Assembly: GCF_027587175.1 (NCBI RefSeq)
Contig: NZ_JAPCID010000013.1
Coordinates: 1 to 64,000, forward strand
Origin: Solirubrobacter deserti
Lineage (GTDB): Bacteria > Actinomycetota > Thermoleophilia > Solirubrobacterales > Solirubrobacteraceae
Direction of reading: 5' to 3'
Length of the DNA: 64,000 nt
Positions 1-64,000 of the stretch are shown one piece after another. Position 1 is the first letter of the stretch. Each line of letters starts with the position of its first letter. A program made the position numbers and the translations under genes. The notes beneath the pieces are model-generated. The model had not been told where the DNA came from and did no database searches. It was given only the letters and a program-made list of their open reading frames with translations.

Positions 1-334
1 CGGCCGCCGCGCGGAGGCCCGCGCCCCGCTGCGCCACGCCCGCGAGCGGGCGCTCGCGATCGGCGCCCGCGGCGTCGAGCGGATCGCCCACGACGAGCTC
101 GTGATCGCCGGCGCGCGGCCGCAGCGCGTCGCCCAGTCCGGGCCCGAGGGCCTGACGCCGTCCGAGCGCCGCGTCGCCGAGCTCGCGGCCGCGGGCCGGC
201 GCAACCGCGAGATCGCGGAGGAGCTGTTCGTGACGCCCAAGACGGTCGAGGTCCACCTCGGCCGCGCGTACGGGAAGCTCGGCATCAACTCCCGCTCGCA
301 GCTCGCTGATACCCTCAGGGGGTATGCAGCATGA
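1..334 (+). CDS. LuxR-family transcriptional regulator, C-terminal part (5' end outside window)
   Basis: An open frame runs in from the left edge (first complete codon at base 2) and stops at 334. Its last ~60 residues are a LuxR/GerE helix-turn-helix: LTPSERRVAELAAAG, then NREIAEELFVTPKTVEVHL and YGKLGINSRSQLA, the usual scaffold and recognition helices. The residues before it (GRRAEARAPLRHARERALAIGA) look like the tail of the helical repeat region seen just upstream of the HTH in large LAL-type regulators. The effector domain is outside the window, so the signal sensed cannot be told. The stop is followed by ~70 bp before the convergent decarboxylase gene. Confidence 0.85.
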   Translation, partial: GRRAEARAPLRHARERALAIGARGVERIAHDELVIAGARPQRVAQSGPEGLTPSERRVAELAAAGRRNREIAEELFVTPKTVEVHLGRAYGKLGINSRSQLADTLRGYAA

Positions 335-402
335 CCAATCACTGACCGGCTGGCCTTCAGGCTGATCTCACGCGGCAAGGGCCACGCGGTGGTCCACGAG
401 CA

Positions 403-1872
403 TCACTGAGCCAGGACGTGGACGGTCCCGAACTCGGGATCGCTCGCCCCGTGCAACCGCGCCCCGACCGCCTTCAGTGAGCGTAGGTACGCGACCACCT
501 CGTCGGTGATCCGCTCGCCCGGCAGCAGCACGGGGATGCCGGGCGGGTAGCCGGCGATCGCCTCCGCGCTCACGCGCCCCACGGCGTCGTCGACCCCGAC
601 GATCTCCGACGCCCCGAGGAACGCCTCGCGCGGCGCGACCACGACCTCGTTCTCGAACGTACCCGTGGCGAGCGTGACCTCCTCGGTCTCGCCCGGCCGC
701 TCCATCCGGCGCGCGATCCACGTCAGGTCGTGGATGAAGCGCTCGAGCTCGCGCGGCGGCTCGTCGAGCCCGAGCACCAGCACGATCGTCGCCTGCGTCG
801 CCAGCTCCACCTGCGTGTCGAAGTTCGAGCGCAGCGCCGCGGCCATCTCGTAGCCGGTCGCGCCCGTCCCGCGCACGTCGATGACGATCCGCAGCGGGTC
901 GCGCCCGGCCACGCCCGGCCGCCCGACCTGCTCGTCGCCGATCACGCGACAGCCGGGGATCTCGTCGATCGCCGCGCACGTGCGCCGCGACAGCGCGATC
1001 GTGTTCCCGAGCAACGCCTCGCCGTGCAGCACCAGCTGGCGCCGCGCGCCGTCCAGCGAAGCCATCAGCAGCGACGAGGGCGACGTGGAGCGCACCAACC
1101 GCAGCGTCCGGGCCACGGCCTCCGGGTCCACGCGCCCGGACGAGCTCACGTGCAGCAGCGCGGACTGCGTCAGCGACCCCGCGATCTTGTGCACGGACGT
1201 GAGCATCGCGTCCGCGCCCAGCTCCAGCGCGCCGGCGGGCAGCTCCTCGTGGAACCCGAGGTGCGGCCCCCACGACTGGTCCACGACCAACGGCACGCCG
1301 GCCGCGTGCGCCACCCGTGCGCACTCCTCGATGTCCGCCGCCATCCCGTAGTAGGTGGGGGAGACGATGAACACCGCTCGCGCGCCCGGTGTCGCCTCCA
1401 GGGCGCGCGCCACCGCCTCGGCCGTGACGCCGTGCGCCATGCCGAGCACCGGCTCGTACTCCGGCGCCACCCATGTGGGCAACCCGCCCGAGAGCACCAG
1501 GCCGTCGACCACCGACGCGTGCGCGTTGCGCTGTACCACGACCGGCGCGCCCAGCGGCGCCAGCGCCAGGCACAGCGCGTGGTTGCCCTGCGTCGCTCCG
1601 TTGGTCAGAAACCACGAGCGCTCGGCGCCGTAGGCCTCGGCGGCGAGCTCCTCGGCGCGCTCGTACGGCGTCGGGGACGGCCCGAGATCGACGCCGTGGA
1701 TGTCCTGCGGGATGTCCAGCCGGTGCGTCTGCCAGCCGAACGCGGTGCGCACGCCGAGGTCGGCGGCGTTGCCGGCCTTGTGCCCCGGCACGTGGAAACG
1801 GGTGGAGCCGCGGAACCCGTACGCCACGACGGCGTCGAGGTAGGGCGCGGTCGGTTGGTCGGGGGAGGCCAT
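403..1872 (-). CDS. Orn/Lys/Arg decarboxylase-family PLP enzyme (fold type I)
   Basis: Aminotransferase-fold PLP enzyme of the prokaryotic Orn/Lys/Arg decarboxylase family, which decarboxylates basic amino acids to polyamine precursors. The N-terminal FHVPGHKAGN is the family signature. The cofactor region is present: NGATQGNH for phosphate binding, VVDQSWGPHLGFH with the PLP-pairing Asp near residue 198, and SVHKIAGSLTQ with the Schiff-base Lys near residue 229. A C-terminal domain with GYPPGIPVLLPGE follows. The length (489 aa) fits the short speA/cad-like branch without the N-terminal wing domain. I chose the ATG at 1872 (MASPDQ); an in-frame ATG at 1887 would add five residues. It is divergent from the hydrolase gene with only ~30 bp between starts. 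Substrate (Arg, Lys or Orn) cannot be decided from sequence. Confidence 0.9.
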   Translation of the reverse strand: MASPDQPTAPYLDAVVAYGFRGSTRFHVPGHKAGNAADLGVRTAFGWQTHRLDIPQDIHGVDLGPSPTPYERAEELAAEAYGAERSWFLTNGATQGNHALCLALAPLGAPVVVQRNAHASVVDGLVLSGGLPTWVAPEYEPVLGMAHGVTAEAVARALEATPGARAVFIVSPTYYGMAADIEECARVAHAAGVPLVVDQSWGPHLGFHEELPAGALELGADAMLTSVHKIAGSLTQSALLHVSSSGRVDPEAVARTLRLVRSTSPSSLLMASLDGARRQLVLHGEALLGNTIALSRRTCAAIDEIPGCRVIGDEQVGRPGVAGRDPLRIVIDVRGTGATGYEMAAALRSNFDTQVELATQATIVLVLGLDEPPRELERFIHDLTWIARRMERPGETEEVTLATGTFENEVVVAPREAFLGASEIVGVDDAVGRVSAEAIAGYPPGIPVLLPGERITDEVVAYLRSLKAVGARLHGASDPEFGTVHVLAQ

Positions 1873-1901
1873 GGCGCGCGTCAGCATGGCAGGATGCGAG
1901 C

Positions 1902-2627
1902 GTGGTCGTCACGCGCGAATTCGTCGACATCCCGGTCGCAGAGCGCAGCATGCGCACGTTCGTCACCGCCCCCAAGCCGGAGGGGCGCTGGCCGGGCGTC
2001 GTCTTCTACACCGACATCTTCCAGCTCACCGAGTCCTCTCTGCGGTGGGCCGTACGGCTCGCGAGCTACGGCTTCCTGGTCGCCGTGCCCGAGATCTACC
2101 ACCGCGTCGAGCCGCCGGACACCGTGCTGGCCTTCGACGACGAGGGCAAGGCGCGCGGCCAGGCCGACGCCGAGGCGATCACGACGGCCGAGTTCGACGA
2201 GGACATCCGCGCCGCTGTCGACTGGCTCGCCGCGCGCGACGCGCGTGTCGGCGCCACCGGCCACTGCACGGGCGGCCACCTCGCCTTCCGGGCCGCCTTC
2301 GATACCCGCGTGGCCGGCACCGCGCTCTGGTACCCGACGGGCCTGCACGACGGCAAGCTCGGGAAGGACACGTCGGACGCGCTGCAGCGCGCGGCCGACA
2401 TCCAGCACGAGCTGCTGCTGATCTTCGGCACGCGCGACCCGCACACGCCGCCGCCCGGCCGCGCCACGGTCAAGGACGCGCTGGACGCCGCCGGCTCGCG
2501 CTACCAGTGGCACGAGTACGAGGCCGAGCACGCGTTCGGGCGCGACGTCGGACCGCGCCACGACCCCGAGGCGACCGACCGGGCCTTCGCCGAGACCGTC
2601 ACGTTCTTCAAGCGGGTGCTGCGATGA
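1902..2627 (+). CDS. dienelactone hydrolase family protein
   Basis: Alpha/beta hydrolase of the dienelactone hydrolase family, 241 aa, cytoplasmic. The nucleophile motif is GHCTGG with Cys near residue 122, which is typical of DLH rather than Ser hydrolases. The acid is probably the Asp in FGTRDPHTPP and the His lies in HEYEAEHAF. A GTG at 1902 gives the start VVVTREFVDIPV, which matches where DLH proteins begin; the frame is open further upstream but lacks family similarity. Its TGA overlaps the ATG of the GST gene by 4-bp coupling (ATGA), so the two are almost certainly co-translated. DLH proteins cleave cyclic lactones in aromatic catabolism, but many act on unknown esters. Confidence 0.88.
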   Translation: MVVTREFVDIPVAERSMRTFVTAPKPEGRWPGVVFYTDIFQLTESSLRWAVRLASYGFLVAVPEIYHRVEPPDTVLAFDDEGKARGQADAEAITTAEFDEDIRAAVDWLAARDARVGATGHCTGGHLAFRAAFDTRVAGTALWYPTGLHDGKLGKDTSDALQRAADIQHELLLIFGTRDPHTPPPGRATVKDALDAAGSRYQWHEYEAEHAFGRDVGPRHDPEATDRAFAETVTFFKRVLR

Positions 2628-3238
2628 AGCTCTACGACCATCCGATGTCGGCCAACTGTCTCAAGCCGCGGCTGCTGCTCGCGCAGCTCGGCACGCCGTA
2701 CGAGCGCGTCACCGTCGACATCTTCGACCGCGACCGCCACGGCCAGCTCGCACGCAACCCGACCAAGCTCGTGCCGGTGCTGGAGACCGACGACGGTGCG
2801 TTCATCCCGGAGTCCGGCGCGATCATGCTCTACCTCGCGGAGGGCACGCCGTTCCTGCCGCCGCCCGGCGTCGCGCGGGCGCGCGTGCACCAGTGGCTGT
2901 TCTTCGAGCAGAACCAGCTGGAACCGGGGCTCGCCGTCGCGCGCTTCATGAAGCTGATGGGCCTCGACGACCACGCGCCCGAGGTCTACAAGAACCGCCT
3001 GCAGCAGGGCCAGCGCGCGCTGAACGCGATCGCGCACGGGCTCTCGGACGGGCGTCCGTTCCTCGCGGGTGAGGACTACACCGTGGCTGACATGCAGGTC
3101 TACGCCTACTCGCACACGGCGGCCGACGTGGACCTCGAGCACGAGCCGGTCGTCGCCGACTGGCTGGCGCGCGTAGAAGCCACGCCGGGCTTCGTCAACG
3201 ACTTGGAGCCGATTCCTCCGCGCGGCGCAGGAACCTGA
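2624..3238 (+). CDS. glutathione S-transferase family protein
   Basis: 204-aa protein with the two GST domains. The thioredoxin-like N-terminus starts MKLYDHPMSANCLKPRLLL, has the cis-proline stretch TKLVPVLE and the gamma-glutamyl binding ESGAIMLYLAE near residue 65. The helical C-terminal domain contains FLAGEDYTVADMQVYAY, the conserved N-capping/hydrophobic staple motif of GSTs. The start ATG overlaps the stop of the dienelactone hydrolase. Most actinobacteria do not make glutathione, so the thiol used may be different, or the protein may not be a transferase. The C-terminal end is rich in proline and may be overlapped on the other strand by a small gene. Confidence 0.9.
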   Translation: MKLYDHPMSANCLKPRLLLAQLGTPYERVTVDIFDRDRHGQLARNPTKLVPVLETDDGAFIPESGAIMLYLAEGTPFLPPPGVARARVHQWLFFEQNQLEPGLAVARFMKLMGLDDHAPEVYKNRLQQGQRALNAIAHGLSDGRPFLAGEDYTVADMQVYAYSHTAADVDLEHEPVVADWLARVEATPGFVNDLEPIPPRGAGT

Positions 3239-3344
3239 ACCAACGGCGCGGCGACTCGGGCTGCGGCTCGGCCTCCACCGGCTCGGGCTCCGGAGCCAGC
3301 AGGCTCTCGAGCCAGAGCGCCTCGTCGACTTTGCCTTGACTCAT
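3195..3344 (-). CDS. possible small acidic/basic protein, unknown
   Basis: A 49-residue frame beginning MSQGKVDEALWLESLLA, followed by a Pro/Glu-rich middle (APEPEPVEAEPQPE) and a basic aromatic end (RRWFRFLRRAEE). The composition is more protein-like than most shadow frames, and its ATG lies in the intergenic region. It overlaps the GST 3' end by 44 bp antisense, in keeping with the tail-to-tail overlaps elsewhere in the window. No clear ribosome binding site is seen. It has no recognised family, and it may be spurious. Confidence 0.35.
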   Translation of the reverse strand: MSQGKVDEALWLESLLAPEPEPVEAEPQPESPRRWFRFLRRAEESAPSR

Positions 3345-3391
3345 GCAGTCGAAGGTAGGCGGATGTCCGGCGACCGCACCTACCCGAGCGG

Positions 3392-3505
3392 TCAGTTCGT
3401 GCCCGCCACGAGCCGCTTCAGATGCGGCGCGGCGACGCCGAGCACAACCACGGCCAGCGCGCCGGAGGTGACGACGAGATCCCAGTTTCGAGTCAAGCGA
3501 TTCAT
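3392..3505 (-). CDS. possible 37-residue single-span membrane peptide
   Basis: A short frame, MNRLTRNWDLVVTSGALAVV followed by VLGVAAPHLKRLVAGTN. It has a positively charged N-terminus, one hydrophobic stretch of about 17 residues (positions 10-27) and a basic C-terminus, which is the layout of small membrane peptides. It lies upstream of and on the same strand as the 49-residue frame, in a 427-bp region that otherwise holds no gene. There is no obvious Shine-Dalgarno sequence; a leaderless mRNA would be possible. Function unknown and reality uncertain. Confidence 0.35.
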   Translation of the reverse strand: MNRLTRNWDLVVTSGALAVVVLGVAAPHLKRLVAGTN

Positions 3506-3543
3506 GTCGCGACACAAAGTGACACGGCGTCATTGGCGCAACC

Positions 3544-3562
3544 TTGGGGGAACCCCAATTTT
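3544..3562 (+). terminator. hairpin with T-tract (terminator or part of a structured leader)
   Basis: TTGGGG-GAA-CCCCAA is a perfect 6-bp stem with a 3-nt loop, followed directly by TTTT. This reads as a short intrinsic terminator on the plus strand. It sits ~100 bp upstream of the secreted BNR protein and ~300 bp after the GST, so it could act as an attenuator in the leader of the BNR gene instead of ending the GST message. Confidence 0.4.
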
Positions 3563-3664
3563 CCGGGGTGTGGCTCTCCGCACGAAAGCTCGCCGGTTGC
3601 GCGCCGTCGGGCCACTGGGTGACCGCCATGACCGGGGTCCGGGCGGCCCGTAGCTTGCCCAGCC

Positions 3665-6112
3665 ATGCGCTTCCGCCCCCTGCTGACGCTCGCTGCAGTT
3701 TCGACACTGATGACATTCGCCGCCGCTCCGGCGGCCAACGCGAACTGGCTCGGGCTTCCCGGGCTGAACTCCGGCGCTGCCAACTGGGTACGCGAGTACG
3801 CCACGGACAGCACGCTGAGCACGATGTACGCCGCGACCGAGGACGACGGCGTCTTCCGCTCGGTCACCAACGGCCTCACCTGGGAGGCGTTCAACGCCGG
3901 CCTCGCCGGCGTCCCGGGCGCCATGAACGTGCGCACGGTCTTCACCAGCGGTACGACGGTCTACGCCGGCACCACCGCCGGCCTGTTCAAGTCGGTCGCC
4001 GGCGGCGCGTTCCAGCCCGTTGCGCAGGGGCCTGAGCAGGACCCGAAGAACCCGAAGAAGCTCAACCAGGCCGTCCAGGCCGTCTTCACCGGCGCCCTGC
4101 CGGGAAGTCCGATGCTCGCGGCGGTCGCCAGCGGCGGCGTGTACCGCTCCACGGACGGCGGCGCGACGTGGCAGAAGCCCGCCCCGGGCAACGGCATGCT
4201 GGCCTCCGAGACGGTGTGGAGCCTCGGCTCGTTCAAGGACAACGGTGCCCTGATCTACGCCGCCACGCAGAGCGGGATCTACCTCTCCGTCAACGGCGGA
4301 TCCACGTGGACGCTGTCCAACGACGGCATCACCGGCCAGACCATGCGCGCGTGGGCCGACGAGAAGTACCCGAACATCTACTACGCGGGCACCACCGACG
4401 GCCTGTACCGCTCGATCAACGCCGGCCTCACCTGGACCCGGATCAGCGAGGACACGACGGTCCGCGCGATCACGCAGTTCAACGGCGTCGAGAAGAAGCG
4501 CCTGTACATCGCCACCGACAACGGCGTGATCGCCGGCCAGACGGACCTGCACCCGGTGCCGGGCAAGCCGACGTGGCGCAAGCTCCCGCTGGACGGCCTG
4601 AGCCCCAACTCGGAGATCTGGGGCCTGAACAGCTACATCAACACGCCCGGCACGCTGCTCGCCGGCACGCACGGCGGCGGCGGCAAGGTCTTCACGATCA
4701 CCCCGCCGGTGTGGGCCGGCGTGCTGCCCACGATCAACGACACGACGCCGCACAAGTCCCAGAAGCTGTGGGTCACCTCCAACGGCACGTGGGCCGGCTC
4801 CCCGACCGAGTTCACGTACCAGTGGGAGGACTGCACCGAGGCCAAGTGCGTCCCGATCACGGACGCGACCGACGCCACGTTCGTCGTCCCCGCCAAGGAC
4901 CGCAAGTACCGCGTCGTGGTGACCGCGCACAACGACTTCCCGAACAGCCCGCTGCTGCCGGCCGAGAAGGCGAGCCTCACCACCGGCGCCGCGGCCGCCG
5001 AGCCCAACTCGCTGCCCGGTGACATCGGCGGCACCAGCACCGGCTCGATCAAGCTCACGCCCGCCGGCCAGCCGCAGCCGGGCGTGGTCCTGACCGCGCA
5101 GGACTGGAAGTTCAACAACCCGAACGCGACATCGGTCAGCTGGCAGTGGTACCGCTGTGTCGGCGTCAACAACTGCGAAAAGCTGCAGGGCGCTGACGAG
5201 ATCAACTACACGCTCACTGACCAGGACGTGGGCAAGTACCTGTGCTTCAAGGCGACCGGCCACAACGCGTCGGGCTCCAAGACGCTGGACTGCTCGGGCC
5301 AGACGACGGAGGTCCTCGCGCCGGACCCGAAGCAGACCGGCCCGCAGTCGATCTCGGGCAACGCGTGGGTCGGCCACACGCTGCTGTCGGGCTCCGGCAC
5401 CTGGGCCTACTCGGGGATGCGCTTCGAGCGCCGCTGGATGCGCTGCAACGCCGAGGGCGGCAGCTGCGAGTACATCTACAACGAGAAGAGCTCGACCTAC
5501 GTGATCAAGCCTGCTGACCTCGGCAAGCGCATCAAGGCCGAGATCACCGCTGACTCGAACATCGCCAACAAGAAGCCGGACCCGGCCTTCGTCTACACGG
5601 CGCTGACCGCGGTCGTGACCGAGGCGCCGCCGGAGCCGGAGCCCCCGGCCCAGCAGGGCGGCGGCGGGAACGACAACGGCGGCGGTGGCGACGGCACGGG
5701 CGGCGGCGGCACCGGTGGCGGCGGCACGGGCGGCGGCGGCACGGGCGGCGGCCAGACCCCGCCGCCCCCGCCGGGCGACAAGATCGCGCCGGTGCTGTCG
5801 CTGAAGTCCGGCGCCCCCACCTCGATGAAGGTCACGCTGTCCGAGGCGGCCTCCCTGTCGGTCGAGTACCAGCGCGTCCGCGCGGGCCGCAAGGCCGGCA
5901 AGAAGTGCAAGGCCGGCGGCAAGAAGGGCTTCAAGTGCACGGTCGTGACGAAGGTCGCGACGGTGAAGGTGGCCGCGGCCGCCGGCTCGGCCACGGTCAA
6001 GCTCCCCAAGCGCAAGCTCGCGAAGGGCGAGTACCGGCTGGTGGTCACCCCGGTCGACGCCGCCGGCAACAAGGGCGCGGCGAAGACGGTGAAGTTCAAG
6101 GTCAAGAAGTAG
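3665..6112 (+). CDS. secreted multidomain protein with BNR/sortilin-type repeats and Ig-like domains
   Basis: 815 aa with a signal peptide (MRFRPLLTLAAVSTLMTF, cleavage after ANA near residue 27). Residues ~55-310 hold five BNR-like blades of the form G-V/L-Y/F-R-S-x-N/D-G-G-x-T-W (around residues 61, 105, 158, 203 and 246), as in sialidase/sortilin/photosystem-assembly propellers. Residues ~350-640 contain three Ig-like beta-sandwich repeats, each with a YQWxxC/WYRC core and two Cys. A Gly-Thr linker follows (~665-697), then a Lys-rich C-terminal domain (~705-815) ending FKVKK. There is no sortase motif or transmembrane anchor. The blades lack the Asp-box context and active site of a sialidase, so a binding or adhesion role is more likely than catalysis; this is inference. 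Confidence 0.85.
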   Translation: MRFRPLLTLAAVSTLMTFAAAPAANANWLGLPGLNSGAANWVREYATDSTLSTMYAATEDDGVFRSVTNGLTWEAFNAGLAGVPGAMNVRTVFTSGTTVYAGTTAGLFKSVAGGAFQPVAQGPEQDPKNPKKLNQAVQAVFTGALPGSPMLAAVASGGVYRSTDGGATWQKPAPGNGMLASETVWSLGSFKDNGALIYAATQSGIYLSVNGGSTWTLSNDGITGQTMRAWADEKYPNIYYAGTTDGLYRSINAGLTWTRISEDTTVRAITQFNGVEKKRLYIATDNGVIAGQTDLHPVPGKPTWRKLPLDGLSPNSEIWGLNSYINTPGTLLAGTHGGGGKVFTITPPVWAGVLPTINDTTPHKSQKLWVTSNGTWAGSPTEFTYQWEDCTEAKCVPITDATDATFVVPAKDRKYRVVVTAHNDFPNSPLLPAEKASLTTGAAAAEPNSLPGDIGGTSTGSIKLTPAGQPQPGVVLTAQDWKFNNPNATSVSWQWYRCVGVNNCEKLQGADEINYTLTDQDVGKYLCFKATGHNASGSKTLDCSGQTTEVLAPDPKQTGPQSISGNAWVGHTLLSGSGTWAYSGMRFERRWMRCNAEGGSCEYIYNEKSSTYVIKPADLGKRIKAEITADSNIANKKPDPAFVYTALTAVVTEAPPEPEPPAQQGGGGNDNGGGGDGTGGGGTGGGGTGGGGTGGGQTPPPPPGDKIAPVLSLKSGAPTSMKVTLSEAASLSVEYQRVRAGRKAGKKCKAGGKKGFKCTVVTKVATVKVAAAAGSATVKLPKRKLAKGEYRLVVTPVDAAGNKGAAKTVKFKVKK
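5657..5751 (+). repeat. in-frame (GGGG-T/D/N) linker repeat
   Basis: A run of GGC codons interrupted by ACG/GAC/AAC encodes GGGGNDNGGGGDGT and then four units of GGGGT or similar. It joins the Ig-like region of the secreted protein to its C-terminal domain and looks like a flexible linker. The repeated 15-bp DNA unit could change copy number by slippage. Confidence 0.8.
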
Positions 6113-7277
6113 GCAGGGCGGCGAGCCGGTCGCGCAGGAGCGCGCGCTCCGGCTCGCCCTCCGTCAGCTCCAACGCGGCCTGCAGCGCCTGACGCGCCTC
6201 GGCTCTCCGGCCGAGGCGCGTCAGCAGTTCGGCCCGCACGGCGTGGAACAGGTGGTAGCGCTCGAGCGCGAGCTCGTCCACCAGCGCCAGCGCCGCCTCT
6301 GGCCCGGACACCTCGGCCACGGCCACCGCCCGGTGCAGCGCCACCACCGGCGTCGGCGTGAACATCAGCAGCTGGTCGTAGAGCGCGACCACCTGCGGCC
6401 AGTCCGTCACGCCCTCGCCGTGGACGGCGTTGATCGCGGCCTGCACCTGGTAGGGACCGGGCTGGTTGCGGGCCAGCAGGCGCCGGACGATGGCCTGCCC
6501 CTCGTCGATCATCGCCCGGTCCCACAGGCGGCGGTCCTGGTCGCGCAGCAGCACGCCGCCCGCCCGCGCCTCCCGCCGCGCGTGCACGAGCAGCATCAGC
6601 GCGAGCAGGCCCCACACCTCCGGCTCGTCCGGCATCAGCGTCGCGAGCGCGCGGCCGAGCCGGATCGCCTCTTCGCACAGCTCCGCCCGCGGGCCGACGT
6701 AGCCCTGGTTGAAGATGAGGTAGACGACCGCGAGGACGCCGCTGAGCCGCTCGGGAAGATCGGCCTCGCGCGGGACGCGGTACGGGATCTTCGCGTGCCG
6801 GATCTTGCCCTTGGCTCGCACCAGCCGCTGCGCCATCGTCGGCTCGGGCACGAGGAACGCGCGCGCGATCTCGGCCGTGGACAGCCCGCCGAGCAGCCGC
6901 AGGGTGAGCGCCACCCGCGCCGGCATCCCGAGCGACGGGTGACAGCAGGTGAAGATCAGCCGCAGGCGGTCGTCCTGCACGGGACCCACCTCCTCCACAG
7001 GGCCGTCCTGCTGGGCGGCCAGCAGGACCGCCTGCGCGTGCCGGTCCTCGCGCGAGGCCTCACGGCGCAGGCGGTCGATCGCCTTCCGGCGCGCCGTCGT
7101 GATGATCCAGCCGGCCGGGCTGGGCGGGACGCCGTCCACGGACCAGCGCTCGAGCGCGACCGCGAACGCCTCCTGGACCGCTTCCTCGGCGACGTCGATG
7201 TCGCCGAAGACGCGGACCAGCACGGCGACGGCGCGCCCGTGCTCGGCGCGGAAGGCATGTTCGACGTCCGCGCTCAC
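6102..7277 (-). CDS. ECF sigma factor, ECF42 type
   Basis: 391-aa sigma factor. Sigma region 2 covers the first ~80 residues (AFRAEHGRAVAVLVRVFGDI, EEAVQEAFAVALERW, and the DNA-contacting GWIITTARRKAIDRLRRE). Region 4 has LTLRLLGGLSTAEIARAFLV. The long C-terminal extension (~200 residues, NQGYVG and later helical repeats) is the TPR-like/DUF6596 domain that defines the ECF42 group, in which no anti-sigma factor is used. The GTG start at 7277 overlaps the stop of the DGPF gene (GTGA), the genetic pairing expected for ECF42. It overlaps the convergent secreted-protein gene by 11 bp. Confidence 0.92.
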   Translation of the reverse strand: MSADVEHAFRAEHGRAVAVLVRVFGDIDVAEEAVQEAFAVALERWSVDGVPPSPAGWIITTARRKAIDRLRREASREDRHAQAVLLAAQQDGPVEEVGPVQDDRLRLIFTCCHPSLGMPARVALTLRLLGGLSTAEIARAFLVPEPTMAQRLVRAKGKIRHAKIPYRVPREADLPERLSGVLAVVYLIFNQGYVGPRAELCEEAIRLGRALATLMPDEPEVWGLLALMLLVHARREARAGGVLLRDQDRRLWDRAMIDEGQAIVRRLLARNQPGPYQVQAAINAVHGEGVTDWPQVVALYDQLLMFTPTPVVALHRAVAVAEVSGPEAALALVDELALERYHLFHAVRAELLTRLGRRAEARQALQAALELTEGEPERALLRDRLAALPTS

Positions 7278-7618
7278 CCGTAGAAGGGGCGGACCTCGAT
7301 CGGCAGGCCGTTGATCACCTGCGCTGACTTGCGGCCCCATTTCAGGGCGGCGTCGAGATCGTCGACCTCGATCACCGTCAGGCCGCCGATGTGCTCGTGG
7401 CCCTCGGGGTACGGGCCGTCGGTCGTGATCAGCTCGCCGTCGCGGACCTGCACGGTGGTGGCGGTGCTTGCGTCGTGCAGGCCGCCGGAGAACACCCACA
7501 CGCCGGCGTCCCGCATCTCCTGCTCGAGCGCGCGCACGTCGCGCGTGATGCCGTCGAGGTCGAGATCGGCGGGCGGCGGGCCGTCGGGCTGGTGGACAAT
7601 CAGTGCGTACCGGGTCAT
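7274..7618 (-). CDS. YCII/DGPF-domain protein paired with ECF42
   Basis: 114-aa single-domain protein of the YCII-related (DGPF) family. It contains the name-giving loop as TDGPYPEGHEHIGG, with the conserved Asp-Gly-Pro-Phe/Tyr, and the ferredoxin-like fold pattern ending SAQVINGLPIEVRPFYG. It lies first in a two-gene operon, overlapping the sigma factor gene. In the ECF42 literature DGPF proteins are the sigma-linked targets and are tied to oxidative or antibiotic stress, but their biochemical role is not settled. The start ATG at 7618 overlaps the proposed start of the divergent methyltransferase by two bases. Confidence 0.92.
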   Translation of the reverse strand: MTRYALIVHQPDGPPPADLDLDGITRDVRALEQEMRDAGVWVFSGGLHDASTATTVQVRDGELITTDGPYPEGHEHIGGLTVIEVDDLDAALKWGRKSAQVINGLPIEVRPFYG

Positions 7619-8348
7619 GGAGAGCCTCCTTCGGGGATGGTTTCACCCTCTACACGAACGGGATCCGCCCATATCGACATACGACGACCTGAGCTCGGTC
7701 TACGAGCAGCTCACGCCGGAGGGGCTGCGCACGCCGGAGGGCAACGTGGCGGCGTTCGCGGCGTTCATCGACCCCTTGCCCGAGGGCGCGCGCGTGCTGG
7801 ACGCAGCGTGCGGGATCGGGCTGCTCGCGACCGGCCTCGCGCTGCGCGGGCTGCGCACCGAGGCCACCGACGCGAGCCCCGGCATGGTGGCGCGCACGCG
7901 CGCCACGGCCGCGCGCCACGGCGCCGAGGTTCGCGCCGGCGTGTGCGCCTGGGAGGAGCTTCCGCCCGGCCCGCGCTTCGACGCCGTCTTCTGCGTCGGC
8001 AACTCGATCGGCCACGCGCGCGAGCGCCGCCGGGCGATCGTCGCGCTCGCGAGCACGCTCAAGCCCGGCGGCGTGCTGGTCCTCACCACCCGCAACTGGG
8101 AGCGCGTGCGCGCGCTCGGCTCGCACACCGACGGCACCCACACCTGGGAGGTACCCGAGGCCTGGGACGCGCCGCACCACGTGACAGTCACGGTCGGCGA
8201 CGTCTGCGAGCGCCTGACGTACTGGCCGTTCACGCACCAGCAGCTGGGTGAGGATCTGGCCGCCGCCGGCCTGGCCGTCCGCGAGGACACCTACACAGCG
8301 GAGCAGGATCGCTACCTGGTGGCCGGAACCGGGTACCCTCGGGACTAG
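7617..8348 (+). CDS. class I SAM-dependent methyltransferase
   Basis: Rossmann-fold methyltransferase. Motif I is VLDAACGIGLLATGLA, motif II has EATDASPGMVARTR, and motif IV is FDAVFCVGNSIGHA, followed by LKPGGVLVLTTRNW. This arrangement is typical of small-molecule (glycine/sarcosine-like or ubiquinone/menaquinone-type) enzymes. The start is uncertain: the only in-frame ATG before the conserved part is at 7617, which would overlap the divergent DGPF start, while the conserved protein begins nearer STYDDLSSVYEQL (about 7675). The gene abuts the following membrane protein (stop 8348, next ATG 8349), so they are probably one transcript. The substrate is unknown. Confidence 0.85.
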   Translation: MESLLRGWFHPLHERDPPISTYDDLSSVYEQLTPEGLRTPEGNVAAFAAFIDPLPEGARVLDAACGIGLLATGLALRGLRTEATDASPGMVARTRATAARHGAEVRAGVCAWEELPPGPRFDAVFCVGNSIGHARERRRAIVALASTLKPGGVLVLTTRNWERVRALGSHTDGTHTWEVPEAWDAPHHVTVTVGDVCERLTYWPFTHQQLGEDLAAAGLAVREDTYTAEQDRYLVAGTGYPRD

Positions 8349-9251
8349 ATGCCCTACGTCCTCATGGGTCTGTCGCCGGGTTGGCTCGCGCTGGGCGTGG
8401 TCCTGCACCTGCTCAACCAGGTGGCCCGCGGACGCGGCTGGTGCGCGGTGATCCGCCGCACGAGCGAAGCGCCGCCGCGCACGCGCGACGCCGTCGCCGC
8501 GTGGGTGGCCGGCGCGGGCGCGGGCGGGATCGTGTCCGCGCGCGGGGGCGACGCGGTGCGCGTGCTCCTGCTCGCCCGAAGGATGCCGGGGCGCGGCAAC
8601 CGCGCCCTGTTGACCGGCACGCTCGTGGCCGAGGCGGCGGGGGAGACGGCGTTGGGCCTCGGCCTGCTCGCCCTCGCGCTCGCGATCGGCGTCGGCCCGG
8701 ACGTCTCACCCGGCGCGCAGACCGGGCTCATCGCCGCCGCGGCGCTGCTGACCGTCACCGGCGCGGTTCTCATCGGGCGCCGGCATGCGAAGACGCGCCG
8801 CTTCATCGCGCGCGTGAAGACGGGCTGCTCCGCGCTCAAGTCGCCGCGGGCCTACGCGCGCCACGTGCTGCCGTGGCAGCTGCTCAGCCGCGTCCTGCGG
8901 CTCGCCGCGCTGGGGTGCTTCCTCGCGGCGTTCCACCTGCCGGCGACGCTCGCCGCGGTCCTGCTGGTCACCTTCGCCCAGTGCAGCGGCCGGATCGTGC
9001 CGTTCTCGCCCGCGAGCGTCGGGACCGGCGCCGCGATCCTCGCCGCCACCTTCGGCCCCGTCACCGGCCAGCACGTGCCCGCGGCGCAGCTGGCCGCGTT
9101 CTTCGTCGGCACCAGCACGGTGCTGACCGTGGTCGGTACCGCGCTCGCGCTCGTGCTGTGCGCGACTCAGGCCTCGGCGAACGCCGGGCCCAGGCTGGTG
9201 CGCGTCGGGCGCTTCGCCCGCATCCGCACCGCCATCACGGCGAAGCCGTAG
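8349..9251 (+). CDS. lysylphosphatidylglycerol synthase TM-domain family protein (AglD/UPF0104-like)
   Basis: 300-aa integral membrane protein with about eight hydrophobic segments. The N-terminal GWLALGVVLHLLNQVARGRGW, the middle GAGAGGIVSARGGDAVRVLLLA (usual G-x-x-P-G/ARGGD region) and the late FSPASVGTGAAIL are the conserved marks of the LPG-synthase transmembrane family (PF03706). Only the flippase-like membrane part is present, without the aminoacyl-transferase domain. Family members act in membrane-lipid or glycan processing. It follows the methyltransferase without a gap and overlaps the convergent PAP2-like gene by 85 bp, the largest tail-to-tail overlap in the window. Confidence 0.85.
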   Translation: MPYVLMGLSPGWLALGVVLHLLNQVARGRGWCAVIRRTSEAPPRTRDAVAAWVAGAGAGGIVSARGGDAVRVLLLARRMPGRGNRALLTGTLVAEAAGETALGLGLLALALAIGVGPDVSPGAQTGLIAAAALLTVTGAVLIGRRHAKTRRFIARVKTGCSALKSPRAYARHVLPWQLLSRVLRLAALGCFLAAFHLPATLAAVLLVTFAQCSGRIVPFSPASVGTGAAILAATFGPVTGQHVPAAQLAAFFVGTSTVLTVVGTALALVLCATQASANAGPRLVRVGRFARIRTAITAKP

Positions 9252-9943
9252 CCCGCGGCGCTCGCGGCCAGCCCGGCGACGGCGTCGAACAGGAAGTGGT
9301 TGCCGGTGGCGACGACCGCCAGGCCGACGATCGGGCCCCACAGCAGCGCCACCCAGCGCAGCAGCGGGTTCTTCAAGGCCCTGAACAGCGCGAAGCCGAC
9401 CGCCACCGCGAACCCCACGTGCAGCGACGGGACCGCCGCGAGCTCGTTGAAGAAGCTCGTGGAGAAGTTCGAGGTCAGGCTCATGCTCGTCTGCGACGTG
9501 ATCGTGTCCTCGATGCCGAGCCCGGCCAGGCGCGGCGGCGCGACCGGGAACAGGCCGTAGACCGGCACGGAGATCAGCCACGTCGCCAGGATCGTGTTGC
9601 GCAGCGTCGCGTAGATCGCCCACGAGCGGTTGTAGAGGAAGATCAGCACCGCCGGGATCACGCCCAGCTGCGCGATCAGGTAGAGCCGGTTGAGCACCCA
9701 CATCGCCCAGCTGCCGTCGAGCGCGCTCTGGACCGAGGCCTCGACGCCGACGCCGACCGCGTTCTGCAGGTCGACGATCCAGTGCGCGTTGGCCGTCGCG
9801 TCGGCGAGGTCGCCGATGGTGAAGAAGCGCGCGACGGTGTAGACCGCGTAGGCGAGCAGGAAGAGCCCGATCTGCACGCGGGCCCGCCGGGAGAAAGGCA
9901 GCCGCAGCGCGCTCGTGGGGCGGAAGGTCGAGGCGGCGAGCAT
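9167..9943 (-). CDS. PAP2-superfamily / inositolphosphotransferase-like membrane protein
   Basis: 258 aa from the ATG at 9943 (MLAASTFRPTSALRLPF); upstream in-frame residues do not look coding. Six hydrophobic segments are visible. The phosphatase-like motifs are AAVPSLHVGFAVAVG (C2, with the conserved Ser-His) and GNHFLFDAVAGL (C3, with the catalytic His and Asp). This matches the PAP2-like branch related to inositol phosphorylceramide/phosphoinositol synthases, common in actinobacteria. It probably hydrolyses or transfers a lipid phosphate at the membrane. The 3' end overlaps the LPG-synthase-like gene. Confidence 0.85.
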   Translation of the reverse strand: MLAASTFRPTSALRLPFSRRARVQIGLFLLAYAVYTVARFFTIGDLADATANAHWIVDLQNAVGVGVEASVQSALDGSWAMWVLNRLYLIAQLGVIPAVLIFLYNRSWAIYATLRNTILATWLISVPVYGLFPVAPPRLAGLGIEDTITSQTSMSLTSNFSTSFFNELAAVPSLHVGFAVAVGFALFRALKNPLLRWVALLWGPIVGLAVVATGNHFLFDAVAGLAASAAGYGFAVMAVRMRAKRPTRTSLGPAFAEA

Positions 9944-10091
9944 GCAGTGCAAGTTACGCGCGCCTCCCGGCCGCCACAGCCGTGGCTCCACCAAACTGCA
10001 GGTGGGGTCCAGAGCCGTTTCGCGGGGGGTTAACCCCACTCGCAAGTCGCTGACGCTTCATGAGCGACTTACTTTATACAAGTGGCACCGT

Positions 10092-10115
10092 GGGGCCCGC
10101 GCGAACGCGGGCCCC
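10092..10115 (-). terminator. GC-rich hairpin after the S15 peptidase gene
   Basis: A perfect 10-bp stem, GGGGCCCGCG / CGCGGGCCCC, with a CGAA loop. It lies 13 bp beyond the stop codon of the minus-strand S15 peptidase, as expected of a terminator. No long T-tract follows on the minus strand. The remaining 9944-10091 region holds only the AT-rich ACTTTATACA stretch and GC-rich inverted segments upstream of the PAP2-like gene; I see no further gene in it. Confidence 0.7.
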
Positions 10116-10127
10116 TCAGCGAATGAT

Positions 10128-10475
10128 CTACGGCGCCGTCGTCGACAGCGTGAAGGTCAGCGTCTTGGCGTACGTGCCCGTCCGCAGCGGGTCCGTGCGC
10201 TTGATCAGCTGCTTGAACCGCACGTCGACCGTCTCGTTGGACACCGGAGCGGTCCAGGCGGCCTTCGAGAACTCGACGCGCAGCGGCTCAGCGAGCGTGA
10301 ACGCGCCGTTGGCCAGGTGGCCCGGGGCCGACACGCTGAGCGCGGCGTTGCCGGCGGTGCTGACCACGGTCGCGGTCGTCTCGGCCGTGTAGTCCTGCTC
10401 GACACCCGGGACGAACGGGTCGAACCTCGCGGCGGCGCCGAGCGTCAGCGCCAGCGTCGCCGGCACGCTGCCGCC
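10128..10475 (-). repeat. copy A of shared C-terminal WxL-like domain
   Basis: Codes for the last ~115 residues of the downstream S15 peptidase. Landmarks are SVPATLALTLG, FDPFVPGVEQDYTA, VSTAGNAALSVSAPGH, NGAFTLAEPLRV, AWTAPVSNE and the terminal DPLRTGTYAKTLTFTLSTT. It is closely similar to the ends of the 12928 and 17405 proteins. Confidence 0.9.
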
Positions 10476-12803
10476 GACCGGGACGTCGACCGGCACGTCG
10501 TGGCGGACGACGACCTTGAACGTCTTCGGCGCCGACGCGTTGCCGTTGGCGTCCTTGGCGACACAGGTCACCGTCGTCGTACCGACCTGGAACTTGGAGC
10601 CCGAGGCCGGGTCGCACGTGACGAGCGGGCTGGGGTCCTCGTTGTCGGTCGCGGTCGGGAGGGTGTAGGTGACGGCCGCGCCGCTCGCGTCCGTGGTGCC
10701 CACGAGCACGTCGGCCGGGACGTCACCCAGCGTCGGGGCGACCGTCTCGGCGTCCGTCAGGCCGGCCGAGGCCGCCGCGGCGTAGCCGCCCTGGATCGGC
10801 AGCGTCACCTTGGAGGTGCGCGTGTCCAGCGTCACGTTGACGTTGTCGTTACCGCCGGCCGCGCCCATGAAGCTCGTGTTCGAGCCGCCGATGACGATGC
10901 CGATCTGATGCCCCGCCTTGAAGATGTGCTCGGTGGGGATCGTCGGGAACTTGAAGCGGTTGGTCTCGCCGATCTTGACCGCCGACGCGTTCGCGAACCA
11001 CAGCGTGTCGCGGTTCGAGGAGTCGAGGATGCCGCGCGACACGCGCCATTGCGCGACGTTGGTGGTCGGCTTGCTGATGTTCTGGTAGCACGCGTGCTCG
11101 ACCTCACGGGCCGGCGCGGTGCATGGGTCGCCGACGTTCGCGTTCTGGCAGGTCACGCCGTCGGACGACACGCCCCAGCAGGAGCGGGCGGCGACGAGAT
11201 CGACGCCCTCGCTGCTGCGCGAGGTCTGGGTGAAGTTCTGCCGGGTGCCGTTCGCGTTCAGCACGCCGTAGTCGACGATCGTGACGCTGACGTTGCCCTG
11301 CGTCTTATCGAGCGCGGCGGCGACGTCGGCGAGCGGCGTGCCGGACAGGCGCACGTCCTTGGTCAGCGGACGCGAGAGGAACACGCGACGGTTGGTCTGC
11401 GCGCCGGTGGGCGAGTTCATGAGCGTGTTCTCGCTGCTGTTGTTGCGGGCGAGATACGTCAGCGAGTCCGCCGCGCCGCCGCCGGCCAGGCCGCCGAGCG
11501 TGCCGGCCGCGGCCGGGTTGTCGGTCGCGCGCAGGTACAGGTCCACGTCCTGCGTGCCGTCGATCGGCCAGCTCCCGTAGTCCTTCCAGACGTCCTTTTC
11601 TTCTTCGACCGTGACCGGCTTCTCGCTCATGATCCCGTTCTGGACGCCGTAGAGCCAGTGGTCGAACCAGCGGTGCAGGGTGTCGACCCACTCGGCGCGG
11701 CGCGACTCGAACGGGTCCTCGTGGCCCGCACGCAGCAGCCACAACTTGGTCGGGACGTTGTTGGCTCGCAGCGCGCGCCACCAGACGTCGACCTGGTCCA
11801 TGCGGACGTTGTCGTCCTGGAAGCCGTGCGCGATGAGGACGGACGCCTTGACCTTGCCCGCATTCTTGACGTAGTCGCGCTGGTCCCAGAACGTGTTGAT
11901 GTCGCCGTGCCGGTCTCCGTCGCCGGTGTCGATCTGGTTGTCGTCGTCGATCTCCGCCTGGTTGATGGGCGTGCAGACCGCGCGGCGGTTCGGCAGGTTG
12001 TAGACCGCGCCCGCGTGGCCGGTCGGCGCCGTGCCGGGGAACGTCACGAGGTTGTTGAGGTAGGCACCAGGATAGTTGGTGCTCTGGACGGTCCCGCCGT
12101 TGCGCGAGTACGTGTACCACTGGGAGATCGCGCTGATCGGGACGATGGTCTTCAGGCCCTCGACGCCCGTCGCCGCGACGCCGTTGGCCAGCGTGCCGTC
12201 ATAGGACTTGCCGATCATCGAGGACGCGCCGTTGTGCCAGGCGGCGGTCACTTCCTCGGAGGTGAGGCTGGTGGACTTGTAGGCCTTCACGCGGCCGTTG
12301 AGCCAGTCGACGATCGACTTCTCGCCGGCGATGTCGCCGGTGCCGCCGTGCATCGGGCAGCCGTGCACGGACATGCCCGTGCCGTTCATCTGGCCCAGCA
12401 CGTACGCGTAGCCGCGCGGGACGAAGTAGTTGTCGTAGAACAGCGGCCAGCGGTCGTTGACCCCGTCGCCGTCCCAGTCGGCCATGCACTGGCTCTCGGC
12501 GCCGCGGCAGAGCGTCGTGTAGTACGGGCTCGGGTCGATGATCGCCGGCATCTTGTTCGTCGCCGACGCCTCGGCGGGCCGGATGATGTCGACCGTGACC
12601 CAGTCGTCGGCGCCGTTGCGGTCCTGGTCGATGCCGGGCTGCGGGATGAAGACCCGTTCCTTGACGGCCTTCGTGTAGTCGTAGACGGCCTTGGTCTTGC
12701 CGTTCTCCAGAACGGGACCCTGCGCCTGCGCGGCGCCCGTCCCAACCGCGAGCATCGCCAGCGCCAGCACGCCCGCGATCAGCCCTCTCACCCCAATCCT
12801 CAT
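10128..12803 (-). CDS. secreted S15-family X-prolyl dipeptidyl-peptidase with HYR and WxL-like C-terminal domains
   Basis: 891-aa exported peptidase. A signal peptide ends near AAQAQ (residue ~28). The S15 alpha/beta-hydrolase core holds the nucleophile motif GKSYDGT (Ser near residue 200), the acid region HGFQDDNVRMDQ and the His region RAGHEDPFESRR. A beta-rich X-Pro peptidase C-domain follows, then an HYR-type domain (DNEDPSPLVTCDPASGSKF ... VTCVAKDANGNAS, ~690-775), and finally the ~115-residue domain shared with two other proteins here. An Asp/Asn-rich insert (DWDGDGVNDRW) resembles a calcium-binding loop. The ATG at 12803 follows GGAGGG. It would act outside the cell, removing X-Pro dipeptides or hydrolysing related esters/amides. 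The next upstream gene is a close paralogue. Confidence 0.9.
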   Translation of the reverse strand: MRIGVRGLIAGVLALAMLAVGTGAAQAQGPVLENGKTKAVYDYTKAVKERVFIPQPGIDQDRNGADDWVTVDIIRPAEASATNKMPAIIDPSPYYTTLCRGAESQCMADWDGDGVNDRWPLFYDNYFVPRGYAYVLGQMNGTGMSVHGCPMHGGTGDIAGEKSIVDWLNGRVKAYKSTSLTSEEVTAAWHNGASSMIGKSYDGTLANGVAATGVEGLKTIVPISAISQWYTYSRNGGTVQSTNYPGAYLNNLVTFPGTAPTGHAGAVYNLPNRRAVCTPINQAEIDDDNQIDTGDGDRHGDINTFWDQRDYVKNAGKVKASVLIAHGFQDDNVRMDQVDVWWRALRANNVPTKLWLLRAGHEDPFESRRAEWVDTLHRWFDHWLYGVQNGIMSEKPVTVEEEKDVWKDYGSWPIDGTQDVDLYLRATDNPAAAGTLGGLAGGGAADSLTYLARNNSSENTLMNSPTGAQTNRRVFLSRPLTKDVRLSGTPLADVAAALDKTQGNVSVTIVDYGVLNANGTRQNFTQTSRSSEGVDLVAARSCWGVSSDGVTCQNANVGDPCTAPAREVEHACYQNISKPTTNVAQWRVSRGILDSSNRDTLWFANASAVKIGETNRFKFPTIPTEHIFKAGHQIGIVIGGSNTSFMGAAGGNDNVNVTLDTRTSKVTLPIQGGYAAAASAGLTDAETVAPTLGDVPADVLVGTTDASGAAVTYTLPTATDNEDPSPLVTCDPASGSKFQVGTTTVTCVAKDANGNASAPKTFKVVVRHDVPVDVPVGGSVPATLALTLGAAARFDPFVPGVEQDYTAETTATVVSTAGNAALSVSAPGHLANGAFTLAEPLRVEFSKAAWTAPVSNETVDVRFKQLIKRTDPLRTGTYAKTLTFTLSTTAP

Positions 12804-12871
12804 GCAACCCTCCGTTGCCGTAGACCCGTGCCGTCCTCCGTTGACGGCGGATCAGGCAACGCTACGGCCTT

Positions 12872-12912
12872 CCACGCGCAAGCGCCCTGGACTTTGGACG
12901 CATTGCGCGTGG
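12872..12912 (-). terminator. inverted repeat between the two S15 genes
   Basis: CCACGCGCAA (12872-12881) and TTGCGCGTGG (12903-12912) are perfect 10-bp arms with a 21-nt spacer, 15 bp beyond the stop of the upstream S15 gene. It may act as a terminator or processing site. No T-tract is present and the spacer is long, so an operator is possible. Confidence 0.4.
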
Positions 12913-12927
12913 ATGTGCCTCAACGTG

Positions 12928-13275
12928 CTACGGCTGCGTGGTGCTCAGCGTGAAGGTGAGCGTTTTGCTGTAGGTGCCGGTACGGAGCGGATCGTTGGCG
13001 CCGATGGCCTGGGTGAACGTGACGTCCACCTCGTCGTTGGAGACCGGGCCGTTCCACGTCGACTTCTCGAAGGCGACCTGGAGCGGGTTGGCGAGCGAGA
13101 ACGCGCCGTTGGTCATGCGGCCCGGGTCCGAGACCGACAGCGTCGCGTTGCCCGCGGTGCTGATGACGTTCGCCGTCGTGGTCGCCGTGTAGTTCTGGGC
13201 GACGCCCGGGATGAACGGGTCGAACGTCGCCGCGCCGCGCAGGCTCAGCGACAGGGTCGCCGGCACGGTGCCGCT
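12928..13275 (-). repeat. copy B of shared C-terminal WxL-like domain
   Basis: Codes for the last ~115 residues: TVPATLSLSLRG, FDPFIPGVAQNYTA, ISTAGNATLSVSDPGR, NGAFSLANPLQV, TWNGPVSNDEVDV and DPLRTGTYSKTLTFTLSTTQP. It aligns without gaps to copy A. Confidence 0.9.
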
Positions 13276-15342
13276 GACCGTGGTCTGGGGATCGGTGAAG
13301 GCGCCCGCGTCGAACAGCGCGACCGAGCCGCCGACGATCGGCAGCGAGATCTTGCTCGCCCGCGTGTCGATCCGGATCTCCTGCGCCGGGCTGATCGCCG
13401 ACCCCACGTACCCCGGCGTGTCCGGCGTGCCGATCGTCCGGAACTCGCCGTACAGGTTCGCGGTCACGATGATCGAGATCCGGTTGCCGGCCTTGAAGAT
13501 GTGCTCGGTCGGCTGCAGCGGGATCGTGTAGTCGTTGAACTGGCCCGGGACGACCTCCCCGGCCTTCGCGTCCGCGTACCAGTACGAGTTGCGCTGGCGC
13601 GAGTCCAGCGTGCCGCGCGTGACGCGCCACTGCGCGACGTTGGTGGAGATGTTCTTGCTGACCTCGAGGTAGCACGCGTTGTCGACCCCGATGCCGGTGG
13701 TCGTGCACTCGGCGCCGAGCGTCGGGCACGCGTTGTCGTCCGTGCTGGTCGCGCCCCAGCACGTGCGCTTGGTGGTGTCGGTCACGCCGTCCTGGTTGCC
13801 GCCGCGCAGGATCTGCGTCGTCGTCCCGATCTCGGCGACGACCGCCGAGAGGTTGCTGCGCTCGAGGCCGAGCGCGGCCCGCAGCTTGAGCACCGCGGTG
13901 CCCGAGAGCCGGACGTCCTTCTTGAGCGGCGGCGTGATGAACACGCGGCGGTTGGTCTGCTGGCCCTCGGGCGTGCCCATCAGGGTGTTCTCGGAGATGT
14001 TGGCGCCCGTGTTCTGGAACGTCAGCGTGTCCGCCATGCCGCCGGACATGCCGCCGATCGTGCCGGCGCCGGCCGGGTTCGCCCCAGCGCGCAGGTACAC
14101 GTCGGTGTTCTGCGTGCCCGGGATGGGCCAGTCCGCGTAGTTGCCCCAGACGTCGGGCGCGTCCTCGATCGTCACCTTGGGTTCGCCGTCGATGCCGTTG
14201 GCGACGCCGTGGAGCTCCTGGTCGAACCAGCGGTGCAGCGTGTCGACCCAGACGGCCCGGCGCTGCTCGAACGGATCGACGTGGCCCGTGCGCAGGAGCC
14301 ACAGCTTCGTCTTGACGCTGTTGGCCTTCAGCGCGTCCCACCACAGGCCGACGTGATCCATGCGGACGTTGTCGTCCTGGAAGCCGTGGACGATGAAGAC
14401 GGACGCCTTGACCTTGTTCGCGTCCTTGTTGTGGTCGCGGTCGCGCCAGTACTCGTTGATGTCGCCGTGCTCGTCGCCGTCGAGCTGATCCATCGCGTCG
14501 CGCACCGGCCCGCACAGGGCCTGGCGGGTGACCGGCCCGGTGGGCGTCTGGACGAGCGGCGGCTTGACCCCGACGTCGTCGCGGACGCCGGCGATGCCGT
14601 TCGAGAGACCGCTGGGGTAGTTGTTGTTGTGACGAATACCCGCGGTGCGCGAGTAGTTGTACCAAGCGGAGATCGCGCTGATCGGGACGATCGTCTTGAG
14701 GCCCTCGACGCCGGTCGCGGCGACGCCGTTGGCGAACGTGCCGTCGTAGGACTTGCCGATCATCGACGAGGAGCCGTTGTGCCAGACGGCGGTGTTGGCC
14801 GTGGTGCCGTCCACGGACGTGTAGCCGGGCACGCGGCCGTTGAGCCAGTCGATGACGGCCTTGAAGCCGGCGATGTCGGTCGGGCCGCCGTGGTTGACGC
14901 AGCCCGTCGAGAACGCAGTGCCGAGCGAGTGGGCGGCGATGAACGCGTACCCGCGCGGGACGAAGTAGTTGTCGTAGTAGAGCGGGAAGCGGTCGAGCGT
15001 CCCGTTCTCGTTGGTGATGATCCGCTGGCCCTCGTTGCCACGGCCGTTCGCCGTGTAGTACGGGCTGGCGTCGATGATCGCCGGAACCTTGACGGTCGGC
15101 CCGGACTCCTTGGGCCGGACGATGTCGATCGCGATGCGGTCGATCACGCCGTTGCTGTCGGTATCGGTGTTCGCCACCGGGATCCAGACGCGTTCGCGGG
15201 TCGCCTGCACGTAGCTGAAGACCGGCGCGGTCTTGCCGTCGGCGCCGATCGTCACCTGCTGCGCCTGCGCGACGCCGCCTCCCGAGCCCAGCGTCGCAAG
15301 CGTCAGCGCGCCCGCGACGAGGCCCTTCACCCCAATTCTCAT
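12928..15342 (-). CDS. secreted S15-family X-prolyl dipeptidyl-peptidase (paralogue) with WxL-like C-terminal domain
   Basis: 804 aa from the ATG at 15342, which has GGAGGG five bases upstream; in-frame residues before it are not signal-like. The signal peptide (MRIGVKGLVAGALTLATLG) is nearly the same as in the downstream paralogue. The core keeps GKSYDGTFANGVAATGVEGL with the nucleophile Ser, HGFQDDNVRMDHVGLWWDAL and RTGHVDPFEQRRAVWVDTL. It lacks the HYR domain of its neighbour and passes straight from the S15 beta domain to the shared ~115-residue C-terminus. The two genes are tandem on one strand with 124 bp between them and look like a local duplication followed by loss or gain of the HYR module. 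Predicted site of action is the cell surface or medium. Confidence 0.9.
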   Translation of the reverse strand: MRIGVKGLVAGALTLATLGSGGGVAQAQQVTIGADGKTAPVFSYVQATRERVWIPVANTDTDSNGVIDRIAIDIVRPKESGPTVKVPAIIDASPYYTANGRGNEGQRIITNENGTLDRFPLYYDNYFVPRGYAFIAAHSLGTAFSTGCVNHGGPTDIAGFKAVIDWLNGRVPGYTSVDGTTANTAVWHNGSSSMIGKSYDGTFANGVAATGVEGLKTIVPISAISAWYNYSRTAGIRHNNNYPSGLSNGIAGVRDDVGVKPPLVQTPTGPVTRQALCGPVRDAMDQLDGDEHGDINEYWRDRDHNKDANKVKASVFIVHGFQDDNVRMDHVGLWWDALKANSVKTKLWLLRTGHVDPFEQRRAVWVDTLHRWFDQELHGVANGIDGEPKVTIEDAPDVWGNYADWPIPGTQNTDVYLRAGANPAGAGTIGGMSGGMADTLTFQNTGANISENTLMGTPEGQQTNRRVFITPPLKKDVRLSGTAVLKLRAALGLERSNLSAVVAEIGTTTQILRGGNQDGVTDTTKRTCWGATSTDDNACPTLGAECTTTGIGVDNACYLEVSKNISTNVAQWRVTRGTLDSRQRNSYWYADAKAGEVVPGQFNDYTIPLQPTEHIFKAGNRISIIVTANLYGEFRTIGTPDTPGYVGSAISPAQEIRIDTRASKISLPIVGGSVALFDAGAFTDPQTTVSGTVPATLSLSLRGAATFDPFIPGVAQNYTATTTANVISTAGNATLSVSDPGRMTNGAFSLANPLQVAFEKSTWNGPVSNDEVDVTFTQAIGANDPLRTGTYSKTLTFTLSTTQP

Positions 15343-15437
15343 GAACCCTCCGTCGGTGGACCTGCTCCTCCGTGAGCAGACATACGGGAGGGCGCCGCGG
15401 AAGTCCACCCGCGGGGCGTGGAGACGCCTAAACGGCG

Positions 15438-16076
15438 CTAGTCGTCAGCCGGGGGCGGAGCGAAGACGATCTTCTTGAGCTCGTCGACGACCTTGCCGCC
15501 GAGCCGCAGCGACGTCATGAAGCCCTCCTGGCCGAGCTCGCCTGCGTCGAGGCGGTTGCGCAGCTCGGTCAGCGGCGCGCGATCGTCCTCGGCGACGCTG
15601 TCCTTGCCGGCCTCGACGAGGATGATGTGGCGCGCGCGGCGGTGCGCGGCCGCGAGCCGGACGTAGTGCTCGCGCTCCTCGGCGGAGAGCGTCGCGAGCG
15701 GGATCACGACCGAGGCGCCCGCGGCGAAGCGCTTGGCGACCGCGGCGTCCAGCAGCGCCTGGGCCTTCGCCTCGATCTCGTCCTCGGCGACCTTGCCCAC
15801 GAGCAGCGTCTTGACCTTCTCGAGCGAGAAGATCGTGCTCTGCTCCTCGATCACGCGCTTGACGAACTTGTCGCGCAGCTCGTGGTCGGCGCACGCGACG
15901 ACCAGCAGCGAGCCGGGGTTGTAGCGCATGCGGAACGCGGGGGAGAGCACCCGCCCGCGGACCGAGACGTCCTGCTTGCGCGGCGGCCGGTCGGGCTCGC
16001 CTGCGCGGCGCGGACGGTCCGAAGACCAGCCGCCCCGCTCGTTATCACCGATCTTGACGCTGCGCGGCTGGGACAT
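15438..16076 (-). CDS. degenerate polynucleotide-kinase-like (AAA_33) protein, unknown role
   Basis: 212 aa with no signal peptide. The first ~48 residues are polar and Arg-rich, probably disordered. From NPGSLLVVACADHELRDKF onward the order of elements resembles P-loop polynucleotide kinase/zeta-toxin folds: a first strand, a helix, a VGKVAEDEIEAKAQALLDAA helix, then AVAKRFAAGASVVIPLATLS and EEREHYVRLAAAHRRARHIILVE. The Walker A Gly-Lys-Ser/Thr is absent (ADHELRDKF sits in its place), so ATP binding by the normal route is unlikely. I infer a pseudo-kinase; the relationship is by pattern, not by a run comparison. It lies between a S15 peptidase and the EAL-HDOD gene on the same strand. Confidence 0.7.
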   Translation of the reverse strand: MSQPRSVKIGDNERGGWSSDRPRRAGEPDRPPRKQDVSVRGRVLSPAFRMRYNPGSLLVVACADHELRDKFVKRVIEEQSTIFSLEKVKTLLVGKVAEDEIEAKAQALLDAAVAKRFAAGASVVIPLATLSAEEREHYVRLAAAHRRARHIILVEAGKDSVAEDDRAPLTELRNRLDAGELGQEGFMTSLRLGGKVVDELKKIVFAPPPADD

Positions 16077-16107
16077 GCGGGGTATTAAACGACCCCGTCC
16101 GGCGCGG

Positions 16108-17325
16108 CTAGTTAGAAAGTTGGACCAGGGCCCCGTCGGTCCAGTCCAGCGCCTCGCCGTACGCGTGCGCGATGTCGACGAGGCTCACCCCGGTCTGGAC
16201 GCACTTGTCGAACTCGCCGGCCTCGTAGGCCAGCACGCCCGCGAGCACCTTGCCCTCCGGCCCCTCGTGCGCGCCGAGCGCGCGCGTGGTGCGCTCGTCG
16301 AAGGGCAGCTCGCCGAGCAGGTCGGGCATGCGCATGCCCATCAGCGAGTCCACGACCGAGAAGAGGCCGACGGTGAACCCGCGCTCGGCCTCGGCGCCCG
16401 CGGTGCGCGCCGCCACCAGCTCGCACAGGCGTGCGCGCAGCAACCCGGTCTCCAGCAAGTGGCTGGGCCGGTCGTTGACGCCCGCGAGCGCGAGCAGCGC
16501 GGCCCAGCGGCGGACGGTGGCCGTGCCGAGCGCCATCAGCGCCTGGCGGATCGTGCCGACGGGGTGGCGGCCGCCGTAGAACGCCGAGTTCGCGAGCTTG
16601 ACGAGCTTCAGCGAGAGCCCCGGGTCCTCGGCGATCACGCGCTCGAGCTGTTCGAAGGTGGCGGCCTCGCCGGCGGCCAGCATGGAGAGCGCGCGCAGGC
16701 GGTAGGTCGGGACGGACGCGCCCTGCACGATGACGGGCTCGGCGAAGTACTGGCCCTGGAAGGCGTCGAACCCGAGCCCGCGGCAGAAGCCGTAGACCGC
16801 GCGGGTCGGGACGCCGTTGGCGATCACGGCCAGCCCGCGCCCGCGGGCGGCGTTGACGTCGGCCTCGATCTCCTCCTCGGAGCGGCCCGCGACGTCGATC
16901 TTCACGCTCTCGGCCAGGTCGAGCAGCGCGTCGTCCGCGCGTCCGGCGCGAAAGCTGTCGAGCGCGATCCGGAAGCCCGCGTCGCGGGCCTCGCGCAGCA
17001 CCGCCACCAGCTCGGCGTCGGCGTGCTCGTCCGACGGGAGCTCGAGGACGACCCGCGCCGGGTCGAGCGGAAGCGGCGAGACGAGCACGAGGAACTCGCG
17101 CGTGACGTCGACGTGCGCCGGACGCTCACCGACGAGCCTGTGCAGCCCGATGTCCGCGATCGCCTGCGCCAGCACGCTCGCCGTGGCCTCGTGCGGGTGG
17201 GCCTCCGGCGGGGTCAGCAGCTCGAAGCCGACGATCCGCTCGACATTGTCGAGGATCGGCTGGCGGGAGACGACCACCGCGGCGGCGCCCTCCGCTTCCC
17301 TGGCAAAACGAGTGCTGTGGGACAT
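16108..17325 (-). CDS. EAL-HDOD (YuxH-like) signalling protein
   Basis: 405 aa, cytoplasmic. Residues ~15-205 are an EAL domain and ~210-400 an HDOD domain (EDPGLSLKLVKLANSAFYG, TIRQALMALGTATVRRWAAL). The EAL part keeps GFELL and FQGQYFAEP, but the catalytic DDFGxG is replaced by LDSFRAG and the AEGVE motif by IANGVPT. It is therefore probably not a c-di-GMP phosphodiesterase and may act as a sensor or scaffold, as in other YuxH-type proteins. The ATG at 17325 lies 30 bp before the terminator of the ThuA gene. A 12-bp palindrome TCGACCGGTCGA lies 11 bp upstream of the start. Confidence 0.9.
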   Translation of the reverse strand: MSHSTRFAREAEGAAAVVVSRQPILDNVERIVGFELLTPPEAHPHEATASVLAQAIADIGLHRLVGERPAHVDVTREFLVLVSPLPLDPARVVLELPSDEHADAELVAVLREARDAGFRIALDSFRAGRADDALLDLAESVKIDVAGRSEEEIEADVNAARGRGLAVIANGVPTRAVYGFCRGLGFDAFQGQYFAEPVIVQGASVPTYRLRALSMLAAGEAATFEQLERVIAEDPGLSLKLVKLANSAFYGGRHPVGTIRQALMALGTATVRRWAALLALAGVNDRPSHLLETGLLRARLCELVAARTAGAEAERGFTVGLFSVVDSLMGMRMPDLLGELPFDERTTRALGAHEGPEGKVLAGVLAYEAGEFDKCVQTGVSLVDIAHAYGEALDWTDGALVQLSN

Positions 17326-17361
17326 GAACCACCTATCGACCGGTCGAGAAGTGGCCAGTGT

Positions 17362-17394
17362 AGGGTGCGGACCCCATCAAGCGGTCCGCACCCT
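17362..17394 (-). terminator. 12-bp hairpin after the PKD-ThuA gene
   Basis: AGGGTGCGGACC (17362-17373) and GGTCCGCACCCT (17383-17394) form a perfect 12-bp stem with a 9-nt loop. It lies 10 bp beyond the stop of the minus-strand ThuA gene and before the next minus-strand gene, as expected for a terminator, though there is no T-run. Confidence 0.75.
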
Positions 17395-17404
17395 TGATCC
17401 CCGA

Positions 17405-17755
17405 CTACGGGTTGCTGGTCGCCAGCGTGAACGTGAGCGTCCGGCTGTAGGTGCCGGTGCGCAGCGGGTCGGTCCGCTTGATCAGCTGGTTGAAGGTCAC
17501 GCCGACCTTCTCGTTGGAGACCGGGGCGCTCCACGCGGTCTTCGACAGCGCGACGCGCAGCGGCTCGGCGAGCGTGAACGCGCCGTTGGTCATGTGGCCA
17601 GGATCGGACACCGTGAGGCTCGCGTCACCCGCCGTGGAGACCACCGACAGCTGCGACGTCGCCGTGTAGTCCTGCTCGACGCCGGGGACGAACGGCTCGA
17701 ACGCCGCCGGCGGGCCCTCGATCGCGAGCGACAGGGTCGCGGGGACCGAGCCGCC
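17405..17755 (-). repeat. copy C of shared C-terminal WxL-like domain
   Basis: Codes for the last ~116 residues: SVPATLSLAIEGP, FEPFVPGVEQDYTA, VSTAGDASLTVSDPGH, NGAFTLAEPLRV, AWSAPVSNEKVGV and DPLRTGTYSRTLTFTLATSNP. Compared with copies A and B it has a single extra residue early on. Confidence 0.9.
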
Positions 17756-19177
17756 GACGGTCTCCTCGTCCTGCACCTGCACGATGCCGCAGGCGTCGTC
17801 CGGGACGACGCCCGCCGCGACCTTCAGGCCGCCCAGGACGTGCCCGAGGAAGACCGGGTCCAGATAGGAGGCCTCGGTGTGGCCCATGCCCGTGTACCAG
17901 GAACGGCCGCCGTCGAAGCGCCGGCACCAGGAGATCGGATGGTCGTCGTCGAGCGTGTTGCCGTCGGCCTCGTTGTAGGTCGTCTCGTCCATCGTCAGCA
18001 GCACGTGGACGCCGCTGGTGCGGGCGCTGTAGTCGATGCCGCCGCCGTTGACGACCGGGTTGATCGGGCTCTGGTAGTTGTACCACTCGTCAACACGTGT
18101 CCACCGCGCAGGGATTCCCGCGTTGGTGACGTGGTCGGCGTCCTCGTTGACGACGGTCGCGGTCGGCGTGCCGGTCGGATGGTTGCGGAAGTACGCGCCC
18201 ACGAGCTGCCCGTACCACGGCCACGCGTACTCGGTGTCGGCTGCGGCGTGGATGCCGACGTAGCCGTTGCCGGCGCGGATGAAGCGCTCGAACGCCTCCT
18301 GCTGGGCGACCGCGGGCAGCGTGTCACCGGTCGTGGAGAGGAACACGACCGCGTCGTAGCGGGCCAGGAACGCGTCCGTGAACAGCGTCGGCTCCTCGAT
18401 CGCGTCGACGTTGAAGTCGTTCTCGGTGCCGAGCTTCTTGATCGCCGCGATGCCCTCGTCGATCGAGGAGTGGCGGAAGCCCGCGGTGCGCGAGTACACC
18501 AGCACGTTGAACTTCTTGGACGGATCGACCTCGGGAGCGAGCACGGTGACCGGCACGACGCGGTTGGTCACGCCGCCGAACGGGTCGGTGACGCGCAGCG
18601 TGGGGGCGTGGGTCCCGGGCTGCGCGAAGGTGAACGAGCCTTCACGGCCCGCGGTCTCGAACGTGCCGTCGCCGTCGAGGTCCCACGCGTACGAGACGGT
18701 GTGGCCGTCCTGATCGTTGGCCGTGGCGGTGAAGCTGGTCGTCAGCGGCGCGATGCCGGCCGACGGCGTGGCGGTCGCGACCGAGATGCTGGGGTTGCGG
18801 TTGGCCTGGACCACGACCGGCAGCTCCGCCGTGGCGGTGCTCGTACCGTCGGACACCGTGACCTTCACCGTGCGCGTCGCGGCGGCGAGGAAGGTGTGCG
18901 TCGGGTTCTGCGCGGTCGACGTGTTGCCGTCACCGAAGTCCCACGCGTAGGTGAGCGTGTCCCCATCGGCGTCGGCGCCGGTCGCGGTGAACGCGATCGG
19001 CACACCGACGCGCACGTTGCCGGCCGGCGTTCGCCCGGCCGTGACCGTGGGCGGCGCCAGGGCGGCGGCCGCCTGCTCCTCCGAGGTCCCTGTGGCGTGT
19101 GCCACGCCGCTCCATCCGGAAGCGACCAGCATCGACGCCGACATCGCGGCGACCGCTGCTCTCATGCACCGACCCAT
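17405..19177 (-). CDS. secreted PKD-ThuA-domain protein with WxL-like C-terminal domain
   Basis: 590 aa from the ATG at 19177, preceded by AAGGAG at 8 bp. The signal peptide is MRAAVAAMSASMLVAS with cleavage near AHA. Two PKD domains follow (TYAWDFGDGNTSTAQNPTHT and SYAWDLDGDGTFETAG). Residues ~205-455 are a ThuA-like (trehalose-utilisation/GATase-like) domain: KFNVLVYSRTAGFRHSSID, FLSTTGDTLP, GNGYVGIHAAADTEYAWPW and SWYTGMGHTEASY. The shared ~115-residue C-terminal domain ends the protein. ThuA-like domains occur in secreted glycoside-degrading proteins of actinobacteria and Bacteroidetes, but their reaction is poorly known. It is divergent from the GntR gene. Confidence 0.88.
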   Translation of the reverse strand: MGRCMRAAVAAMSASMLVASGWSGVAHATGTSEEQAAAALAPPTVTAGRTPAGNVRVGVPIAFTATGADADGDTLTYAWDFGDGNTSTAQNPTHTFLAAATRTVKVTVSDGTSTATAELPVVVQANRNPSISVATATPSAGIAPLTTSFTATANDQDGHTVSYAWDLDGDGTFETAGREGSFTFAQPGTHAPTLRVTDPFGGVTNRVVPVTVLAPEVDPSKKFNVLVYSRTAGFRHSSIDEGIAAIKKLGTENDFNVDAIEEPTLFTDAFLARYDAVVFLSTTGDTLPAVAQQEAFERFIRAGNGYVGIHAAADTEYAWPWYGQLVGAYFRNHPTGTPTATVVNEDADHVTNAGIPARWTRVDEWYNYQSPINPVVNGGGIDYSARTSGVHVLLTMDETTYNEADGNTLDDDHPISWCRRFDGGRSWYTGMGHTEASYLDPVFLGHVLGGLKVAAGVVPDDACGIVQVQDEETVGGSVPATLSLAIEGPPAAFEPFVPGVEQDYTATSQLSVVSTAGDASLTVSDPGHMTNGAFTLAEPLRVALSKTAWSAPVSNEKVGVTFNQLIKRTDPLRTGTYSRTLTFTLATSNP

Positions 19178-19270
19178 ATAGCTTGCTCCTTGCCATTGAC
19201 TGGACACGCCTCGTGCAAAGGTCGGCCGGCCGCGACAGGTCTACGTGCGAGATGATACCTGCTGTCGGAC

Positions 19271-19279
19271 TGTCAGACA
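19271..19279. promoter_or_regulatory. candidate GntR operator TGTCAGACA
   Basis: The palindrome TGTC-A-GACA lies 40 bp upstream of the GntR start and fits the GT-N3-AC core bound by FadR/FCD regulators. A weak -10 (TACTCT, 19304-19309) lies between it and the GTG. Autoregulation is inferred from position only. Confidence 0.4.
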
Positions 19280-19318
19280 AGCAGAACCGCCGGGTTCAAT
19301 GGGTACTCTTGTGCGGCT

Positions 19319-19957
19319 GTGAGCGGACTGGCCGTCACTCCGATCTCTACGACCGAAGCCGTCGTGGCGTCGCTGCGGGAGAAGATCCTCGACGGCGTGA
19401 TCAAGCCGGGCGCCCCGCTGCCGGAGGTGGATCTCACGCGCGAGTTCGGCGTCGCCCGCCCGACCGTGCGCGCCGCCATCCAGACGCTGTGCCACGAGGG
19501 CCTGCTCAAGCGCGAGCGCAACCGCAGTGCGTTCGTGCCGATCATGAGCCGCGAGGAGGTGCTGGACCTCTTCAGCGTCCGGATCCCGATCGAGACGCTG
19601 ATCGTGCGCGAGGTGCTCACGCGCGGGGCGTCGCTGGCCGGCGTGCACGCCGCGCTCGGCCCGCTCACCCGCCTGCGCGTGGACTCGCGCTGGAGCGAGG
19701 TGGTGGACGCCGATATGGGCTTCCATCACGCGCTCGCGCACGCCGCCGGCAGCCCGCGGCTGGAGCGCCTGTACGGCTCGCTGAGCGGCGAGATCCGGCT
19801 CTGCATCGCGCAGCTGCGCCCGTCCTGGGCGTCACCGGCCGCGATGGGTGAGGAGCACCGCGACCTGCTCACGGTGATCGAGCACGGCGACGTCGCGGAG
19901 GCTGAGGCGCGCATGACCGCGCACCTCAGCCGCGCGCTTCACGACCTGACTGATTGA
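19319..19957 (+). CDS. GntR-family transcriptional regulator (FadR/FCD type)
   Basis: 212 aa from a GTG at 19319. The N-terminal winged helix has VVASLREKILDGVIKPGAPL, LTREFGVARPTVRAAIQTL and EGLLKRERNRSAFVP. The helical FCD effector domain (~80-210) contains DLFSVRIPIETLIVREV, FHHALAHAAGSPRLERLY and EEHRDLLTVIEHGDVAEAEA, with the metal-binding Asp/His positions of the subfamily. It is convergent with, and overlaps by 19 bp, the Fe-alcohol dehydrogenase gene at the end of the catabolic operon, which may be its target. The ligand is probably a small carboxylate, by analogy with FCD regulators. Confidence 0.92.
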   Translation: MSGLAVTPISTTEAVVASLREKILDGVIKPGAPLPEVDLTREFGVARPTVRAAIQTLCHEGLLKRERNRSAFVPIMSREEVLDLFSVRIPIETLIVREVLTRGASLAGVHAALGPLTRLRVDSRWSEVVDADMGFHHALAHAAGSPRLERLYGSLSGEIRLCIAQLRPSWASPAAMGEEHRDLLTVIEHGDVAEAEARMTAHLSRALHDLTD

Positions 19958-21198
19958 GAAGTCAAGGCGGACATCCCCTCCGCCCCACCCCGATCATCCG
20001 ACCTTTCTCGGCTCAAGCGCGCCGGATCGCCGTGCCAGGCGGCGTCGAGGATCGCCTCGAGCGCGTCCTCGTCGAGCGGGCGCGGGTTGTTGTCGACCAG
20101 GCGCTTGAACTTGAACGAGGCCTCGGCCATGCCGCGCAGCTCCTGGCGCTCGATGCCGATGTCCGCAAGCGAGCCCGGGAGGCCGATCCGCTGCCCGAGC
20201 GCGTGCACGTGGTCGACGGCGCTGCCGGGTGAGCGCATCACACGGGCGAGCTCGGCCAGGTCGTCCGGGCGCGCCGGGCGGTTGAACTCCATCACGTAGG
20301 GGAGCAGCAGGCCCGTGCCGAGGCCGTGGGAGGTGTGCGTGGCGGCGCCGACCGCGAACTGCAGGGCGTGCGCGGTGGAGACGCCCGAGTTGCCGAACGC
20401 GATGCCGGCCAGCAGGCTGCCGTAGAGCATGCCCGTGCGGGCCTCCAGGTCGTCGCCGTCCTGGACGGCGCGCTCGAGGTTGGCGGCGATGTGGCCGGCG
20501 GCGGTCAACGCCAGCGAGTCGCTGATCGCGTTCTTGCCCACCTGCGGGCGGCCGAGCACCAGCTCCGCGTCGGGGTCGTCGGCCTCCGCGGCCATGTACC
20601 CCTCGATCGCGTGCGAGAGCGCGTCGATGCCCGAGTGCGCCGTCACGACGGGCGGGGCGCCGAGCGTCAGCCGCGGGTCGCAGATCGCGTGGCGCGGGAT
20701 CAGGTGCGAGCTCGCGACGCCGATCTTCATGTCGCTCGCCGGGTCGGTGATGACCGCCACCGGCGTGGCCTCCGAGCCCGTGCCGGCGGTCGTCGGCAGC
20801 GCGATCAGCGGCAGGACCGGACCCGGCACCGAGTTGACGGCGTAGTAGTCCGACGGCGCGCCGCCGTGCGCGAGCAGCAGCGCGGTGACCTTGGCCAGGT
20901 CGATGACGCTGCCGCCACCGACGGCGACGATCGCGTCCGGCTGGGTCTCGCGCCCGAGCGCGACGGCGGCGTCGACGGCCGCGCTCGGCACGTCGACCTC
21001 GGCGTCCGTGGACACGGCGACGTCGAGGCCGGCGGCGCGCAGCGACACCTCGACGGTCCCGAAGCCGGGCGTCGAGGCGATCACGGGGTCGGTGATCAGC
21101 AGGACACGGCGGCCGTGGGTGGCCGCGACGGGGCCGGCGGCCTCCGCCATCCCGGCCCCGAAGAGGACCTGGGACGGTGCGCGTAGGACAGCGAACAT
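19939..21198 (-). CDS. iron-containing alcohol dehydrogenase family protein
   Basis: 419 aa of the group III (Fe-dependent) dehydrogenases. The NAD(P) site is VGGGSVIDLAKV and LPTTAGTGSEATPVAVI. The metal site is spread over HSGIDALSHAIEGYM and the later AHALQFAVGAATHTSHGLGTG. A ~35-residue tail rich in Arg, Ser and Gly is not part of the fold. It is the last gene of the minus-strand operon; its ATG overlaps the TGA of the hydrolase. Members oxidise alcohols or reduce aldehydes and maleylacetate; in this operon with an aldehyde dehydrogenase it probably interconverts an alcohol and an aldehyde. Confidence 0.92.
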   Translation of the reverse strand: MFAVLRAPSQVLFGAGMAEAAGPVAATHGRRVLLITDPVIASTPGFGTVEVSLRAAGLDVAVSTDAEVDVPSAAVDAAVALGRETQPDAIVAVGGGSVIDLAKVTALLLAHGGAPSDYYAVNSVPGPVLPLIALPTTAGTGSEATPVAVITDPASDMKIGVASSHLIPRHAICDPRLTLGAPPVVTAHSGIDALSHAIEGYMAAEADDPDAELVLGRPQVGKNAISDSLALTAAGHIAANLERAVQDGDDLEARTGMLYGSLLAGIAFGNSGVSTAHALQFAVGAATHTSHGLGTGLLLPYVMEFNRPARPDDLAELARVMRSPGSAVDHVHALGQRIGLPGSLADIGIERQELRGMAEASFKFKRLVDNNPRPLDEDALEAILDAAWHGDPARLSRERSDDRGGAEGMSALTSQSVRS

Positions 21199-21890
21199 CA
21201 GTCCTCCAGAAAGGTCAGAACGAGGCGGTTGAACTCGGCGGTGTACTCGAGCGGCGAGGCGTGCCCGCAGCGGCCGAAGATGTGGGCGCGGGCGTCGGGC
21301 AGCAGCTGCACCAGCCGGTGCACGCTGTGCTCGGGCGGGACGATCCGGTCCTCGGCCCCGTGGATCAGCAGAACCGGCGCTTGGATCGACGCCAGCTCGC
21401 CCGGCGTGAGCGACAGCGCGTCCACCCAGCGCTGACGCGGTTGCGGGAACAGCTCCCGGTAGTGCGGCTGCGCGCGCATCGCCGCCAAGCGGGCATCGAC
21501 GGCTTCGTCCCCCGGCGGGTCATGGAACAGCAGGTCCAGCAGTGCGCGGGCCTCGGCGTGCGTCGGCCCGGTGCCCCAGAGCGCGTCCAGCCCGCGGGGC
21601 AGCGGCATCGGGTAGCCCATCGACCCGACGGCCACGACCTTCGTGGCGAGCCCACGGGCGGCGAGCATCAACGCGAGCGCGCCGCCCGCGGAGTTGCCCA
21701 CGATCGCGCACGGCTCGTCCGGCGCGACGATGTCCTCCCAGTCTTCGATGGGCGCGCGCGGCGCGTCACCGAAGCCCGGCAGGTCCGGCGCGATGACCTC
21801 GAACCGCTCGCCGAGCGCGTCGACGAGCGGGTCCCAGGCCGCGGCCGTGGTCCCCGGCCCGGAGCCGTGCAACAACAGGACGGGGACCAC
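21198..21890 (-). CDS. alpha/beta hydrolase (MhpC-like)
   Basis: 230 aa with the Ser hydrolase triad: GNSAGGALALM (Ser near residue 67), HGAEDRIVPPEH (Asp) and GRCGHASPLEY (His). The oxyanion HGSGPGTTAAAW stands at residue 8, so the first one or two strands common to the family are missing and the protein is shorter than usual (~270-290). The start is bounded: an in-frame TAG, the stop of the DJ-1 gene, lies only four codons before the GTG at 21890. The two genes are thus in the same frame. It resembles meta-cleavage-product hydrolases, but the substrate cannot be read from sequence. Confidence 0.88.
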   Translation of the reverse strand: MVPVLLLHGSGPGTTAAAWDPLVDALGERFEVIAPDLPGFGDAPRAPIEDWEDIVAPDEPCAIVGNSAGGALALMLAARGLATKVVAVGSMGYPMPLPRGLDALWGTGPTHAEARALLDLLFHDPPGDEAVDARLAAMRAQPHYRELFPQPRQRWVDALSLTPGELASIQAPVLLIHGAEDRIVPPEHSVHRLVQLLPDARAHIFGRCGHASPLEYTAEFNRLVLTFLED

Positions 21891-21902
21891 GTGACGTTCC
21901 GG

Positions 21903-22472
21903 CTAGGCGGGGACGGCGGCGCGCTCGAGCACGTTCATGAACGCGCGCGACCACTCCGGCATGTCCGGCCAGCCCCGGCAGGAGACCATGTTCCCGTCGA
22001 CGCAGTCCGGGGCGTCGACGATCGTCGCGCCGGCGTTCTCCATGTCGCCGTGCAGCGGCGGGAACGCAGCCGTCTTGCGCCCGCGCAGCAGGCCGTAGAC
22101 GGCGGGTACCTGCGGACCGTGGCAGATCGTGCCGACGGGGAGGTCCTTCTCGAAGAAGTACTCCGTGATGCGGCGCACGTCGGCGTCGAGCCGGATGTAC
22201 TCGGGCGCGCGCCCACCCGGGATCACGAGCGCGACGTACTCGGACGGGTCGACGTCCGCGAACGCGATGTCCACCGGCAGCTTGCGACCGTTCTTCTCGG
22301 TGTAGGCGTCCGAGTTCGGGTCGAAGTCGTGGATGACGAGCTGGACCTCACGCGTGGTGAGCGCGGCCACGACGGCGTCGTAGCCGGCCTCGCGCAGCCG
22401 GTAGATCGGGTACATCGCGTCGAGCTCCTCGGCGGCGTCGCCGACGAGGACCAGGACTTTCTGCTGTGACAC
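21903..22472 (-). CDS. DJ-1/PfpI family protein
   Basis: 189 aa. The GTG at 22472 is chosen because AGGAGG lies 7 bp before it. The fold marks are KVLVLVGDAAEELDAMYPIY with the conserved Glu near residue 16, LVIPGGRAPEYIRLD, and the nucleophile elbow VGTICHGPQ with Cys near residue 117. These match the PfpI/YhbO-like branch (protease/deglycase claims exist for this family). It is the second gene in the operon, 19 bp after the aldehyde dehydrogenase. In this setting it may detoxify or repair reactive aldehydes; this is inference. Confidence 0.92.
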   Translation of the reverse strand: MSQQKVLVLVGDAAEELDAMYPIYRLREAGYDAVVAALTTREVQLVIHDFDPNSDAYTEKNGRKLPVDIAFADVDPSEYVALVIPGGRAPEYIRLDADVRRITEYFFEKDLPVGTICHGPQVPAVYGLLRGRKTAAFPPLHGDMENAGATIVDAPDCVDGNMVSCRGWPDMPEWSRAFMNVLERAAVPA

Positions 22473-22491
22473 GGTTCTCCCTCCTGACGTT

Positions 22492-23886
22492 TCAGTCGAA
22501 CGCAAAGTACTTCGGCTCGAGGAACTCGAGCAAGCCGTGGTGTCCGCCTTCGCGCCCCAGGCCGCTCTGCTTCGCGCCCCCGAACGGCGCGGCGGGATCC
22601 GAGACCACGCCGCGGTTCAGACCCACCATGCCGGTCTCGATCCGCTCGCCGATCGCCATCGCCCGGCGCAGATCGCGGCTGCAGACGAAGGCCACGAGCC
22701 CGTACTCGGTGTCGTTGGCCATCTGCACGGCCTCGTCCTCGCTCGTGAAGGTCATGATCGGCGCCACCGGGCCGAAGATCTCCTCGCGCAGGAGCGCGCT
22801 GCCGGGCTGGACGGCGTCGAGCACGGTCGGCGGGTAGAAGAACCCGGGGCCGGGCAGCCGCTCGCCGCCGCAGCGCACGCGGGCGCCGCGCTCCACCGCG
22901 TCGGCCACCAACCGCTCGACCTTCGCGCGCGCGTCCGCGTTGATCAGCGGCCCGAGCTGCGCGCCCTCCTCGAAGCCGGGGGCCACGCGGACGGCGCTCA
23001 TCGCGTCCGTGAGCCGCGCCGCGAAGGCCTCGGCGACCGACTCGTGCACGAGAAAGCGGTTCGCGGCCGTGCAGGCCTCGCCGCCGTTGCGCATCTTCGC
23101 CGCCATCGCCTCCCGCACGGCGACGTCGAGGTCGGCGTCCTCGAGCACGAGGAACGGCGCGTTCCCGCCCAGCTCCATCGAGGTGGAGATCACACTGCGG
23201 CCGGCCAGGCCGAGGAGGTGCCGGCCGACCGCAGTGGAGCCTGTGAAGCTGAGCTTGCGCACCCGCGGGTCCGCCAGGATCGCTTCACACAGCGGGCCGG
23301 GATCGTCCGTCGTGACGACGTTGACGACGCCCTCGGGGATACCCGCCTCGAGCAGCAGCTCGCCGATCGCGATCGCCGTCAGCGGCGTCTCCTCGGCGGG
23401 CTTGAGGATCACGGTGCAGCCCGCGGCCAGCGCTGGGCCGATCTTGCGCGTGGCCATCGCCGCCGGGAAGTTCCACGGCGTGATGAGCAGCGACACGCCG
23501 ATCGGCGCATGGCCGACGAGCATCCGGTTGGTGCCGGCGGGCGCGAGCCCGTAGTCGCCCGGCACGCGCACGGCCTCCTCGGAGAACCAGCGCAGGAACT
23601 CGGCCGCGTACGCGGCCTCGCCGCGCGCCTCGGCCAGCGGCTTGCCCATCTCGCGCACGATCAGGTGCGCGATGGAATCGAGGCGTTCGGTCATCAGGTC
23701 GAACGCCCCGCGCAGCAGCTGGGCGCGCTCGCGCGGCGCGCGCGCTGCCCAGTCGGCGGCGGCCGCGGCGGCGGCGTCGACGGCCGCGATCCCGTCCTCG
23801 GCCGTGGCCGAGCCGACGGACTCGATGACCGAGCCGTCCGAGGGATCGAGCACTGGGAATCGACTACGCTCTGGGGCGAAGACCAT
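22492..23886 (-). CDS. NAD(P)-dependent aldehyde dehydrogenase (succinate-semialdehyde dehydrogenase-like)
   Basis: 464 aa, full length for the family from the ATG at 23886 (MVFAPERSRFPVLDP). The catalytic Cys lies in GGEACTAANRF (near residue 272) and the general base Glu in SMELGGNAPF (near 238). The cofactor loop SFTGSTAVGRHL and the ITPWNFP motif are present. The closest pattern is the GabD/semialdehyde group. It is the first gene of the ALDH/DJ-1/hydrolase/Fe-ADH operon. A promoter with its -10 just six bases before the ATG suggests a leaderless message, and the same control region serves the divergent ABC transporter. Confidence 0.93.
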   Translation of the reverse strand: MVFAPERSRFPVLDPSDGSVIESVGSATAEDGIAAVDAAAAAAADWAARAPRERAQLLRGAFDLMTERLDSIAHLIVREMGKPLAEARGEAAYAAEFLRWFSEEAVRVPGDYGLAPAGTNRMLVGHAPIGVSLLITPWNFPAAMATRKIGPALAAGCTVILKPAEETPLTAIAIGELLLEAGIPEGVVNVVTTDDPGPLCEAILADPRVRKLSFTGSTAVGRHLLGLAGRSVISTSMELGGNAPFLVLEDADLDVAVREAMAAKMRNGGEACTAANRFLVHESVAEAFAARLTDAMSAVRVAPGFEEGAQLGPLINADARAKVERLVADAVERGARVRCGGERLPGPGFFYPPTVLDAVQPGSALLREEIFGPVAPIMTFTSEDEAVQMANDTEYGLVAFVCSRDLRRAMAIGERIETGMVGLNRGVVSDPAAPFGGAKQSGLGREGGHHGLLEFLEPKYFAFD

Positions 23887-23892
23887 GGTCTG

Positions 23893-23921
23893 ACTGTATG
23901 ACAGCGTGCAAGGCAATGCAA
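23893..23921 (-). promoter_or_regulatory. predicted leaderless promoter of the aldehyde dehydrogenase operon
   Basis: On the minus strand TTGCAT (23921-23916) and TACAGT (23898-23893) are separated by 17 bp. The -10 ends six bases before the ATG, so transcription should start at or next to the start codon. The -35 is part of one of the TGCAAG repeats. Confidence 0.55.
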
Positions 23922-23986
23922 GAAATTGCCAGAGGTGTTGACAACGAATGCAAGGACCCCGTAGGTTTTTGCAAGCCTCGTGCAAG
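23907..23986. promoter_or_regulatory. array of five TGCAAG direct repeats at helical spacing
   Basis: Exact TGCAAG occurs at 23907, 23917, 23949, 23970 and 23981, all on the plus strand. Offsets are 10, 32, 21 and 11 bp, close to 1, 3, 2 and 1 helical turns, so all lie on one face of the DNA. A one-mismatch copy, TGCCAG, at 23927 falls in the same phase. The array covers both divergent promoters. Direct repeats of this kind fit a DeoR-type repressor, and a DeoR gene ends the transporter operon. Confidence 0.7.
23938..23967 (+). promoter_or_regulatory. predicted promoter of the ABC transporter operon
   Basis: A consensus -35, TTGACA (23938-23943), is followed after 18 bp by TAGGTT (23962-23967). 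The start of transcription would be near 23974, inside the TGCAAG array and ~65 bp before the binding-protein ATG. Confidence 0.5.
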
Positions 23987-24040
23987 GTTCGCAGTGCCGC
24001 ATGTCGGAGCAGTAGGACCAACCCTCGTGGAGGAGGAGCA

Positions 24041-25420
24041 ATGAAGGGGAGATTCGCGGTCTCGGCATCGCTAATGGCGATGGCCGCCGCCGTCGTGTTC
24101 GCCGCTTGTGGCGGCGAGGACGGAGGCGACGGCGGAGACGCAACCAAGGCGCCCGCCAAGCAGGCGGCGCTGTCGGACAAGCCGATGGAGCTGACGTTCC
24201 TGTGGTTCGAGTGGCCGCCCGCCCAGGCCCTCGAGGAACTCGGCAAGGAGTACACGAAGACGCGTCCGAACGTGACCGTGAAGGTCAACACCGTGCCGAA
24301 CCCGCAGTGGCACGACGCGATCTTCACCCAGTTCGCGGCGCGCAAGACGAACTTCGACCTGCCGATCCTGGACTCCCAGAACATCGGTGAGGCGGTCGAG
24401 AACGGCTCGATCCTCGACCTCACCGATTTCACGAAGGAGAACATCGACACGTCGCAGTACGACCCGTACTTCCTCGCGGCGTACGGCCAGTACCCGCAGA
24501 ACACGACGGGCGAGCCCAACCCGGACGCCAAGACCTACGGTCTGCCGCTGCTGGGCGACACGTGGTCGATGATCTGGCGCAAGGACCTGATGGGCGACAC
24601 GCCTCCCGCCACGTGGGAGGACATGATCGCCGCGGCCAAGAAGTGCCAGGACGAGAACGACGGCATGAGCGGCCTCGCGTTCCACCAGGCCGGCACGGGC
24701 GACGCGGCGGCCGTGACCTACAACGTCATGAACGCCCTCTACGGCGGCGAGCTGTGGAACCAGAAGGACCGCAAGATCGAGGGCGTCATCAACGACGCCG
24801 CCGGCAAGAAGGCGATGGACGTCCTCGTCAACCAGATGGTCCCGCTCACACCGAAGGGCTCGAGCAACTGGTTCATCGACGAGGTCAACGCCGCCATCTC
24901 GCAGGGCAAGGTGTGCGTCGGCTTCCAGTGGATCGCCGCCATGGGCGGCCTGGTCGACCCGGCCTCCTCGGAGCTCGGCAAGACCAAGGAGGAGATCCTC
25001 GAGAAGCTGGCCTTCGCGCCGCTGCCCAAGCAGGTCACCGACAAGAAGCCGCTCGGCGGCATGGGTCTGCACGTCTCCAAGTACATCCCGGAGGAGAAGC
25101 AGGCCGAGGCGCTGAACTTCATCAAGTGGTTCCAGACGCCCGAGGCCCAGAAGAAGTGGGCGCAGCTCGGCGGCGTCCCGGCGCGTAACGACGTGCTCAA
25201 CTCGCCCGAGTTCCTCGAGGCGACGCCGTACAACAAGGTCTTCACGGACTCGGTCACCCAGCTGAAGGACTTCTGGAACCTGCCCGAGTACGCGAAGCTC
25301 CTGAACGTTCACTCGACGCAGGTCAACGCGGCCATCTCCGGCACCCAGCAGCCGGACGCCGCGCTCGACAAGCTCGCCGCGGACGAGCAAAAGATCCTCG
25401 ACGAGAGCGGCGGTCTCTAG
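24041..25420 (+). CDS. ABC transporter extracellular sugar/polyol-binding lipoprotein
   Basis: 459-aa family 1 solute-binding protein. The ATG at 24041 follows a strong GGAGGAGGAG. The lipoprotein signal is MKGRFAVSASLMAMAAAVVF with the lipobox AAC (Cys near residue 23) and a Gly/Asp-rich tether. Later landmarks are LTFLWFEWPPAQALEELGKE, DTWSMIWRKDLMG and the C-terminal EKQAEALNFIKWFQTPEAQKKW. It captures the substrate outside the membrane and hands it to the two permeases encoded next. Pairing with two different ATPases resembles the rhizobial glycerol importer GlpSTPQV, so a polyol or glycerol-like substrate is possible. Confidence 0.93.
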   Translation: MKGRFAVSASLMAMAAAVVFAACGGEDGGDGGDATKAPAKQAALSDKPMELTFLWFEWPPAQALEELGKEYTKTRPNVTVKVNTVPNPQWHDAIFTQFAARKTNFDLPILDSQNIGEAVENGSILDLTDFTKENIDTSQYDPYFLAAYGQYPQNTTGEPNPDAKTYGLPLLGDTWSMIWRKDLMGDTPPATWEDMIAAAKKCQDENDGMSGLAFHQAGTGDAAAVTYNVMNALYGGELWNQKDRKIEGVINDAAGKKAMDVLVNQMVPLTPKGSSNWFIDEVNAAISQGKVCVGFQWIAAMGGLVDPASSELGKTKEEILEKLAFAPLPKQVTDKKPLGGMGLHVSKYIPEEKQAEALNFIKWFQTPEAQKKWAQLGGVPARNDVLNSPEFLEATPYNKVFTDSVTQLKDFWNLPEYAKLLNVHSTQVNAAISGTQQPDAALDKLAADEQKILDESGGL

Positions 25421-25436
25421 CCCCGCGAAGCGAATT

Positions 25437-25472
25437 GACGAGGCCGGCCGCCGTCGTGCGGCCGGCCTCGTC
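25437..25472 (+). terminator. 15-bp perfect hairpin between binding-protein and permease genes
   Basis: GACGAGGCCGGCCGC and GCGGCCGGCCTCGTC form a 15-bp stem with a CGTCGT loop and no T-tract. Within an operon such a hairpin usually protects the upstream binding-protein mRNA or partly stops transcription, giving more binding protein than permease. Confidence 0.75.
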
Positions 25473-25489
25473 GCGCCGCACCCAGAGCA

Positions 25490-26443
25490 ATGGCCAACAC
25501 GCTTCAAACACCCCCCCAGAACGCGCCGCAGGCGCAGACGCTGGAGGCGCCACCCGCCGCGAGGCGCTTCGCGTTCCTGACGGACCGCAAGCTCGCGCTG
25601 CTCTTCATCCTCCCGGCGTTCGCGCTGCTGCTGTTCCTCTCGATCTGGCCGTTGCTGTGGTTGCTCGGCCTGTCGTTCACCGACTACTCGGCGACACGGG
25701 ACAGCGGCTACGAGTTCATCGCGTTCGACAACTACGTCACGGTCCTCACCTCGGAGGTCGTCCACGCCCGTGCGCTCACGACGCTCATCTTCGTCGTCGG
25801 CGCCGTCGGCCTGCAGACCATCCTCGGCTTCACCATCGCGTTCCTGATCTCGCGGCGCATCAAGGGCCGCGGCGCGATCACGACGCTCTTCCTGATTCCG
25901 ATGATGCTCTCGCCGATCGTCGTCGGCCTGTTCTGGAAGTTCATGCTCGACGTGCAGTTCGGCGTCGTGAACTCGTTCCTGGACAGCCTCGGCTTCGGCC
26001 GCGTGGAGTGGCTCACACAGCAGCGGCTCGCGCTGTTCTCGCTGGTGATCGTGGACACCTGGCAGTGGACGCCGTTCATCATGTTGATCGCCCTCGCGGG
26101 CCTGACGGCGGTCCCGAAGTACCTGTACGAGGCGGCGGAGATCGACCGCGCCTCCGAGTGGTTCAAGTTCCGCCGGATCACGTTCCCGCTCGTGTGGCCG
26201 CTGCTGCTGATCGCGGTCATGTTCCGGGCGATCGAGGCCTTCCGCCTGTTCGACCTGGTCTACATCCTCACCGGCGGCGGCCCCGGCGGCACGACCGAGA
26301 CGCTGAGCTTCAACGTCTACAAGGTCGCGTTCTTCGGCTTCGACACCGGCCTCGCCTCCGCCTACGGCATTCTCATGGTGATCGTCGTCACGATCGCCGC
26401 GCAGTTCTACCTGCGCTACCTCAACCGGCTCCAGGAGCGCTAG
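25490..26443 (+). CDS. ABC sugar/polyol transporter permease 1 (MalF/UgpA type)
   Basis: 317 aa with six predicted membrane helices (first at ~35-57, ALLFILPAFALLLFLSIWPL). The cytoplasmic coupling loop is present as LYEAAEIDRASEWFKFRRITFP, the EAA motif that touches the ATPase. The family mark YILTGGGPGGTTETLSF follows. The ~30-residue N-terminal tail is polar and Pro/Gln-rich. It is separated from the binding protein by the hairpin and from permease 2 by two bases. Confidence 0.93.
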   Translation: MANTLQTPPQNAPQAQTLEAPPAARRFAFLTDRKLALLFILPAFALLLFLSIWPLLWLLGLSFTDYSATRDSGYEFIAFDNYVTVLTSEVVHARALTTLIFVVGAVGLQTILGFTIAFLISRRIKGRGAITTLFLIPMMLSPIVVGLFWKFMLDVQFGVVNSFLDSLGFGRVEWLTQQRLALFSLVIVDTWQWTPFIMLIALAGLTAVPKYLYEAAEIDRASEWFKFRRITFPLVWPLLLIAVMFRAIEAFRLFDLVYILTGGGPGGTTETLSFNVYKVAFFGFDTGLASAYGILMVIVVTIAAQFYLRYLNRLQER

Positions 26444-26445
26444 CG

Positions 26446-27351
26446 ATGGCGACCCACATCCAACCCGAGGGCCTGGCCGACAAGGGCATCGCGGGCGAGA
26501 CCGTCGCCCCGCCCCCGCGCAAGGAGCGCAAGCTCGGCTCGGGCATCGAGATCGTCCTGCTCGCGATCTTCATGGTCGTGATGCTCTTCCCCGTCGTCTG
26601 GATGCTCGAGACGGCGCTCAAGGACACGCGCGACATCTACGCCGTCCCGGCCAAGGTGATCTCGTTCACCCCGACGCTGGACCACTTCAAGAACGTCTTC
26701 AGCAGCGACTCGCCCGTCTTCCAGGGCTTCATCAACTCGGTGATCGTCGCCGGGTTCTCGACGCTGATCGCGACCGTGCTCGGCGTGCCGGCGGCCTGGG
26801 CCTACTCGCGCTTCGCGCTGAAGGCCAAGAAGGACCAGCTGTTCTTCATCCTCTCGACCCGGTTCATGCCGCCCGTGGTGGTCGTGATCCCGGTCTTCCT
26901 GATGTTCCGCGACCTGAACCTGCTGGACACGCTCCCGGGCCTGATCCTGGTCTACTCGGCGTTCAACCTGCCGTTCACGATCTGGATGATGAAGGGCTTC
27001 ATCGACGAGGTCCCGGCGGAGTACGAGGAGGCGGCGATGCTCGACGGCTTCTCGCGCTTCGAGGCGTTCTGGCGCGTGACGATGCCGCTGCTGATCCCCG
27101 GCATCGCCGCCACGGCGGTGTTCGCGCTGATCTTCTCCTGGAACGAGTTCGTGTTCTCGATCTTCCTGATCACCGATCCGGACACGCGCACGGCGCCGTC
27201 CGCGATCGCGGGCCTGATCGGCGGCACGACGATCGACTGGGGTTTGGTGGCCGCGTCCGCCATGACGTTCGCGGTGCCGGTGCTGGTGTTCGCCTTCCTC
27301 GTGCGCAAGCACCTGGTGGCGGGCGTGACCCTCGGGGCGGTGCGTCGCTGA
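26446..27351 (+). CDS. ABC sugar/polyol transporter permease 2 (MalG/UgpE type)
   Basis: 301 aa, six predicted helices, with the EAA loop EYEEAAMLDGFSRFEAFWRVTMP and the usual end IFSWNEFVFSIFLI. The ATG at 26446 follows the permease 1 stop by two bases and the stop overlaps the next ATG (TGATG). It pairs with permease 1 to form the membrane channel of the importer. Confidence 0.93.
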   Translation: MATHIQPEGLADKGIAGETVAPPPRKERKLGSGIEIVLLAIFMVVMLFPVVWMLETALKDTRDIYAVPAKVISFTPTLDHFKNVFSSDSPVFQGFINSVIVAGFSTLIATVLGVPAAWAYSRFALKAKKDQLFFILSTRFMPPVVVVIPVFLMFRDLNLLDTLPGLILVYSAFNLPFTIWMMKGFIDEVPAEYEEAAMLDGFSRFEAFWRVTMPLLIPGIAATAVFALIFSWNEFVFSIFLITDPDTRTAPSAIAGLIGGTTIDWGLVAASAMTFAVPVLVFAFLVRKHLVAGVTLGAVRR

Positions 27352-28412
27352 TGGCTGAAGTCCACGTCAACAAGCTCCATAAGGCGTTCCCGGACGGGAC
27401 CGTCGCGGTGGAGGAGCTGTCGCTGGAGATCAACGACGGCGAGCTGTTCGTCATGCTCGGCCCGTCGGGCTGCGGCAAGACGACGACGCTGCGCTGCATC
27501 GCGGGCCTGGAAGAGGAGACCTCGGGCGAGATCCGGATCGGCGACGAGGTCGTCTCCGGGCTGCGCCCGTCCCAGCGCGACATCGCGATGGTGTTCCAGT
27601 TCTACGCCCTATACCCGCACCTGAGCGTGCGCGAGAACATGGCGTTCCCGCTGCGGGCCGCGAACGCGCCCGAGTCGGAGATCAACGAGCGCGTGGCCGA
27701 GGCGGCGCGCATGCTCCAGCTCGAGCCGTACCTGACGCGCAAGCCGAACAAGCTCTCGGGCGGTGAGCAGCAGCGCGTGGCCCTGGGCCGGGCGATGGTG
27801 CGCCACCCCAAGGCGTTCCTGATGGACGAGCCGCTGACCAACCTGGACGCGGAACTGCGCGCGGACATGCGCGCCGAGGTCAAGCATCTCCAGCAGCGGC
27901 TGGGCGCGACGATGGTCTACGTCACCCACGATCAGGTCGAGGCGATGGCGCTCGGCGACCGGATCGCGATCATGAACAAGGGCAACCTCGAGCAGCTCGG
28001 CGCGCCGATGGAGGTCTACAACCGCCCGGCCACGCTGTTCGCGGCGCGGTTCATCGGCTCGCCGCCGATGAACCTGATCGAGGCCGAGGTCACCAACGGC
28101 CACCTCACGGCCGCCGGTGACCTCAAGATCGCGGCGCCCGAGGGCCTGCAACGCGGCCAGAAGGTGATCGCGGGCGTGCGGCCCGAGGGTCTGACCGTCA
28201 CGGAGTCGGGCGAGGGCGTCCGGGGCCGCGTGGTCTCGAAGGAGGCGCTGGGCGACGAGACCATCTACGTCGTCGAGTGCGAAGCCGGGCTCTTCCACAT
28301 CCGCATGCCGGCGACGGCGCGGTTCCAGGAGGAGCAGGTCGTGTCGGTGCGCCACGTCGGCGCGGCGCCGCCGGCGTACGACCCGACGAGCGAGAAGGTG
28401 GTGAGCGCATGA
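27351..28412 (+). CDS. ABC transporter ATPase 1 (MalK/UgpC family)
   Basis: 353 aa. Walker A GPSGCGKTTT, Q-loop MVFQFYALYPHLSV, signature LSGGEQQRVALGRA, Walker B AFLMDEPLTNLDAEL and the switch His VTHDQVEAM are all intact. A TOBE regulatory domain follows from ~240. It overlaps both flanking genes by a few bases. An operon with two similar but different ATPases suggests a heterodimer. Confidence 0.95.
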   Translation: MAEVHVNKLHKAFPDGTVAVEELSLEINDGELFVMLGPSGCGKTTTLRCIAGLEEETSGEIRIGDEVVSGLRPSQRDIAMVFQFYALYPHLSVRENMAFPLRAANAPESEINERVAEAARMLQLEPYLTRKPNKLSGGEQQRVALGRAMVRHPKAFLMDEPLTNLDAELRADMRAEVKHLQQRLGATMVYVTHDQVEAMALGDRIAIMNKGNLEQLGAPMEVYNRPATLFAARFIGSPPMNLIEAEVTNGHLTAAGDLKIAAPEGLQRGQKVIAGVRPEGLTVTESGEGVRGRVVSKEALGDETIYVVECEAGLFHIRMPATARFQEEQVVSVRHVGAAPPAYDPTSEKVVSA

Positions 28413-29476
28413 CCAGCGCGATCGTGGCCGAGGGGATCTCCAAGACGTTCGGTGACGTCGAGGCGCTCAAGTCCCTCGAGCTGGACATCCCCGAGGGGTC
28501 GTTCTTCGTGCTGCTGGGTCCGTCGGGCGCGGGCAAGACCACGACGCTGCGCGTGCTCGCCGGGCTCGAGAAGCCCGACACGGGCCGCGTGCTCCTGAAC
28601 GGGATCGACGCGACGAAGGCGACGCCCGCCGAGCGCGACCTGGCGATGGTGTTCCAGAGCTACGCGCTCTATCCCAAGCAGACGGCGGCGCAGAACATCA
28701 CGTCGCCGCTGCGGGCGCGCAAGCTGCCCAAGAGCGAGGTCGACGCCCAGCTCAAGCGCGTGTCCGAGCTGCTGCACATCGAGGAGCTGCTCAACCGCTA
28801 CCCGGCGCAGATGTCGGGCGGGCAGATGCAGCGGATCGCGCTCGGGCGCGCGCTCGTGCGCGACCCGCGGGCGTTCCTGATGGACGAGCCGCTGACGAAC
28901 CTCGACCTCAAGCTGCGCGTGGAGATGCGCACCGAGCTCACCCGCATCCACCGGTCGCTCGGCCGCACGTTCCTGTACGTCACCAACGACCAGGTGGAGG
29001 CCATGTCGATGGCCGACAAGGTCGCGGTGCTGCGGGAGGGCACGGTTCAGCAGGTGGGCGCGCCGACCGAGATCTACGACGGGCCGGCCAACCGCTGGGT
29101 CGCGACGTTCATGGGCTCCCCGCGTATGAACATGCTCGACTGCACGGCCAACGGGCGGCTCGAGGGCGAGGGCTGGTCGCTGCCGAACCCCGGGTTCGGG
29201 GTCTCCGGCGACCACCGCGCGGTGTTCGGCGTGCGCTCGGAGGACCTGTCGCTGGAGGTGCGCGACGAGGCCACGGCCCTGGAGGGCACGGTGTACGCCG
29301 TCGAGCCGCTGGGCGACCGGACGCTCGTGGACGTCGAGGTCGGTGGGCAGCGGATCGTCATCAAGGCGCCGCCGACGGCGACCTACAAGGTCGGTGAGCC
29401 GGTGCGGGCGGCGGTCGACATGGAGCGCGTGCACCTGTTCGACGCCGAGTCCGAGCAGGCGATCACGAGACGATGA
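28409..29476 (+). CDS. ABC transporter ATPase 2 (MalK/UgpC family)
   Basis: 355 aa from the ATG at 28409 (ATGA overlap with ATPase 1). Walker A GPSGAGKTTT, signature MSGGQMQRIALGRALV, Walker B AFLMDEPLTNLDLKL. The switch region is VTNDQVEAM: the His conserved in ATPase 1 (VTHDQ) is Asn here. That would make one catalytic site degenerate if the two form a heterodimer, as in asymmetric ABC transporters. The TOBE domain follows. The 3' end overlaps the DeoR start by four bases. Confidence 0.95.
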   Translation: MTSAIVAEGISKTFGDVEALKSLELDIPEGSFFVLLGPSGAGKTTTLRVLAGLEKPDTGRVLLNGIDATKATPAERDLAMVFQSYALYPKQTAAQNITSPLRARKLPKSEVDAQLKRVSELLHIEELLNRYPAQMSGGQMQRIALGRALVRDPRAFLMDEPLTNLDLKLRVEMRTELTRIHRSLGRTFLYVTNDQVEAMSMADKVAVLREGTVQQVGAPTEIYDGPANRWVATFMGSPRMNMLDCTANGRLEGEGWSLPNPGFGVSGDHRAVFGVRSEDLSLEVRDEATALEGTVYAVEPLGDRTLVDVEVGGQRIVIKAPPTATYKVGEPVRAAVDMERVHLFDAESEQAITRR

Positions 29477-30285
29477 CCGAAGGACCGCTCCCTCCCGTCC
29501 TGAGGCGAGCGAAGATCCTCGAGCGCGTCTCGCGTGACGGCGGGGCGTCGCTCGCGGAGCTGGCGTCAGAGCACGCCGTGTCACCGGTCACGGTCCATCG
29601 GGACCTGGAGCTGCTGTCGGGGGAGGGATTGCTCGAGCGCGTGCGCGGGGGCGCGCGCTCGCTCCCCGACTCGCGGCCACGGTCGCCCGAGACGGCCTGG
29701 GACACGCGCGTGCACGAGGCCGCGCGCGAGAAGGAAGCGATCGCGGTGCGCGCGCGGGAGCTCGTGGAGGACGGGTCGACGATCTTCCTCGACGCGTCCT
29801 CGACCGGGCTGGCGCTGGCGCGGCTGCTGGAGCTGCGGCCGCCGAGCGAGCTCACGCTCGTGACCAACTCGCCCGCGATCGCGCACGGGCTCACGGCGGA
29901 CACGATCCACGTGATCGTGCCGCCGGGCGAGCTCAACCAGCACATGCGCGTGCTGACGGGGCGCTGGACGATCGAGTTCCTGCGCGAGCTCAACATCGCG
30001 GTCGCGTTCATCTCGGCCGCGGGCGTGACGCTCGAGCACGGGCTCACCACGTCGCGCTCGGCGCTGGCGGACACGCTCAACGCGGCCGCCGCGGCGGCCG
30101 CCCGGACGGTCGGGATGCTGGACTCGTCCAAGTTCGGGCGCTCCTCGCTGCTGTCGATCCGGCCGGCGCAGGCGCTGGACCTGCTGATCACCGACGCCGG
30201 GCTGCCGGCGGCGGTGGCGGCGGAGTTCCGCGCGGCGGGCGTGCGGCTCGAGCGCGCCGCGCTACTCGAACGGGAGTATCTGTAG
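29473..30285 (+). CDS. DeoR-family transcriptional repressor
   Basis: 270 aa. The N-terminal HTH is KILERVSRDGGASLAELASE followed by SPVTVHRDLELLSGEGLLERV, the DeoR pattern. The C-terminal sugar-phosphate sensor (DeoRC) has EKEAIAVRARELVEDGSTIF, LDASSTGLALARLL, TLVTNSPAIAHGL and MLDSSKFGRSSLLSI. It is the last gene of the importer operon, coupled by an ATGA overlap. It is the likely binder of the TGCAAG array upstream of the operon, released by a phosphorylated substrate. It overlaps the convergent STAS gene by 24 bp. Confidence 0.93.
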   Translation: MTEGPLPPVLRRAKILERVSRDGGASLAELASEHAVSPVTVHRDLELLSGEGLLERVRGGARSLPDSRPRSPETAWDTRVHEAAREKEAIAVRARELVEDGSTIFLDASSTGLALARLLELRPPSELTLVTNSPAIAHGLTADTIHVIVPPGELNQHMRVLTGRWTIEFLRELNIAVAFISAAGVTLEHGLTTSRSALADTLNAAAAAAARTVGMLDSSKFGRSSLLSIRPAQALDLLITDAGLPAAVAAEFRAAGVRLERAALLEREYL

Positions 30286-30588
30286 CGTCTGCGTGAGCTC
30301 CAGCAGGCGCTGGACGGCGGGCTGCAGCGGCCCGCGCAGCTTGACGTCCTCGTGCCGGCGCTGCAGGTCGAGCAGCGCCCGCAGGCCGGTGGAGTCCATG
30401 AACGCCAGCTCGGACAGGTCGATCCGCAACGGTTGGCCGTCGGCCTCCGCGAGCGCGTCCGCGAGCACCGGCTCGCTCACGAGGTCCAGCTCGCCGATCA
30501 GACGAAGCAGCACGGTTCCATCGGTGTGCTCCGCCGTCACCTCGAAGCGAGGCGGGCGGTAGCCGGTGGGGTCGGGCTCGCCGCTCAT
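30262..30588 (-). CDS. STAS-domain protein (anti-sigma factor antagonist type)
   Basis: 108 aa from the ATG at 30588; in-frame ATGs at 30606 and 30609 would lengthen it slightly. The STAS fold is clear: GTVLLRLIGELDLVSEPVLA, then LRIDLSELAFMDSTGLRALL with the phosphorylatable Ser near residue 66, then KLRGPLQPAVQRLLELT. No partner kinase (RsbW/SpoIIAB type) is next to it, so its sigma factor is probably encoded elsewhere. Confidence 0.9.
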   Translation of the reverse strand: MSGEPDPTGYRPPRFEVTAEHTDGTVLLRLIGELDLVSEPVLADALAEADGQPLRIDLSELAFMDSTGLRALLDLQRRHEDVKLRGPLQPAVQRLLELTQTLQILPFE

Positions 30589-30619
30589 GAGCGCGAATGA
30601 TCGCATCATGTGCGGGCAT

Positions 30620-31714
30620 ATGGACGAAACCGTCGAACTGCTTTCTCGACTGGTGGGCCTGGACTCCGTCAACCCGGCGCTGGTGCGGGGCGGCGCGGGG
30701 GAGGGGGCGATCGCGTCGTTCGTGGCGGACTGGGCGGCGGGCTGCGGGCTCGCGGTGACGCGCCTGGAGGCGGTCGCCGGGCGGCCCAGCGTGGTCGTGC
30801 GCGCGCCCGGGTCGGGTGGCGGGCGCACGCTGCTGCTGTGCGGGCACCTGGACACCGTCGGCGTGGGCGGGATGGCCGGTGATCCGTTCGCGGCGCGGGT
30901 GGACGGCGACCGCTTGCACGGTCGCGGCGCGTACGACATGAAGGCGGGCGTGGCGGCGGCGCTGCTGGCGTGCCGTGCCGCCGCCGAGCTGCAGTTGCGC
31001 GGCGACGTCCTGGTGGCGTGCGTGGCCGACGAGGAGCACGCGAGCCTCGGCGTGCAGGAGGTGCTGGCGGCCGGCGTGCGCGCCGACGGGGCGATCGTGA
31101 CCGAGCCGACCGGCGGCGAGGTGATCGTCGCCCACAAGGGCTTCGTGTGGTCGAAGCTGACGTTCCGCGGGCGCGCGGCGCACGGCTCGCGGCCGGACGA
31201 GGGCGCCGACGCGATCGTGGCCGCCGGCCCGGCGCTCGTGCGCCTGGCCGAGCTGGACGCCGGGCTGCCGTCGCACGCGCTGCTGGGGCGCGCGTCCGTC
31301 CATGCGTCGCTGATCCGCGGCGGGGTCGAGCTCTCCAGCTACCCGGGCGAGTGCGTGCTCTCGATCGAGCGGCGGACGCTGCCGGGGGAGACCGTCGCGG
31401 ACGTGGAGGCGGAGGTCGCGGCGCTGATCGGCAGCGCGGACGCGTCGGCGCGGACGCTGCTCGCGCGCGAGCCGTTCGCGATCGACCCGTCGCACGAGTT
31501 CGTGCGGCGCGTGCGGGGTGCGGCGGGCGAAGCGCCGGTCGCGGGCGCGGCGTACTGGACCGACGCGGCCTTCATCGCCGCGGCCGGCATCCCCACCGTG
31601 CTGTACGGGCCGGGTGGCGACGGCGCGCACGCCGACGTCGAATGGGTGAGCCTGAGCGACACCGCCGCCGTGACCCGTACGCTCGTCGCCGTGGCCCAGG
31701 AGTTCTGCGCGTGA
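30620..31714 (+). CDS. M20-family zinc metallopeptidase/deacylase (ArgE/DapE-like)
   Basis: 364 aa from the ATG at 30620. Metal and catalytic residues are visible in LLCGHLDTVG (His, Asp), GRGAYDMKAGVAA (bridging Asp), VADEEHASLG (Glu-Glu pair) and YGPGGDGAHADVEWV (late His). The dimerisation domain lies at ~165-275 (GFVWSKLTFRGRAAHGSRPD). M20 enzymes remove acyl groups or cleave small peptides. It heads a three-gene operon with GTGA overlaps to an ammonia-lyase-like enzyme and an MFS transporter, suggesting breakdown of an N-acylated or dipeptide form of an amino acid. Confidence 0.92.
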   Translation: MDETVELLSRLVGLDSVNPALVRGGAGEGAIASFVADWAAGCGLAVTRLEAVAGRPSVVVRAPGSGGGRTLLLCGHLDTVGVGGMAGDPFAARVDGDRLHGRGAYDMKAGVAAALLACRAAAELQLRGDVLVACVADEEHASLGVQEVLAAGVRADGAIVTEPTGGEVIVAHKGFVWSKLTFRGRAAHGSRPDEGADAIVAAGPALVRLAELDAGLPSHALLGRASVHASLIRGGVELSSYPGECVLSIERRTLPGETVADVEAEVAALIGSADASARTLLAREPFAIDPSHEFVRRVRGAAGEAPVAGAAYWTDAAFIAAAGIPTVLYGPGGDGAHADVEWVSLSDTAAVTRTLVAVAQEFCA

Positions 31715-32670
31715 TCAACCCGGCGTACGCGCCGGAAGACGTCCCGGCACCTTCTGGCGAGGCGCTCGCGTTCCACCGGGCGCTGCCGGGCTACGCGCCG
31801 ACGCCCGTGCACGACCTCGGCGGCGGCGTGTTCGTCAAGGACGAGTCCGACCGGCTCGGGCTGCCCGCGTTCAAGGTGCTCGGCGTGTCCTGGGCGGTGG
31901 AGCAGACGCTGCGTACGGAGCCGTCGGTGCGGACGCTCGTCGCGGCCAGCGCCGGCAACCACGGGCGCGCGGTCGCGCACGTCGCGGCCCAGCGCGGGCT
32001 GCGCGCGCGGATCTTCCTGCCGGAGCGGTCGCTGCCCGCGCGCCGCGAGGCGATCGCGGGGGAGGGCGCCGACGTGGTCGTCGTGAACGGCACCTACGAG
32101 GACGCCGTCCGGCTGGCGGCCGAGGAGGGCGCGCGGCCCGGGTTCGCCGAGCTCGCCGACGTCGGCTCCTCGCGGCCGGCGCACTGGGTGATCGACGGCT
32201 ACGCGACGCTGTTCGCCGAGCTCGACGACCGCTACGACGCGATCCTGGTGCCCGTCGGCGTCGGCTCGCTGGCCGCGGCCGCGGCGCGCTACGGCGCCGC
32301 GACCGGAACGGCCGTGATCGGCGTCGAGCCCGACGTGGCCGCGTGCTTGACGGCGTCGCTGGCGGCGGGGGAGCCCGTCGCGGTGGACACGCCGGGCACG
32401 GCCATGGCCGGCCTCGACTGCGCGGAGGTCTCCGAGGCGGCGTGGCCGACCCTGCGCGCCGGGATCACCGGCACGGTCGCGGTCACGGACTCGCAGGTGG
32501 TCGAGGCGATGCGCGCGTTGGCTGCCCGAGGGCTGGCGATCGGCCAGTCCGGCGCGGCCCCGTACGCCGCGCTGCCCGTGCTCGAACACGAGCTGCGGCG
32601 CGAGCGGATGCTGCTCGTCGCCACCGAGGGGCCGACCGACCCCGAGGGCTACGCCGCCGCCGTCGCGTGA
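31711..32670 (+). CDS. PLP-dependent ammonia-lyase (diaminopropionate ammonia-lyase-like)
   Basis: 319 aa of the tryptophan-synthase-beta (fold type II) family. The Schiff-base Lys lies in LPAFKVLGVSWAV, the form typical of diaminopropionate ammonia-lyases. ASAGNHGRAVAHVAAQRGL is the Asn loop and PVGVGSLAAAAARY the phosphate-binding glycine loop. The GTG at 31711 overlaps the stop of the M20 gene. The typical DpaL is longer (~400 aa), so the substrate could be another beta-substituted alanine or Thr/Ser. Confidence 0.85.
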   Translation: MINPAYAPEDVPAPSGEALAFHRALPGYAPTPVHDLGGGVFVKDESDRLGLPAFKVLGVSWAVEQTLRTEPSVRTLVAASAGNHGRAVAHVAAQRGLRARIFLPERSLPARREAIAGEGADVVVVNGTYEDAVRLAAEEGARPGFAELADVGSSRPAHWVIDGYATLFAELDDRYDAILVPVGVGSLAAAAARYGAATGTAVIGVEPDVAACLTASLAAGEPVAVDTPGTAMAGLDCAEVSEAAWPTLRAGITGTVAVTDSQVVEAMRALAARGLAIGQSGAAPYAALPVLEHELRRERMLLVATEGPTDPEGYAAAVA

Positions 32671-33872
32671 ACGTCCGCCGCAACACGATCCTGCTGGCCG
32701 TCGCGATGGCGGTCTACTCGTCGGTGCTGCAGCTCGTCGCCGCGGTCTCCTCCATCACCTTCGTGCTCGTCACCGGGATCGAAGGGCTGCTCGGGCTCGG
32801 GCCGGCGATCTTCCTGGTCGCGTCGGGCCTGGCCGCGGTGCCGGCGGGCCGGCTGATGGACCGGCTCGGGCGCAAGCCGGTGATCCTCGGCGGGTACGTG
32901 ATGTCGTCGACGGGCTGCTGCCTGACCGCGCTGGCGACGAACCTCGAGTCGGCGCCGATCCTGCTGCTCGGCTTCCTGCTCACCGGCGCGGCGAACGGGA
33001 TCGCGTTGCTGATCCGCACCGCCGCGGGCGACATGTACCCGCCCGAGCGGCGCGCGCGCGGGATCTCGTACGTGCTGTTCGGGTCCGTGTTCGGCGCGAT
33101 CCTCGGCCCGGCCGTGTTCGGGCCGCTGTTCAGCGACCGCGAGCTCGACGCCGCCGCGCTCACCGTGCCGTGGCTCGCGGCGGCGGGCATCAGCCTGATC
33201 GCGCTGGTGGTCGTCAGCCTCGTGCGTCCCGACCCGCGCGAGATCGCGCTGCACTTCGCCCGCGACGACGGCCCGCCGCCCCCGGCCGCGCCGCTGGGGG
33301 AGATCCTGCGCCGCCCGGGCGTGCGGCCCGCGATGGTCGCCGCGCTCGCGTCCTTCTCGGTGATGGTGTCGGTGATGAACCTGACGGGGTACGTCGTCGT
33401 CGACCACCACCAGCACCACCAATCGGACGTCTTCCCGATCATCGGCGCCCACGTGCTGGGCATGTACGCGCTGGTGCTGTTCGTCGGCGCGCTGATCGAC
33501 CGCATCGGCCGCCCGGTCGCGCTCGCGGCCGGCCTGCTGGTGATGGGCGCGTCCACGATCGGCCTGCTGTGGTTCGAATCCGTCCCCGCGACCGCGGTGC
33601 TGCTGTTCGGGCTCGGCGTGGGCTGGAACGTGTCGTTCGTGGCCGCGACGGCGCAGATGGTCGATCTCACCAATGTCAGCGAGCGTGGGCGGCTGATCGG
33701 CTTCAACGACCAGCTCGCCGCCTTCCTGGGCGCGGGCCTCGCGCTGCTCGGCGGCTTCGCGCTGGATTCGATCGGCGTCGCGGCGCTCGCGATCGGCGCC
33801 ACGGTGCTCGTCGCGCTGCCCGTATTCGGGTTAACCCCCGGCGTGACCACGCGAGGTGCCGTCCCCGATTAG
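32667..33872 (+). CDS. major facilitator superfamily transporter
   Basis: 401 aa with 12 predicted helices from a GTG at 32667 that overlaps the stop of the lyase gene. The loop 2-3 motif is GRLMDRLGRKPVIL, and the matching loop between helices 8 and 9 is ALIDRIGRPVALAAGL. A His-rich stretch (VVDHHQHHQSD) lies in the central loop. It may import the amide or export a product of the two upstream enzymes; direction cannot be told. Confidence 0.9.
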   Translation: MNVRRNTILLAVAMAVYSSVLQLVAAVSSITFVLVTGIEGLLGLGPAIFLVASGLAAVPAGRLMDRLGRKPVILGGYVMSSTGCCLTALATNLESAPILLLGFLLTGAANGIALLIRTAAGDMYPPERRARGISYVLFGSVFGAILGPAVFGPLFSDRELDAAALTVPWLAAAGISLIALVVVSLVRPDPREIALHFARDDGPPPPAAPLGEILRRPGVRPAMVAALASFSVMVSVMNLTGYVVVDHHQHHQSDVFPIIGAHVLGMYALVLFVGALIDRIGRPVALAAGLLVMGASTIGLLWFESVPATAVLLFGLGVGWNVSFVAATAQMVDLTNVSERGRLIGFNDQLAAFLGAGLALLGGFALDSIGVAALAIGATVLVALPVFGLTPGVTTRGAVPD

Positions 33873-33914
33873 TCTTTGGCGTCTCCCCACTCTCCTGCTC
33901 TCTCGGAGGCGTTC

Positions 33915-36155
33915 GTGTCACTGCTCCTCGCGCGCATCGCGCGCACCCTCACCACCCATTGGATACGCGGGCTCGTCGGCGCGCTCGTCGTCCTGATCGC
34001 CCTGATCGGCGTCTCCGCGGCCGCCGGCCCGGCGGCCGACGACTTCTCGACGCCAGGTACCGAGAGCCAGAAGGCGCTCGATCTCTTCACGGCGCACCAG
34101 AAGGAGCTGGCGGGCGCTGAAGCGACCGCGGTCTTCTACGCGACCAAGGGCAGGATCACCGATCCGGAGAACCAGGCGGTCGTCAGGGCCGCGCTGGACA
34201 AGGTCAAGGCGTTGCCGCTCGAGAAGACGGTCTCGGACCCGTTCGGCGAGGGCGCGCGGATCTCCGAGGACGGCAAGCTCGCGTCCGCGGACATCCGGTA
34301 CACGATCGATCAGGCCGACATCAAGCCGGAGAACGGTCGCCCGCTGATCGAAGCGCTCGACAAGGACGATGGTAAGAACGGCGTCGAGATCTCCGCGCGC
34401 GGCACGATGATCGACATCGGCTCCGAGCAGGAGCTGCCCGTCGGCGAGCTCGTCGGCATCGGCATCGCGATCATCCTGCTCTGGGTCCTGTTCCGGTCCA
34501 AGGTCGCGATGCTCGTGACGCTGCTGGGCGCGCTGATCGGCGTGATCATGGGGCAGATGCTGCTGGCGGCCTTGTCGAAGCCGCTCGGCCTGCCGTCGTT
34601 CGCCGCGTTCATCGCCACCATGCTCGGCCTCGGCGCGGGCATCGACTACGCGCTGTTGATCGTCGGGCGCTACCGGGAGCAGGTGGCCAGGGGCGACAGC
34701 CCGCGCGACGCCGCCGCCAAGTCCGCGGCCACGTCGGGCGCGTCCGTGGTCGCCGCGGGCCTGATCGTGATGCTCGCGATCGCTGGCCTGCTCGTCATTG
34801 GCATCCCGTTCATCGGCAAGCTCGGCGTGGGCGCGGCGATCGCCGTCGGCGGCGTCGTGCTGTCCGCCCTGACCGTGCTGATGGCGCTGATCGGCGCCTT
34901 CAAGAAGTGGCTGACGCCCAAGGACCCGAAGATGGTCGAGCCCTCGCGCGCGTTCGAGCGCTGGGGCGAGCGGATCACCGCGCGGCCGTGGCTGTCGATC
35001 GCCGGCGGCGTGCTGATCATGCTCATCTTCGCCTTCCCGGTCACGCAGTTGCGCCTCGGGCAGCCCGACGACGGCAACCAGCCCGAGGGCAAGCTCCAGC
35101 GCGTCGCCTACGACCGGTTGACCGCGGCCTTCGGCGCGGGCTCGAACGGCCCGTTCATCATCGCGGTCGACACGGCCGGCGGTGCGCAGGCCGTCCAGGC
35201 CGACCTCGACAAGCTCCAGCAGGCGGTCGCCGGGACGCGGGGCGTCGGCCAGGCCGCACCGGCGACGCCGAGCCAGGACGGCGAGATGGCGACCATCTTC
35301 GCCATCCCGACGAGCGCGCCGCAGGACGTCGCCACGAGCGAGTTGCTGGACCGGCTGCGTGACGAGACGATCCCGCAGGCCACACAAGGGACCGCGCTGG
35401 CCGACAAGGTGTTCGTCGGCGGGGCCGTGCCGACGTTCGAGGACCTCTCCGACAAGGTCGCCTCGCGCCTGCCGATCTTCATCCTCACCGTGATCGGCCT
35501 GTCGGTGCTGCTGCTGATCATGGCTTTCCGCTCGTTGTGGATCCCGCTCGTCTCGGCCGCCTTCAACCTGCTCTCGGTGCTGGCCGCCTACGGCGTCGTG
35601 GTCGCGGTGTTCCAGATGGGCATCGGCGCCGGCCTGGTCGGCTCGGACTCCGACGTCCCGATCGTCTCGTTCATCCCGGTCATGTTGTTCGCGATCCTGT
35701 TCGGGTTGAGCATGGACTACAACGTCTTCCTGCTCAGCCGCGTGCACGAGGCCTACAACGAAGGTGACGGCCCGCGCGAATCCGTCATTCACGGCATGGC
35801 GCGGATCGGCAAGGTCATCCTGTTCGCCGGCCTGATCATGGCCGCCGTGTTCCTGGCCTTCGTCACCCAGCCGGACGTCATCGGCAAGATGATGGGTCTC
35901 GGCCTCGGCCTGGCGATCCTGATCGACGTGCTCTTCGTGCGCCTGGTGATCGCGCCGGCCGTGGTCACGCTGCTCGGCGACAAGGCGTGGTGGCTGCCGG
36001 GCTGGCTGGACCGGATCCTCCCGAACGTGTCGCTGGAGGGCCACCTCGTCGAGGGCCTCGACAAGGAGCTCACCCAGGAGCACGACGTGCCGCCCCCGAC
36101 CAACGGCCACGGCGGCGGGACGCCCGAACGCGAGACGACCGGCACGCGCGACTAG
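33915..36155 (+). CDS. MMPL-family RND transporter
   Basis: 746 aa from a GTG at 33915 with GGAGG five bases before it. Two halves each have one helix, a large external loop and five more helices. Family signs are LGLGAGIDYALLIVGRYREQ (first half) and FGLSMDYNVFLLSRVHEAY (second half), which carry the Asp-Tyr pairs of the proton relay. The last ~40 residues are polar (NGHGGGTPERETTG). MMPL proteins export lipids, siderophores or drugs in actinobacteria. It is a single gene, and it abuts the convergent vapC gene with no space. Confidence 0.92.
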   Translation: MSLLLARIARTLTTHWIRGLVGALVVLIALIGVSAAAGPAADDFSTPGTESQKALDLFTAHQKELAGAEATAVFYATKGRITDPENQAVVRAALDKVKALPLEKTVSDPFGEGARISEDGKLASADIRYTIDQADIKPENGRPLIEALDKDDGKNGVEISARGTMIDIGSEQELPVGELVGIGIAIILLWVLFRSKVAMLVTLLGALIGVIMGQMLLAALSKPLGLPSFAAFIATMLGLGAGIDYALLIVGRYREQVARGDSPRDAAAKSAATSGASVVAAGLIVMLAIAGLLVIGIPFIGKLGVGAAIAVGGVVLSALTVLMALIGAFKKWLTPKDPKMVEPSRAFERWGERITARPWLSIAGGVLIMLIFAFPVTQLRLGQPDDGNQPEGKLQRVAYDRLTAAFGAGSNGPFIIAVDTAGGAQAVQADLDKLQQAVAGTRGVGQAAPATPSQDGEMATIFAIPTSAPQDVATSELLDRLRDETIPQATQGTALADKVFVGGAVPTFEDLSDKVASRLPIFILTVIGLSVLLLIMAFRSLWIPLVSAAFNLLSVLAAYGVVVAVFQMGIGAGLVGSDSDVPIVSFIPVMLFAILFGLSMDYNVFLLSRVHEAYNEGDGPRESVIHGMARIGKVILFAGLIMAAVFLAFVTQPDVIGKMMGLGLGLAILIDVLFVRLVIAPAVVTLLGDKAWWLPGWLDRILPNVSLEGHLVEGLDKELTQEHDVPPPTNGHGGGTPERETTGTRD

Positions 36156-36584
36156 CTACGACAGCGACCCGCGGGGCGCGAGCCAGACCGAGCCGAACGT
36201 CAGGTCGGTGCGCTCCGCGATCAGGTCGTAATCGCTGTCGTAGTGCAGGACGTCGAGCCCGTGGCGGTCGGCGACGGCGGCGACGAGCAGGTCCACCGGC
36301 GGGAGCCGGTGGTGACCGATCGCGGTGAGCTGGCGCTGGGCGTCTTCGGCGCGGCGTTCGACGTCGGCGTCGATCGGGAACCGCGGGAGGGCGTCGAGCT
36401 GCGCGCGGAGCTGTTCGCGGTCCGCGAGGTTGCGCGCGGAGTACCCCGCTTCGAGCAGGAACGGGAGGCAGGTGGCGATGCGGCCGGCCACGATCAGGTC
36501 GGCGATCTCGTTCGCGCGCTCGGCGGCGAGCGCGGCGAGGCGGACCCAGGCCGAGTTGTCGAGCAGCAGGGTCCGGGCGCTCAA
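36156..36584 (-). CDS. vapC: VapC-type PIN-domain ribonuclease toxin
   Basis: 142 aa. The four acidic PIN residues are in place: LLLDNSAW (Asp near 9), FLLEAGYSA (Glu near 45), PPVDLLVAA (Asp near 98) and LHYDSDYD (Asp near 116/118). It should cleave specific RNAs (often tRNAs). The start overlaps the end of the antitoxin gene by four bases, giving a standard antitoxin-first operon. Confidence 0.9.
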   Translation of the reverse strand: MSARTLLLDNSAWVRLAALAAERANEIADLIVAGRIATCLPFLLEAGYSARNLADREQLRAQLDALPRFPIDADVERRAEDAQRQLTAIGHHRLPPVDLLVAAVADRHGLDVLHYDSDYDLIAERTDLTFGSVWLAPRGSLS

Positions 36585-36880
36585 CGGGCCCAGCCGGAGC
36601 GGCGGACCTCGTCGGCGGCTTCGGGGTCGAGCGGGGGAAGCGTTCCGCGGCGGATGCGGTCGGCGAGCTCGCGCCGGCGCTCGACCAGGTTCTCGCGCTC
36701 GGCGCGCAGCTGCGCGAGCTTGGCGTTGGCGCCGAGGATCACCAGCTCGCCCAGGTCGGGGCGGTGGTCGCCGAGCTCATCGCGCAGCTCGTCGAGCGCC
36801 GCGCGCACGGGCGGCGTCTCGGTGATCGCGTGTCGCGGGTGCTTCGTCGGGATGCGCGCAGTGTAACACTGGTGTCGCAC
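36581..36880 (-). CDS. vapB: VapB-type antitoxin partner
   Basis: 99 aa from a GTG at 36880. Identity rests mainly on its place just before vapC with a four-base overlap. The N-terminal RHAITETPPVRAALDEL is like other actinobacterial PIN antitoxins, and the middle (LRAERENLVERRRELADRIR) is a charged helix that could wrap the toxin; SGWAR ends it. No clear AbrB or RHH fold is evident. The palindrome AGTGTTACACT lies inside the first codons and might be an operator. Confidence 0.75.
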   Translation of the reverse strand: MRHQCYTARIPTKHPRHAITETPPVRAALDELRDELGDHRPDLGELVILGANAKLAQLRAERENLVERRRELADRIRRGTLPPLDPEAADEVRRSGWAR

Positions 36881-36982
36881 TCAGTCGCTGGACGTGGCGG
36901 CGACGAAGTGGATGCGCTTCGCCTCCCAGTCGAGCACGACCCACGTCCGGTCCCGGGCGACGTCGGCGAACACGCGTGCCAG

Positions 36983-37017
36983 GCCACGGCCGCGACGATA
37001 TCCGCCGCGGCCGTGGC
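36983..37017 (-). terminator. 12-bp hairpin after the symporter gene
   Basis: GCCACGGCCGCG (36983-36994) and CGCGGCCGTGGC (37006-37017) form a perfect stem with an 11-nt loop, starting 9 bp past the stop of the minus-strand symporter. It separates that gene from the vapBC operon. Confidence 0.7.
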
Positions 37018-37025
37018 GCGCGGGC

Positions 37026-38354
37026 TCAGTGCGAGGCGGTCGCCTGCGGCACCGGGGTGGGGGCGAAGCGGCCGGTCGGGGCGGGGACGAACGCCGGCTC
37101 GGCCTCCAGCGCGCGGGCGGGTCCGTTGTAGACGGACTCGTCGAGCAGGCCCTCGCGGCGGGCGACGAGCACGGGCACGAGCGCCTGGCCGGCGACGTTG
37201 GTCGCGGTGCGCATCATGTCCAGGATCGGGTCGATCGCGAGCAGCAGGCCGACGCCCTCCAGCGGGAGCCCGAGCGTGGACAGCACGAGCGTGAGCATGA
37301 CCGTCGCGCCGGTGAGGCCGGCGGTGGCGGCGGAGCCGACCACGGACACGAACGCGATCAGCAGGTAGTCCTCGACGCCGAGCGAGAGGCCGAACACCTG
37401 CGCGACGAAGATCGCCGCCAGCGCCGGGTAGATCGCGGCGCAGCCGTCCATCTTGGTCGTCGCGCCGAACGGGACGGCGAACGAGGCATAGTCGCGCGGG
37501 ACGCCGAGGCGTTCGGTCACGACACGTTGGGTCAGCGGCATGGTGCCGACCGAGGAACGGGAGACGAACGCGAGCTGGATCGCGGGCCACGCGCCCTGGA
37601 AGAAGCGCAGCGGGTTCAGGCCGCGGCCGGCGAGCGCGAGCAGCAGCGGGTAGACGCCGAACATCACCAGCGCGCACCCGACATAGACGTCGACGGCGAA
37701 CGTCGCCAGCGGCGAGAGCAGGTCCCACCCGTACTCGGCGACCGCGTTGCCGATCAGCCCGAGCGTGCCGATCGGGGCGAGCCGGATGACCCACCACAGC
37801 GCCTTCTGCACGAGCGCCAGCACGGCGCGGTTGAGCTCGATGAAGCGCTCCGCCGGCTCGCCGACGGTCAGCGCCGCCGCGGCGGCCGCGACCGCCAGGA
37901 ACACGATCTGGAGCACGTTGGTCTCGACGAACGGCGTGATCGGGTCCTCGGGGACGATGCCCGTCAGGAAGTCGGTCCAGGAGCCGGTCGTCTCCGGCCG
38001 CTCGGCCGCGCCGAGGTCGATGTTCGCGCCCGCGCCCGGGTCGGTCAGCAGGCCGAGCGCGAGCCCGATGCTCACCGCGATCAGCGACGTGATCATGAAC
38101 CACAGCAGCGTGCGCCCGGCCAGGCGCGCCGCGTTCGTCAACCCCCGCAGGTTGGCGATCGACACGACGACCGCCGTGAACACGAGCGGCGGTACGGCCA
38201 GGAACAGCAGCTGCACGAAGAGATCACCGACCTCGGCCAGCGTGTCGGCCAGCCAGCCGACGTCTCCTTCACGGGCGATGTAGCCCAACAGCAGGCCCAG
38301 CGCGAGGCCGGCCAGGATCTGCGCGCCGAACGGCACGCGGCGAAAGACAGTCAT
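37026..38354 (-). CDS. dicarboxylate/amino acid:cation symporter (DAACS family)
   Basis: 442 aa with about eight helices plus two re-entrant hairpins. The first hairpin is AFVSRSSVGTMPLTQ (Ser-rich motif) and the unwound helix 7 is FGATTKMDGCAAIYPA, matching the NMDGT sodium-binding motif of GltP/DctA. The substrate-binding helix 8 region is DPILDMMRTATNVAGQAL. The C-terminal ~40 residues are Pro/Ala-rich. It imports glutamate, aspartate or C4-dicarboxylates with H+ or Na+. The start is followed upstream by an inverted GTTGC/GCAAC sequence in the promoter zone. Confidence 0.93.
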   Translation of the reverse strand: MTVFRRVPFGAQILAGLALGLLLGYIAREGDVGWLADTLAEVGDLFVQLLFLAVPPLVFTAVVVSIANLRGLTNAARLAGRTLLWFMITSLIAVSIGLALGLLTDPGAGANIDLGAAERPETTGSWTDFLTGIVPEDPITPFVETNVLQIVFLAVAAAAAALTVGEPAERFIELNRAVLALVQKALWWVIRLAPIGTLGLIGNAVAEYGWDLLSPLATFAVDVYVGCALVMFGVYPLLLALAGRGLNPLRFFQGAWPAIQLAFVSRSSVGTMPLTQRVVTERLGVPRDYASFAVPFGATTKMDGCAAIYPALAAIFVAQVFGLSLGVEDYLLIAFVSVVGSAATAGLTGATVMLTLVLSTLGLPLEGVGLLLAIDPILDMMRTATNVAGQALVPVLVARREGLLDESVYNGPARALEAEPAFVPAPTGRFAPTPVPQATASH

Positions 38355-38479
38355 GGTTCCCCCTGCGAGAACGGTTGCGACCGCAACAGTCTAACAATCC
38401 CGACCGGCTTTCAAGTATTTGCCGGTGATCGGCGGATGTTCGATTGCCCGACCCTCCGGCAACTAGTTGATTGACCGCG

Positions 38480-40666
38480 ATGCGCGGAGCTCCGTGGCGA
38501 TGGGTCGTCGCAGTCAGCCTGATCACCGGGGCGATGACCGCGCCTGCGCACGCCGCGCCGCCGCGCGCGGGGGAGACCGCGCCCGCGGCCGATACGCGCG
38601 TCCCGCCGAGCCCGGACACCGACCCGGCGCTGCGCGCCGCGCGCGAGGACGCGCGCGCCGAACGGGCCGCGGCCGCCGCCCGCCGTGCTCGTCCGGCCGC
38701 CCGCGAGCGCCGTCACGCGTCGCGCGCCGCCTACACCGATCTCACCCGCGGCGAGATCGTCGCGCTCGCCCAGCGCCACTTCCCGGAGCTCGACCGCCGC
38801 GGCCACCGCGCCCTGGACCTCGAGGCCGGCGAGCGCGTGAAGGCCTACCTGGGCGCCAACGCCGCGCGCGTCGCCCGCCCGGGCCAGGCCGACGTCGTGG
38901 TCGAGAGCCAGCTGCCGCTGCGCACCGTCGGCGCCGACGGCGCGCCCACGCCCGTCGACCTCGGGCTGCGCGAGACCGCCGCCGGGTTCGCGCCGCTCGC
39001 GCCGATCGTCGCGCTGGCGGTCGGCGACCGCGCGCGCGAGGGCGTCGTGCTCGACGACATCGACGTCGCGGTCAAGCCCGTCGGCGTCGAAGACGCGGCC
39101 GGCACCGCCGCGCAGGACAAGGCGTTCTTCCCCGAGACCGCGCCCGACACCGACCACATCGTCACGCCGCTCCCGGCCGGGGTGGACCTCGGCGCCCAGC
39201 TGCGCTCGCCCGCCAGCCCCGAGCGCTTCCGCTGGCGGCTCGAGCTCCCGCGCGGCGCCCGGCTGCAGCTGAGCGCGGCCGCCCCGGGCGCGGAGATCAT
39301 CGCCGCCGACGGGCGCAAGCTCGCCCACGTCACCGCGCCCGTGGCGTGGGACGCGGACGACCACGAGGTCAAGACCGACCTCGTCGTCGAAGGCGCGGAC
39401 CTCGTCGTCAACGTCCGGCATCGCGGCGCTGACGTGCGCTACCCGGTCATGCTGGACCCGACGATCCTCGAGGACTCCTCGCAGTGGTTCGCCAACTCGT
39501 CGGTGGCGGTCGACGTCACGGGCTGGAAGTGGTCGGACCCGAACAACCGCTTCACCTACTTCTACGGCGCGGCCTACCTCGGCAACGGCGTCTACACGTT
39601 CAACCGCGGCAGCAAGCAGTTCAACGCCGGCGACTACGCGAACTGGTTCTTCAACGCGCCGGGCACCTCGCGGATCGTGCGCGCGGAGTTCAGCCAGGTC
39701 AAGCACGAGCCGCAGACCACCGGGACCTGGCCGGCGCCGTACAACGACGACCGCTCCTACCAGGGCATCTGGAGCTACGCGAACAACCGCTACGAGCCCG
39801 GCACATGGTGCGAGCCCGGCGGCGCGTGCGGGCCCTCGCCCTACAGCACCTACGGCGCGCTGCACTACAACACCAAGACGCACTCCAGCAGCGAGGCCAC
39901 GCCCGGGAACGCCGCGATCTTCGGCACCGCGGTCTACTACACGGGCGCGCACGGCGCCTTCACGAACTTCCTCGGCGGCGCGACGGTGTGGATCGAGGAC
40001 GCGGCGGTCCCCGCCGTCAGCGAGGACAACGGGCTCTCGGACGGCTCCTGGACCTCGTACCGCGCCTTCCAGGCGCGCGGCGTCGACAGCGGGCTGGGCA
40101 TGCGCAGGCTCGTGCTCGACTCGCCCGGCAACCCGGACTGGGTCGGCGCCTACACCCACGACGCCAACTGCACGGGCGACCGGCGCTCGCGCTGCCCGCA
40201 GTCGGCCTACGTGAGCTCGGACTCCTCAGGGCTGCCCGAGGGCGAGGTGCCCGTGCGCTTCACGGCCACCGACGCCGTCGGCAACGTCTCCTCGCGCACC
40301 TGGACGCTGCGCATCGACCGCGGCGCGCCCGAGGTGCGCAGCGCGGAGGGGCGCCCGCCGTACCTCGACGCTGAGGCGACGGACTACGAGACGACCGTCG
40401 AGGCCCACGACGCGGGCGCGGGCGTGAGCACGCTGGACTTCGAGCTGCTCGACCCGGACGGGAACGTCGTCGAGCAGTCGCTCGACGCCGAGCCGCAGAC
40501 GTGCGCGGCGAGCTGCTCGAAGACGCGCACGTTCCGAACCGAGCCGCAGTACCTCCCGGACGGCGAGTACACGCTGCGCATCACGGCGACCGACCGGCTC
40601 GGCCAGGTCGCCCTCGACGAGCGCGCAATCGTCGTCGCGCGCGGCGTCCCACCGCTCACGCACTGA
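38480..40666 (+). CDS. large secreted beta-rich protein, similar in layout to N-terminal parts of actinobacterial RHS-type proteins
   Basis: 728 aa from the ATG at 38480 (a TTG three codons earlier is also open). The signal peptide is MRGAPWRWVVAVSLITGAMT with cleavage after AHA. An Arg/Ala-rich region (~30-90) precedes a domain ending VRYPVMLDPTI, a phrase common before the body of RHS/YD-repeat exoproteins. The middle has a Trp/Asn/Tyr-rich jelly-roll-like region (residues ~340-520, NNRFTYFYGAAYLGNGVYTF), and the end has two Ig-like domains (VPVRFTATDAVGNVS and GEYTLRITATDRLGQVA). No YD repeats or toxin tip follow, so it is either a complete adhesin-like protein or a shortened relative. Function unknown. 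Confidence 0.75.
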   Translation: MRGAPWRWVVAVSLITGAMTAPAHAAPPRAGETAPAADTRVPPSPDTDPALRAAREDARAERAAAAARRARPAARERRHASRAAYTDLTRGEIVALAQRHFPELDRRGHRALDLEAGERVKAYLGANAARVARPGQADVVVESQLPLRTVGADGAPTPVDLGLRETAAGFAPLAPIVALAVGDRAREGVVLDDIDVAVKPVGVEDAAGTAAQDKAFFPETAPDTDHIVTPLPAGVDLGAQLRSPASPERFRWRLELPRGARLQLSAAAPGAEIIAADGRKLAHVTAPVAWDADDHEVKTDLVVEGADLVVNVRHRGADVRYPVMLDPTILEDSSQWFANSSVAVDVTGWKWSDPNNRFTYFYGAAYLGNGVYTFNRGSKQFNAGDYANWFFNAPGTSRIVRAEFSQVKHEPQTTGTWPAPYNDDRSYQGIWSYANNRYEPGTWCEPGGACGPSPYSTYGALHYNTKTHSSSEATPGNAAIFGTAVYYTGAHGAFTNFLGGATVWIEDAAVPAVSEDNGLSDGSWTSYRAFQARGVDSGLGMRRLVLDSPGNPDWVGAYTHDANCTGDRRSRCPQSAYVSSDSSGLPEGEVPVRFTATDAVGNVSSRTWTLRIDRGAPEVRSAEGRPPYLDAEATDYETTVEAHDAGAGVSTLDFELLDPDGNVVEQSLDAEPQTCAASCSKTRTFRTEPQYLPDGEYTLRITATDRLGQVALDERAIVVARGVPPLTH

Positions 40667-40762
40667 GCTCCTCAAGAACCGGACGGGGCGGTCGAGTACC
40701 GGGGCCAACGGTGTGAAACCTCACGCCGACCCCGCAAACTTCACCGGCCACTCGGAGACACG

Positions 40763-41992
40763 ATGGACACCGCCGCCAACGGCTGCCCTTGGGTGGCCAA
40801 CCTCGCCAGCGAGGCGCCCGTCGCTTCCGCCGCGCCCGCGCGGCGCACGGACGGCCCGGACCCGCGTGAGGTCCGCGCGTTCTTCGAGCAGTACAAGGCC
40901 TACGTCGACATGGACGACGACGCGTTCCGCGCGCGCATCGCCGAGGTCGCGGCCGAGATCCAGGCCACGGGCACCTACACGCACACGACCGACGAGCTCA
41001 CCGTCGGCGCCAAGCTCGCCTGGTACAACCACTCACGCTGCGTCGGCAAGCTCTACTGGCGGTCGCTGACCGTCCGCGACTGCCGCGACGTCACCACGCC
41101 CGAGGGCATCCGCGACGAGTGCTTCGAGCACCAGCGCGTCGTCCACAACGGCGGCCGCATCAAGCCGACGATCACGATCTTCGCGCCGGACGCGCCCGGC
41201 AAGCCCGCCGCACGCCTGCGCAACGGCCAGATCGTCGCCTACGCCGGCTACACGCATGAGGACGGCACCGTGCTGGGCGACCACGGCGCGACCGAGCTCA
41301 CCGAGCTCGCGCTGAGCCTGGGCTGGGAGCCCGAGCAGCGCACCCGCTTCGACGTGCTGCCGCTGATCGTCGAGACGCCGGACGGCGAGCTCAGCGCGCA
41401 CCCGGTGCCGGACGACGTCGTATGGGAGATCCCGCTCACGCACCCCGGCTTCCCGGCCTTCGACGACCTCGGCCTGAAGTGGTACGGGTTCCCGAGCATC
41501 GCGAACAAGGGCATGTCGATCGGCGGCATCACCTACCCGACTTCGCCGTTCACGGGCTGGTACCTGGCGCCGGAGATCAGCGCCCGCGACTTCAGTGACG
41601 AGTACCGCTACAACCTGCTGCCCGAGATCGCCGAGTCCTTTGGGATCGACACCTCCGACCGCCGCTCGCTGTGGCAGGACCGGACGGTGATCGAGCTCAC
41701 GACGGCCGTGCTGCACTCCTACGACACGGCCGGCATGCGCATGGACGATCACTACACGGCGACCGAGAAGTTCCAGAAGTGGGTCGACGCCGAGGCCAAG
41801 CGCGGCCGGGTCGTCGACGCCGACTGGTCCTGGATGATCCCGCCGATCTCCGCCTCGCTGACGCCGGTCTTCCACACCGAGTACCAGAACGAGTACAAGC
41901 TGCCGAACTTCGTGCAGGTCCCGCTGCCGGAGACGGCGCCGGAGCCGGCCGCCGCCGTGTGCCCGTTCACGGGCGCGGCCGCTTCCGTGTAG
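40763..41992 (+). CDS. nos: nitric oxide synthase, oxygenase domain only
   Basis: 409 aa, oxygenase domain without a reductase part, as in bacterial NOS. The haem thiolate is in AWYNHSRCVGKLYW (Cys near residue 93). Arg-binding and pterin regions are GMSIGGITYPTSPFTGWYLA then PEISARDF (Glu near 271), and DHYTATEKFQKW and DWSWMIPPISASLTPVFHTE follow. The usual W-R-N before the Cys is W-Y-N here. Short Cys-Pro sequences flank the domain (GCPW near the start, CPFTG near the end). CGGAG lies 7 bp before the ATG. It should convert L-Arg to NO and citrulline using reductases from elsewhere in the cell. Confidence 0.93.
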   Translation: MDTAANGCPWVANLASEAPVASAAPARRTDGPDPREVRAFFEQYKAYVDMDDDAFRARIAEVAAEIQATGTYTHTTDELTVGAKLAWYNHSRCVGKLYWRSLTVRDCRDVTTPEGIRDECFEHQRVVHNGGRIKPTITIFAPDAPGKPAARLRNGQIVAYAGYTHEDGTVLGDHGATELTELALSLGWEPEQRTRFDVLPLIVETPDGELSAHPVPDDVVWEIPLTHPGFPAFDDLGLKWYGFPSIANKGMSIGGITYPTSPFTGWYLAPEISARDFSDEYRYNLLPEIAESFGIDTSDRRSLWQDRTVIELTTAVLHSYDTAGMRMDDHYTATEKFQKWVDAEAKRGRVVDADWSWMIPPISASLTPVFHTEYQNEYKLPNFVQVPLPETAPEPAAAVCPFTGAAASV

Positions 41993-42011
41993 GCACTCAA
42001 CGAGCGTCCAG

Positions 42012-42041
42012 TTGCGCGACGGCCGCGCGCGCCTGTAGATT
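42012..42041 (+). promoter_or_regulatory. predicted promoter of the small membrane protein gene
   Basis: TTGCGC (42012-42017) and TAGATT (42036-42041) with an 18-bp spacer, ending 11 bp before the ATG at 42053. The short leader leaves no room for a usual ribosome binding site. Confidence 0.4.
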
Positions 42042-42052
42042 GCGCGCGGTCG

Positions 42053-42373
42053 ATGTTGTCCTCTCGCCGCGTGTTCATGTTCGCCGGCGCCGCCTTCATG
42101 GTCGCGCTGTCGGTCGCGAACGTCGTCGCGGGGAACGCGAGCGCCATGGAGATGGCGCTCTACGCCGCGCCGGTGCTGGCCATCGTCGGCCTGCTCCTGA
42201 GCGGCCGCTACGTCGCCGAGGAACGCATCCTCGCGGTCTATCGCTCGCAGCCCCGGGTCCGGCGCAGCAAGCCGGCACGCCGCTGGGCGAGCATCGCCGA
42301 ACTGCCCTTCAGCGCCGGTCTCGAGCGGGCGCCGTGGTCCCTGCGCGGACCACCGGCCCGCTGCGCCGCCTGA
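42053..42373 (+). CDS. small membrane protein, unknown
   Basis: 106 aa with two hydrophobic segments (VFMFAGAAFMVALSVANVVA, and MEMALYAAPVLAIVGLLLS) followed by a basic, Arg-rich tail (~65-106) that would lie in the cytoplasm. No family is recognised. A promoter-like sequence stands just upstream. It is between the NOS gene and two secreted-protein genes and has no coupling to either. Confidence 0.7.
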   Translation: MLSSRRVFMFAGAAFMVALSVANVVAGNASAMEMALYAAPVLAIVGLLLSGRYVAEERILAVYRSQPRVRRSKPARRWASIAELPFSAGLERAPWSLRGPPARCAA

Positions 42374-42460
42374 GGTAGTTCGCCGTTTCGCCTCCGCGCG
42401 GGTTCAGCCGCGCGTCGACGCGCCCCATCACGCATATCTCGACGGAGGACTCTCGTTCCG

Positions 42461-43591
42461 ATGTTCCGTTCCGGGTCCCTCGCGGCCGGCGCACTGACGC
42501 TGGCGGCGTTCGCGGCCCTTCCCGCCACGGCTTCCGCGGTCCCGCCCGCGCCGTGCAACAACGCACCCCAGATCACCGACCCCAAGGCGGACGGGCACCA
42601 CCCCAACACCGACGTGCTCGCCGCCTGGCTCACCGAGTCCGGTGGGCGCCTGCAGGCGGTGATCCAGGTCGACAACGCCGTCTGGGAGCCCGCCCACGAC
42701 GACTCGGCGGCGGCCGGCGCCGCGCTGCTCTACGAGCTCGGCGGCCAGACGCGCTACGTCCGCGTGGTCATGCCCAAGGGCGCCGCCCCGGTCTTCGAGG
42801 CCGGCACCTGGACGCGCGCCGGCGGGTTCGCCAAGACGGCCGACACGACCGGCGCCGTCACGGCCGGGCCGGGCGGGAGCGCGACGATCGACCTCCCGGC
42901 GGTGCCCGCGGGCACGACGCTGGCGCGGCCGTTCGTGATCACCGACGACGGCTTCGACGGCCCCGGCGACCCGCACGAGGTGGACGTCGCGCCCGGCGGC
43001 AAGACGCTGGACGAGATCCAGTTCGGCGCCGACTTCGTCGCGGGCGCGTGCGCCCCGCCCGCGGGCGAGTCCCCGGTGGTGCGCACCACCGCGATCGCCG
43101 TCAGCGCACCGCGCACCCTCACGGGCAGCAAGCGGGCGACGATCAGCGGCAAGGTCACGCCCGCGCGCGGCGGCGTCCCCGTCGACATCACGGTGACGGG
43201 CGACAAGCCGGTCACGCGGCGGGTCACGACCGCTGCCGACGGCTCGTTCACGCTGGCCGTCACGGTCACGCAGACGAGCAAGGTCCGCGCGGTGGCCGAG
43301 GGCCTGGGCTCTGAGACCTTGACCGTCCAGATGCGCTCGCGCGTGCGGATCAAGGTCCGCCGCCTGAAGTCCGGCACTGTCGTGGTGTCCGGCACCACTT
43401 CCCCGAAGCTCTCCGGCCGGATCCTGCTGCTGCGCACCAACGCGGTGAAGGCGACCGCGCGCACGACCGCGCGCGACGGCCGGTTCGAGCTTCGCCTCAA
43501 GCGTCCTCAGCGCGGCCGCTACCAGGCCGTGTTCATCCCGAGCGGCGATCGCGCCGAGCGGTCCACATCCAACACAGGAGTCATCCGATGA
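42461..43591 (+). CDS. secreted protein with carboxypeptidase-regulatory-like beta domain, unknown
   Basis: 376 aa. The signal peptide is MFRSGSLAAGALTLAAFAAL with cleavage after ASA. Residues ~30-200 form one domain with two Cys (PCNNAPQITDPKADGHHPN and ACAPPAG); it resembles periplasmic sensor-like carbohydrate/DOMON-type folds, but I could not confirm this. Residues ~205-376 are two beta-sandwich units (ISGKVTPARGGVPVDITVTG, VVSGTTSPKLSGRILLLR) like Ig/CarboxypepD-regulatory repeats. The stop overlaps the next start (ATGA), so the two secreted proteins are made together. Confidence 0.8.
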   Translation: MFRSGSLAAGALTLAAFAALPATASAVPPAPCNNAPQITDPKADGHHPNTDVLAAWLTESGGRLQAVIQVDNAVWEPAHDDSAAAGAALLYELGGQTRYVRVVMPKGAAPVFEAGTWTRAGGFAKTADTTGAVTAGPGGSATIDLPAVPAGTTLARPFVITDDGFDGPGDPHEVDVAPGGKTLDEIQFGADFVAGACAPPAGESPVVRTTAIAVSAPRTLTGSKRATISGKVTPARGGVPVDITVTGDKPVTRRVTTAADGSFTLAVTVTQTSKVRAVAEGLGSETLTVQMRSRVRIKVRRLKSGTVVVSGTTSPKLSGRILLLRTNAVKATARTTARDGRFELRLKRPQRGRYQAVFIPSGDRAERSTSNTGVIR

Positions 43592-44610
43592 AGCAGGTCC
43601 TCGGCCTCGCCGCCCTCACCGCCGCCGCCACACTCGCGGTCCCCGCCGCCGCCGCCGCGCACCCGTCGGTCTACACGTCCGACTCCTACGGCATCGCCCC
43701 GAACACGACCGACCAGCTCGCGCTGCAGACCCGCTACGTCGTGACCAACCACGGCTACACCATGGTCCTGCGCGAGACCAACGACCCGACCGCCGCCAAC
43801 GCCGACCTCCAGAAGCAGGGCGTCGTCGGCTACAACCTCGCGCCGGGCGGCTGGCGCTCGGGCAAGTCGTTCGCCGCCGTCATGACGCAGGCGGCGACCG
43901 CCGCGCAGGCGCACGCCACCTGCCTCACGCCGGCGCTGCAGAGCGAGCAGGCGATCAAGGCGTGGCAGGACGCCGACGCGTTCTACAACTACGTGCCGTT
44001 CCAGGCGACGTCGGCCGGGCTGGAGGACGACCCGGCGCGCTGGCTGCCGGTGCTCACGAGCCAGAATTTCAATGTCGCCAACCTCGGCACCCCGGCCGCC
44101 GCCGAGGCCGAGTGCGAGAAGGTCCCCGGCGCCACCTACGTGCCCGCGGACACGGTTCAGACGACGGCCGACGCCCTCGCCTCCGGAACGGTGGCGCTGA
44201 AGACCACGCCGCTGAGCACCGAGATCAACTCGCTGAAGGCCGCGAAGGCCGCCGTCGACGCGCAGCTCGCCGCCGCGCTGGCGCCCAAGCCGGTCACGCC
44301 GCGCCCGCTGACGCTCAAGCTCAGCGCGAAGAAGTTCCAGCAGGCGGTCGCGATGGTCACCGGCGACCCGAACACCGCCGTCACCGTCCGCGCGCTGCTG
44401 TCCTCGGCCGACGCGAAGAAGCTGAAGATCTCGCGCACGATCTCGTCCAAGAAGGCGACGATCGACGGCCAGGGCGCCGCGCTGGTGGACCTCGGCCTCA
44501 CCGCGAAGGCGGCCAAGGCCGTCGACAAGCACCTGCCCGCGCTGAAGGTCACGGTCGAGGCCACGGCGGGCGCGGCCAAGCAGACCGCCACGGGCTCGCT
44601 CACCCGCTAG
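43588..44610 (+). CDS. secreted protein of unknown function, operon partner
   Basis: 340 aa. The signal peptide is MKQVLGLAALTAAATLAVPA with cleavage in AAAAHP. The mature N-terminal ~170 residues contain Tyr/Asn-rich stretches (YTSDSYGIAPNTTDQLALQ, RYVVTNHGYTMVLRE) and two Cys (ATCLTPAL, EAECEKVPG) that could pair. The last ~110 residues repeat KLSAKKFQQAVAMV and LKISRTISSKKATIDGQG as a beta domain seen at the ends of other Solirubrobacter-like exported proteins. No enzyme motif is seen. A strong terminator follows. Confidence 0.8.
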   Translation: MKQVLGLAALTAAATLAVPAAAAAHPSVYTSDSYGIAPNTTDQLALQTRYVVTNHGYTMVLRETNDPTAANADLQKQGVVGYNLAPGGWRSGKSFAAVMTQAATAAQAHATCLTPALQSEQAIKAWQDADAFYNYVPFQATSAGLEDDPARWLPVLTSQNFNVANLGTPAAAEAECEKVPGATYVPADTVQTTADALASGTVALKTTPLSTEINSLKAAKAAVDAQLAAALAPKPVTPRPLTLKLSAKKFQQAVAMVTGDPNTAVTVRALLSSADAKKLKISRTISSKKATIDGQGAALVDLGLTAKAAKAVDKHLPALKVTVEATAGAAKQTATGSLTR

Positions 44611-44622
44611 CCGCACCGCGCA

Positions 44623-44650
44623 CGCGCCGCGCTCGACCGAGCGCGGCGCG
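44623..44650 (+). terminator. 12-bp hairpin terminator
   Basis: CGCGCCGCGCTC / GAGCGCGGCGCG with a GACC loop, followed by TTAG. It begins 12 bp after the secreted-protein stop and 15 bp before the next gene on the same strand, separating the two. Confidence 0.8.
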
Positions 44651-44664
44651 TTAGGCTCGCGCTC

Positions 44665-45381
44665 GTGGAGATCACGCCCGGAGTGCATCGGATCGGCCCG
44701 CTTCGCCGGGGCTGGAAGCTCGGCGGCTACGCGCAGTGCTACCTGATCGACGACGGCAGCGGCGAACTCGTGCTGGTCGACACCGGCTACGAGCACGACG
44801 CGCACCGGATCGTCGAGTACCTGTGGAGCATCGGGCGCACGCCGGCCGACATCCGGCACATCGCGCTCACGCACGCGCACCGCTCGCACCTCGGCGGGGT
44901 CGCGGCGCTCAAGCACCTGAACCCGGACCTGACGATCCACATCCACCAGTGGGAGGCCGACATCTGCGGCGGCCACCGGATGCCCCAGCCGATGCCGTTC
45001 CGCCCGCTGCGGCCGCTGACGATCTACCCGATGCGGATCGGGTCCTGGATCAACTACGACGCGCACGTCGGGTGCGACCCCGACGCGCTGCTCGCCGACG
45101 TCGAGGGCCAGCGGATCGGGCCGCTCGAGGTGGTCCTCACGCAGGGCCACACGCCCGGGAGCGTCTCCTTCTACTGGCGCGAGCGCGGCGTGATCGCGGT
45201 CGGCGACGCGGTCGCGACCTGGCCCAAGCTCGACGCGGGCTGGCCCGGCTTCAACCTCGACGAGCCGCGCTACCGGCGCTCACTGCGCAAGCTGGCCGAG
45301 CTTCAGCCGCAGGTGATCCTGACCGGGCACGGCCCGCCCGTGACGCAGGACGCGGCGCGCAAGCTGGCCGCGCTCGTCTAA
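44665..45381 (+). CDS. metallo-beta-lactamase-fold hydrolase with altered metal motif
   Basis: 238 aa from a GTG at 44665. The MBL fold is clear: LVDTGYEHDAHR, the metal motif LTHAHRSHLGGV, TQGHTPGSVSFYW, VIAVGDAVATWP and ILTGHGPPV. The expected HxHxDH is H-A-H-R-S-H: the metal-2 Asp is Ser (near residue 74) and the three His are kept. The enzyme may thus hold one metal ion or have changed chemistry. The 3' end overlaps the convergent dioxygenase gene by four bases. The substrate is unknown. Confidence 0.88.
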   Translation: MEITPGVHRIGPLRRGWKLGGYAQCYLIDDGSGELVLVDTGYEHDAHRIVEYLWSIGRTPADIRHIALTHAHRSHLGGVAALKHLNPDLTIHIHQWEADICGGHRMPQPMPFRPLRPLTIYPMRIGSWINYDAHVGCDPDALLADVEGQRIGPLEVVLTQGHTPGSVSFYWRERGVIAVGDAVATWPKLDAGWPGFNLDEPRYRRSLRKLAELQPQVILTGHGPPVTQDAARKLAALV

Positions 45382-47060
45382 CCCGCCGGCCAGCGCAGGA
45401 ACGGGTTCGCGGGCGGGACCACGCCCGGGTAGTGGCGGCGGATGACGTCGCCCATCGTGGTCCGCTCGATCCAGCGCAGGCCCTCCGGCGTGTAGACCTC
45501 AGGCGTGTAGTCGTCGGTGAAGAAGCGGTCGCTCTTGAGCCGGCGAGCGGCCATCAGCAGGAAGATCCGGAACGCGGTCTCGCTGAAGGCGAAGCCCTGC
45601 GGCTTGGGTTCGGCGTAGAGCCCGACGACGGCGTCGACGGCGTCGATGTCGCCGCCGTAGACGTCGCGGATCGCGGCCGCGGTGTGCGGGTTGCCGCCGG
45701 TGAGCGCGTCGAAGTCGGTGGGCACGGGCAGGCGCAGCAGCCGCCGGAAGGCCGTGTAGCGCGGGACTCCGGTCTCGCGCGCGCGGACGATGTCGGTGGC
45801 GGCGAGGTCGATCGGGTCCGGGCGGCCGATGCGCTTGAGCTTGCGCATGGTGTCTGGGTAGTTGAACAGCTCGATCTGGCCGGGCGGCTGCGTGCCGAGC
45901 GCGTCGAGGACGGCGCCGTTCCCGCCGAGCTCCTCGAGGCGCTGCCGCGGCTGGTCGACGGCGTCGGGCTGCACGGCGAGCGCGTCCAGGCGCAGCGCGC
46001 GGTCGCCGAAGCGGTAGTCGTCGGGCATCAGCGGGTGCAGCCGGTAGACCGTCACGAACTCCTCCGTGAGCGAGTACGGGACGCCGTGATGGTCCGCGCG
46101 CGAACCGGGGATGCCGTACAGGAGGTCGCTCCCGCCGTGGCGGCGGGGCACGTTCTGGCCCAGCAGCCCCCACCAGGTGGCCTTGATCGCGCGCACGGTC
46201 GTCGGGTGGCCGATGATCGCCGGCGTCCATTCGACGGTATGGATCTTCGCCATCAGCGCCGCGTTGATCAGCCGCGCCTTGGCGTACAGCCAGCGGTCGT
46301 CGCGGCACGGGTACGCGCGGCGCAGCTGGTCCACGATCGCGTTGTGCTCGTGCGCGAACAGCAGCAGCAGCGAGGCGAGGCCGACCCACAGGCTCGCCTC
46401 GGGCGAGTTGAAGGTCTCCGCGCGGGCCTCGAGCGCCTGCAGCAGCTCGTCGTCGACGGCGATGCGGCCGTCCTCGCGGCGGATCGCGGCGATGTAGTCC
46501 GGGTGCGTGCCGTACAGCTGGGACCCGTCCCACCAGTGCGGCTCGCGGCAGACGAAGCTCTCCGGGTCGGTGCCGGCCGGGATGACCTTCGGCAGCTGCA
46601 TGTCGTCGGCCAGCCGCCACTCGCCGGCGGGCGGCTCCTTGGCGTGGCTCATCCAGTCGTGGACCTCGAATTGCAGCCACGCGGCGGTGAGGACGCTCAG
46701 GTGCTTGGCCGGCAGGAAGTGCCGGCGCTGCATCAGCTCGTCGCTGACCACGAGCGGGTGCGGGTCGTCGGTCGGGGCGGGTCCCGGCAGCGAAGGGCCG
46801 TTGCGGCCGAAGGACGCGCCCACGCGGCCCATCCCGGGGGAGGACAGGTCGTTCCAGGTGCCGTCCACCTGGCGCTCCTCCCGGGCGCCGGGCGGCATCG
46901 GACCGCTCACGCCCGGGACGCCCGGGCTGTAGAGGTTGCGTTCGCGCAGGCGCTCGCGCAGGCCGACCAGCGTCGCGAGACCCGCGTAGTACGGCAGTCG
47001 TTGCCAGCCGAACTTCGCGTCCAGCCATTCCGCGGGCTTCATCAGGGCCTTGGCGAGCAT
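45378..47060 (-). CDS. fatty-acid alpha-dioxygenase-like haem peroxidase/cyclooxygenase family
   Basis: 560 aa of the animal-type haem peroxidase/cyclooxygenase superfamily. The distal region is LQFEVHDWMSHA (His near residue 134), as in plant alpha-DOX. The stretch AKIHTVEWTP, then TWWGLLGQN, matches alpha-DOX closely. EEFVTVYRLHPLMPD carries the catalytic Tyr (near 339) three before the proximal haem His (near 342), the Y-x-x-H spacing of alpha-DOX and COX. I chose the ATG at 47060, which has GGAAGG nine bases upstream, over 47069. It should insert O2 at C2 of fatty acids. It is divergent from a Ser/Thr kinase gene. Confidence 0.9.
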   Translation of the reverse strand: MLAKALMKPAEWLDAKFGWQRLPYYAGLATLVGLRERLRERNLYSPGVPGVSGPMPPGAREERQVDGTWNDLSSPGMGRVGASFGRNGPSLPGPAPTDDPHPLVVSDELMQRRHFLPAKHLSVLTAAWLQFEVHDWMSHAKEPPAGEWRLADDMQLPKVIPAGTDPESFVCREPHWWDGSQLYGTHPDYIAAIRREDGRIAVDDELLQALEARAETFNSPEASLWVGLASLLLLFAHEHNAIVDQLRRAYPCRDDRWLYAKARLINAALMAKIHTVEWTPAIIGHPTTVRAIKATWWGLLGQNVPRRHGGSDLLYGIPGSRADHHGVPYSLTEEFVTVYRLHPLMPDDYRFGDRALRLDALAVQPDAVDQPRQRLEELGGNGAVLDALGTQPPGQIELFNYPDTMRKLKRIGRPDPIDLAATDIVRARETGVPRYTAFRRLLRLPVPTDFDALTGGNPHTAAAIRDVYGGDIDAVDAVVGLYAEPKPQGFAFSETAFRIFLLMAARRLKSDRFFTDDYTPEVYTPEGLRWIERTTMGDVIRRHYPGVVPPANPFLRWPAG

Positions 47061-47080
47061 GGGTGGCATCCTTCCATGCG

Positions 47081-50000
47081 ATGCCTGAGCTCGCCGTCGG
47101 CGCGGCCTTCGCCGATCACATCATCCGCGGCGTCGCGGGCCGCGGCGGCATGGGTGTCGTGTACCGGGCCGTGCATCTCGCGCTCAAGCGGGAGGTCGCG
47201 CTGAAGGTGATCGGGTCCGAGCTGTCGGCCCAGCCGGAGTTCCGCGTGCGCTTCCAGCGCGAGTGCGAGACGGCGGCGTCGATCCAGCACCCGCGCGTGG
47301 TCACGATCTACCACGCCGGCGAGGAGGACGGGCTGCTGTACGTGACGATGCGCTACGTCGACGGCACCGACCTCTCGCGCATGCTGATAGCCAAGGGCCG
47401 GCTCGACGTCGAGGACGGCGTGCGGATCGTCAAGCAGGTCGCCGACGGCCTGCAGGCCGCGCACGAGCAGGGGCTCGTGCATCGCGACGTCAAGCCCGCG
47501 AACATCCTGCTCGACGCCGACGGGTTCGCGCTGCTCGGCGACTTCGGCCTGACCAAGCACGTCGCGGGCGAGGAGCCGCTCACGCGCGAGGGCGTGTTCG
47601 TGGGGACGATCGACTACGCGGCGCCCGAGCAGTTCGAGGGCGGGCCGGTGGACGCGCGCACGGACGTGTACGCGCTCGGCTGCGTGCTCTACCAGGTGCT
47701 CAGCGGCCGCGTGCCCTACCCGGCCGAGAGCGACGCGGCGAAGATGTACGCGCACCTGCAGGCGCCGGCGCCGCGCCTGGACGTGCTCACCGAGGACGTG
47801 CCGCCGGTGATCGCCGACATCGTCGCGCGCGCGATGGTCAAGGACCCGGCGGACCGCTTCCAGGACGCGGGGGAGCTGGCCGCGGCGCTGCGCCAGGCGT
47901 CGGCGCGCCCGACCATCCCCGGCGACGTGACCGTGGTCAGCGACGCTCAGGGCGGTGACCGCGTGACGGAGATCCCGCTGCCGCCCGCGCTTTCGAGCGA
48001 GGTCGGCGGCGGCACGTTCGTGGGGCGGGAGGAGCCGCTGGAACGCCTGCGCGTGCGCTACCGCGCCGCCGAGCAGGGCACGCGGCAGTTCGTGCTCATC
48101 TCGGGCGAGCCGGGCATCGGCAAGACCCGGCTGGCGTCCGAGCTCGCGCGGCAGGTGCACGCGGGCGGCGCCACCGTGCTCTTCGGCCGCTCGGACGCCG
48201 AGTCGCTCGTGCCCTACCAGCCGTTCATCACCGCGATCCAGCACCGCGTCGCGCACCGCCAGACGCTCAGCTTCCCGCCCGAGCTGCTGCCCGACCTCGC
48301 CGAGCTCGGGCGCTTCATCCCGGCGCTGCGGCGGATGGCGCCAGAGCCCCCGCCGATCGAGGACGAGCCCGAGGTCGACCGCTTCCGGCTGTTCGCCGCC
48401 GTGACGCGGCTGCTGGCGTTCGTCGCGCGCGAGCACCCGGTGGTGCTGATCCTCGACGACGTCCAGTGGGCGGACGCGTCGACGGTCCTGCTGCTCGCGC
48501 ACATGCTCGGCGACCCGGACCCGGTGAAGCTGCTCGTGGTCGCGACGATGCGCGACTCCGAGGAGCTCGGCGGCGAACTGCTCGACCTGCTCGCGCGCCT
48601 GCGCCGCCAGCCGTCGATGGAGCAGATCGCGCTCACCGGCCTGGACCCGGCCGAGACGGAGGCGCTCGTGCTCGCGCGGGAGGGCGTCGGCGTCCGCGAC
48701 TCGGTCATCCGGCGTCTGCACGCGGACACCGACGGCAACCCGTTCTTCATCGAGGAGCTGCTGCGCGGGGGCGAGGAGGCGGTGCCCGAGGGCGTGAAGG
48801 CGATGATCTCGCGCCGGCTCGCGCGGCTGGACGAGCTGACGGTGCAGGTCGTCACCGCCGCGTCGGTCGTGGGCCGCGAGTTCCGGCTCGAGGTGCTCGA
48901 GGTGCTGATCCCGCAGCCGGTCGAACGGCTGATCTCGGCGCTGGAGGCCGCGATCGGCGCGGGGCTGATCCGCGAGGTCGAGGACGATGTGGACCGCTTC
49001 GTGTTCGCGCACGCGCTCGTCCGTGAGGCGCTCTACGAGCGCCAGAGCGCGTCCCGGCGCGTGCGCGCCCACTACGCGATCGCGCAGGCGCTGGAAGGGC
49101 TCGCGCCGCGCTTCACCGTGCCGTCGGCTGAGCTCGCGCACCACTACTCCGAGTCCCGCCACCTCGACCGCGCCGGAAAGGCGATCGACTACGCCGTCGC
49201 CGCCGCCCACCAGGCCGCCGCGATGCTCTCGTGGGAGCAGGCCGCCGGCCACTACCGCCGCGCGCTGGACGGCGACCTGCCGGCCGAGCGCCGCTGCGAG
49301 CTGCTGCTCGCGCTCGGCGACGCCGAGGCCCGCTCCGGCCATCCCGCCGCCCGGGATACGTTCGCGCGCGCGGCGATGCTCGCCCGGCGCTCGGTCGGTC
49401 CGGACGCGCTGGCGCGTGCCGCGCTCGGGTTCGCGGGCCGCTACGCCGAGGCGGGGATCGTCGACCGCGACGGGATCGCGCTGCTCGAAGAGGCGCTCGA
49501 GGCGCTCGGGGACGAGGATTCGGCGCTCGGCGCGCGCGTGCGGGCGCGGCTCGCGGACTCGCTGCACTTCGCCGGCGCGCCCGAGCGCACGTTCGCGCTC
49601 AGCCGCGACGCGCTCGAGATGGCGCGCCGCACCGGCGATCCCGAGGCGCAGGTGGCCGCGCTGCAGAGCCGTCACGCCGCGCTGTTGCACGTCTCGCACC
49701 TGGACGAGCGGCTCGTGCTCGACGAGGAGATCCTCGCGCTGGCCGAGCGGATCGGCGTGCGCGAGCTCGAGGCGCTCGGGCGCCACTGGCGCATCTACGA
49801 CCTGCTCGAGGCGGGCTCCACGACGGCCGCCCGTGACGAGCACGAGGCGCTCGCGCGGCTCGCCGAGCAGCTGCGCCAGCCGCTGTACCGGCACTTCGCG
49901 CGCGGGTGGGACGTCGTCTGGGCGCAGATGAGCGGGCGGGTCGCCGAGGCCGAGCGGTTCGCGCGCGAGGCGCACGAGCTCGGCCAGCGCGCGCAGGCCC

Positions 50001-50659
50001 GCGACGCGGACACGATCTACGCGGCGCAGCTGCTGACGTTGCGCCGGCGCGAGGGCCGGCTGGCCGAGTACGTGTCCACGGTGGAGACGTTCGTCGAGCG
50101 CCACCCGGCGCTCGTCGCCTGGCGCGCCGTGCTGCCGCTCGCGCACCTGCTCAACGGGGAGCGCGAGGAGGGCATCGCCGCGTTCGAGGAGCTGTGCGAG
50201 GACGACTTCGCGGCCGTCCCGCGCGACATGTTCTGGTTCACCGCCATGTGCGTGCTGGGGGAGGCGTGCTCGCACATCGGCGACGCCGACCGGGCGAAGG
50301 AGCTCTACGGGCTGCTCCTCCCGCATCGCGACCGGATGGTGCAGGTCACGCAGGCGGCGTGCTTCGGGTCGGCCGAGCGCTTCCTGGGCCTGCTGGCCGC
50401 GACCTTCGGGGACATCGACCTCGCCTCCGAGCACTTCGAGGCGGCGCTCGTGCTCAACGCCGACCGCGGCGTGCTGCCGCTGATCCCGTTCATCCGCGCC
50501 GAGTACGCGCAGCGCCTGCTCGGGCGCGGCACGCCCGCCGACGGCGAGCGTGCGCGGGAGCTGCTGGTCACCGCCTACCACGAAGCCGAGGCGGCGCAGA
50601 TCACAATGCTGGTTGCCCGGTTGCGACCGCTGCTCGACGCCACCGGCGCCGTGGCATAA
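47081..50659 (+). CDS. soluble Ser/Thr protein kinase fused to AAA ATPase and helical repeats (PknK-like)
   Basis: 1192 aa. The kinase domain (~12-270) has the glycine loop GRGGMGVVYRA, catalytic Lys (VALKVIG, near 42), HRDVKPANILLD, DFGLTK and YAAPEQFEG. The AAA/MalT-like ATPase (~305-620) has GREEPLERL, Walker A GEPGIGKTRLA (~341) and Walker B VLILDDVQWAD (~456). The rest is Ala/Leu-rich helical repeat (TPR-like). No membrane segment is seen, so it is a cytosolic kinase; no LuxR HTH is attached. The ATG at 47081 is preferred over a GTG at 47063. A second kinase follows directly in frame. Confidence 0.9.
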   Translation: MPELAVGAAFADHIIRGVAGRGGMGVVYRAVHLALKREVALKVIGSELSAQPEFRVRFQRECETAASIQHPRVVTIYHAGEEDGLLYVTMRYVDGTDLSRMLIAKGRLDVEDGVRIVKQVADGLQAAHEQGLVHRDVKPANILLDADGFALLGDFGLTKHVAGEEPLTREGVFVGTIDYAAPEQFEGGPVDARTDVYALGCVLYQVLSGRVPYPAESDAAKMYAHLQAPAPRLDVLTEDVPPVIADIVARAMVKDPADRFQDAGELAAALRQASARPTIPGDVTVVSDAQGGDRVTEIPLPPALSSEVGGGTFVGREEPLERLRVRYRAAEQGTRQFVLISGEPGIGKTRLASELARQVHAGGATVLFGRSDAESLVPYQPFITAIQHRVAHRQTLSFPPELLPDLAELGRFIPALRRMAPEPPPIEDEPEVDRFRLFAAVTRLLAFVAREHPVVLILDDVQWADASTVLLLAHMLGDPDPVKLLVVATMRDSEELGGELLDLLARLRRQPSMEQIALTGLDPAETEALVLAREGVGVRDSVIRRLHADTDGNPFFIEELLRGGEEAVPEGVKAMISRRLARLDELTVQVVTAASVVGREFRLEVLEVLIPQPVERLISALEAAIGAGLIREVEDDVDRFVFAHALVREALYERQSASRRVRAHYAIAQALEGLAPRFTVPSAELAHHYSESRHLDRAGKAIDYAVAAAHQAAAMLSWEQAAGHYRRALDGDLPAERRCELLLALGDAEARSGHPAARDTFARAAMLARRSVGPDALARAALGFAGRYAEAGIVDRDGIALLEEALEALGDEDSALGARVRARLADSLHFAGAPERTFALSRDALEMARRTGDPEAQVAALQSRHAALLHVSHLDERLVLDEEILALAERIGVRELEALGRHWRIYDLLEAGSTTAARDEHEALARLAEQLRQPLYRHFARGWDVVWAQMSGRVAEAERFAREAHELGQRAQARDADTIYAAQLLTLRRREGRLAEYVSTVETFVERHPALVAWRAVLPLAHLLNGEREEGIAAFEELCEDDFAAVPRDMFWFTAMCVLGEACSHIGDADRAKELYGLLLPHRDRMVQVTQAACFGSAERFLGLLAATFGDIDLASEHFEAALVLNADRGVLPLIPFIRAEYAQRLLGRGTPADGERARELLVTAYHEAEAAQITMLVARLRPLLDATGAVA

Positions 50660-50677
50660 CCTCACCGCATCGAGGAT

Positions 50678-51496
50678 TTGCTTGAACTGCCCGCCGGCAC
50701 CACGGTCGGCCCGTACGAGATCCATTCGCTGATCGCGCACGGCGGGATGGGCTACGTGTACCGCGCGCGCGGCACGTTCGGCGACGAGGTCGCGCTCAAG
50801 CTGCTCAAGAGCGACCTGGCGCGCGACGAGACCGTCCGCCGGCGCTTCGAGCGCGAGGCGCGCGCGGCGCAGAAGATCGTCCATCCGCACGTGGTCCCGG
50901 TGCTCGACGTCGGCGAGCACGAGGGTACGCCCTACCTCGCGCAGGCGTTCGTGCGCGGCGGGACCGTGCAGGACAAGATCGACCGTGAGGGCCAGCTGTC
51001 GGTCGCGGGCGCGATCGCCCTGGCCACGGAGGTCGGCGGCGCGCTGGACGCCATCCACCAGATGGGCTTCGTGCACCGCGACGTCAAGCCCGCGAACATC
51101 CTGCTCGACGAGCAGGGCGCGTGCTACATCACCGACTTCGGGCTCGCCAAGGACTCCCAGGGCAGCGTGCTCACCCGTCCCGGCCAGGCCGTCGGGTCGC
51201 TCGACTACATGGCGCCCGAGCAGATCCGGGCGGAGGAGGTCGGCCCCGCGACGGACGTCTACGGGCTCGGCTGCGTGCTGCTGTGCGCGCTCACCGGCCA
51301 GCCGCCGTTCGCCGAGAAGACCGGCATGGGCGTCCTGTGGGCGCACCTGCAGGAGGACCCGCCCGACCCGCGGCTGGTGCGCCCGGAGCTGCCCGACGCG
51401 CTCGTCATCGCCATCCTCGCCGGGCTGGCGAAGGAGCCCGAGGACCGTCCGCAGTCCACGGCCGCGTACGCCGCCGGCATCGCCGCCGCCGTATGA
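50678..51496 (+). CDS. soluble Ser/Thr protein kinase
   Basis: 272 aa, just a kinase domain without the usual membrane helix or PASTA repeats. The glycine loop is AHGGMGYVYRA, Lys near 41 (VALKLLKS), HRDVKPANILLDEQG (Asp near 136), DFGLAKD and DYMAPEQI. The start is a TTG at 50678; the in-frame TAA of the upstream kinase lies 18 bp before it and there is no ATG or GTG in between. It is coupled to the phosphoesterase gene by an ATGA overlap, which hints at joint control. Confidence 0.88.
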   Translation: MLELPAGTTVGPYEIHSLIAHGGMGYVYRARGTFGDEVALKLLKSDLARDETVRRRFEREARAAQKIVHPHVVPVLDVGEHEGTPYLAQAFVRGGTVQDKIDREGQLSVAGAIALATEVGGALDAIHQMGFVHRDVKPANILLDEQGACYITDFGLAKDSQGSVLTRPGQAVGSLDYMAPEQIRAEEVGPATDVYGLGCVLLCALTGQPPFAEKTGMGVLWAHLQEDPPDPRLVRPELPDALVIAILAGLAKEPEDRPQSTAAYAAGIAAAV

Positions 51497-52167
51497 CGCC
51501 GCGCCGCCGCGCCGCGCGCGCACAGCTGGACGGGGTCGACGCGGAGGCGTTCCGCGACCGCGCGCGGGCGCTGGGCGTGCTGGGGTGGGTGCGCCCGACG
51601 GGCGAGCTGCACGCCGAAGGGCTGCCGGAGGCGCTCGACGAGCTGCTCGCCGGGCTGGAGAGCGAGCGGGCGAAGGTCGAGGGCCACGAGCAGTTCGCGA
51701 TCCGCGGCGTGCCCGCGGGCGTGTTCGTCGTCCAGGAGCACCAGGCCACCGCTCACCACTACGACTTCCGGCTCGAGGTCGACGGGGTCATGAGGTCCTG
51801 GGCCGTGCCCAAGGGCCCGTCGCTGGACCCGGCCGTCAAGCGCATGGCGATCCAGGTCGACGACCACGGCATGGCCCACAACGACTACGAGGGCGACACC
51901 GTGATCATCTGGGACCGCGGGAGCTACGAGCAGGGCGGGCGCGTGGCCTGGCCCGAGGCGCTCGAGCGCGGCCACGCCGTGTTCGTCCTGCACGGCGACA
52001 AGCTCAGCGGCGGCTTCGCCCTCCAGCGCACCGGCCCGCCCGGGCCGAAGGCGCAGTGGCTGCTGATCAAGCGCAAGGACGACCACGCCCGCCCGGGCTC
52101 CGACATCACCGCCGAGCGCCCGGAATCGGTGGTCAGCGGTCGCCCGCTGGGCGCCGCTCGGCCCTGA
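51493..52167 (+). CDS. acylphosphatase-like domain fused to LigD-type 3'-phosphoesterase
   Basis: 224 aa in two parts. Residues ~8-60 (QLDGVDAEAFRDRARALG, VLGWVRPTGELHAEGLPEAL) follow the acylphosphatase pattern: the Phe-Arg of GVGFR is kept (Arg near 21), but the catalytic Asn of GWVRN is Pro. Residues ~65-200 are the LigD 3'-phosphoesterase (PE) domain: VVQEHQATAHHYDFRLE with its His/Asp (near 83, 89 and 91), SWAVPKGPSLDP, VDDHGMAHNDYEG (His near 125) and IIWDRGSYE. There is no ligase or polymerase domain. A stand-alone PE trims 3'-ribonucleotides or 3'-phosphates at DNA ends. The gene overlaps the kinase stop. Confidence 0.85.
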   Translation: MTPRRRAARAQLDGVDAEAFRDRARALGVLGWVRPTGELHAEGLPEALDELLAGLESERAKVEGHEQFAIRGVPAGVFVVQEHQATAHHYDFRLEVDGVMRSWAVPKGPSLDPAVKRMAIQVDDHGMAHNDYEGDTVIIWDRGSYEQGGRVAWPEALERGHAVFVLHGDKLSGGFALQRTGPPGPKAQWLLIKRKDDHARPGSDITAERPESVVSGRPLGAARP

Positions 52168-52510
52168 GCCGGGCCTCGTGGACGTGCCGCTCGCCGTCCG
52201 TGAGCGCGTCGCGGATGGCCTTCTCGTGTTCGCGGAAGACGCTGTAGTAGCCGTCCTCGAACTCCTCGACGATCTGGAACGTCCAGCGCCCGGGCAGCAC
52301 GTCGCGGCCGACGAGCTCGGACTCCAGCTTGTCGGCGAGCTCCGTCCGGCCCAGCTCGCGCAGGCCGTCCAGGACCTCGTCGAGCTGGAAGTCGGCCTCG
52401 CCGATCAGCTGGTGGAAGGAGAACAGGTGGCCGCGGGCGCGCTCGAGCGTCTCCAGGGCCTCGGTCATCGAGCCCGCGGTCTCGATCGCGGTCAAGTCAT
52501 CTTCGTTCAC
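52133..52510 (-). CDS. conserved actinobacterial hypothetical protein
   Basis: 125 aa from a GTG at 52510. The sequence DLTAIETAGSMTEALETLE, ARGHLFSFHQLIGEADFQLD, LVGRDVLPGRWTFQIVEEF and DGYYSVFREHE is strongly patterned and I recognise it as a conserved, uncharacterised family of actinobacteria. It looks all-helical and cytosolic. The 3' end overlaps the phosphoesterase gene by 35 bp, and it is divergent from fabD with 20 bp between starts. Confidence 0.8.
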   Translation of the reverse strand: MNEDDLTAIETAGSMTEALETLERARGHLFSFHQLIGEADFQLDEVLDGLRELGRTELADKLESELVGRDVLPGRWTFQIVEEFEDGYYSVFREHEKAIRDALTDGERHVHEARLRAERRPAGDR

Positions 52511-52530
52511 ATCGCGGCAGACTACGCGCC

Positions 52531-53454
52531 ATGGGAAAGCTTGCGTTCCTGCTGCCGGGTCAGGGCTCTCAGAAGGTCGGCATGGGCAGCGACCTGCTCC
52601 AAGAGCGGCCGGAGCTGCTCGAGCCGTACTTCGAGCAGGCCGAGGCCGCGTCCGGGCTGCCGATCCGGCGGCTGTGCGTGGAAGGACCGATCGAGGCGCT
52701 GACGGCCACCGACGCCGCACAGCCCGCGCTGTTCTGCGTCGCGCTGGCGACGGCGGACCTGGCGCGCGAGCAGGGGGTGGTGCCCGACTTCGCCGCAGGG
52801 CACTCGCTGGGTGAATACACGGCGGCGGTCGTCGCGGGCGCGCTCTCGCCCGAGGACGGCATCCAGCTGGTGAGCGCGCGCGGCGCGCTGATGGCGGCCG
52901 CGCAGGACGAGGTCCCGGGCGGCATGGCCGCGGTGCTCGGCCTCGAGGCCGAGCAGGTGGCGGCGCTGTGCGAGTCGGTCGACGGGCGGGTGGCGCCGGC
53001 GAACTTCAACACGCCTTCGCAGATCGTGGTGAGCGGCGACCTGGACGCCATCGACGCGCTGGTCGAGGCCGCGCCCGGGGCGGGCGCGAGCCGCGCCGTC
53101 AAGCTGCAGGTCGGCGCCGCCTTCCACAGCGAGGCGATGGTCCCGGTGCAGGCCAAGATGGCCGAGAAGATGGCGGGCGTCGCGTTCAGCGACCCGACCA
53201 TCCCGATCGTGTCGAACGCGTCGGGCGAGGTCGTGACGACCGCGGACGGCATCCGCGAGGCGCTGCTGGCCCAGATCGCGAGCCCGGTCCGTTGGGTCGA
53301 CTGCGTGAACACGCTCGCCGACGCCGGCGTGGACACCTACCTCGAGCTCGGCCCGGGCAAGGTGCTGATCGGCCTGGTGCGGCAGATCCGCGACGGCGTG
53401 AACATCACCGCCGCGGACTCACCGAAGAAGGTCCAGAGGTTCGTCACGGGTTGA
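52531..53454 (+). CDS. fabD: malonyl-CoA:ACP transacylase
   Basis: 307 aa, standard length. The quality marks are FLLPGQGSQKVGMG (oxyanion loop), AGHSLGEYTAAVVAG (nucleophile Ser near residue 92), KLQVGAAFHSEAM (His near 199) and IPIVSNASGEVV, and GPGKVLIGLVRQI closes the fold. It loads malonyl groups on acyl carrier protein for fatty-acid synthesis. It stands alone here, away from other fab genes, so it may be a second copy. The 3' end overlaps the convergent dehydrogenase by 11 bp. Confidence 0.95.
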   Translation: MGKLAFLLPGQGSQKVGMGSDLLQERPELLEPYFEQAEAASGLPIRRLCVEGPIEALTATDAAQPALFCVALATADLAREQGVVPDFAAGHSLGEYTAAVVAGALSPEDGIQLVSARGALMAAAQDEVPGGMAAVLGLEAEQVAALCESVDGRVAPANFNTPSQIVVSGDLDAIDALVEAAPGAGASRAVKLQVGAAFHSEAMVPVQAKMAEKMAGVAFSDPTIPIVSNASGEVVTTADGIREALLAQIASPVRWVDCVNTLADAGVDTYLELGPGKVLIGLVRQIRDGVNITAADSPKKVQRFVTG

Positions 53455-54628
53455 GGACGACCTTGAAGGCGCCGTCCTGCTTCTTCTGGAAGATGTCGTA
53501 GCCGTGCGGGGCCTCGTCGAGCGGGATGTGGTGCGTGGCGTACGTGTCGACGCCGAGCGGGTCGGCGTCGCCCGTCAGCAGCGGCAGGATGTCGTCGACC
53601 CAGTTCCACACGTTGGCCTGGCCCATCCGCATCGTGATCTGCTTGTCGAACATCTGCAGCAGCGGCATCGGGCTGGCGGCGCCGCCGTAGACGCCTGAGA
53701 GCGAGATCGTCCCGCCGCGGCGGACCAGCTCGATCGCGAGGTGCAGCGCGGCGAGGCGGTCGATGCCGGCGGTCTCGATCGCCTTCTGGGCGACCTTGTC
53801 GGGCAGGAAGCCGGCGAGGCGGTGAGCCAGCTTGCCGATCGGGGCGCCGTGCGCCTCCATGCCGACGGCGTCGATCACGGCATCGGGCCCGCGGCCGCCG
53901 GTGAGCTCGCGCACGAAGCCCGCGATGTCGTCGTGGTCCTCGATGGAGACCGCGTGGACACCGTGGGCGTTGGCGCGGGCGATGCGTTCGGGCACGAGGT
54001 CGAGGCCGATCACGGTCTCGGCGCCCAGGTGCTGGGCGATGCGCGTGCACATCTCGCCGATCGGGCCGAGCCCGAGCACGAGCACGTCCTTCTTGCGCGG
54101 GACGTCGGCGTACTGGACGGCCTGCCACGCCGTGGGCAACACGTCGCTGAGGTACAGGAAGCGGTCGTCCGGCGGGCCCTCGGGCACCTTGATCGGCCCG
54201 TAGTGCGCCTGCGGGACGCGCAGGAACTCGGCCTGGCCGCCCGGGACCTGGCCGTACAGCTTCGTGTAGCCGAGCAGTGCCGCGCCCGTGTCGAACTCCC
54301 GGACCTGGGTCGTCTCGCACTGCGACTGCAGGCCGCTCCCGCACATGAAGCAGTGCCCGCACGAGATGTTGAAGGGAATCACGACGCGGTCACCCGGCTT
54401 GATGTTGGTGACATCGGCGCCGACCTCCTGGACGATGCCCATCGGCTCGTGGCCGAGGATGTCGCCCGCGTCGAGGTACGGCCCCAGGACCTCGTACAGG
54501 TGCAGGTCCGAGCCGCAGATGCCGCTGGACGTGACCTTGATGATCGCGTCGGTCGGATGCTCGATGGTCGGATCGGGGACGGTGTCGACGCGAACGTCGT
54601 GCGTCCCATGCCAGGTCAAAGCCTTCAT
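53444..54628 (-). CDS. zinc-dependent alcohol/formaldehyde dehydrogenase family protein
   Basis: 394 aa from the ATG at 54628 (MKALTWHGTHDV). Catalytic zinc residues are in SSGICGSDLHLYE and LGHEPMGIV; the structural zinc is held by ISCGHCFMCGSGLQSQC. The Rossmann motif is VLGLGPIGEMCTRIA. The layout, including the long insertion after DAVGMEAHG, fits the glutathione-independent formaldehyde dehydrogenase-like group, of which a second member lies at 60671. The native substrate is not known. Confidence 0.92.
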   Translation of the reverse strand: MKALTWHGTHDVRVDTVPDPTIEHPTDAIIKVTSSGICGSDLHLYEVLGPYLDAGDILGHEPMGIVQEVGADVTNIKPGDRVVIPFNISCGHCFMCGSGLQSQCETTQVREFDTGAALLGYTKLYGQVPGGQAEFLRVPQAHYGPIKVPEGPPDDRFLYLSDVLPTAWQAVQYADVPRKKDVLVLGLGPIGEMCTRIAQHLGAETVIGLDLVPERIARANAHGVHAVSIEDHDDIAGFVRELTGGRGPDAVIDAVGMEAHGAPIGKLAHRLAGFLPDKVAQKAIETAGIDRLAALHLAIELVRRGGTISLSGVYGGAASPMPLLQMFDKQITMRMGQANVWNWVDDILPLLTGDADPLGVDTYATHHIPLDEAPHGYDIFQKKQDGAFKVVLNP

Positions 54629-54666
54629 TGAACGGTTCGCTACCCGGGCTGGGTAGGCCACGCAAC

Positions 54667-55722
54667 ATGAGCCTGCGAGTGGTGGTGACGGGAGCGACGG
54701 GCAACGTCGGGACGAGCGTGCTCGAGGCGCTGGGCGCCGACGACCGGGTGGGCGAGATCATCGGGATCTCCCGCCGGATCCCGAACTGGACGCCGCCGAA
54801 GGTGACCTGGCGCTCGGCCGACGTGTCCCGCGACGAGCTCAGCGGCGCGTTCGCGGGCGCGCACGCCGTCATCCACCTGGCGTGGCTGATCCAGCCGAGC
54901 CGCGACGCCGAGCAGCTCGAGCGCGTCAACGTCGAGGGCTCGCGGCGGGTGTTCGAGGCGGCGGTCGCGGCCGGCGTCGAGGTGCTCGTGCACGCCTCCT
55001 CGATCGGCGTCTACTCGCCCGGCCCGAAGGACGCGCCGGTGGACGAGTCGTGGGCGCGCGAGGGCGTGGACACGCTGTTCTACGCCCGCCACAAGGCGGC
55101 GTGCGAGCACATGCTCGACGATCTGGAGGGGCGCGGGACGCGGATCGTCCGCCTGCGCCCGGGCCTCATCTTCAAGGCCGAGGCCGGTCCGGAGATCCGG
55201 CGCCTGTTCGCCGGGCCGCTCGTGCCGACCATGCTGCTCAAGCCGGGCCGGATCCCGGTGCTGCCGCTGCCGGACCGGCTCGTCGTCCAGGCCGTCCACT
55301 CCCGCGACGTCGCCGACGCGTACCGGCTCGCCGCGCTGGAGCCGCAGGCCGAGGGCGCCTACAACATCGCCGCCGATCCGGTCCTCACGCCGGACCGGAT
55401 CGCGAAGGTGCTCGGCGCACGGCGGGTCTCGGTGCCGGAGAAGCCGCTGCGCGTCGCGGCCGACGGGGCGTGGCGCGCCCACGTGCAGCCGACGCCGCCC
55501 GGGTGGCTCGACATGGGCCTGGCGGTGCCGATCATGGACACCTCGCGCGCCCGCTCGCACCTGGGTTGGACGCCGACCGTCGACTCCGAGAGCGCGCTGC
55601 TCGAAGTGCTGACCGGCATGCGCGAGACGGAAGGCCTCGACACGCCGCCGCTCAAGCCCCACGCGGGCGGCCCGCTGCGCATCCGCGAGTTCCTGACCGG
55701 CGTCGGCCGCCGCCTCACCTAG
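54667..55722 (+). CDS. NAD-dependent epimerase/dehydratase family protein (extended SDR)
   Basis: 351 aa from the ATG at 54667 (MSLRVVVTGATGNVG). The nucleotide motif is TGATGNVGTSVLEAL; HASSIGVYSPG and YARHKAACE give the Ser and the Tyr-x-x-x-Lys. It starts an apparent operon with an SDR (2-bp gap) and a P450 (GTGA overlap), so it probably acts on a lipid or isoprenoid-like intermediate, but nothing in its sequence fixes the substrate. Confidence 0.9.
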   Translation: MSLRVVVTGATGNVGTSVLEALGADDRVGEIIGISRRIPNWTPPKVTWRSADVSRDELSGAFAGAHAVIHLAWLIQPSRDAEQLERVNVEGSRRVFEAAVAAGVEVLVHASSIGVYSPGPKDAPVDESWAREGVDTLFYARHKAACEHMLDDLEGRGTRIVRLRPGLIFKAEAGPEIRRLFAGPLVPTMLLKPGRIPVLPLPDRLVVQAVHSRDVADAYRLAALEPQAEGAYNIAADPVLTPDRIAKVLGARRVSVPEKPLRVAADGAWRAHVQPTPPGWLDMGLAVPIMDTSRARSHLGWTPTVDSESALLEVLTGMRETEGLDTPPLKPHAGGPLRIREFLTGVGRRLT

Positions 55723-55724
55723 CT

Positions 55725-56507
55725 ATGAACACGACACAGACACGTCCGCTTGCCCTCGTCACCGGCGCTTCGAGCGGCATCGGCTACGAGCTGGCCAAGC
55801 AGTTCGCCAACAATGGCTTCGATCTCGTCATCGCGGCCGAGGACGACGCGATCAACACGGTCGGGACCGAGCTGGCCGCCGAAGCCGTGCAGGTCGACCT
55901 CGCCACCGACGAGGGCGTCGACGAGCTCTACGGGCGCATCAAGGGCCGCAAGGTCGACGCGATCGCGCTCAACGCCGGCATCGGCGCGGGCGGCGCATTC
56001 GCCACCGACACGGCGCTCGAGGACGAGCTCAAGCTGATCGACCTCAACGTGCGCTCGACCGTCCATCTGGCCAAGCACGTGGTCAAGGACATGGTCGCGC
56101 GTGACGAGGGGCGGATCCTGTTCACGTCCTCGATCGCGTCGACGATGCCCGGCTCCTTCCAGGCCGTCTACAACGCGTCCAAGTCGTTCGTGCAGTCGTT
56201 CGCGCTCGCGCTGCGCAACGAGCTCAAGGACACCAACGTCACCGTCACCTCGCTGATGCCCGGACCGACCGAGACCGAGTTCTTCGAGCGCGCCGACATG
56301 CTGGACACCAAGGTCGGCCAAGACGACAAGGACGACCCGGCCGACGTCGCCAAGGACGGGTTCGAGGCGCTGATGGCGGGCAAGGAGCGCGTCGAGTCGG
56401 CGTCGCTGAAGACGAAGGTGCAGGGCCGCGCCAGCCGCCTGATGCCCGACAGCGCGAAGGCGGCGATGCACCGCCAGATGGCCGAGCCGGGCTCGGGCAG
56501 AGAGTGA
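55725..56507 (+). CDS. short-chain dehydrogenase/reductase
   Basis: 260 aa, classical SDR. Cofactor motif VTGASSGIGYELAKQF, LNAGIG (NNAG variant), catalytic Ser in FTSSIASTMPG and YNASKSFVQSF with Tyr and Lys. The acidic residue after the second strand (IAAEDD) favours NAD. It follows the epimerase by two bases. A polar C-terminal tail (~40 residues) is longer than in minimal SDRs. Confidence 0.92.
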   Translation: MNTTQTRPLALVTGASSGIGYELAKQFANNGFDLVIAAEDDAINTVGTELAAEAVQVDLATDEGVDELYGRIKGRKVDAIALNAGIGAGGAFATDTALEDELKLIDLNVRSTVHLAKHVVKDMVARDEGRILFTSSIASTMPGSFQAVYNASKSFVQSFALALRNELKDTNVTVTSLMPGPTETEFFERADMLDTKVGQDDKDDPADVAKDGFEALMAGKERVESASLKTKVQGRASRLMPDSAKAAMHRQMAEPGSGRE

Positions 56508-57511
56508 CGCTGCCGCCAGGGCCGGACCCGCCTGCCCTGGCGCAGGCCGTCGCGTACCACCGCGACCCGCTCGGCGTGCTGCTGCGCGCGCGGGCGCGCT
56601 ACGGCCCGCGCTTCACGCTGCGGGTGACCAAGCCGATCGTGCTCGTGTCCGACCCAGCAGTGATGGCGGACGCGAACGCCGGCGCCGCGAGGAGGGCCGT
56701 GCTCCCGCTCGCCTCGCCGCGCTCGCTGTTCGGTGCCGACGGCGCCGAGCACACCGCCGAGCGGGCGCGCTGGGAGAACCGCTTCCACCAGATCTCCGAC
56801 GACGCGATCGCCGAGATCGCCGAGCGCCACATCGCGGCGTGGCCGCGCGGGCGCCCGTTCCGGCTGCTCGAACGGATGCGCGACATCGCCTCCGACGTCT
56901 TCGGCCGGCTGATCCTGCGCGCCGACGACCCCGACGCGTACGTCGCCGCGGTGCGCCGGATGCTGCGCACACCGGGCAACCCGCCGCTGCCCGTCCCGGC
57001 GGCGCTGGACCCGGTCTTCCAGTGGCGCGCGGCGCCGTTGCGCGCGCTACTCGGCGAGGGCGCCGACCGCATGATCGTCGTCTGCGCCGCCGGGCAGGAG
57101 CCGCCCGCGATCGCGCTGGCCAACGTCGGCTACGAGTGGGCGCGGCGCGGGGGAGAGCTCACGCCGCGCTTCGTCGACGAGACGCTGCGGCTGCGGCCTT
57201 CCGCCTCCGCGGCGCTGCGCGAGATCGACGGCGAGACGCGTGCGCTCTCCTCCTTGCTCGCGCACCACGACCCGAAGGCCTTCCCCGACCCGCACGTCTT
57301 CCGCACCGACCGCGACTACGACCACCCGCTGTACATGCCGTTCGGCGGCGGCGTCCGGCGCTGCGTCGGCGAGCCGCTCGCCCGCGCCCAGCTGCGCGCG
57401 ATCCCGCCGCTGCTCCCGCGCTTGAAGGCCGTCCACCCGCGTCCGGAGCGCATGGTCGTCCGCGGCACGGTCCTCGTCCCGCACCGTTCCGCGCTCGTCA
57501 CCGCAACTTAA
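56504..57511 (+). CDS. short cytochrome P450
   Basis: 335 aa from a GTG that overlaps the SDR stop. The haem-binding loop FGGGVRRCVGEPLARAQL is intact (Cys near 287), and the ExxR pair is in DETLRLRP (Glu near 226, Arg near 229). The I-helix has CAAGQEPPAIAL in place of the usual AGxDT, so the O2-activating acid-alcohol pair is changed to Glu-Pro. At 335 residues it is ~60-80 shorter than normal; the gap lies between the N-terminal helices and the I-helix. Whether it is active, a peroxygenase-like enzyme or in decay is open. Confidence 0.88.
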   Translation: MTLPPGPDPPALAQAVAYHRDPLGVLLRARARYGPRFTLRVTKPIVLVSDPAVMADANAGAARRAVLPLASPRSLFGADGAEHTAERARWENRFHQISDDAIAEIAERHIAAWPRGRPFRLLERMRDIASDVFGRLILRADDPDAYVAAVRRMLRTPGNPPLPVPAALDPVFQWRAAPLRALLGEGADRMIVVCAAGQEPPAIALANVGYEWARRGGELTPRFVDETLRLRPSASAALREIDGETRALSSLLAHHDPKAFPDPHVFRTDRDYDHPLYMPFGGGVRRCVGEPLARAQLRAIPPLLPRLKAVHPRPERMVVRGTVLVPHRSALVTAT

Positions 57512-57523
57512 AGAAACATTAAC

Positions 57524-57534
57524 GGGTCTGACCC
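57524..57534. repeat. GGGTCTGACCC inverted repeat in an AT-rich gap
   Basis: A GGGTC-T-GACCC palindrome with flanking AACATTAAC and CCTTTAG lies in the 25-bp space between convergent P450 and sulfite-oxidase-family genes. The flanks are much richer in A/T than the surroundings. It may be a small bidirectional terminator or a REP-like element. Confidence 0.4.
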
Positions 57535-57536
57535 CT

Positions 57537-58586
57537 TTAGGTTCGTTGAGGGACCTTGAGGGTTGCGCGCGGGCGGGCGTTGTTGACGTAGCCCTTCGGG
57601 TTCCAGAGGCTCGCTTCGTCCTCTGGCTGGGTCGCGGCGGAGGAGTCCCAGGCGCGGACGACGAGCTCGTGCTCGCCGGGCCCGAGCGAGAGCGGGGCGC
57701 GCCAGTGGCGCCAGGCCCACGGGCCGAGGTCCTCGAGCAGCTCCGCCTGCCGCCAGCTCGCGCCGCCGTCGGACGACACGTCCACGCGGGTGATGAAGCG
57801 CTCGCCGCCCGCGAACGCGTAGCCGCGCACCTCGGTGGGCGTGACGGACAGGATGTCGGCGTTGAGCGCGACGAGCCCGAGCGGCATCCCGGCGCCCGGC
57901 GCGGGCGTGCCGTCCTCCGGCAGCAGGCGGTACACGACCTCCTGGAAGTAGCCGCGCCACGGCGTCGTGCGCAGCTCGATCCGCTCCAGCCACTTCACGC
58001 TGCGCGCGCCGATGTAGCCCGGCACGACCACCCGCAGCGGCGCGCCGTGGACCGGCTCCAGCGGCTCGCCGTTCATCGCCCAGGCGAGCAGCACCTCCGG
58101 TCGGCACGCCTTGTCGAGCGGGATCGACCCGCCGAAGCGCTGCGGCGGCTTGGCCTCGGGGGAGAGGTCGGCGCCCTCGAACCCGACGTGGCGCGCTTCG
58201 GCGCGCGGGCGGGCGAGCGCGAGCACGTCCGCGAGCCGCGCGCCGGTCCACGTGGCGGTGCCGGTCGCGCCCGGGCCCCACGGCGCCTCGCCCGGGATGT
58301 CGCGGATCGCGATCAGCCCGGCCCGCCGGTTGCCCGCGCACTGCAGCGTCGCGGCGACCTGATGTTGGGGCAGCGCCTCGCGGAGCGTTGCGAGCGAGAG
58401 GTCCAGCGGGCGCTCGACCGCGCCGCCGACCCGCAACCGCCAGTCGCCTGCCTCCGGCACCGCGCCGTGGTTGCGCACGTAGAAGACGTCGGTGGACGTG
58501 ACTGGGCTCGCGGCGAGCGCCTCCGGCTTGGTCTCCGCGTTGAACGGGTCGGTCCCGTGGACGATCACGTCGCGCTTGCCGAACAT
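57537..58586 (-). CDS. sulfite oxidase-family molybdopterin enzyme
   Basis: 349 aa from the ATG at 58586. The molybdopterin domain has the metal-binding Cys in ATLQCAGNRR (near residue 83), VTSTDVFYVRNHGAVP and VHGAPLRVVVPGYIGARSVKW. The C-terminal dimerisation domain has DVSSDGGASWRQAELLED and ELVVRAWDSSAATQPE, as in SUOX and plant SO. There is no Tat signal or haem b5 domain, so it would be cytoplasmic. The ATG overlaps the stop of the DUF1905 gene (ATGA), so they are co-transcribed. The substrate may be sulfite or another S- or N-oxide. Confidence 0.92.
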   Translation of the reverse strand: MFGKRDVIVHGTDPFNAETKPEALAASPVTSTDVFYVRNHGAVPEAGDWRLRVGGAVERPLDLSLATLREALPQHQVAATLQCAGNRRAGLIAIRDIPGEAPWGPGATGTATWTGARLADVLALARPRAEARHVGFEGADLSPEAKPPQRFGGSIPLDKACRPEVLLAWAMNGEPLEPVHGAPLRVVVPGYIGARSVKWLERIELRTTPWRGYFQEVVYRLLPEDGTPAPGAGMPLGLVALNADILSVTPTEVRGYAFAGGERFITRVDVSSDGGASWRQAELLEDLGPWAWRHWRAPLSLGPGEHELVVRAWDSSAATQPEDEASLWNPKGYVNNARPRATLKVPQRT

Positions 58587-58873
58587 CACATCCGCAGCTC
58601 CACCTCGACGTCGTCGCCGGCGACGATACCCTCGCGGCGGCGCACCTCGCCCTTGATCGGGAGCAGGAACGAGGCGCGCCGCGTGTCCGCATAGAGCGAC
58701 GTCGACCACCTCGTGGCGCCGATCCTCGCCTCTACGCGGGCCATCCCGAACGGGCTCGGCGCGGCCGCGACACGCGCGCGGACCTCGTCCGCCACGTCCT
58801 CCGGCAGCGTGACGAAGTGCCACCCCGCTTCGCCCGGGTGCAGCCACACCTCCGCGCGGATCGTGTGCGTCAT
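58586..58873 (-). CDS. DUF1905 domain protein
   Basis: 95 aa, one small beta-barrel-like domain. Landmarks are AEVWLHPGEAGWHFVTLPED, the VEARIGATRWSTSLYADTRR centre and the LPIKGEVRRREGIVAGDDVE end, which match DUF1905. Function is unknown for the family. It starts the operon with the sulfite-oxidase-like enzyme and is divergent from the cyclase with 24 bp between starts. Confidence 0.9.
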   Translation of the reverse strand: MTHTIRAEVWLHPGEAGWHFVTLPEDVADEVRARVAAAPSPFGMARVEARIGATRWSTSLYADTRRASFLLPIKGEVRRREGIVAGDDVEVELRM

Positions 58874-58897
58874 CAGCGCAGACCGTATCGTTGCGCC

Positions 58898-60238
58898 GTG
58901 CTCGTCCGCATCGTGACCGCCTTGGCGCTGCCGCTCGCGCTGATCGTGCTGCTGCGCGCGGCGCCCGGGCTGGACGCGCGCTGGGAGGACCAGCCCGCGC
59001 ACTTCTGGATCGTGCTGATCGCCGGCGTGCTCAACGCGGGCCTGGCCCTGGCCGTCAGCGAGGCCGGCCGGCGACGAAGGGACGCGCGCCTGCTGCTGAT
59101 CGGGCTCGCGTTCCTGGCCAGCGCCGGATTCCTCGGCCTGCACGCGCTGGCGACGCCGGGCGTGCTGCTGGAGCGCGGGAACGCGGGGTTCGTGCTGGCG
59201 ACGCCGGTCGGGCTCGTCGTGGCCGGCCTGCTCGCGGCGGCGTCGGCGGTCGAGTATCCGCTGCGGACGGCGCTGGCGATCGTGCGCCACGCCCGCGCGC
59301 TGGTGGCGGCCGTCCTCGCGCTGCTCTTCGCCTGGGCGGTGCTCTCCCTCGCCGAGCTGCCGCCGCTGCGCGCCACCGTGGCGCCCGCGGACGCGGAGGC
59401 GACGCTCGGCGTGTTCGCGCTGCTCGGCGTCGCCGCGTACGGGTTCGCCGCGGTCCAGTACTTCCGGATCGCCGCTCGCCGCGACTCCAAGCTGGCCTTC
59501 GCGATCGCCTTCGCCTTCGCGCTGCTGGCCGAGTCGCTGATCATCGTCCTCGCTTCGCTGTCCACCAGCTGGCAGCTGAGCTGGTGGGAGTGGCACATCC
59601 TGATGGCGGTCAGCTTCTTCGCCATCGCCGCCGCCGCCCAGCGTGAGTGGTTCGAGGAGCGCTTCAGCGCGCTCTACCTCGACGAGACGCTCGCGGGGCG
59701 GCGCGAGGTGACGGTCCTGTTCGCGGACCTGTCCGGCTTCACCCCGTTCAGCGAGGCCAACGGACCCGAGGCCGTGCACGCGATGCTCACGGCCTACTTC
59801 GGCGAGCTCGCGCCGATGATCGTCGACGAGTTCGACGGCGAGGTGCAGGACTTCGTGGGCGACCAGATCTTCGCCATCTTCAACAAGCGCGGCGATCAGC
59901 CCGACCACGCGCTGCGCGGCGCGCGCGCCGCCCTCGAGCTGCAACGCCGATCGGCGGCGATCCGGCAACCGGACTGGCCGATCTTCCGCTGCGGCGTCAA
60001 CACGGGGCCGGTGCTCGCGGGCGTCGTGGGCGACCGCGGGCACCGCATCCACGGCGTCTTCGGCGACACCGTCAACCTCGGCTCGCGCCTGGAGGGTCAG
60101 GCGCCGCCGGGCGCGATCGTGATCGCCGGGACCACCCGCGACCACCTGCCCGACGCGGCCGACGTCGAGCCACTCCCGCCGCTCACGGTCAAGGGCAAGG
60201 CCGCGCCGGTCGAGGCGTTCATCCTCCGCGGGCTCTAG
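58898..60238 (+). CDS. membrane-bound class III adenylate/guanylate cyclase
   Basis: 446 aa from a GTG at 58898. Residues ~1-250 have about seven hydrophobic segments separated by short Arg-rich loops. The cyclase domain (~265-440) has VTVLFADLSGFTPFSE (metal Asp), DFVGDQIFAIFNKRGD (second metal Asp), RCGVNTGPVLAGVVG and HGVFGDTVNLGSRLEG (transition-state Asn). The Lys of the substrate-specifying pair appears replaced (IFAIFN), so ATP versus GTP is not sure. It should make a cyclic nucleotide in response to a membrane signal. Confidence 0.9.
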   Translation: MLVRIVTALALPLALIVLLRAAPGLDARWEDQPAHFWIVLIAGVLNAGLALAVSEAGRRRRDARLLLIGLAFLASAGFLGLHALATPGVLLERGNAGFVLATPVGLVVAGLLAAASAVEYPLRTALAIVRHARALVAAVLALLFAWAVLSLAELPPLRATVAPADAEATLGVFALLGVAAYGFAAVQYFRIAARRDSKLAFAIAFAFALLAESLIIVLASLSTSWQLSWWEWHILMAVSFFAIAAAAQREWFEERFSALYLDETLAGRREVTVLFADLSGFTPFSEANGPEAVHAMLTAYFGELAPMIVDEFDGEVQDFVGDQIFAIFNKRGDQPDHALRGARAALELQRRSAAIRQPDWPIFRCGVNTGPVLAGVVGDRGHRIHGVFGDTVNLGSRLEGQAPPGAIVIAGTTRDHLPDAADVEPLPPLTVKGKAAPVEAFILRGL

Positions 60239-60635
60239 CCGTCTGCCGGTCGTTGTGGCGCTTGAGCGCGTCGACCAACTCGTCCTTGCTCATCTTCGAG
60301 CGGCCCGGGATGTCCGCCTCGCGCGCGTCCCGCTCGAGCTCCGCCTTCGTCTTGTTGGCGTTCACCCCGCCGGCGGTCTCGCGCGGCGCGTCGCGTGCCG
60401 CCTTGCCGCCGCGCGCCGCCTGCGGGTCCGACGGGCCCTTCTCGTCCTTGAGCTCCCAGTGGTCGCCCTGCTTCTCGGCGATGTGCTTGACGGCCGACCA
60501 CGCCGTGCGATGCGCGCGCTCCTCGTTGCCGTCGTAGGTCTCTTCGGCGCTGTCGAGCGTTTCGCTGTACGCCCGCTGCACCTTCTCCGGCGAGCGCTGA
60601 AGCGTGCTCGGAAGGTCGTCTTTCTTGAGCGGCAT
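60219..60635 (-). CDS. ChaB-family protein with C-terminal SAP/Rho-N-like domain
   Basis: 138 aa. The N-terminal ~60 residues match ChaB (LPSTLQRSPEKVQRAYSETL, EERAHRTAWSAVKHIAEKQ). A Gly/Ala/Lys-rich linker follows, then KTKAELERDAREADIPGRS and KMSKDELVDALKRHN, a Rho-N/SAP-like helix-extended-loop-helix that can bind nucleic acid. ChaB's partner ChaA (cation antiporter) is not here. It overlaps the cyclase 3' end by 20 bp. Confidence 0.88.
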   Translation of the reverse strand: MPLKKDDLPSTLQRSPEKVQRAYSETLDSAEETYDGNEERAHRTAWSAVKHIAEKQGDHWELKDEKGPSDPQAARGGKAARDAPRETAGGVNANKTKAELERDAREADIPGRSKMSKDELVDALKRHNDRQTARARGG

Positions 60636-60670
60636 GGTTCGTTCCTACCCGCACTGGGGAGCGCGAATGG

Positions 60671-61876
60671 ATGCGAGCTGTCGTCTTTCACGCCGTGGGG
60701 GACATCCGTGTCGAGGATGTGCCGGACCCGCGGATCCAGGAGCCCGAGGACGCGATCGTCCGCCTCACGGCGAGCGCGATCTGCGGCACCGACCTGCACT
60801 TCGTCCGCGGCACGATGGCGGGGATGAAGCCGGGCACGATCCTCGGTCACGAGGGTGTCGGGGTGGTGGAGGAGGTCGGCCCGCTCGTGCGCAACTTCGC
60901 GCCGGGCGACCGGGTCGTGGTCTGCTCAACGATCGGGTGCGGCAACTGCTCGTACTGCCGCGCGGGCTACTTCGCGCAGTGCGACCGCGCCAACCCGAAC
61001 GGCCCGCAGGCCGGCACCGCGTTCTTCGGCGGACCGGAGAACACCGGCCCGTTCGACGGCCTGCAAGCCGAGAAGGCCCGAATCCCGTTCGCGCACACGA
61101 CGCTCGTCAAGCTGCCCGACGCGGTGACCGACGAGCAGGCGATCCTGATCTCCGACATCTTCCCGACCGGCTATTTCGGCGCCGAACTGGCCGAGGTCGG
61201 CGACGGCGACACGGTCGTCGTGTACGGCGCCGGGCCGGTCGGCGTCTTCGCCGTGCTGAGCGCGAAGCTGCACGGGGCCGGGCGCGTGATCGCCGTCGAC
61301 CAGCATCCCGACCGGCTCGCGATGGCGCGCCGCGCGGGCGCCGAGACGGTCGACTTCTCGGTCGAGGACCCGATCGACACGATCCGCGACCTGACCGCCG
61401 GCATCGGCCCGGACCGGGTGATCGATGCCGTCGGCGTGGAGGCCGAGTTCCCGCACGAGGGCCCCGCCACCGGCCGCAGCGAGACCTCGCCCGAGAAGTT
61501 CGCGCAGGAGACACAAAAGGTCGCGCCCGAGCAGGACGACGAGTTCGCGCCCGGCGGCGCCCCGTCGATGGCGCTGCGCTGGGCCGTCCGCTCGGTCGCC
61601 AAGGCCGGCACCATCGGGATCATCGGCGTCTACCCGCCGCAGGCGCAGCACTTCCCGATCGGCGAAGCCATGAACAAGAACCTCACGATCAAGATGGGCA
61701 ACTGCAACCACCGTCGCTACGTGCCCGATCTCGTCGACCTCGTCCAGTCCGGCGCCGTGGATCCCACCGAGGCGATCACCCAGCTCGAAGGCGTCGGCGG
61801 CGCCATCGACGCCTACAAGGCGTTCGACGACCGCCGTCCCGGCTGGCTCAAGGTCGAGCTGGAGCCGACGGCGTAA
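60671..61876 (+). CDS. zinc-dependent alcohol/formaldehyde dehydrogenase family protein
   Basis: 401 aa. Catalytic zinc: ASAICGTDLHFVRG and LGHEGVGVVEEVG. Structural zinc Cys: STIGCGNCSYCRAGYFAQC. Rossmann motif: VYGAGPVGVFAVLSA. Like the 53444 gene it belongs to the glutathione-independent formaldehyde dehydrogenase-like group, with a long insertion (FPHEGPATGRSETSPEKFAQ) after DAVGVEAE. The ATG at 60671 follows GGGGAG; one at 60667 is out of frame. It is the first of an unlinked pair with the small DUF2795 gene. Confidence 0.92.
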   Translation: MRAVVFHAVGDIRVEDVPDPRIQEPEDAIVRLTASAICGTDLHFVRGTMAGMKPGTILGHEGVGVVEEVGPLVRNFAPGDRVVVCSTIGCGNCSYCRAGYFAQCDRANPNGPQAGTAFFGGPENTGPFDGLQAEKARIPFAHTTLVKLPDAVTDEQAILISDIFPTGYFGAELAEVGDGDTVVVYGAGPVGVFAVLSAKLHGAGRVIAVDQHPDRLAMARRAGAETVDFSVEDPIDTIRDLTAGIGPDRVIDAVGVEAEFPHEGPATGRSETSPEKFAQETQKVAPEQDDEFAPGGAPSMALRWAVRSVAKAGTIGIIGVYPPQAQHFPIGEAMNKNLTIKMGNCNHRRYVPDLVDLVQSGAVDPTEAITQLEGVGGAIDAYKAFDDRRPGWLKVELEPTA

Positions 61877-61928
61877 CCGGCCTGACGGCGGACCCGTACC
61901 CGGCGCGGCGCGCGGGCAGGGCTCGAGC

Positions 61929-62111
61929 ATGGACGTGAACCCCATCGAGCTCCAGAAGCACCTCAAGGGCGTGGACTATCCCGCCAGCAAGGACGACGTC
62001 GTCTCCACGGCCGAGTCCAACGGCGCGCCGGACGACATCCTCGACGCGCTGCGCTCCATGAACAAGGACTCCTTCGACGGCCCGACGGCCGTCACCGAAG
62101 CGCTCAGCTAG
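61929..62111 (+). CDS. DUF2795 domain protein
   Basis: 60 aa. The pattern NPIELQKHLKGVDYPASKDD and AESNGAPDDILDALRSM is that of DUF2795, a small helical domain common in actinobacteria and cyanobacteria that is often linked to stress. No partner is known. The last four bases overlap the convergent GH65 gene. Confidence 0.88.
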   Translation: MDVNPIELQKHLKGVDYPASKDDVVSTAESNGAPDDILDALRSMNKDSFDGPTAVTEALS

Positions 62112-64000
62112 GTCCGGTTCCGCCGGGGCGGCTCGCGCCCCGGCGGCTGCGCCGGCGTCGGATGAATCGGCGCGTCGGGGATCTTCAGTTCGAGCCGGTC
62201 GCGCACCGTGACGCGCTCGCCGTGGTGGACGAGCTCCAGCGGCTCGCCCTCGAGCAGCTCGTAGGCCGCCGTCTCGGCGATGCGCACGCGGATTAGCCGC
62301 CCGCGGTGCTGGACGCGGAAGCTGATGCCCGTCAGGCGGGAAGGGCGGCGCGGCGCGAACGTCAGCTCGTCGCCGTGGTCGCGCAGGCCGCCGAAGCCGG
62401 CGACCACGACCAGCCACGCGCCCGCCAGCGCGGCCAGGTGCACGCCCTCGCCGGTGTTGCCCGAATGGTCCTCGAGGTCGATCAGCGCGCACTCCTGCAG
62501 ATAGGCGTACGCGAGGTCCAGGTGGCCGACCTCCGCCGCGACGATCCCCTGGATCGGCGCCGAGAGCGACGAGTCGCGGACGTTGATGCGCTCGTAGTAC
62601 TCGAAGTCGCGCGCCTTCTGCTCGGGGCTGAAGTGGTCGCCGCAGACGTACAGCGCGTGCACGAGATCGGCCTGCTTGAGCACCTGCGCGCCGTACAGGC
62701 GCACGTAGTGGTTGTGGTGCATGAGCGTGCGGTCGTGCTCGTCGAACGTCCACGGGCGCAGGTGCGTGAAGCCCTCGCTCTGCTGCGTGATCTGCAGCTC
62801 GGCGTCGTAGGGCACGCGCATCGCCTCTGCCGCCTTGCGCCAGCCGGCGAGCTCGTCGTCGTCGACGCCGAGCGCGGCGGCGCGCGGGCGGTGCCGCACG
62901 GCGGCGTCGGCGGCCGCGCGCAGGTTCCGGGCCGCCATCAGGTTCGTGTAGGTGTTGTTCTCGACCAGCGCCGTGTACTCGTCGGGCCCGGTCACGTTGC
63001 CGATGCGGAAGCTCCCGTCGCGGTCGTAGCGGCCGAGCGAGTGCCACAGCCGGGCCGTGCCGACGAGCAGGTCCAGCCCGGCCTCGCGCTCGAACGCCTC
63101 GTCGCCGGTGGCGGCGACGTAGCGGCGGACGGCGTCGGCCACGTCCGCGTTGATGTGGAACGCCGCCGTCCCCGCGGGCCAGTAGCCCGAGCACTCGTCG
63201 CCGGCGATCGTGCGCCACGGGAACGAGACGCCGTCCAGGTCGAGCTCTGCCGCCCGCTCGCGCGCGTGGTCGAGCGTGCTGTGGCGCCACAGCAGCGCGT
63301 CACGCGCGGTCTCGGGCGCGATCCGCGTGAGCACGGGCAGCGTGTAGCTGTCCATGTCCCACATCGTGTGGCCCGAGTAGCCGCCGGTGCCGGTCAGGCC
63401 CTTGGCCGGGATCGGCCGCCGCTCGGCCCGCGCACTCGCCTGGATGATGTGGAAGGCGGCGAAGCGCAGCGCCTGCTGGAGCTCGGGGTCGCCGTCGAGC
63501 TCGACGTCGGCGAGCTCCCACGCGCGGTCCAGGAACGCGCGCTGCGCGGCGGCGAGCTCGTCGAAGCGCGCCTGCGTGAGCGCCGCCTCGACCTGGTCGC
63601 GCAGCGCGCTCGGGCTGCGGGTGGCGGACCACCCGTAGGCGAGGTGCTTGTCGATGCGCAGCTGCTCGTTCGGCTGCAGGCGGGCGCTGAAGGTCACGCG
63701 GGCGAGGTCGGGCTCGGCGTCCGTGGCGACGTCCGCCTTGCCGTCGACCGTGTGGTGCATCGCCGCGGCCAGGCACACGCCGCTGCAGCGGGTGCGGTGC
63801 ACCAGCAGCGCGCGGACGCCCTCTGCGCGGTGGATCTCGCCCTGCAGCGCCGGATCGCCGGTGGCGAGCTCGGACTGGACGACGATCCGCGCCGGCCCGT
63901 CGATGGGCTCGACCTCGTAGCGGATCGCCGCGATCGCGCGCTGGGTGAGCGACACGAGCCGCGTCGAGCGCACCCGCACCGTCCGGCCCGCGGGCGAGCG
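62108..64000 (-). CDS. glycoside hydrolase family 65 phosphorylase (trehalose/maltose/kojibiose type), N-terminus outside window
   Basis: At least 630 aa; the frame is open to the right edge, so the start is missing. The GH65 (alpha/alpha)6 barrel is clear: GTGGYSGHTMWDMDSYTLP, SFPWRTIAGDECSGYWPAG (substrate region), NVTGPDEYTALVENNTYTN with the general acid Glu, and RVQHRGRLIRVRI in the C-terminal beta-jelly roll. It splits an alpha-linked disaccharide with phosphate to give beta-glucose 1-phosphate. Trehalose or kojibiose are likely substrates; the specificity loops cannot be judged reliably. The 3' end overlaps the DUF2795 gene. Confidence 0.92.
   Translation of the reverse strand, partial: RSPAGRTVRVRSTRLVSLTQRAIAAIRYEVEPIDGPARIVVQSELATGDPALQGEIHRAEGVRALLVHRTRCSGVCLAAAMHHTVDGKADVATDAEPDLARVTFSARLQPNEQLRIDKHLAYGWSATRSPSALRDQVEAALTQARFDELAAAQRAFLDRAWELADVELDGDPELQQALRFAAFHIIQASARAERRPIPAKGLTGTGGYSGHTMWDMDSYTLPVLTRIAPETARDALLWRHSTLDHARERAAELDLDGVSFPWRTIAGDECSGYWPAGTAAFHINADVADAVRRYVAATGDEAFEREAGLDLLVGTARLWHSLGRYDRDGSFRIGNVTGPDEYTALVENNTYTNLMAARNLRAAADAAVRHRPRAAALGVDDDELAGWRKAAEAMRVPYDAELQITQQSEGFTHLRPWTFDEHDRTLMHHNHYVRLYGAQVLKQADLVHALYVCGDHFSPEQKARDFEYYERINVRDSSLSAPIQGIVAAEVGHLDLAYAYLQECALIDLEDHSGNTGEGVHLAALAGAWLVVVAGFGGLRDHGDELTFAPRRPSRLTGISFRVQHRGRLIRVRIAETAAYELLEGEPLELVHHGERVTVRDRLELKIPDAPIHPTPAQPPGREPPRRNRT

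What the first reader, a model, noticed from the sequence alone, without database searches (positions are those of the whole stretch)
10128..19177. Same ~115-residue C-terminal domain on three different secreted enzymes
Two S15 peptidases and a PKD-ThuA protein end in nearly the same domain (VSTAGNA, NGAF-LA-PL-V, PVSNE, DPLRTGTY-KTLTFTLSTT). The end, Y-x-x-x-L-T-F-x-L, matches the terminal YxxxLTWxL motif of Firmicutes WxL cell-surface domains with Phe for Trp; a Trp also precedes PVSNE. I infer a cell-envelope attachment or sorting domain, a WxL-like module in an actinobacterium. The enzymes differ while the tail is constant, which is what a sorting signal would show.
Basis: partly seen in the sequence, partly recalled or inferred. 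Interest (0 to 1): 0.72.

Follow-up and report, generated by a model that had tools for sequence, protein, structure and literature searches.

The report
Shared surface-retention tail on soil-bacterium enzymes
A soil bacterium ends about a hundred of its secreted enzymes with the same small protein domain, a stripped-down cousin of a known cell-wall-binding domain, which probably keeps the enzymes on the cell surface instead of letting them float away.

Summary
The ~117-residue tail lies at 105 places in this genome (genus inferred: Solirubrobacter), always C-terminal, and at 70 to about 150 places in each of five congeners. Cargo is unrelated secreted enzymes. Pfam and NCBIfam do not recognise it. 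WxL is right in substance, not by the letter: the tails have no Trp at either WxL motif, PF13731 does not hit, and direct comparison with Firmicutes WxL is weak (4%, no better than with WxLIP). Intermediates bridge the gap: small actinobacterial proteins, 10 of 12 with W-x-L in the first motif, match the tail (98%) and Firmicutes WxL (85%). Beside them lies a homologue of WxLIP, the WxL partner (98%; model Z 15.5 to solved WxLIP). All six genomes of the genus keep a WxLIP-like / small tail protein / WxLIP-like triad. Best explanation: a WxL-like, non-covalent surface-retention domain expanded into a general display tag. The tail model resembles chaperone-usher pilins (among other Ig-like folds) and its partner their PapD-like chaperones, suggesting donor-strand complementation. 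Retention itself is inferred. The Trp before PVSNE is not a WxL residue.

The parts
10128..12803 (-). S15 peptidase (PF02129 + PepX_C + HYR) with C-terminal tail domain
10131..10478 (-). Tail domain of S15-1 (~116 aa, ends YAKTLTFTLSTTAP)
   Evidence: G000 C93:737039-737386
12928..15408 (-). S15 peptidase (PF02129 + PepX_C) with C-terminal tail domain
12931..13278 (-). Tail domain of S15-2 (ends YSKTLTFTLSTTQP)
   Evidence: C93:739839-740186
17405..19207 (-). PKD-PKD-ThuA protein with C-terminal tail domain (start codon uncertain; a start 10-14 codons in is also possible)
17408..17758 (-). Tail domain of the ThuA protein, modelled by AlphaFold2 with 5 upstream residues (pLDDT 94.1)
17609..17623 (-). 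Position equivalent to WxL motif 1 (here ASLTV; W-x-L in 10 of 12 small relatives)
   Evidence: alignments; residue counts
17408..17449 (-). Terminal motif Y-x3-[LVI]-T-F-T-L-x4-P, equivalent to the distal WxL motif; Y, L and P are invariant in 103 copies

Best explanation
The tail is a WxL-like C-terminal surface-retention domain. Shown: it is a single module at the extreme C-terminus of about a hundred otherwise varied proteins per Solirubrobacter genome, most with a signal-peptide-like start; it is linked through actinobacterial intermediates to Firmicutes WxL domains; and its relatives are encoded beside homologues of WxLIP, the WxL partner. Inferred: the enzymes are exported, the tail folds as an incomplete pilin-like beta-sandwich, a WxLIP-like protein supplies a strand that completes and stabilises it, and the tail (alone or with the partner) binds peptidoglycan non-covalently, holding the enzyme at the surface. 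The tryptophans of both WxL motifs are absent (A/T/S/M and F/L/Y instead).
For: 105/105 copies reach the stop codon (one ends a codon short) and 103/103 full copies end in Pro with constant Tyr-Pro spacing; in relatives 112 of 116 profile matches end exactly at the stop, 3 within two residues, 1 ends 35 short. Signal-peptide-like start in 95/103, against 4/103 in a shifted control (heuristic). Tail x small actinobacterial proteins: hhalign 98.0%, 125 columns. Small proteins x Firmicutes WxL: 85%, 128 columns, both motifs in register. 0/100 column-shuffled profiles reach any real score; PKD/HYR/PepX_C/ThuA controls stay at 4.5% or below, and WxL-type against WxLIP-type profiles at 14.8% or below over 1-47 columns. 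One actinobacterial protein (L299:1363-1905) matches both profiles (3.7e-10 and 1.1e-8 among 215 ORFs). Partner x Firmicutes WxLIP 98.2%, 243 columns. The partner model's best VIA match is WxLIP bound to long WxL, 9i25, Z 15.5, rmsd 3.8, 210 residues. WxLIP-like / small tail protein / WxLIP-like triad in 6/6 genomes of the genus. WxL domains bind peptidoglycan non-covalently (PMC5817068 passages), and one lactococcal WxL anchor displayed two reporters (PMC6700490 passages).
Against: Direct tail x Firmicutes WxL comparison is weak (4.0%, 17 columns), no better than tail x WxLIP (4.9%), and 18% with the mixed profile. No Trp at the motifs and no PF13731 or PF06030 hit in this genome. The most distant small homologues are weak hits on their own (E 2.7e-5 to 0.0026). 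Only 4 of 78 Solirubrobacter tail loci have a WxLIP-like gene within the stretch held, and none of the own-genome partner hits falls in the window. The two triad partners in this genome (262 and 265 aa) show no C-terminal membrane helix by eye. The actinobacterial partner profile hits WxLIPs in only 4 of 11 Firmicutes loci at E<=1e-3 and does not hit 9i1y or 9i25 by sequence. For the tail model the WxL chain of 9i25 is not among the 50 rows shown, and the best matches (pilins, Z about 8; also PapD-like and other Ig-like folds) are no stronger than a common arrangement can give. No wall-binding data exist for this domain.
Confidence: 0.72

Rival explanations
1. The tail is a substrate-binding module (CBM-like) that brings each enzyme to polymeric substrate and does not anchor it to the cell.
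For: Many passengers are sugar- or polymer-active (ThuA 15, GSDH 13, CBM_6 13, rhamnosidase 5, GH10 2 of 93 scanned). It is a small beta-sandwich.
Against: Single and last in every copy, with an invariant terminal Pro; also on proteases (M14 13, S15 4 besides the window's two), amidases (at least 4) and Metallophos proteins (at least 3) with different substrates; 13 passengers already carry CBM_6; WxLIP-like gene beside the low-copy relatives.
Confidence: 0.12
2. The tail is a polymerisation module: tailed proteins join through donor-strand exchange into surface fibres, like chaperone-usher pilins or TasA.
For: Best structural matches are chaperone-usher pilins (CfaB Foldseek E 1e-3; Csu pilus subunit 7zl4 VIA Z 8.3, 105 aligned, rmsd 2.7); TasA (Foldseek E 0.16) and TLP-1b (Z 6.5) also appear. 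The partner resembles PapD-like chaperones (Z 11-12.4).
Against: A tail at the C-terminus of proteins with open frames of about 260-2,780 aa is an unusual fibre subunit; the CfaB superposition is poor (TM 0.49, rmsd 13.2) and Z near 8 can be a common arrangement (note); no N-terminal donor strand or usher was looked for; WxLIP itself outranks PapD chaperones for the partner.
Confidence: 0.08
3. The tail is a secretion signal for a dedicated export machine (T9SS-CTD or sortase-like), removed or processed after export.
For: Constant C-terminal domain on many cargoes with conserved last residues.
Against: No LPxTG in 105 tails and a hydrophobic 19-aa stretch in only 1 of 103; NCBIfam has no match in the tail (two sortase-dependent M36 models match only the PKD region of the ThuA protein, under cut-off); N-terminal signal-like starts present.
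Confidence: 0.05

Closest known systems
WxL domain (PF13731 / IPR027994), Firmicutes
   Same: Extreme C-terminal module of secreted proteins; distal motif Y-x3-[LIV]-T-[W or F]-x-L-..-P; beta-sandwich; WxLIP partner; homology chain through actinobacterial small proteins (PMC5817068 passages).
   Different: No Trp at either motif; 113-144 aa rather than 160-190; one more residue before the final Pro; DxRGTxxG turn absent; not detected by PF13731; about a hundred copies per genome, against for example nine clusters in L. plantarum WCFS1 (PMC10599100).
WxLIP (DUF916-DUF3324, PF06030; E. faecium 9i1y, 9i25)
   Same: Partner gene product: two beta domains, C-terminal helix in the L177 type, adjacent to WxL-like genes; 98% hhalign; Z 15.5 to 9i25 chain C.
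   Different: PF06030 does not detect it in this genome; the triad partners in this genome lack an obvious membrane helix.
Chaperone-usher pilin / PapD-like chaperone pairs (Csu, CFA/I, Fim)
   Same: Tail model resembles the pilins; partner model resembles the chaperones.
   Different: No significant sequence similarity (PapK E 1.3 with the small-protein profile); no usher or outer membrane expected in this phylum (recalled).
Actinobacterial WxL + WxLIP clusters already detectable by Pfam
   Same: WxL over cut-off in 3 of 198 and WxLIP in 12 of 198 sampled genomes of the phylum; a WxLIP-like gene lies beside the WxL match in 5 of the 6 such loci fetched.
   Different: Low copy number (1-2 matches); PF13731 and PF06030 find none in the window's genome.

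Membership tests
WxL domain (PF13731) | Two Trp-x-Leu motifs | tested here: not met
   0 of 103 tails have W at motif 1 (A 94, T 5, S 3, M 1) or motif 2 (F 97, L 4, Y 2)
WxL domain (PF13731) | Match to the Pfam model over its cut-off | tested here: not met
   No match at E<=10 in the whole genome; tail alone 0 families
WxL domain (PF13731) | C-terminal position on secreted proteins | tested here: met
   105/105 C-terminal; 95/103 signal-like starts against 4/103 control (heuristic)
WxL domain (PF13731) | Length 160-190 aa (PMC9772566), or ~120-190 (PMC5817068) | tested here: inconclusive
   113-144 aa, median 116
WxL domain (PF13731) | Gene cluster of small WxL, large WxL and WxLIP | tested here: inconclusive
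   Small tail protein between two WxLIP-like genes in 6/6 genus genomes; large tail protein beside WxLIP in L177 and L150; WxLIP-like gene in only 4 of 78 relative tail loci
WxL domain (PF13731) | Sequence homology to known WxL | tested here: inconclusive
   Direct 4%; via intermediates 98% then 85%; bridge protein
WxL domain (PF13731) | Non-covalent peptidoglycan binding | not testable with these tools
   needs bench work
WxLIP (partner) | Homology to DUF916-DUF3324 proteins | tested here: met
   98.2%, 243 columns; A5 HMM hits WxLIPs in 4 of 11 Firmicutes loci; VIA Z 15.5
WxLIP (partner) | C-terminal transmembrane helix | tested here: inconclusive
   Helix 248-277 in the L177 model (pLDDT 73); not evident by eye in the two triad partners of this genome
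LPXTG sortase substrate | LPxTG, hydrophobic stretch, basic tail | tested here: not met
   0 of 105 with LPxTG; hydrophobic stretch in 1 of 103
Chaperone-usher pilin | Incomplete Ig fold completed by a donor strand | tested here: inconclusive
   Fold resemblance only; groove not examined

The most novel reading that the evidence does not exclude
WxL/WxLIP and the Solirubrobacter tail/partner pair are a monoderm counterpart of the pilin/PapD-chaperone pair: the tail is an incomplete pilin-like domain that a WxLIP-like protein completes by donor-strand complementation. Solirubrobacter has turned this from a few-copy adhesin system into a general docking code that displays over a hundred different exoenzymes on one cell surface.
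Probability: 0.35. Interest if true: 0.85.

Novelty: new variant of a known kind. Interest (0 to 1): 0.68.

Why it matters
About a hundred proteins per genome in a soil genus carry an unnamed domain that neither Pfam nor NCBIfam recognises. If it is a WxL-like anchor, it predicts where these enzymes act, extends WxL biology from gut Firmicutes adhesins to a soil actinobacterial degradation surface, gives a candidate display tag for high-GC Gram-positives, and makes the donor-strand idea for WxL/WxLIP testable.

Tried and rejected
Direct HMM routes gave nothing: PF13731 and PF06030 in the own genome, Pfam and NCBIfam on the tail, PDB by sequence (chance-level PDX1.2 hits, E 0.6 or worse). Direct profile comparison with Firmicutes WxL was weak. 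The Trp before PVSNE as a WxL Trp was rejected by alignment. A sortase-type signal was rejected. The viral fold library gave no match at E<=0.001. The WxL chain of 9i25 was not in the rows shown for the tail model; that absence proves nothing.

Literature (this library only): no paper holds both WxL and Solirubrobacter; none of the six papers listed holds 'WxL domain' together with 'donor strand'; two papers hold WxLIP; PMC10599100 has no occurrence of 'chaperone' or 'donor'; no publication for 9i25 turned up; two searches listed nothing on this domain in Solirubrobacter or actinobacteria that I followed up. Read: PMC9772566 parts 1-3 of 4; PMC10599100 part 1 of 4 and passages; PMC6700490 and PMC5817068 passages only. 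Other papers were seen only as search listings.

Rows dropped: L034 (64-aa frame) and L112 (short match) were left out of all 103-copy counts; both do end in the terminal motif. The Pfam passenger census covered 93 of 103 proteins, top 25 families per call, so family counts are lower bounds; of the other 10, only the window's three were scanned.

One search kept 80 of 331 confirmed stretches (78 loci). The A5 profile was built from nine loci (eight of the 13 genomes counted plus Streptomyces) and A12 includes three own-genome sequences, so those match by construction; independent A5 hits are in G006, G010, G107, G142, G308 and in Solirubrobacter. L247-L249 and L271 were not inspected by eye. 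hhalign E-values are for single comparisons, and hmmsearch E-values are for small local ORF sets. Control alignments were small (HYR 2, PepX_C 5, PKD 17, ThuA 18 sequences).

Full report
WHAT IS THERE. The window (G000 contig C93:726909-790908) carries three minus-strand genes ending in the same ~117-aa tail: two S15 peptidases and a PKD-PKD-ThuA protein. The tails are 62-70% identical pairwise over 121 aligned columns, while S15 and ThuA are different Pfam families. Pfam and NCBIfam give the tail no family at E<=10, although they name the rest of each protein.

HOW BIG IT IS. A search of the same genome gave 126 matches, which merge to 105 places. All 105 run to the stop codon, one of them ending a codon short of it. 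In 103 copies (two fragments or outliers left out) the last residue is always Pro and always 13 residues after an invariant Tyr. In the related loci searched, 112 of 116 profile matches end exactly at the stop, 3 within two residues and 1 ends 35 short. The best 78 loci of 331 confirmed stretches elsewhere all come from named Solirubrobacter (S. taibaiensis, S. phytolaccae, Ca. S. pratensis, S. soli), from which I infer the genus. Its six genomes give 107, 109, 147, 70, 150 and 149 matches, with 150 a scoring cap. Outside the genus it is rare: 10 of 150 genomes of the order hold it, three of them in this genus, and the other seven have 1-3 copies each.

CARGO. In 93 of 103 proteins scanned, the commonest Pfam passengers include ThuA (15), M14 carboxypeptidase (13), GSDH (13), CBM_6 (13), PKD (13), DUF1349 (11), GH43_C2 (11), 3-keto-disaccharide hydrolase (8), rhamnosidase (5), S15 (4, besides the window's two) and amidase (at least 4). 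A simple signal-peptide rule fires in 95 of 103, against 4 of 103 with starts shifted into the mature part. The tail moves independently of cargo: the nearest tail belongs to a homologous passenger in only 20 of 103, tails of passengers without detectable homology are as alike (median 54%) as tails of homologous ones (49%), and passengers fall into 33 single-linkage clusters. There is no LPxTG in 105 tails, and only 1 of 103 has a hydrophobic stretch.

IS IT WxL? The published distal WxL motif is Y-x3-(L/I/V)-T-W-x-L-x3-P (PMC5817068 passages). The tail has Y-x3-(L/V/I)-T-F-T-L-x4-P: F in 97 of 103, never W, and one extra residue before the Pro; 14 of 14 Firmicutes WxL sequences have the shorter spacing. 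The first motif is mostly D-A-T-L-S-V, with W in none. PF13731 finds nothing in the genome. A direct profile comparison with 14 Firmicutes WxL sequences gives 4.0% over 17 columns, no better than with the WxLIP profile (4.9%). By definition it is therefore not a WxL domain.

THE BRIDGE. Weak hits of the tail profiles in other actinobacteria include small single-domain proteins with signal-like starts (E 1.2e-9 to 7.9e-6 in the order; 2.7e-5 to 0.0026 further out with the wider profile). Of the twelve small proteins aligned, ten carry W-x-L where the tail has A-x-L; L246 and the Streptomyces protein do not. Their profile (A6) matches the Solirubrobacter tails at 98.0% over 125 columns and Firmicutes WxL at 85% over 128 columns with both motifs in register. 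No column-shuffled control (0 of 100 each) reached the real scores. Four other families stayed at or below 4.5%, and WxL-type against WxLIP-type profiles at or below 14.8% over 1-47 columns. One actinobacterial protein, L299:1363-1905, matches both the small-protein profile (3.7e-10) and the Firmicutes WxL profile (1.1e-8) among 215 ORFs.

THE PARTNER. By eye, and then by profile, the gene beside these small proteins encodes a WxLIP-like protein. Its profile matches Firmicutes DUF916-DUF3324 proteins at 98.2% over 243 columns and hits the WxLIP in 4 of 11 Firmicutes loci at E<=1e-3. Of 16 genomes outside the genus with a tail-like match, 13 have a WxLIP-like gene in the stretch held. Eight of these 13 helped build the profile; G006, G010, G107, G142 and G308 are independent, though G308's own tail-like match is weak (E 6.7e-4). 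The three without one have partial matches at E 0.002-0.01. In the genus all six genomes hold 4-5 WxLIP-like genes (the query includes three own-genome sequences), including a conserved triad in which a small tail protein sits between two of them (here C93:400.2-402.4 kb; in two genomes the open frame of the small gene is longer than one domain, its start unresolved). Two relatives (L177, L150) encode a WxLIP-like protein with a hydrophobic C-terminal segment directly after a large tailed protein. But only 4 of 78 relative loci have one in the stretch held, and none of the own-genome hits falls in the window.

STRUCTURE. AlphaFold2 gives the ThuA tail a confident beta-sandwich (pLDDT 94.1, pTM 0.81). 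Its best PDB matches are chaperone-usher pilins: CfaB by Foldseek (E 1e-3, but TM 0.49 and rmsd 13.2) and a Csu pilus subunit by VIA (Z 8.3, rmsd 2.7, 105 residues). TasA, TLP-1b, a PapD-like CEP192 domain and other Ig-like folds also appear; Z near 8 alone can be a common arrangement. The L177 partner (pLDDT 73 from four sequences, two beta domains and a C-terminal helix) best matches E. faecium WxLIP solved with long WxL, 9i25 chain C (Z 15.5, 210 residues), ahead of a Vpr fibril domain (12.6), PapD-like chaperones (11-12.4) and other Ig-like domains. So the tail resembles the subunit and the partner resembles the chaperone of the same systems. Independently, published modelling has a WxLIP strand filling a gap in the WxL sandwich (PMC10599100 passages). 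From these two facts I infer donor-strand complementation.

VERDICT. A WxL-like surface-retention domain, expanded to about a hundred copies in Solirubrobacter. Homology to the WxL superfamily and of the partner to WxLIP is well supported; peptidoglycan binding and display are inferred from Firmicutes WxL. Pfam-detectable WxL and WxLIP already exist sparsely in the phylum (WxL over cut-off in 3 of 198 genomes, WxLIP in 12 of 198), so this is a new variant of a known kind. What is new, as far as the searches here reach, is the scale, the tryptophan-free form, the enzyme cargo and the pilin/chaperone parallel.

Noticed in passing
L282 (G000 C93:395000-408000) 5188-7402: Own-genome triad WxLIP-like / small tail protein (6047-6553) / WxLIP-like; both partners lack an obvious C-terminal membrane helix.
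   Followed up: yes
L218:6035-7327 and L219:7813-9099: Single tailed proteins of two other genera have an HtaA-like N-terminal region (E 0.0056 and 4.4e-5), a possible haem-binding cargo, and each has a WxLIP-like gene about 1.3 kb away.
   Followed up: partly
L299:613-1197, L296:904-1518, L297:795-1436: Actinobacterial WxL relatives keep the DxRGTGxGW first motif but have lost the second Trp (TITETI, TITTTL, EITVSV), as if motif-2 Trp loss came first.
   Followed up: no
L270:838-2478: Three tandem small WxL-like genes upstream of one WxLIP-like gene.
   Followed up: no
L230:6848-8443 (Streptomyces plasmid): Small WxL-like plus WxLIP-like gene pair, both annotated as hypothetical proteins.
   Followed up: partly
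window 3665-6112 (+): 815-aa protein with a signal-like start, YCF48/sialidase-like repeats, a Gly-rich linker and a different C-terminal region without the tail (reading by eye).
   Followed up: no
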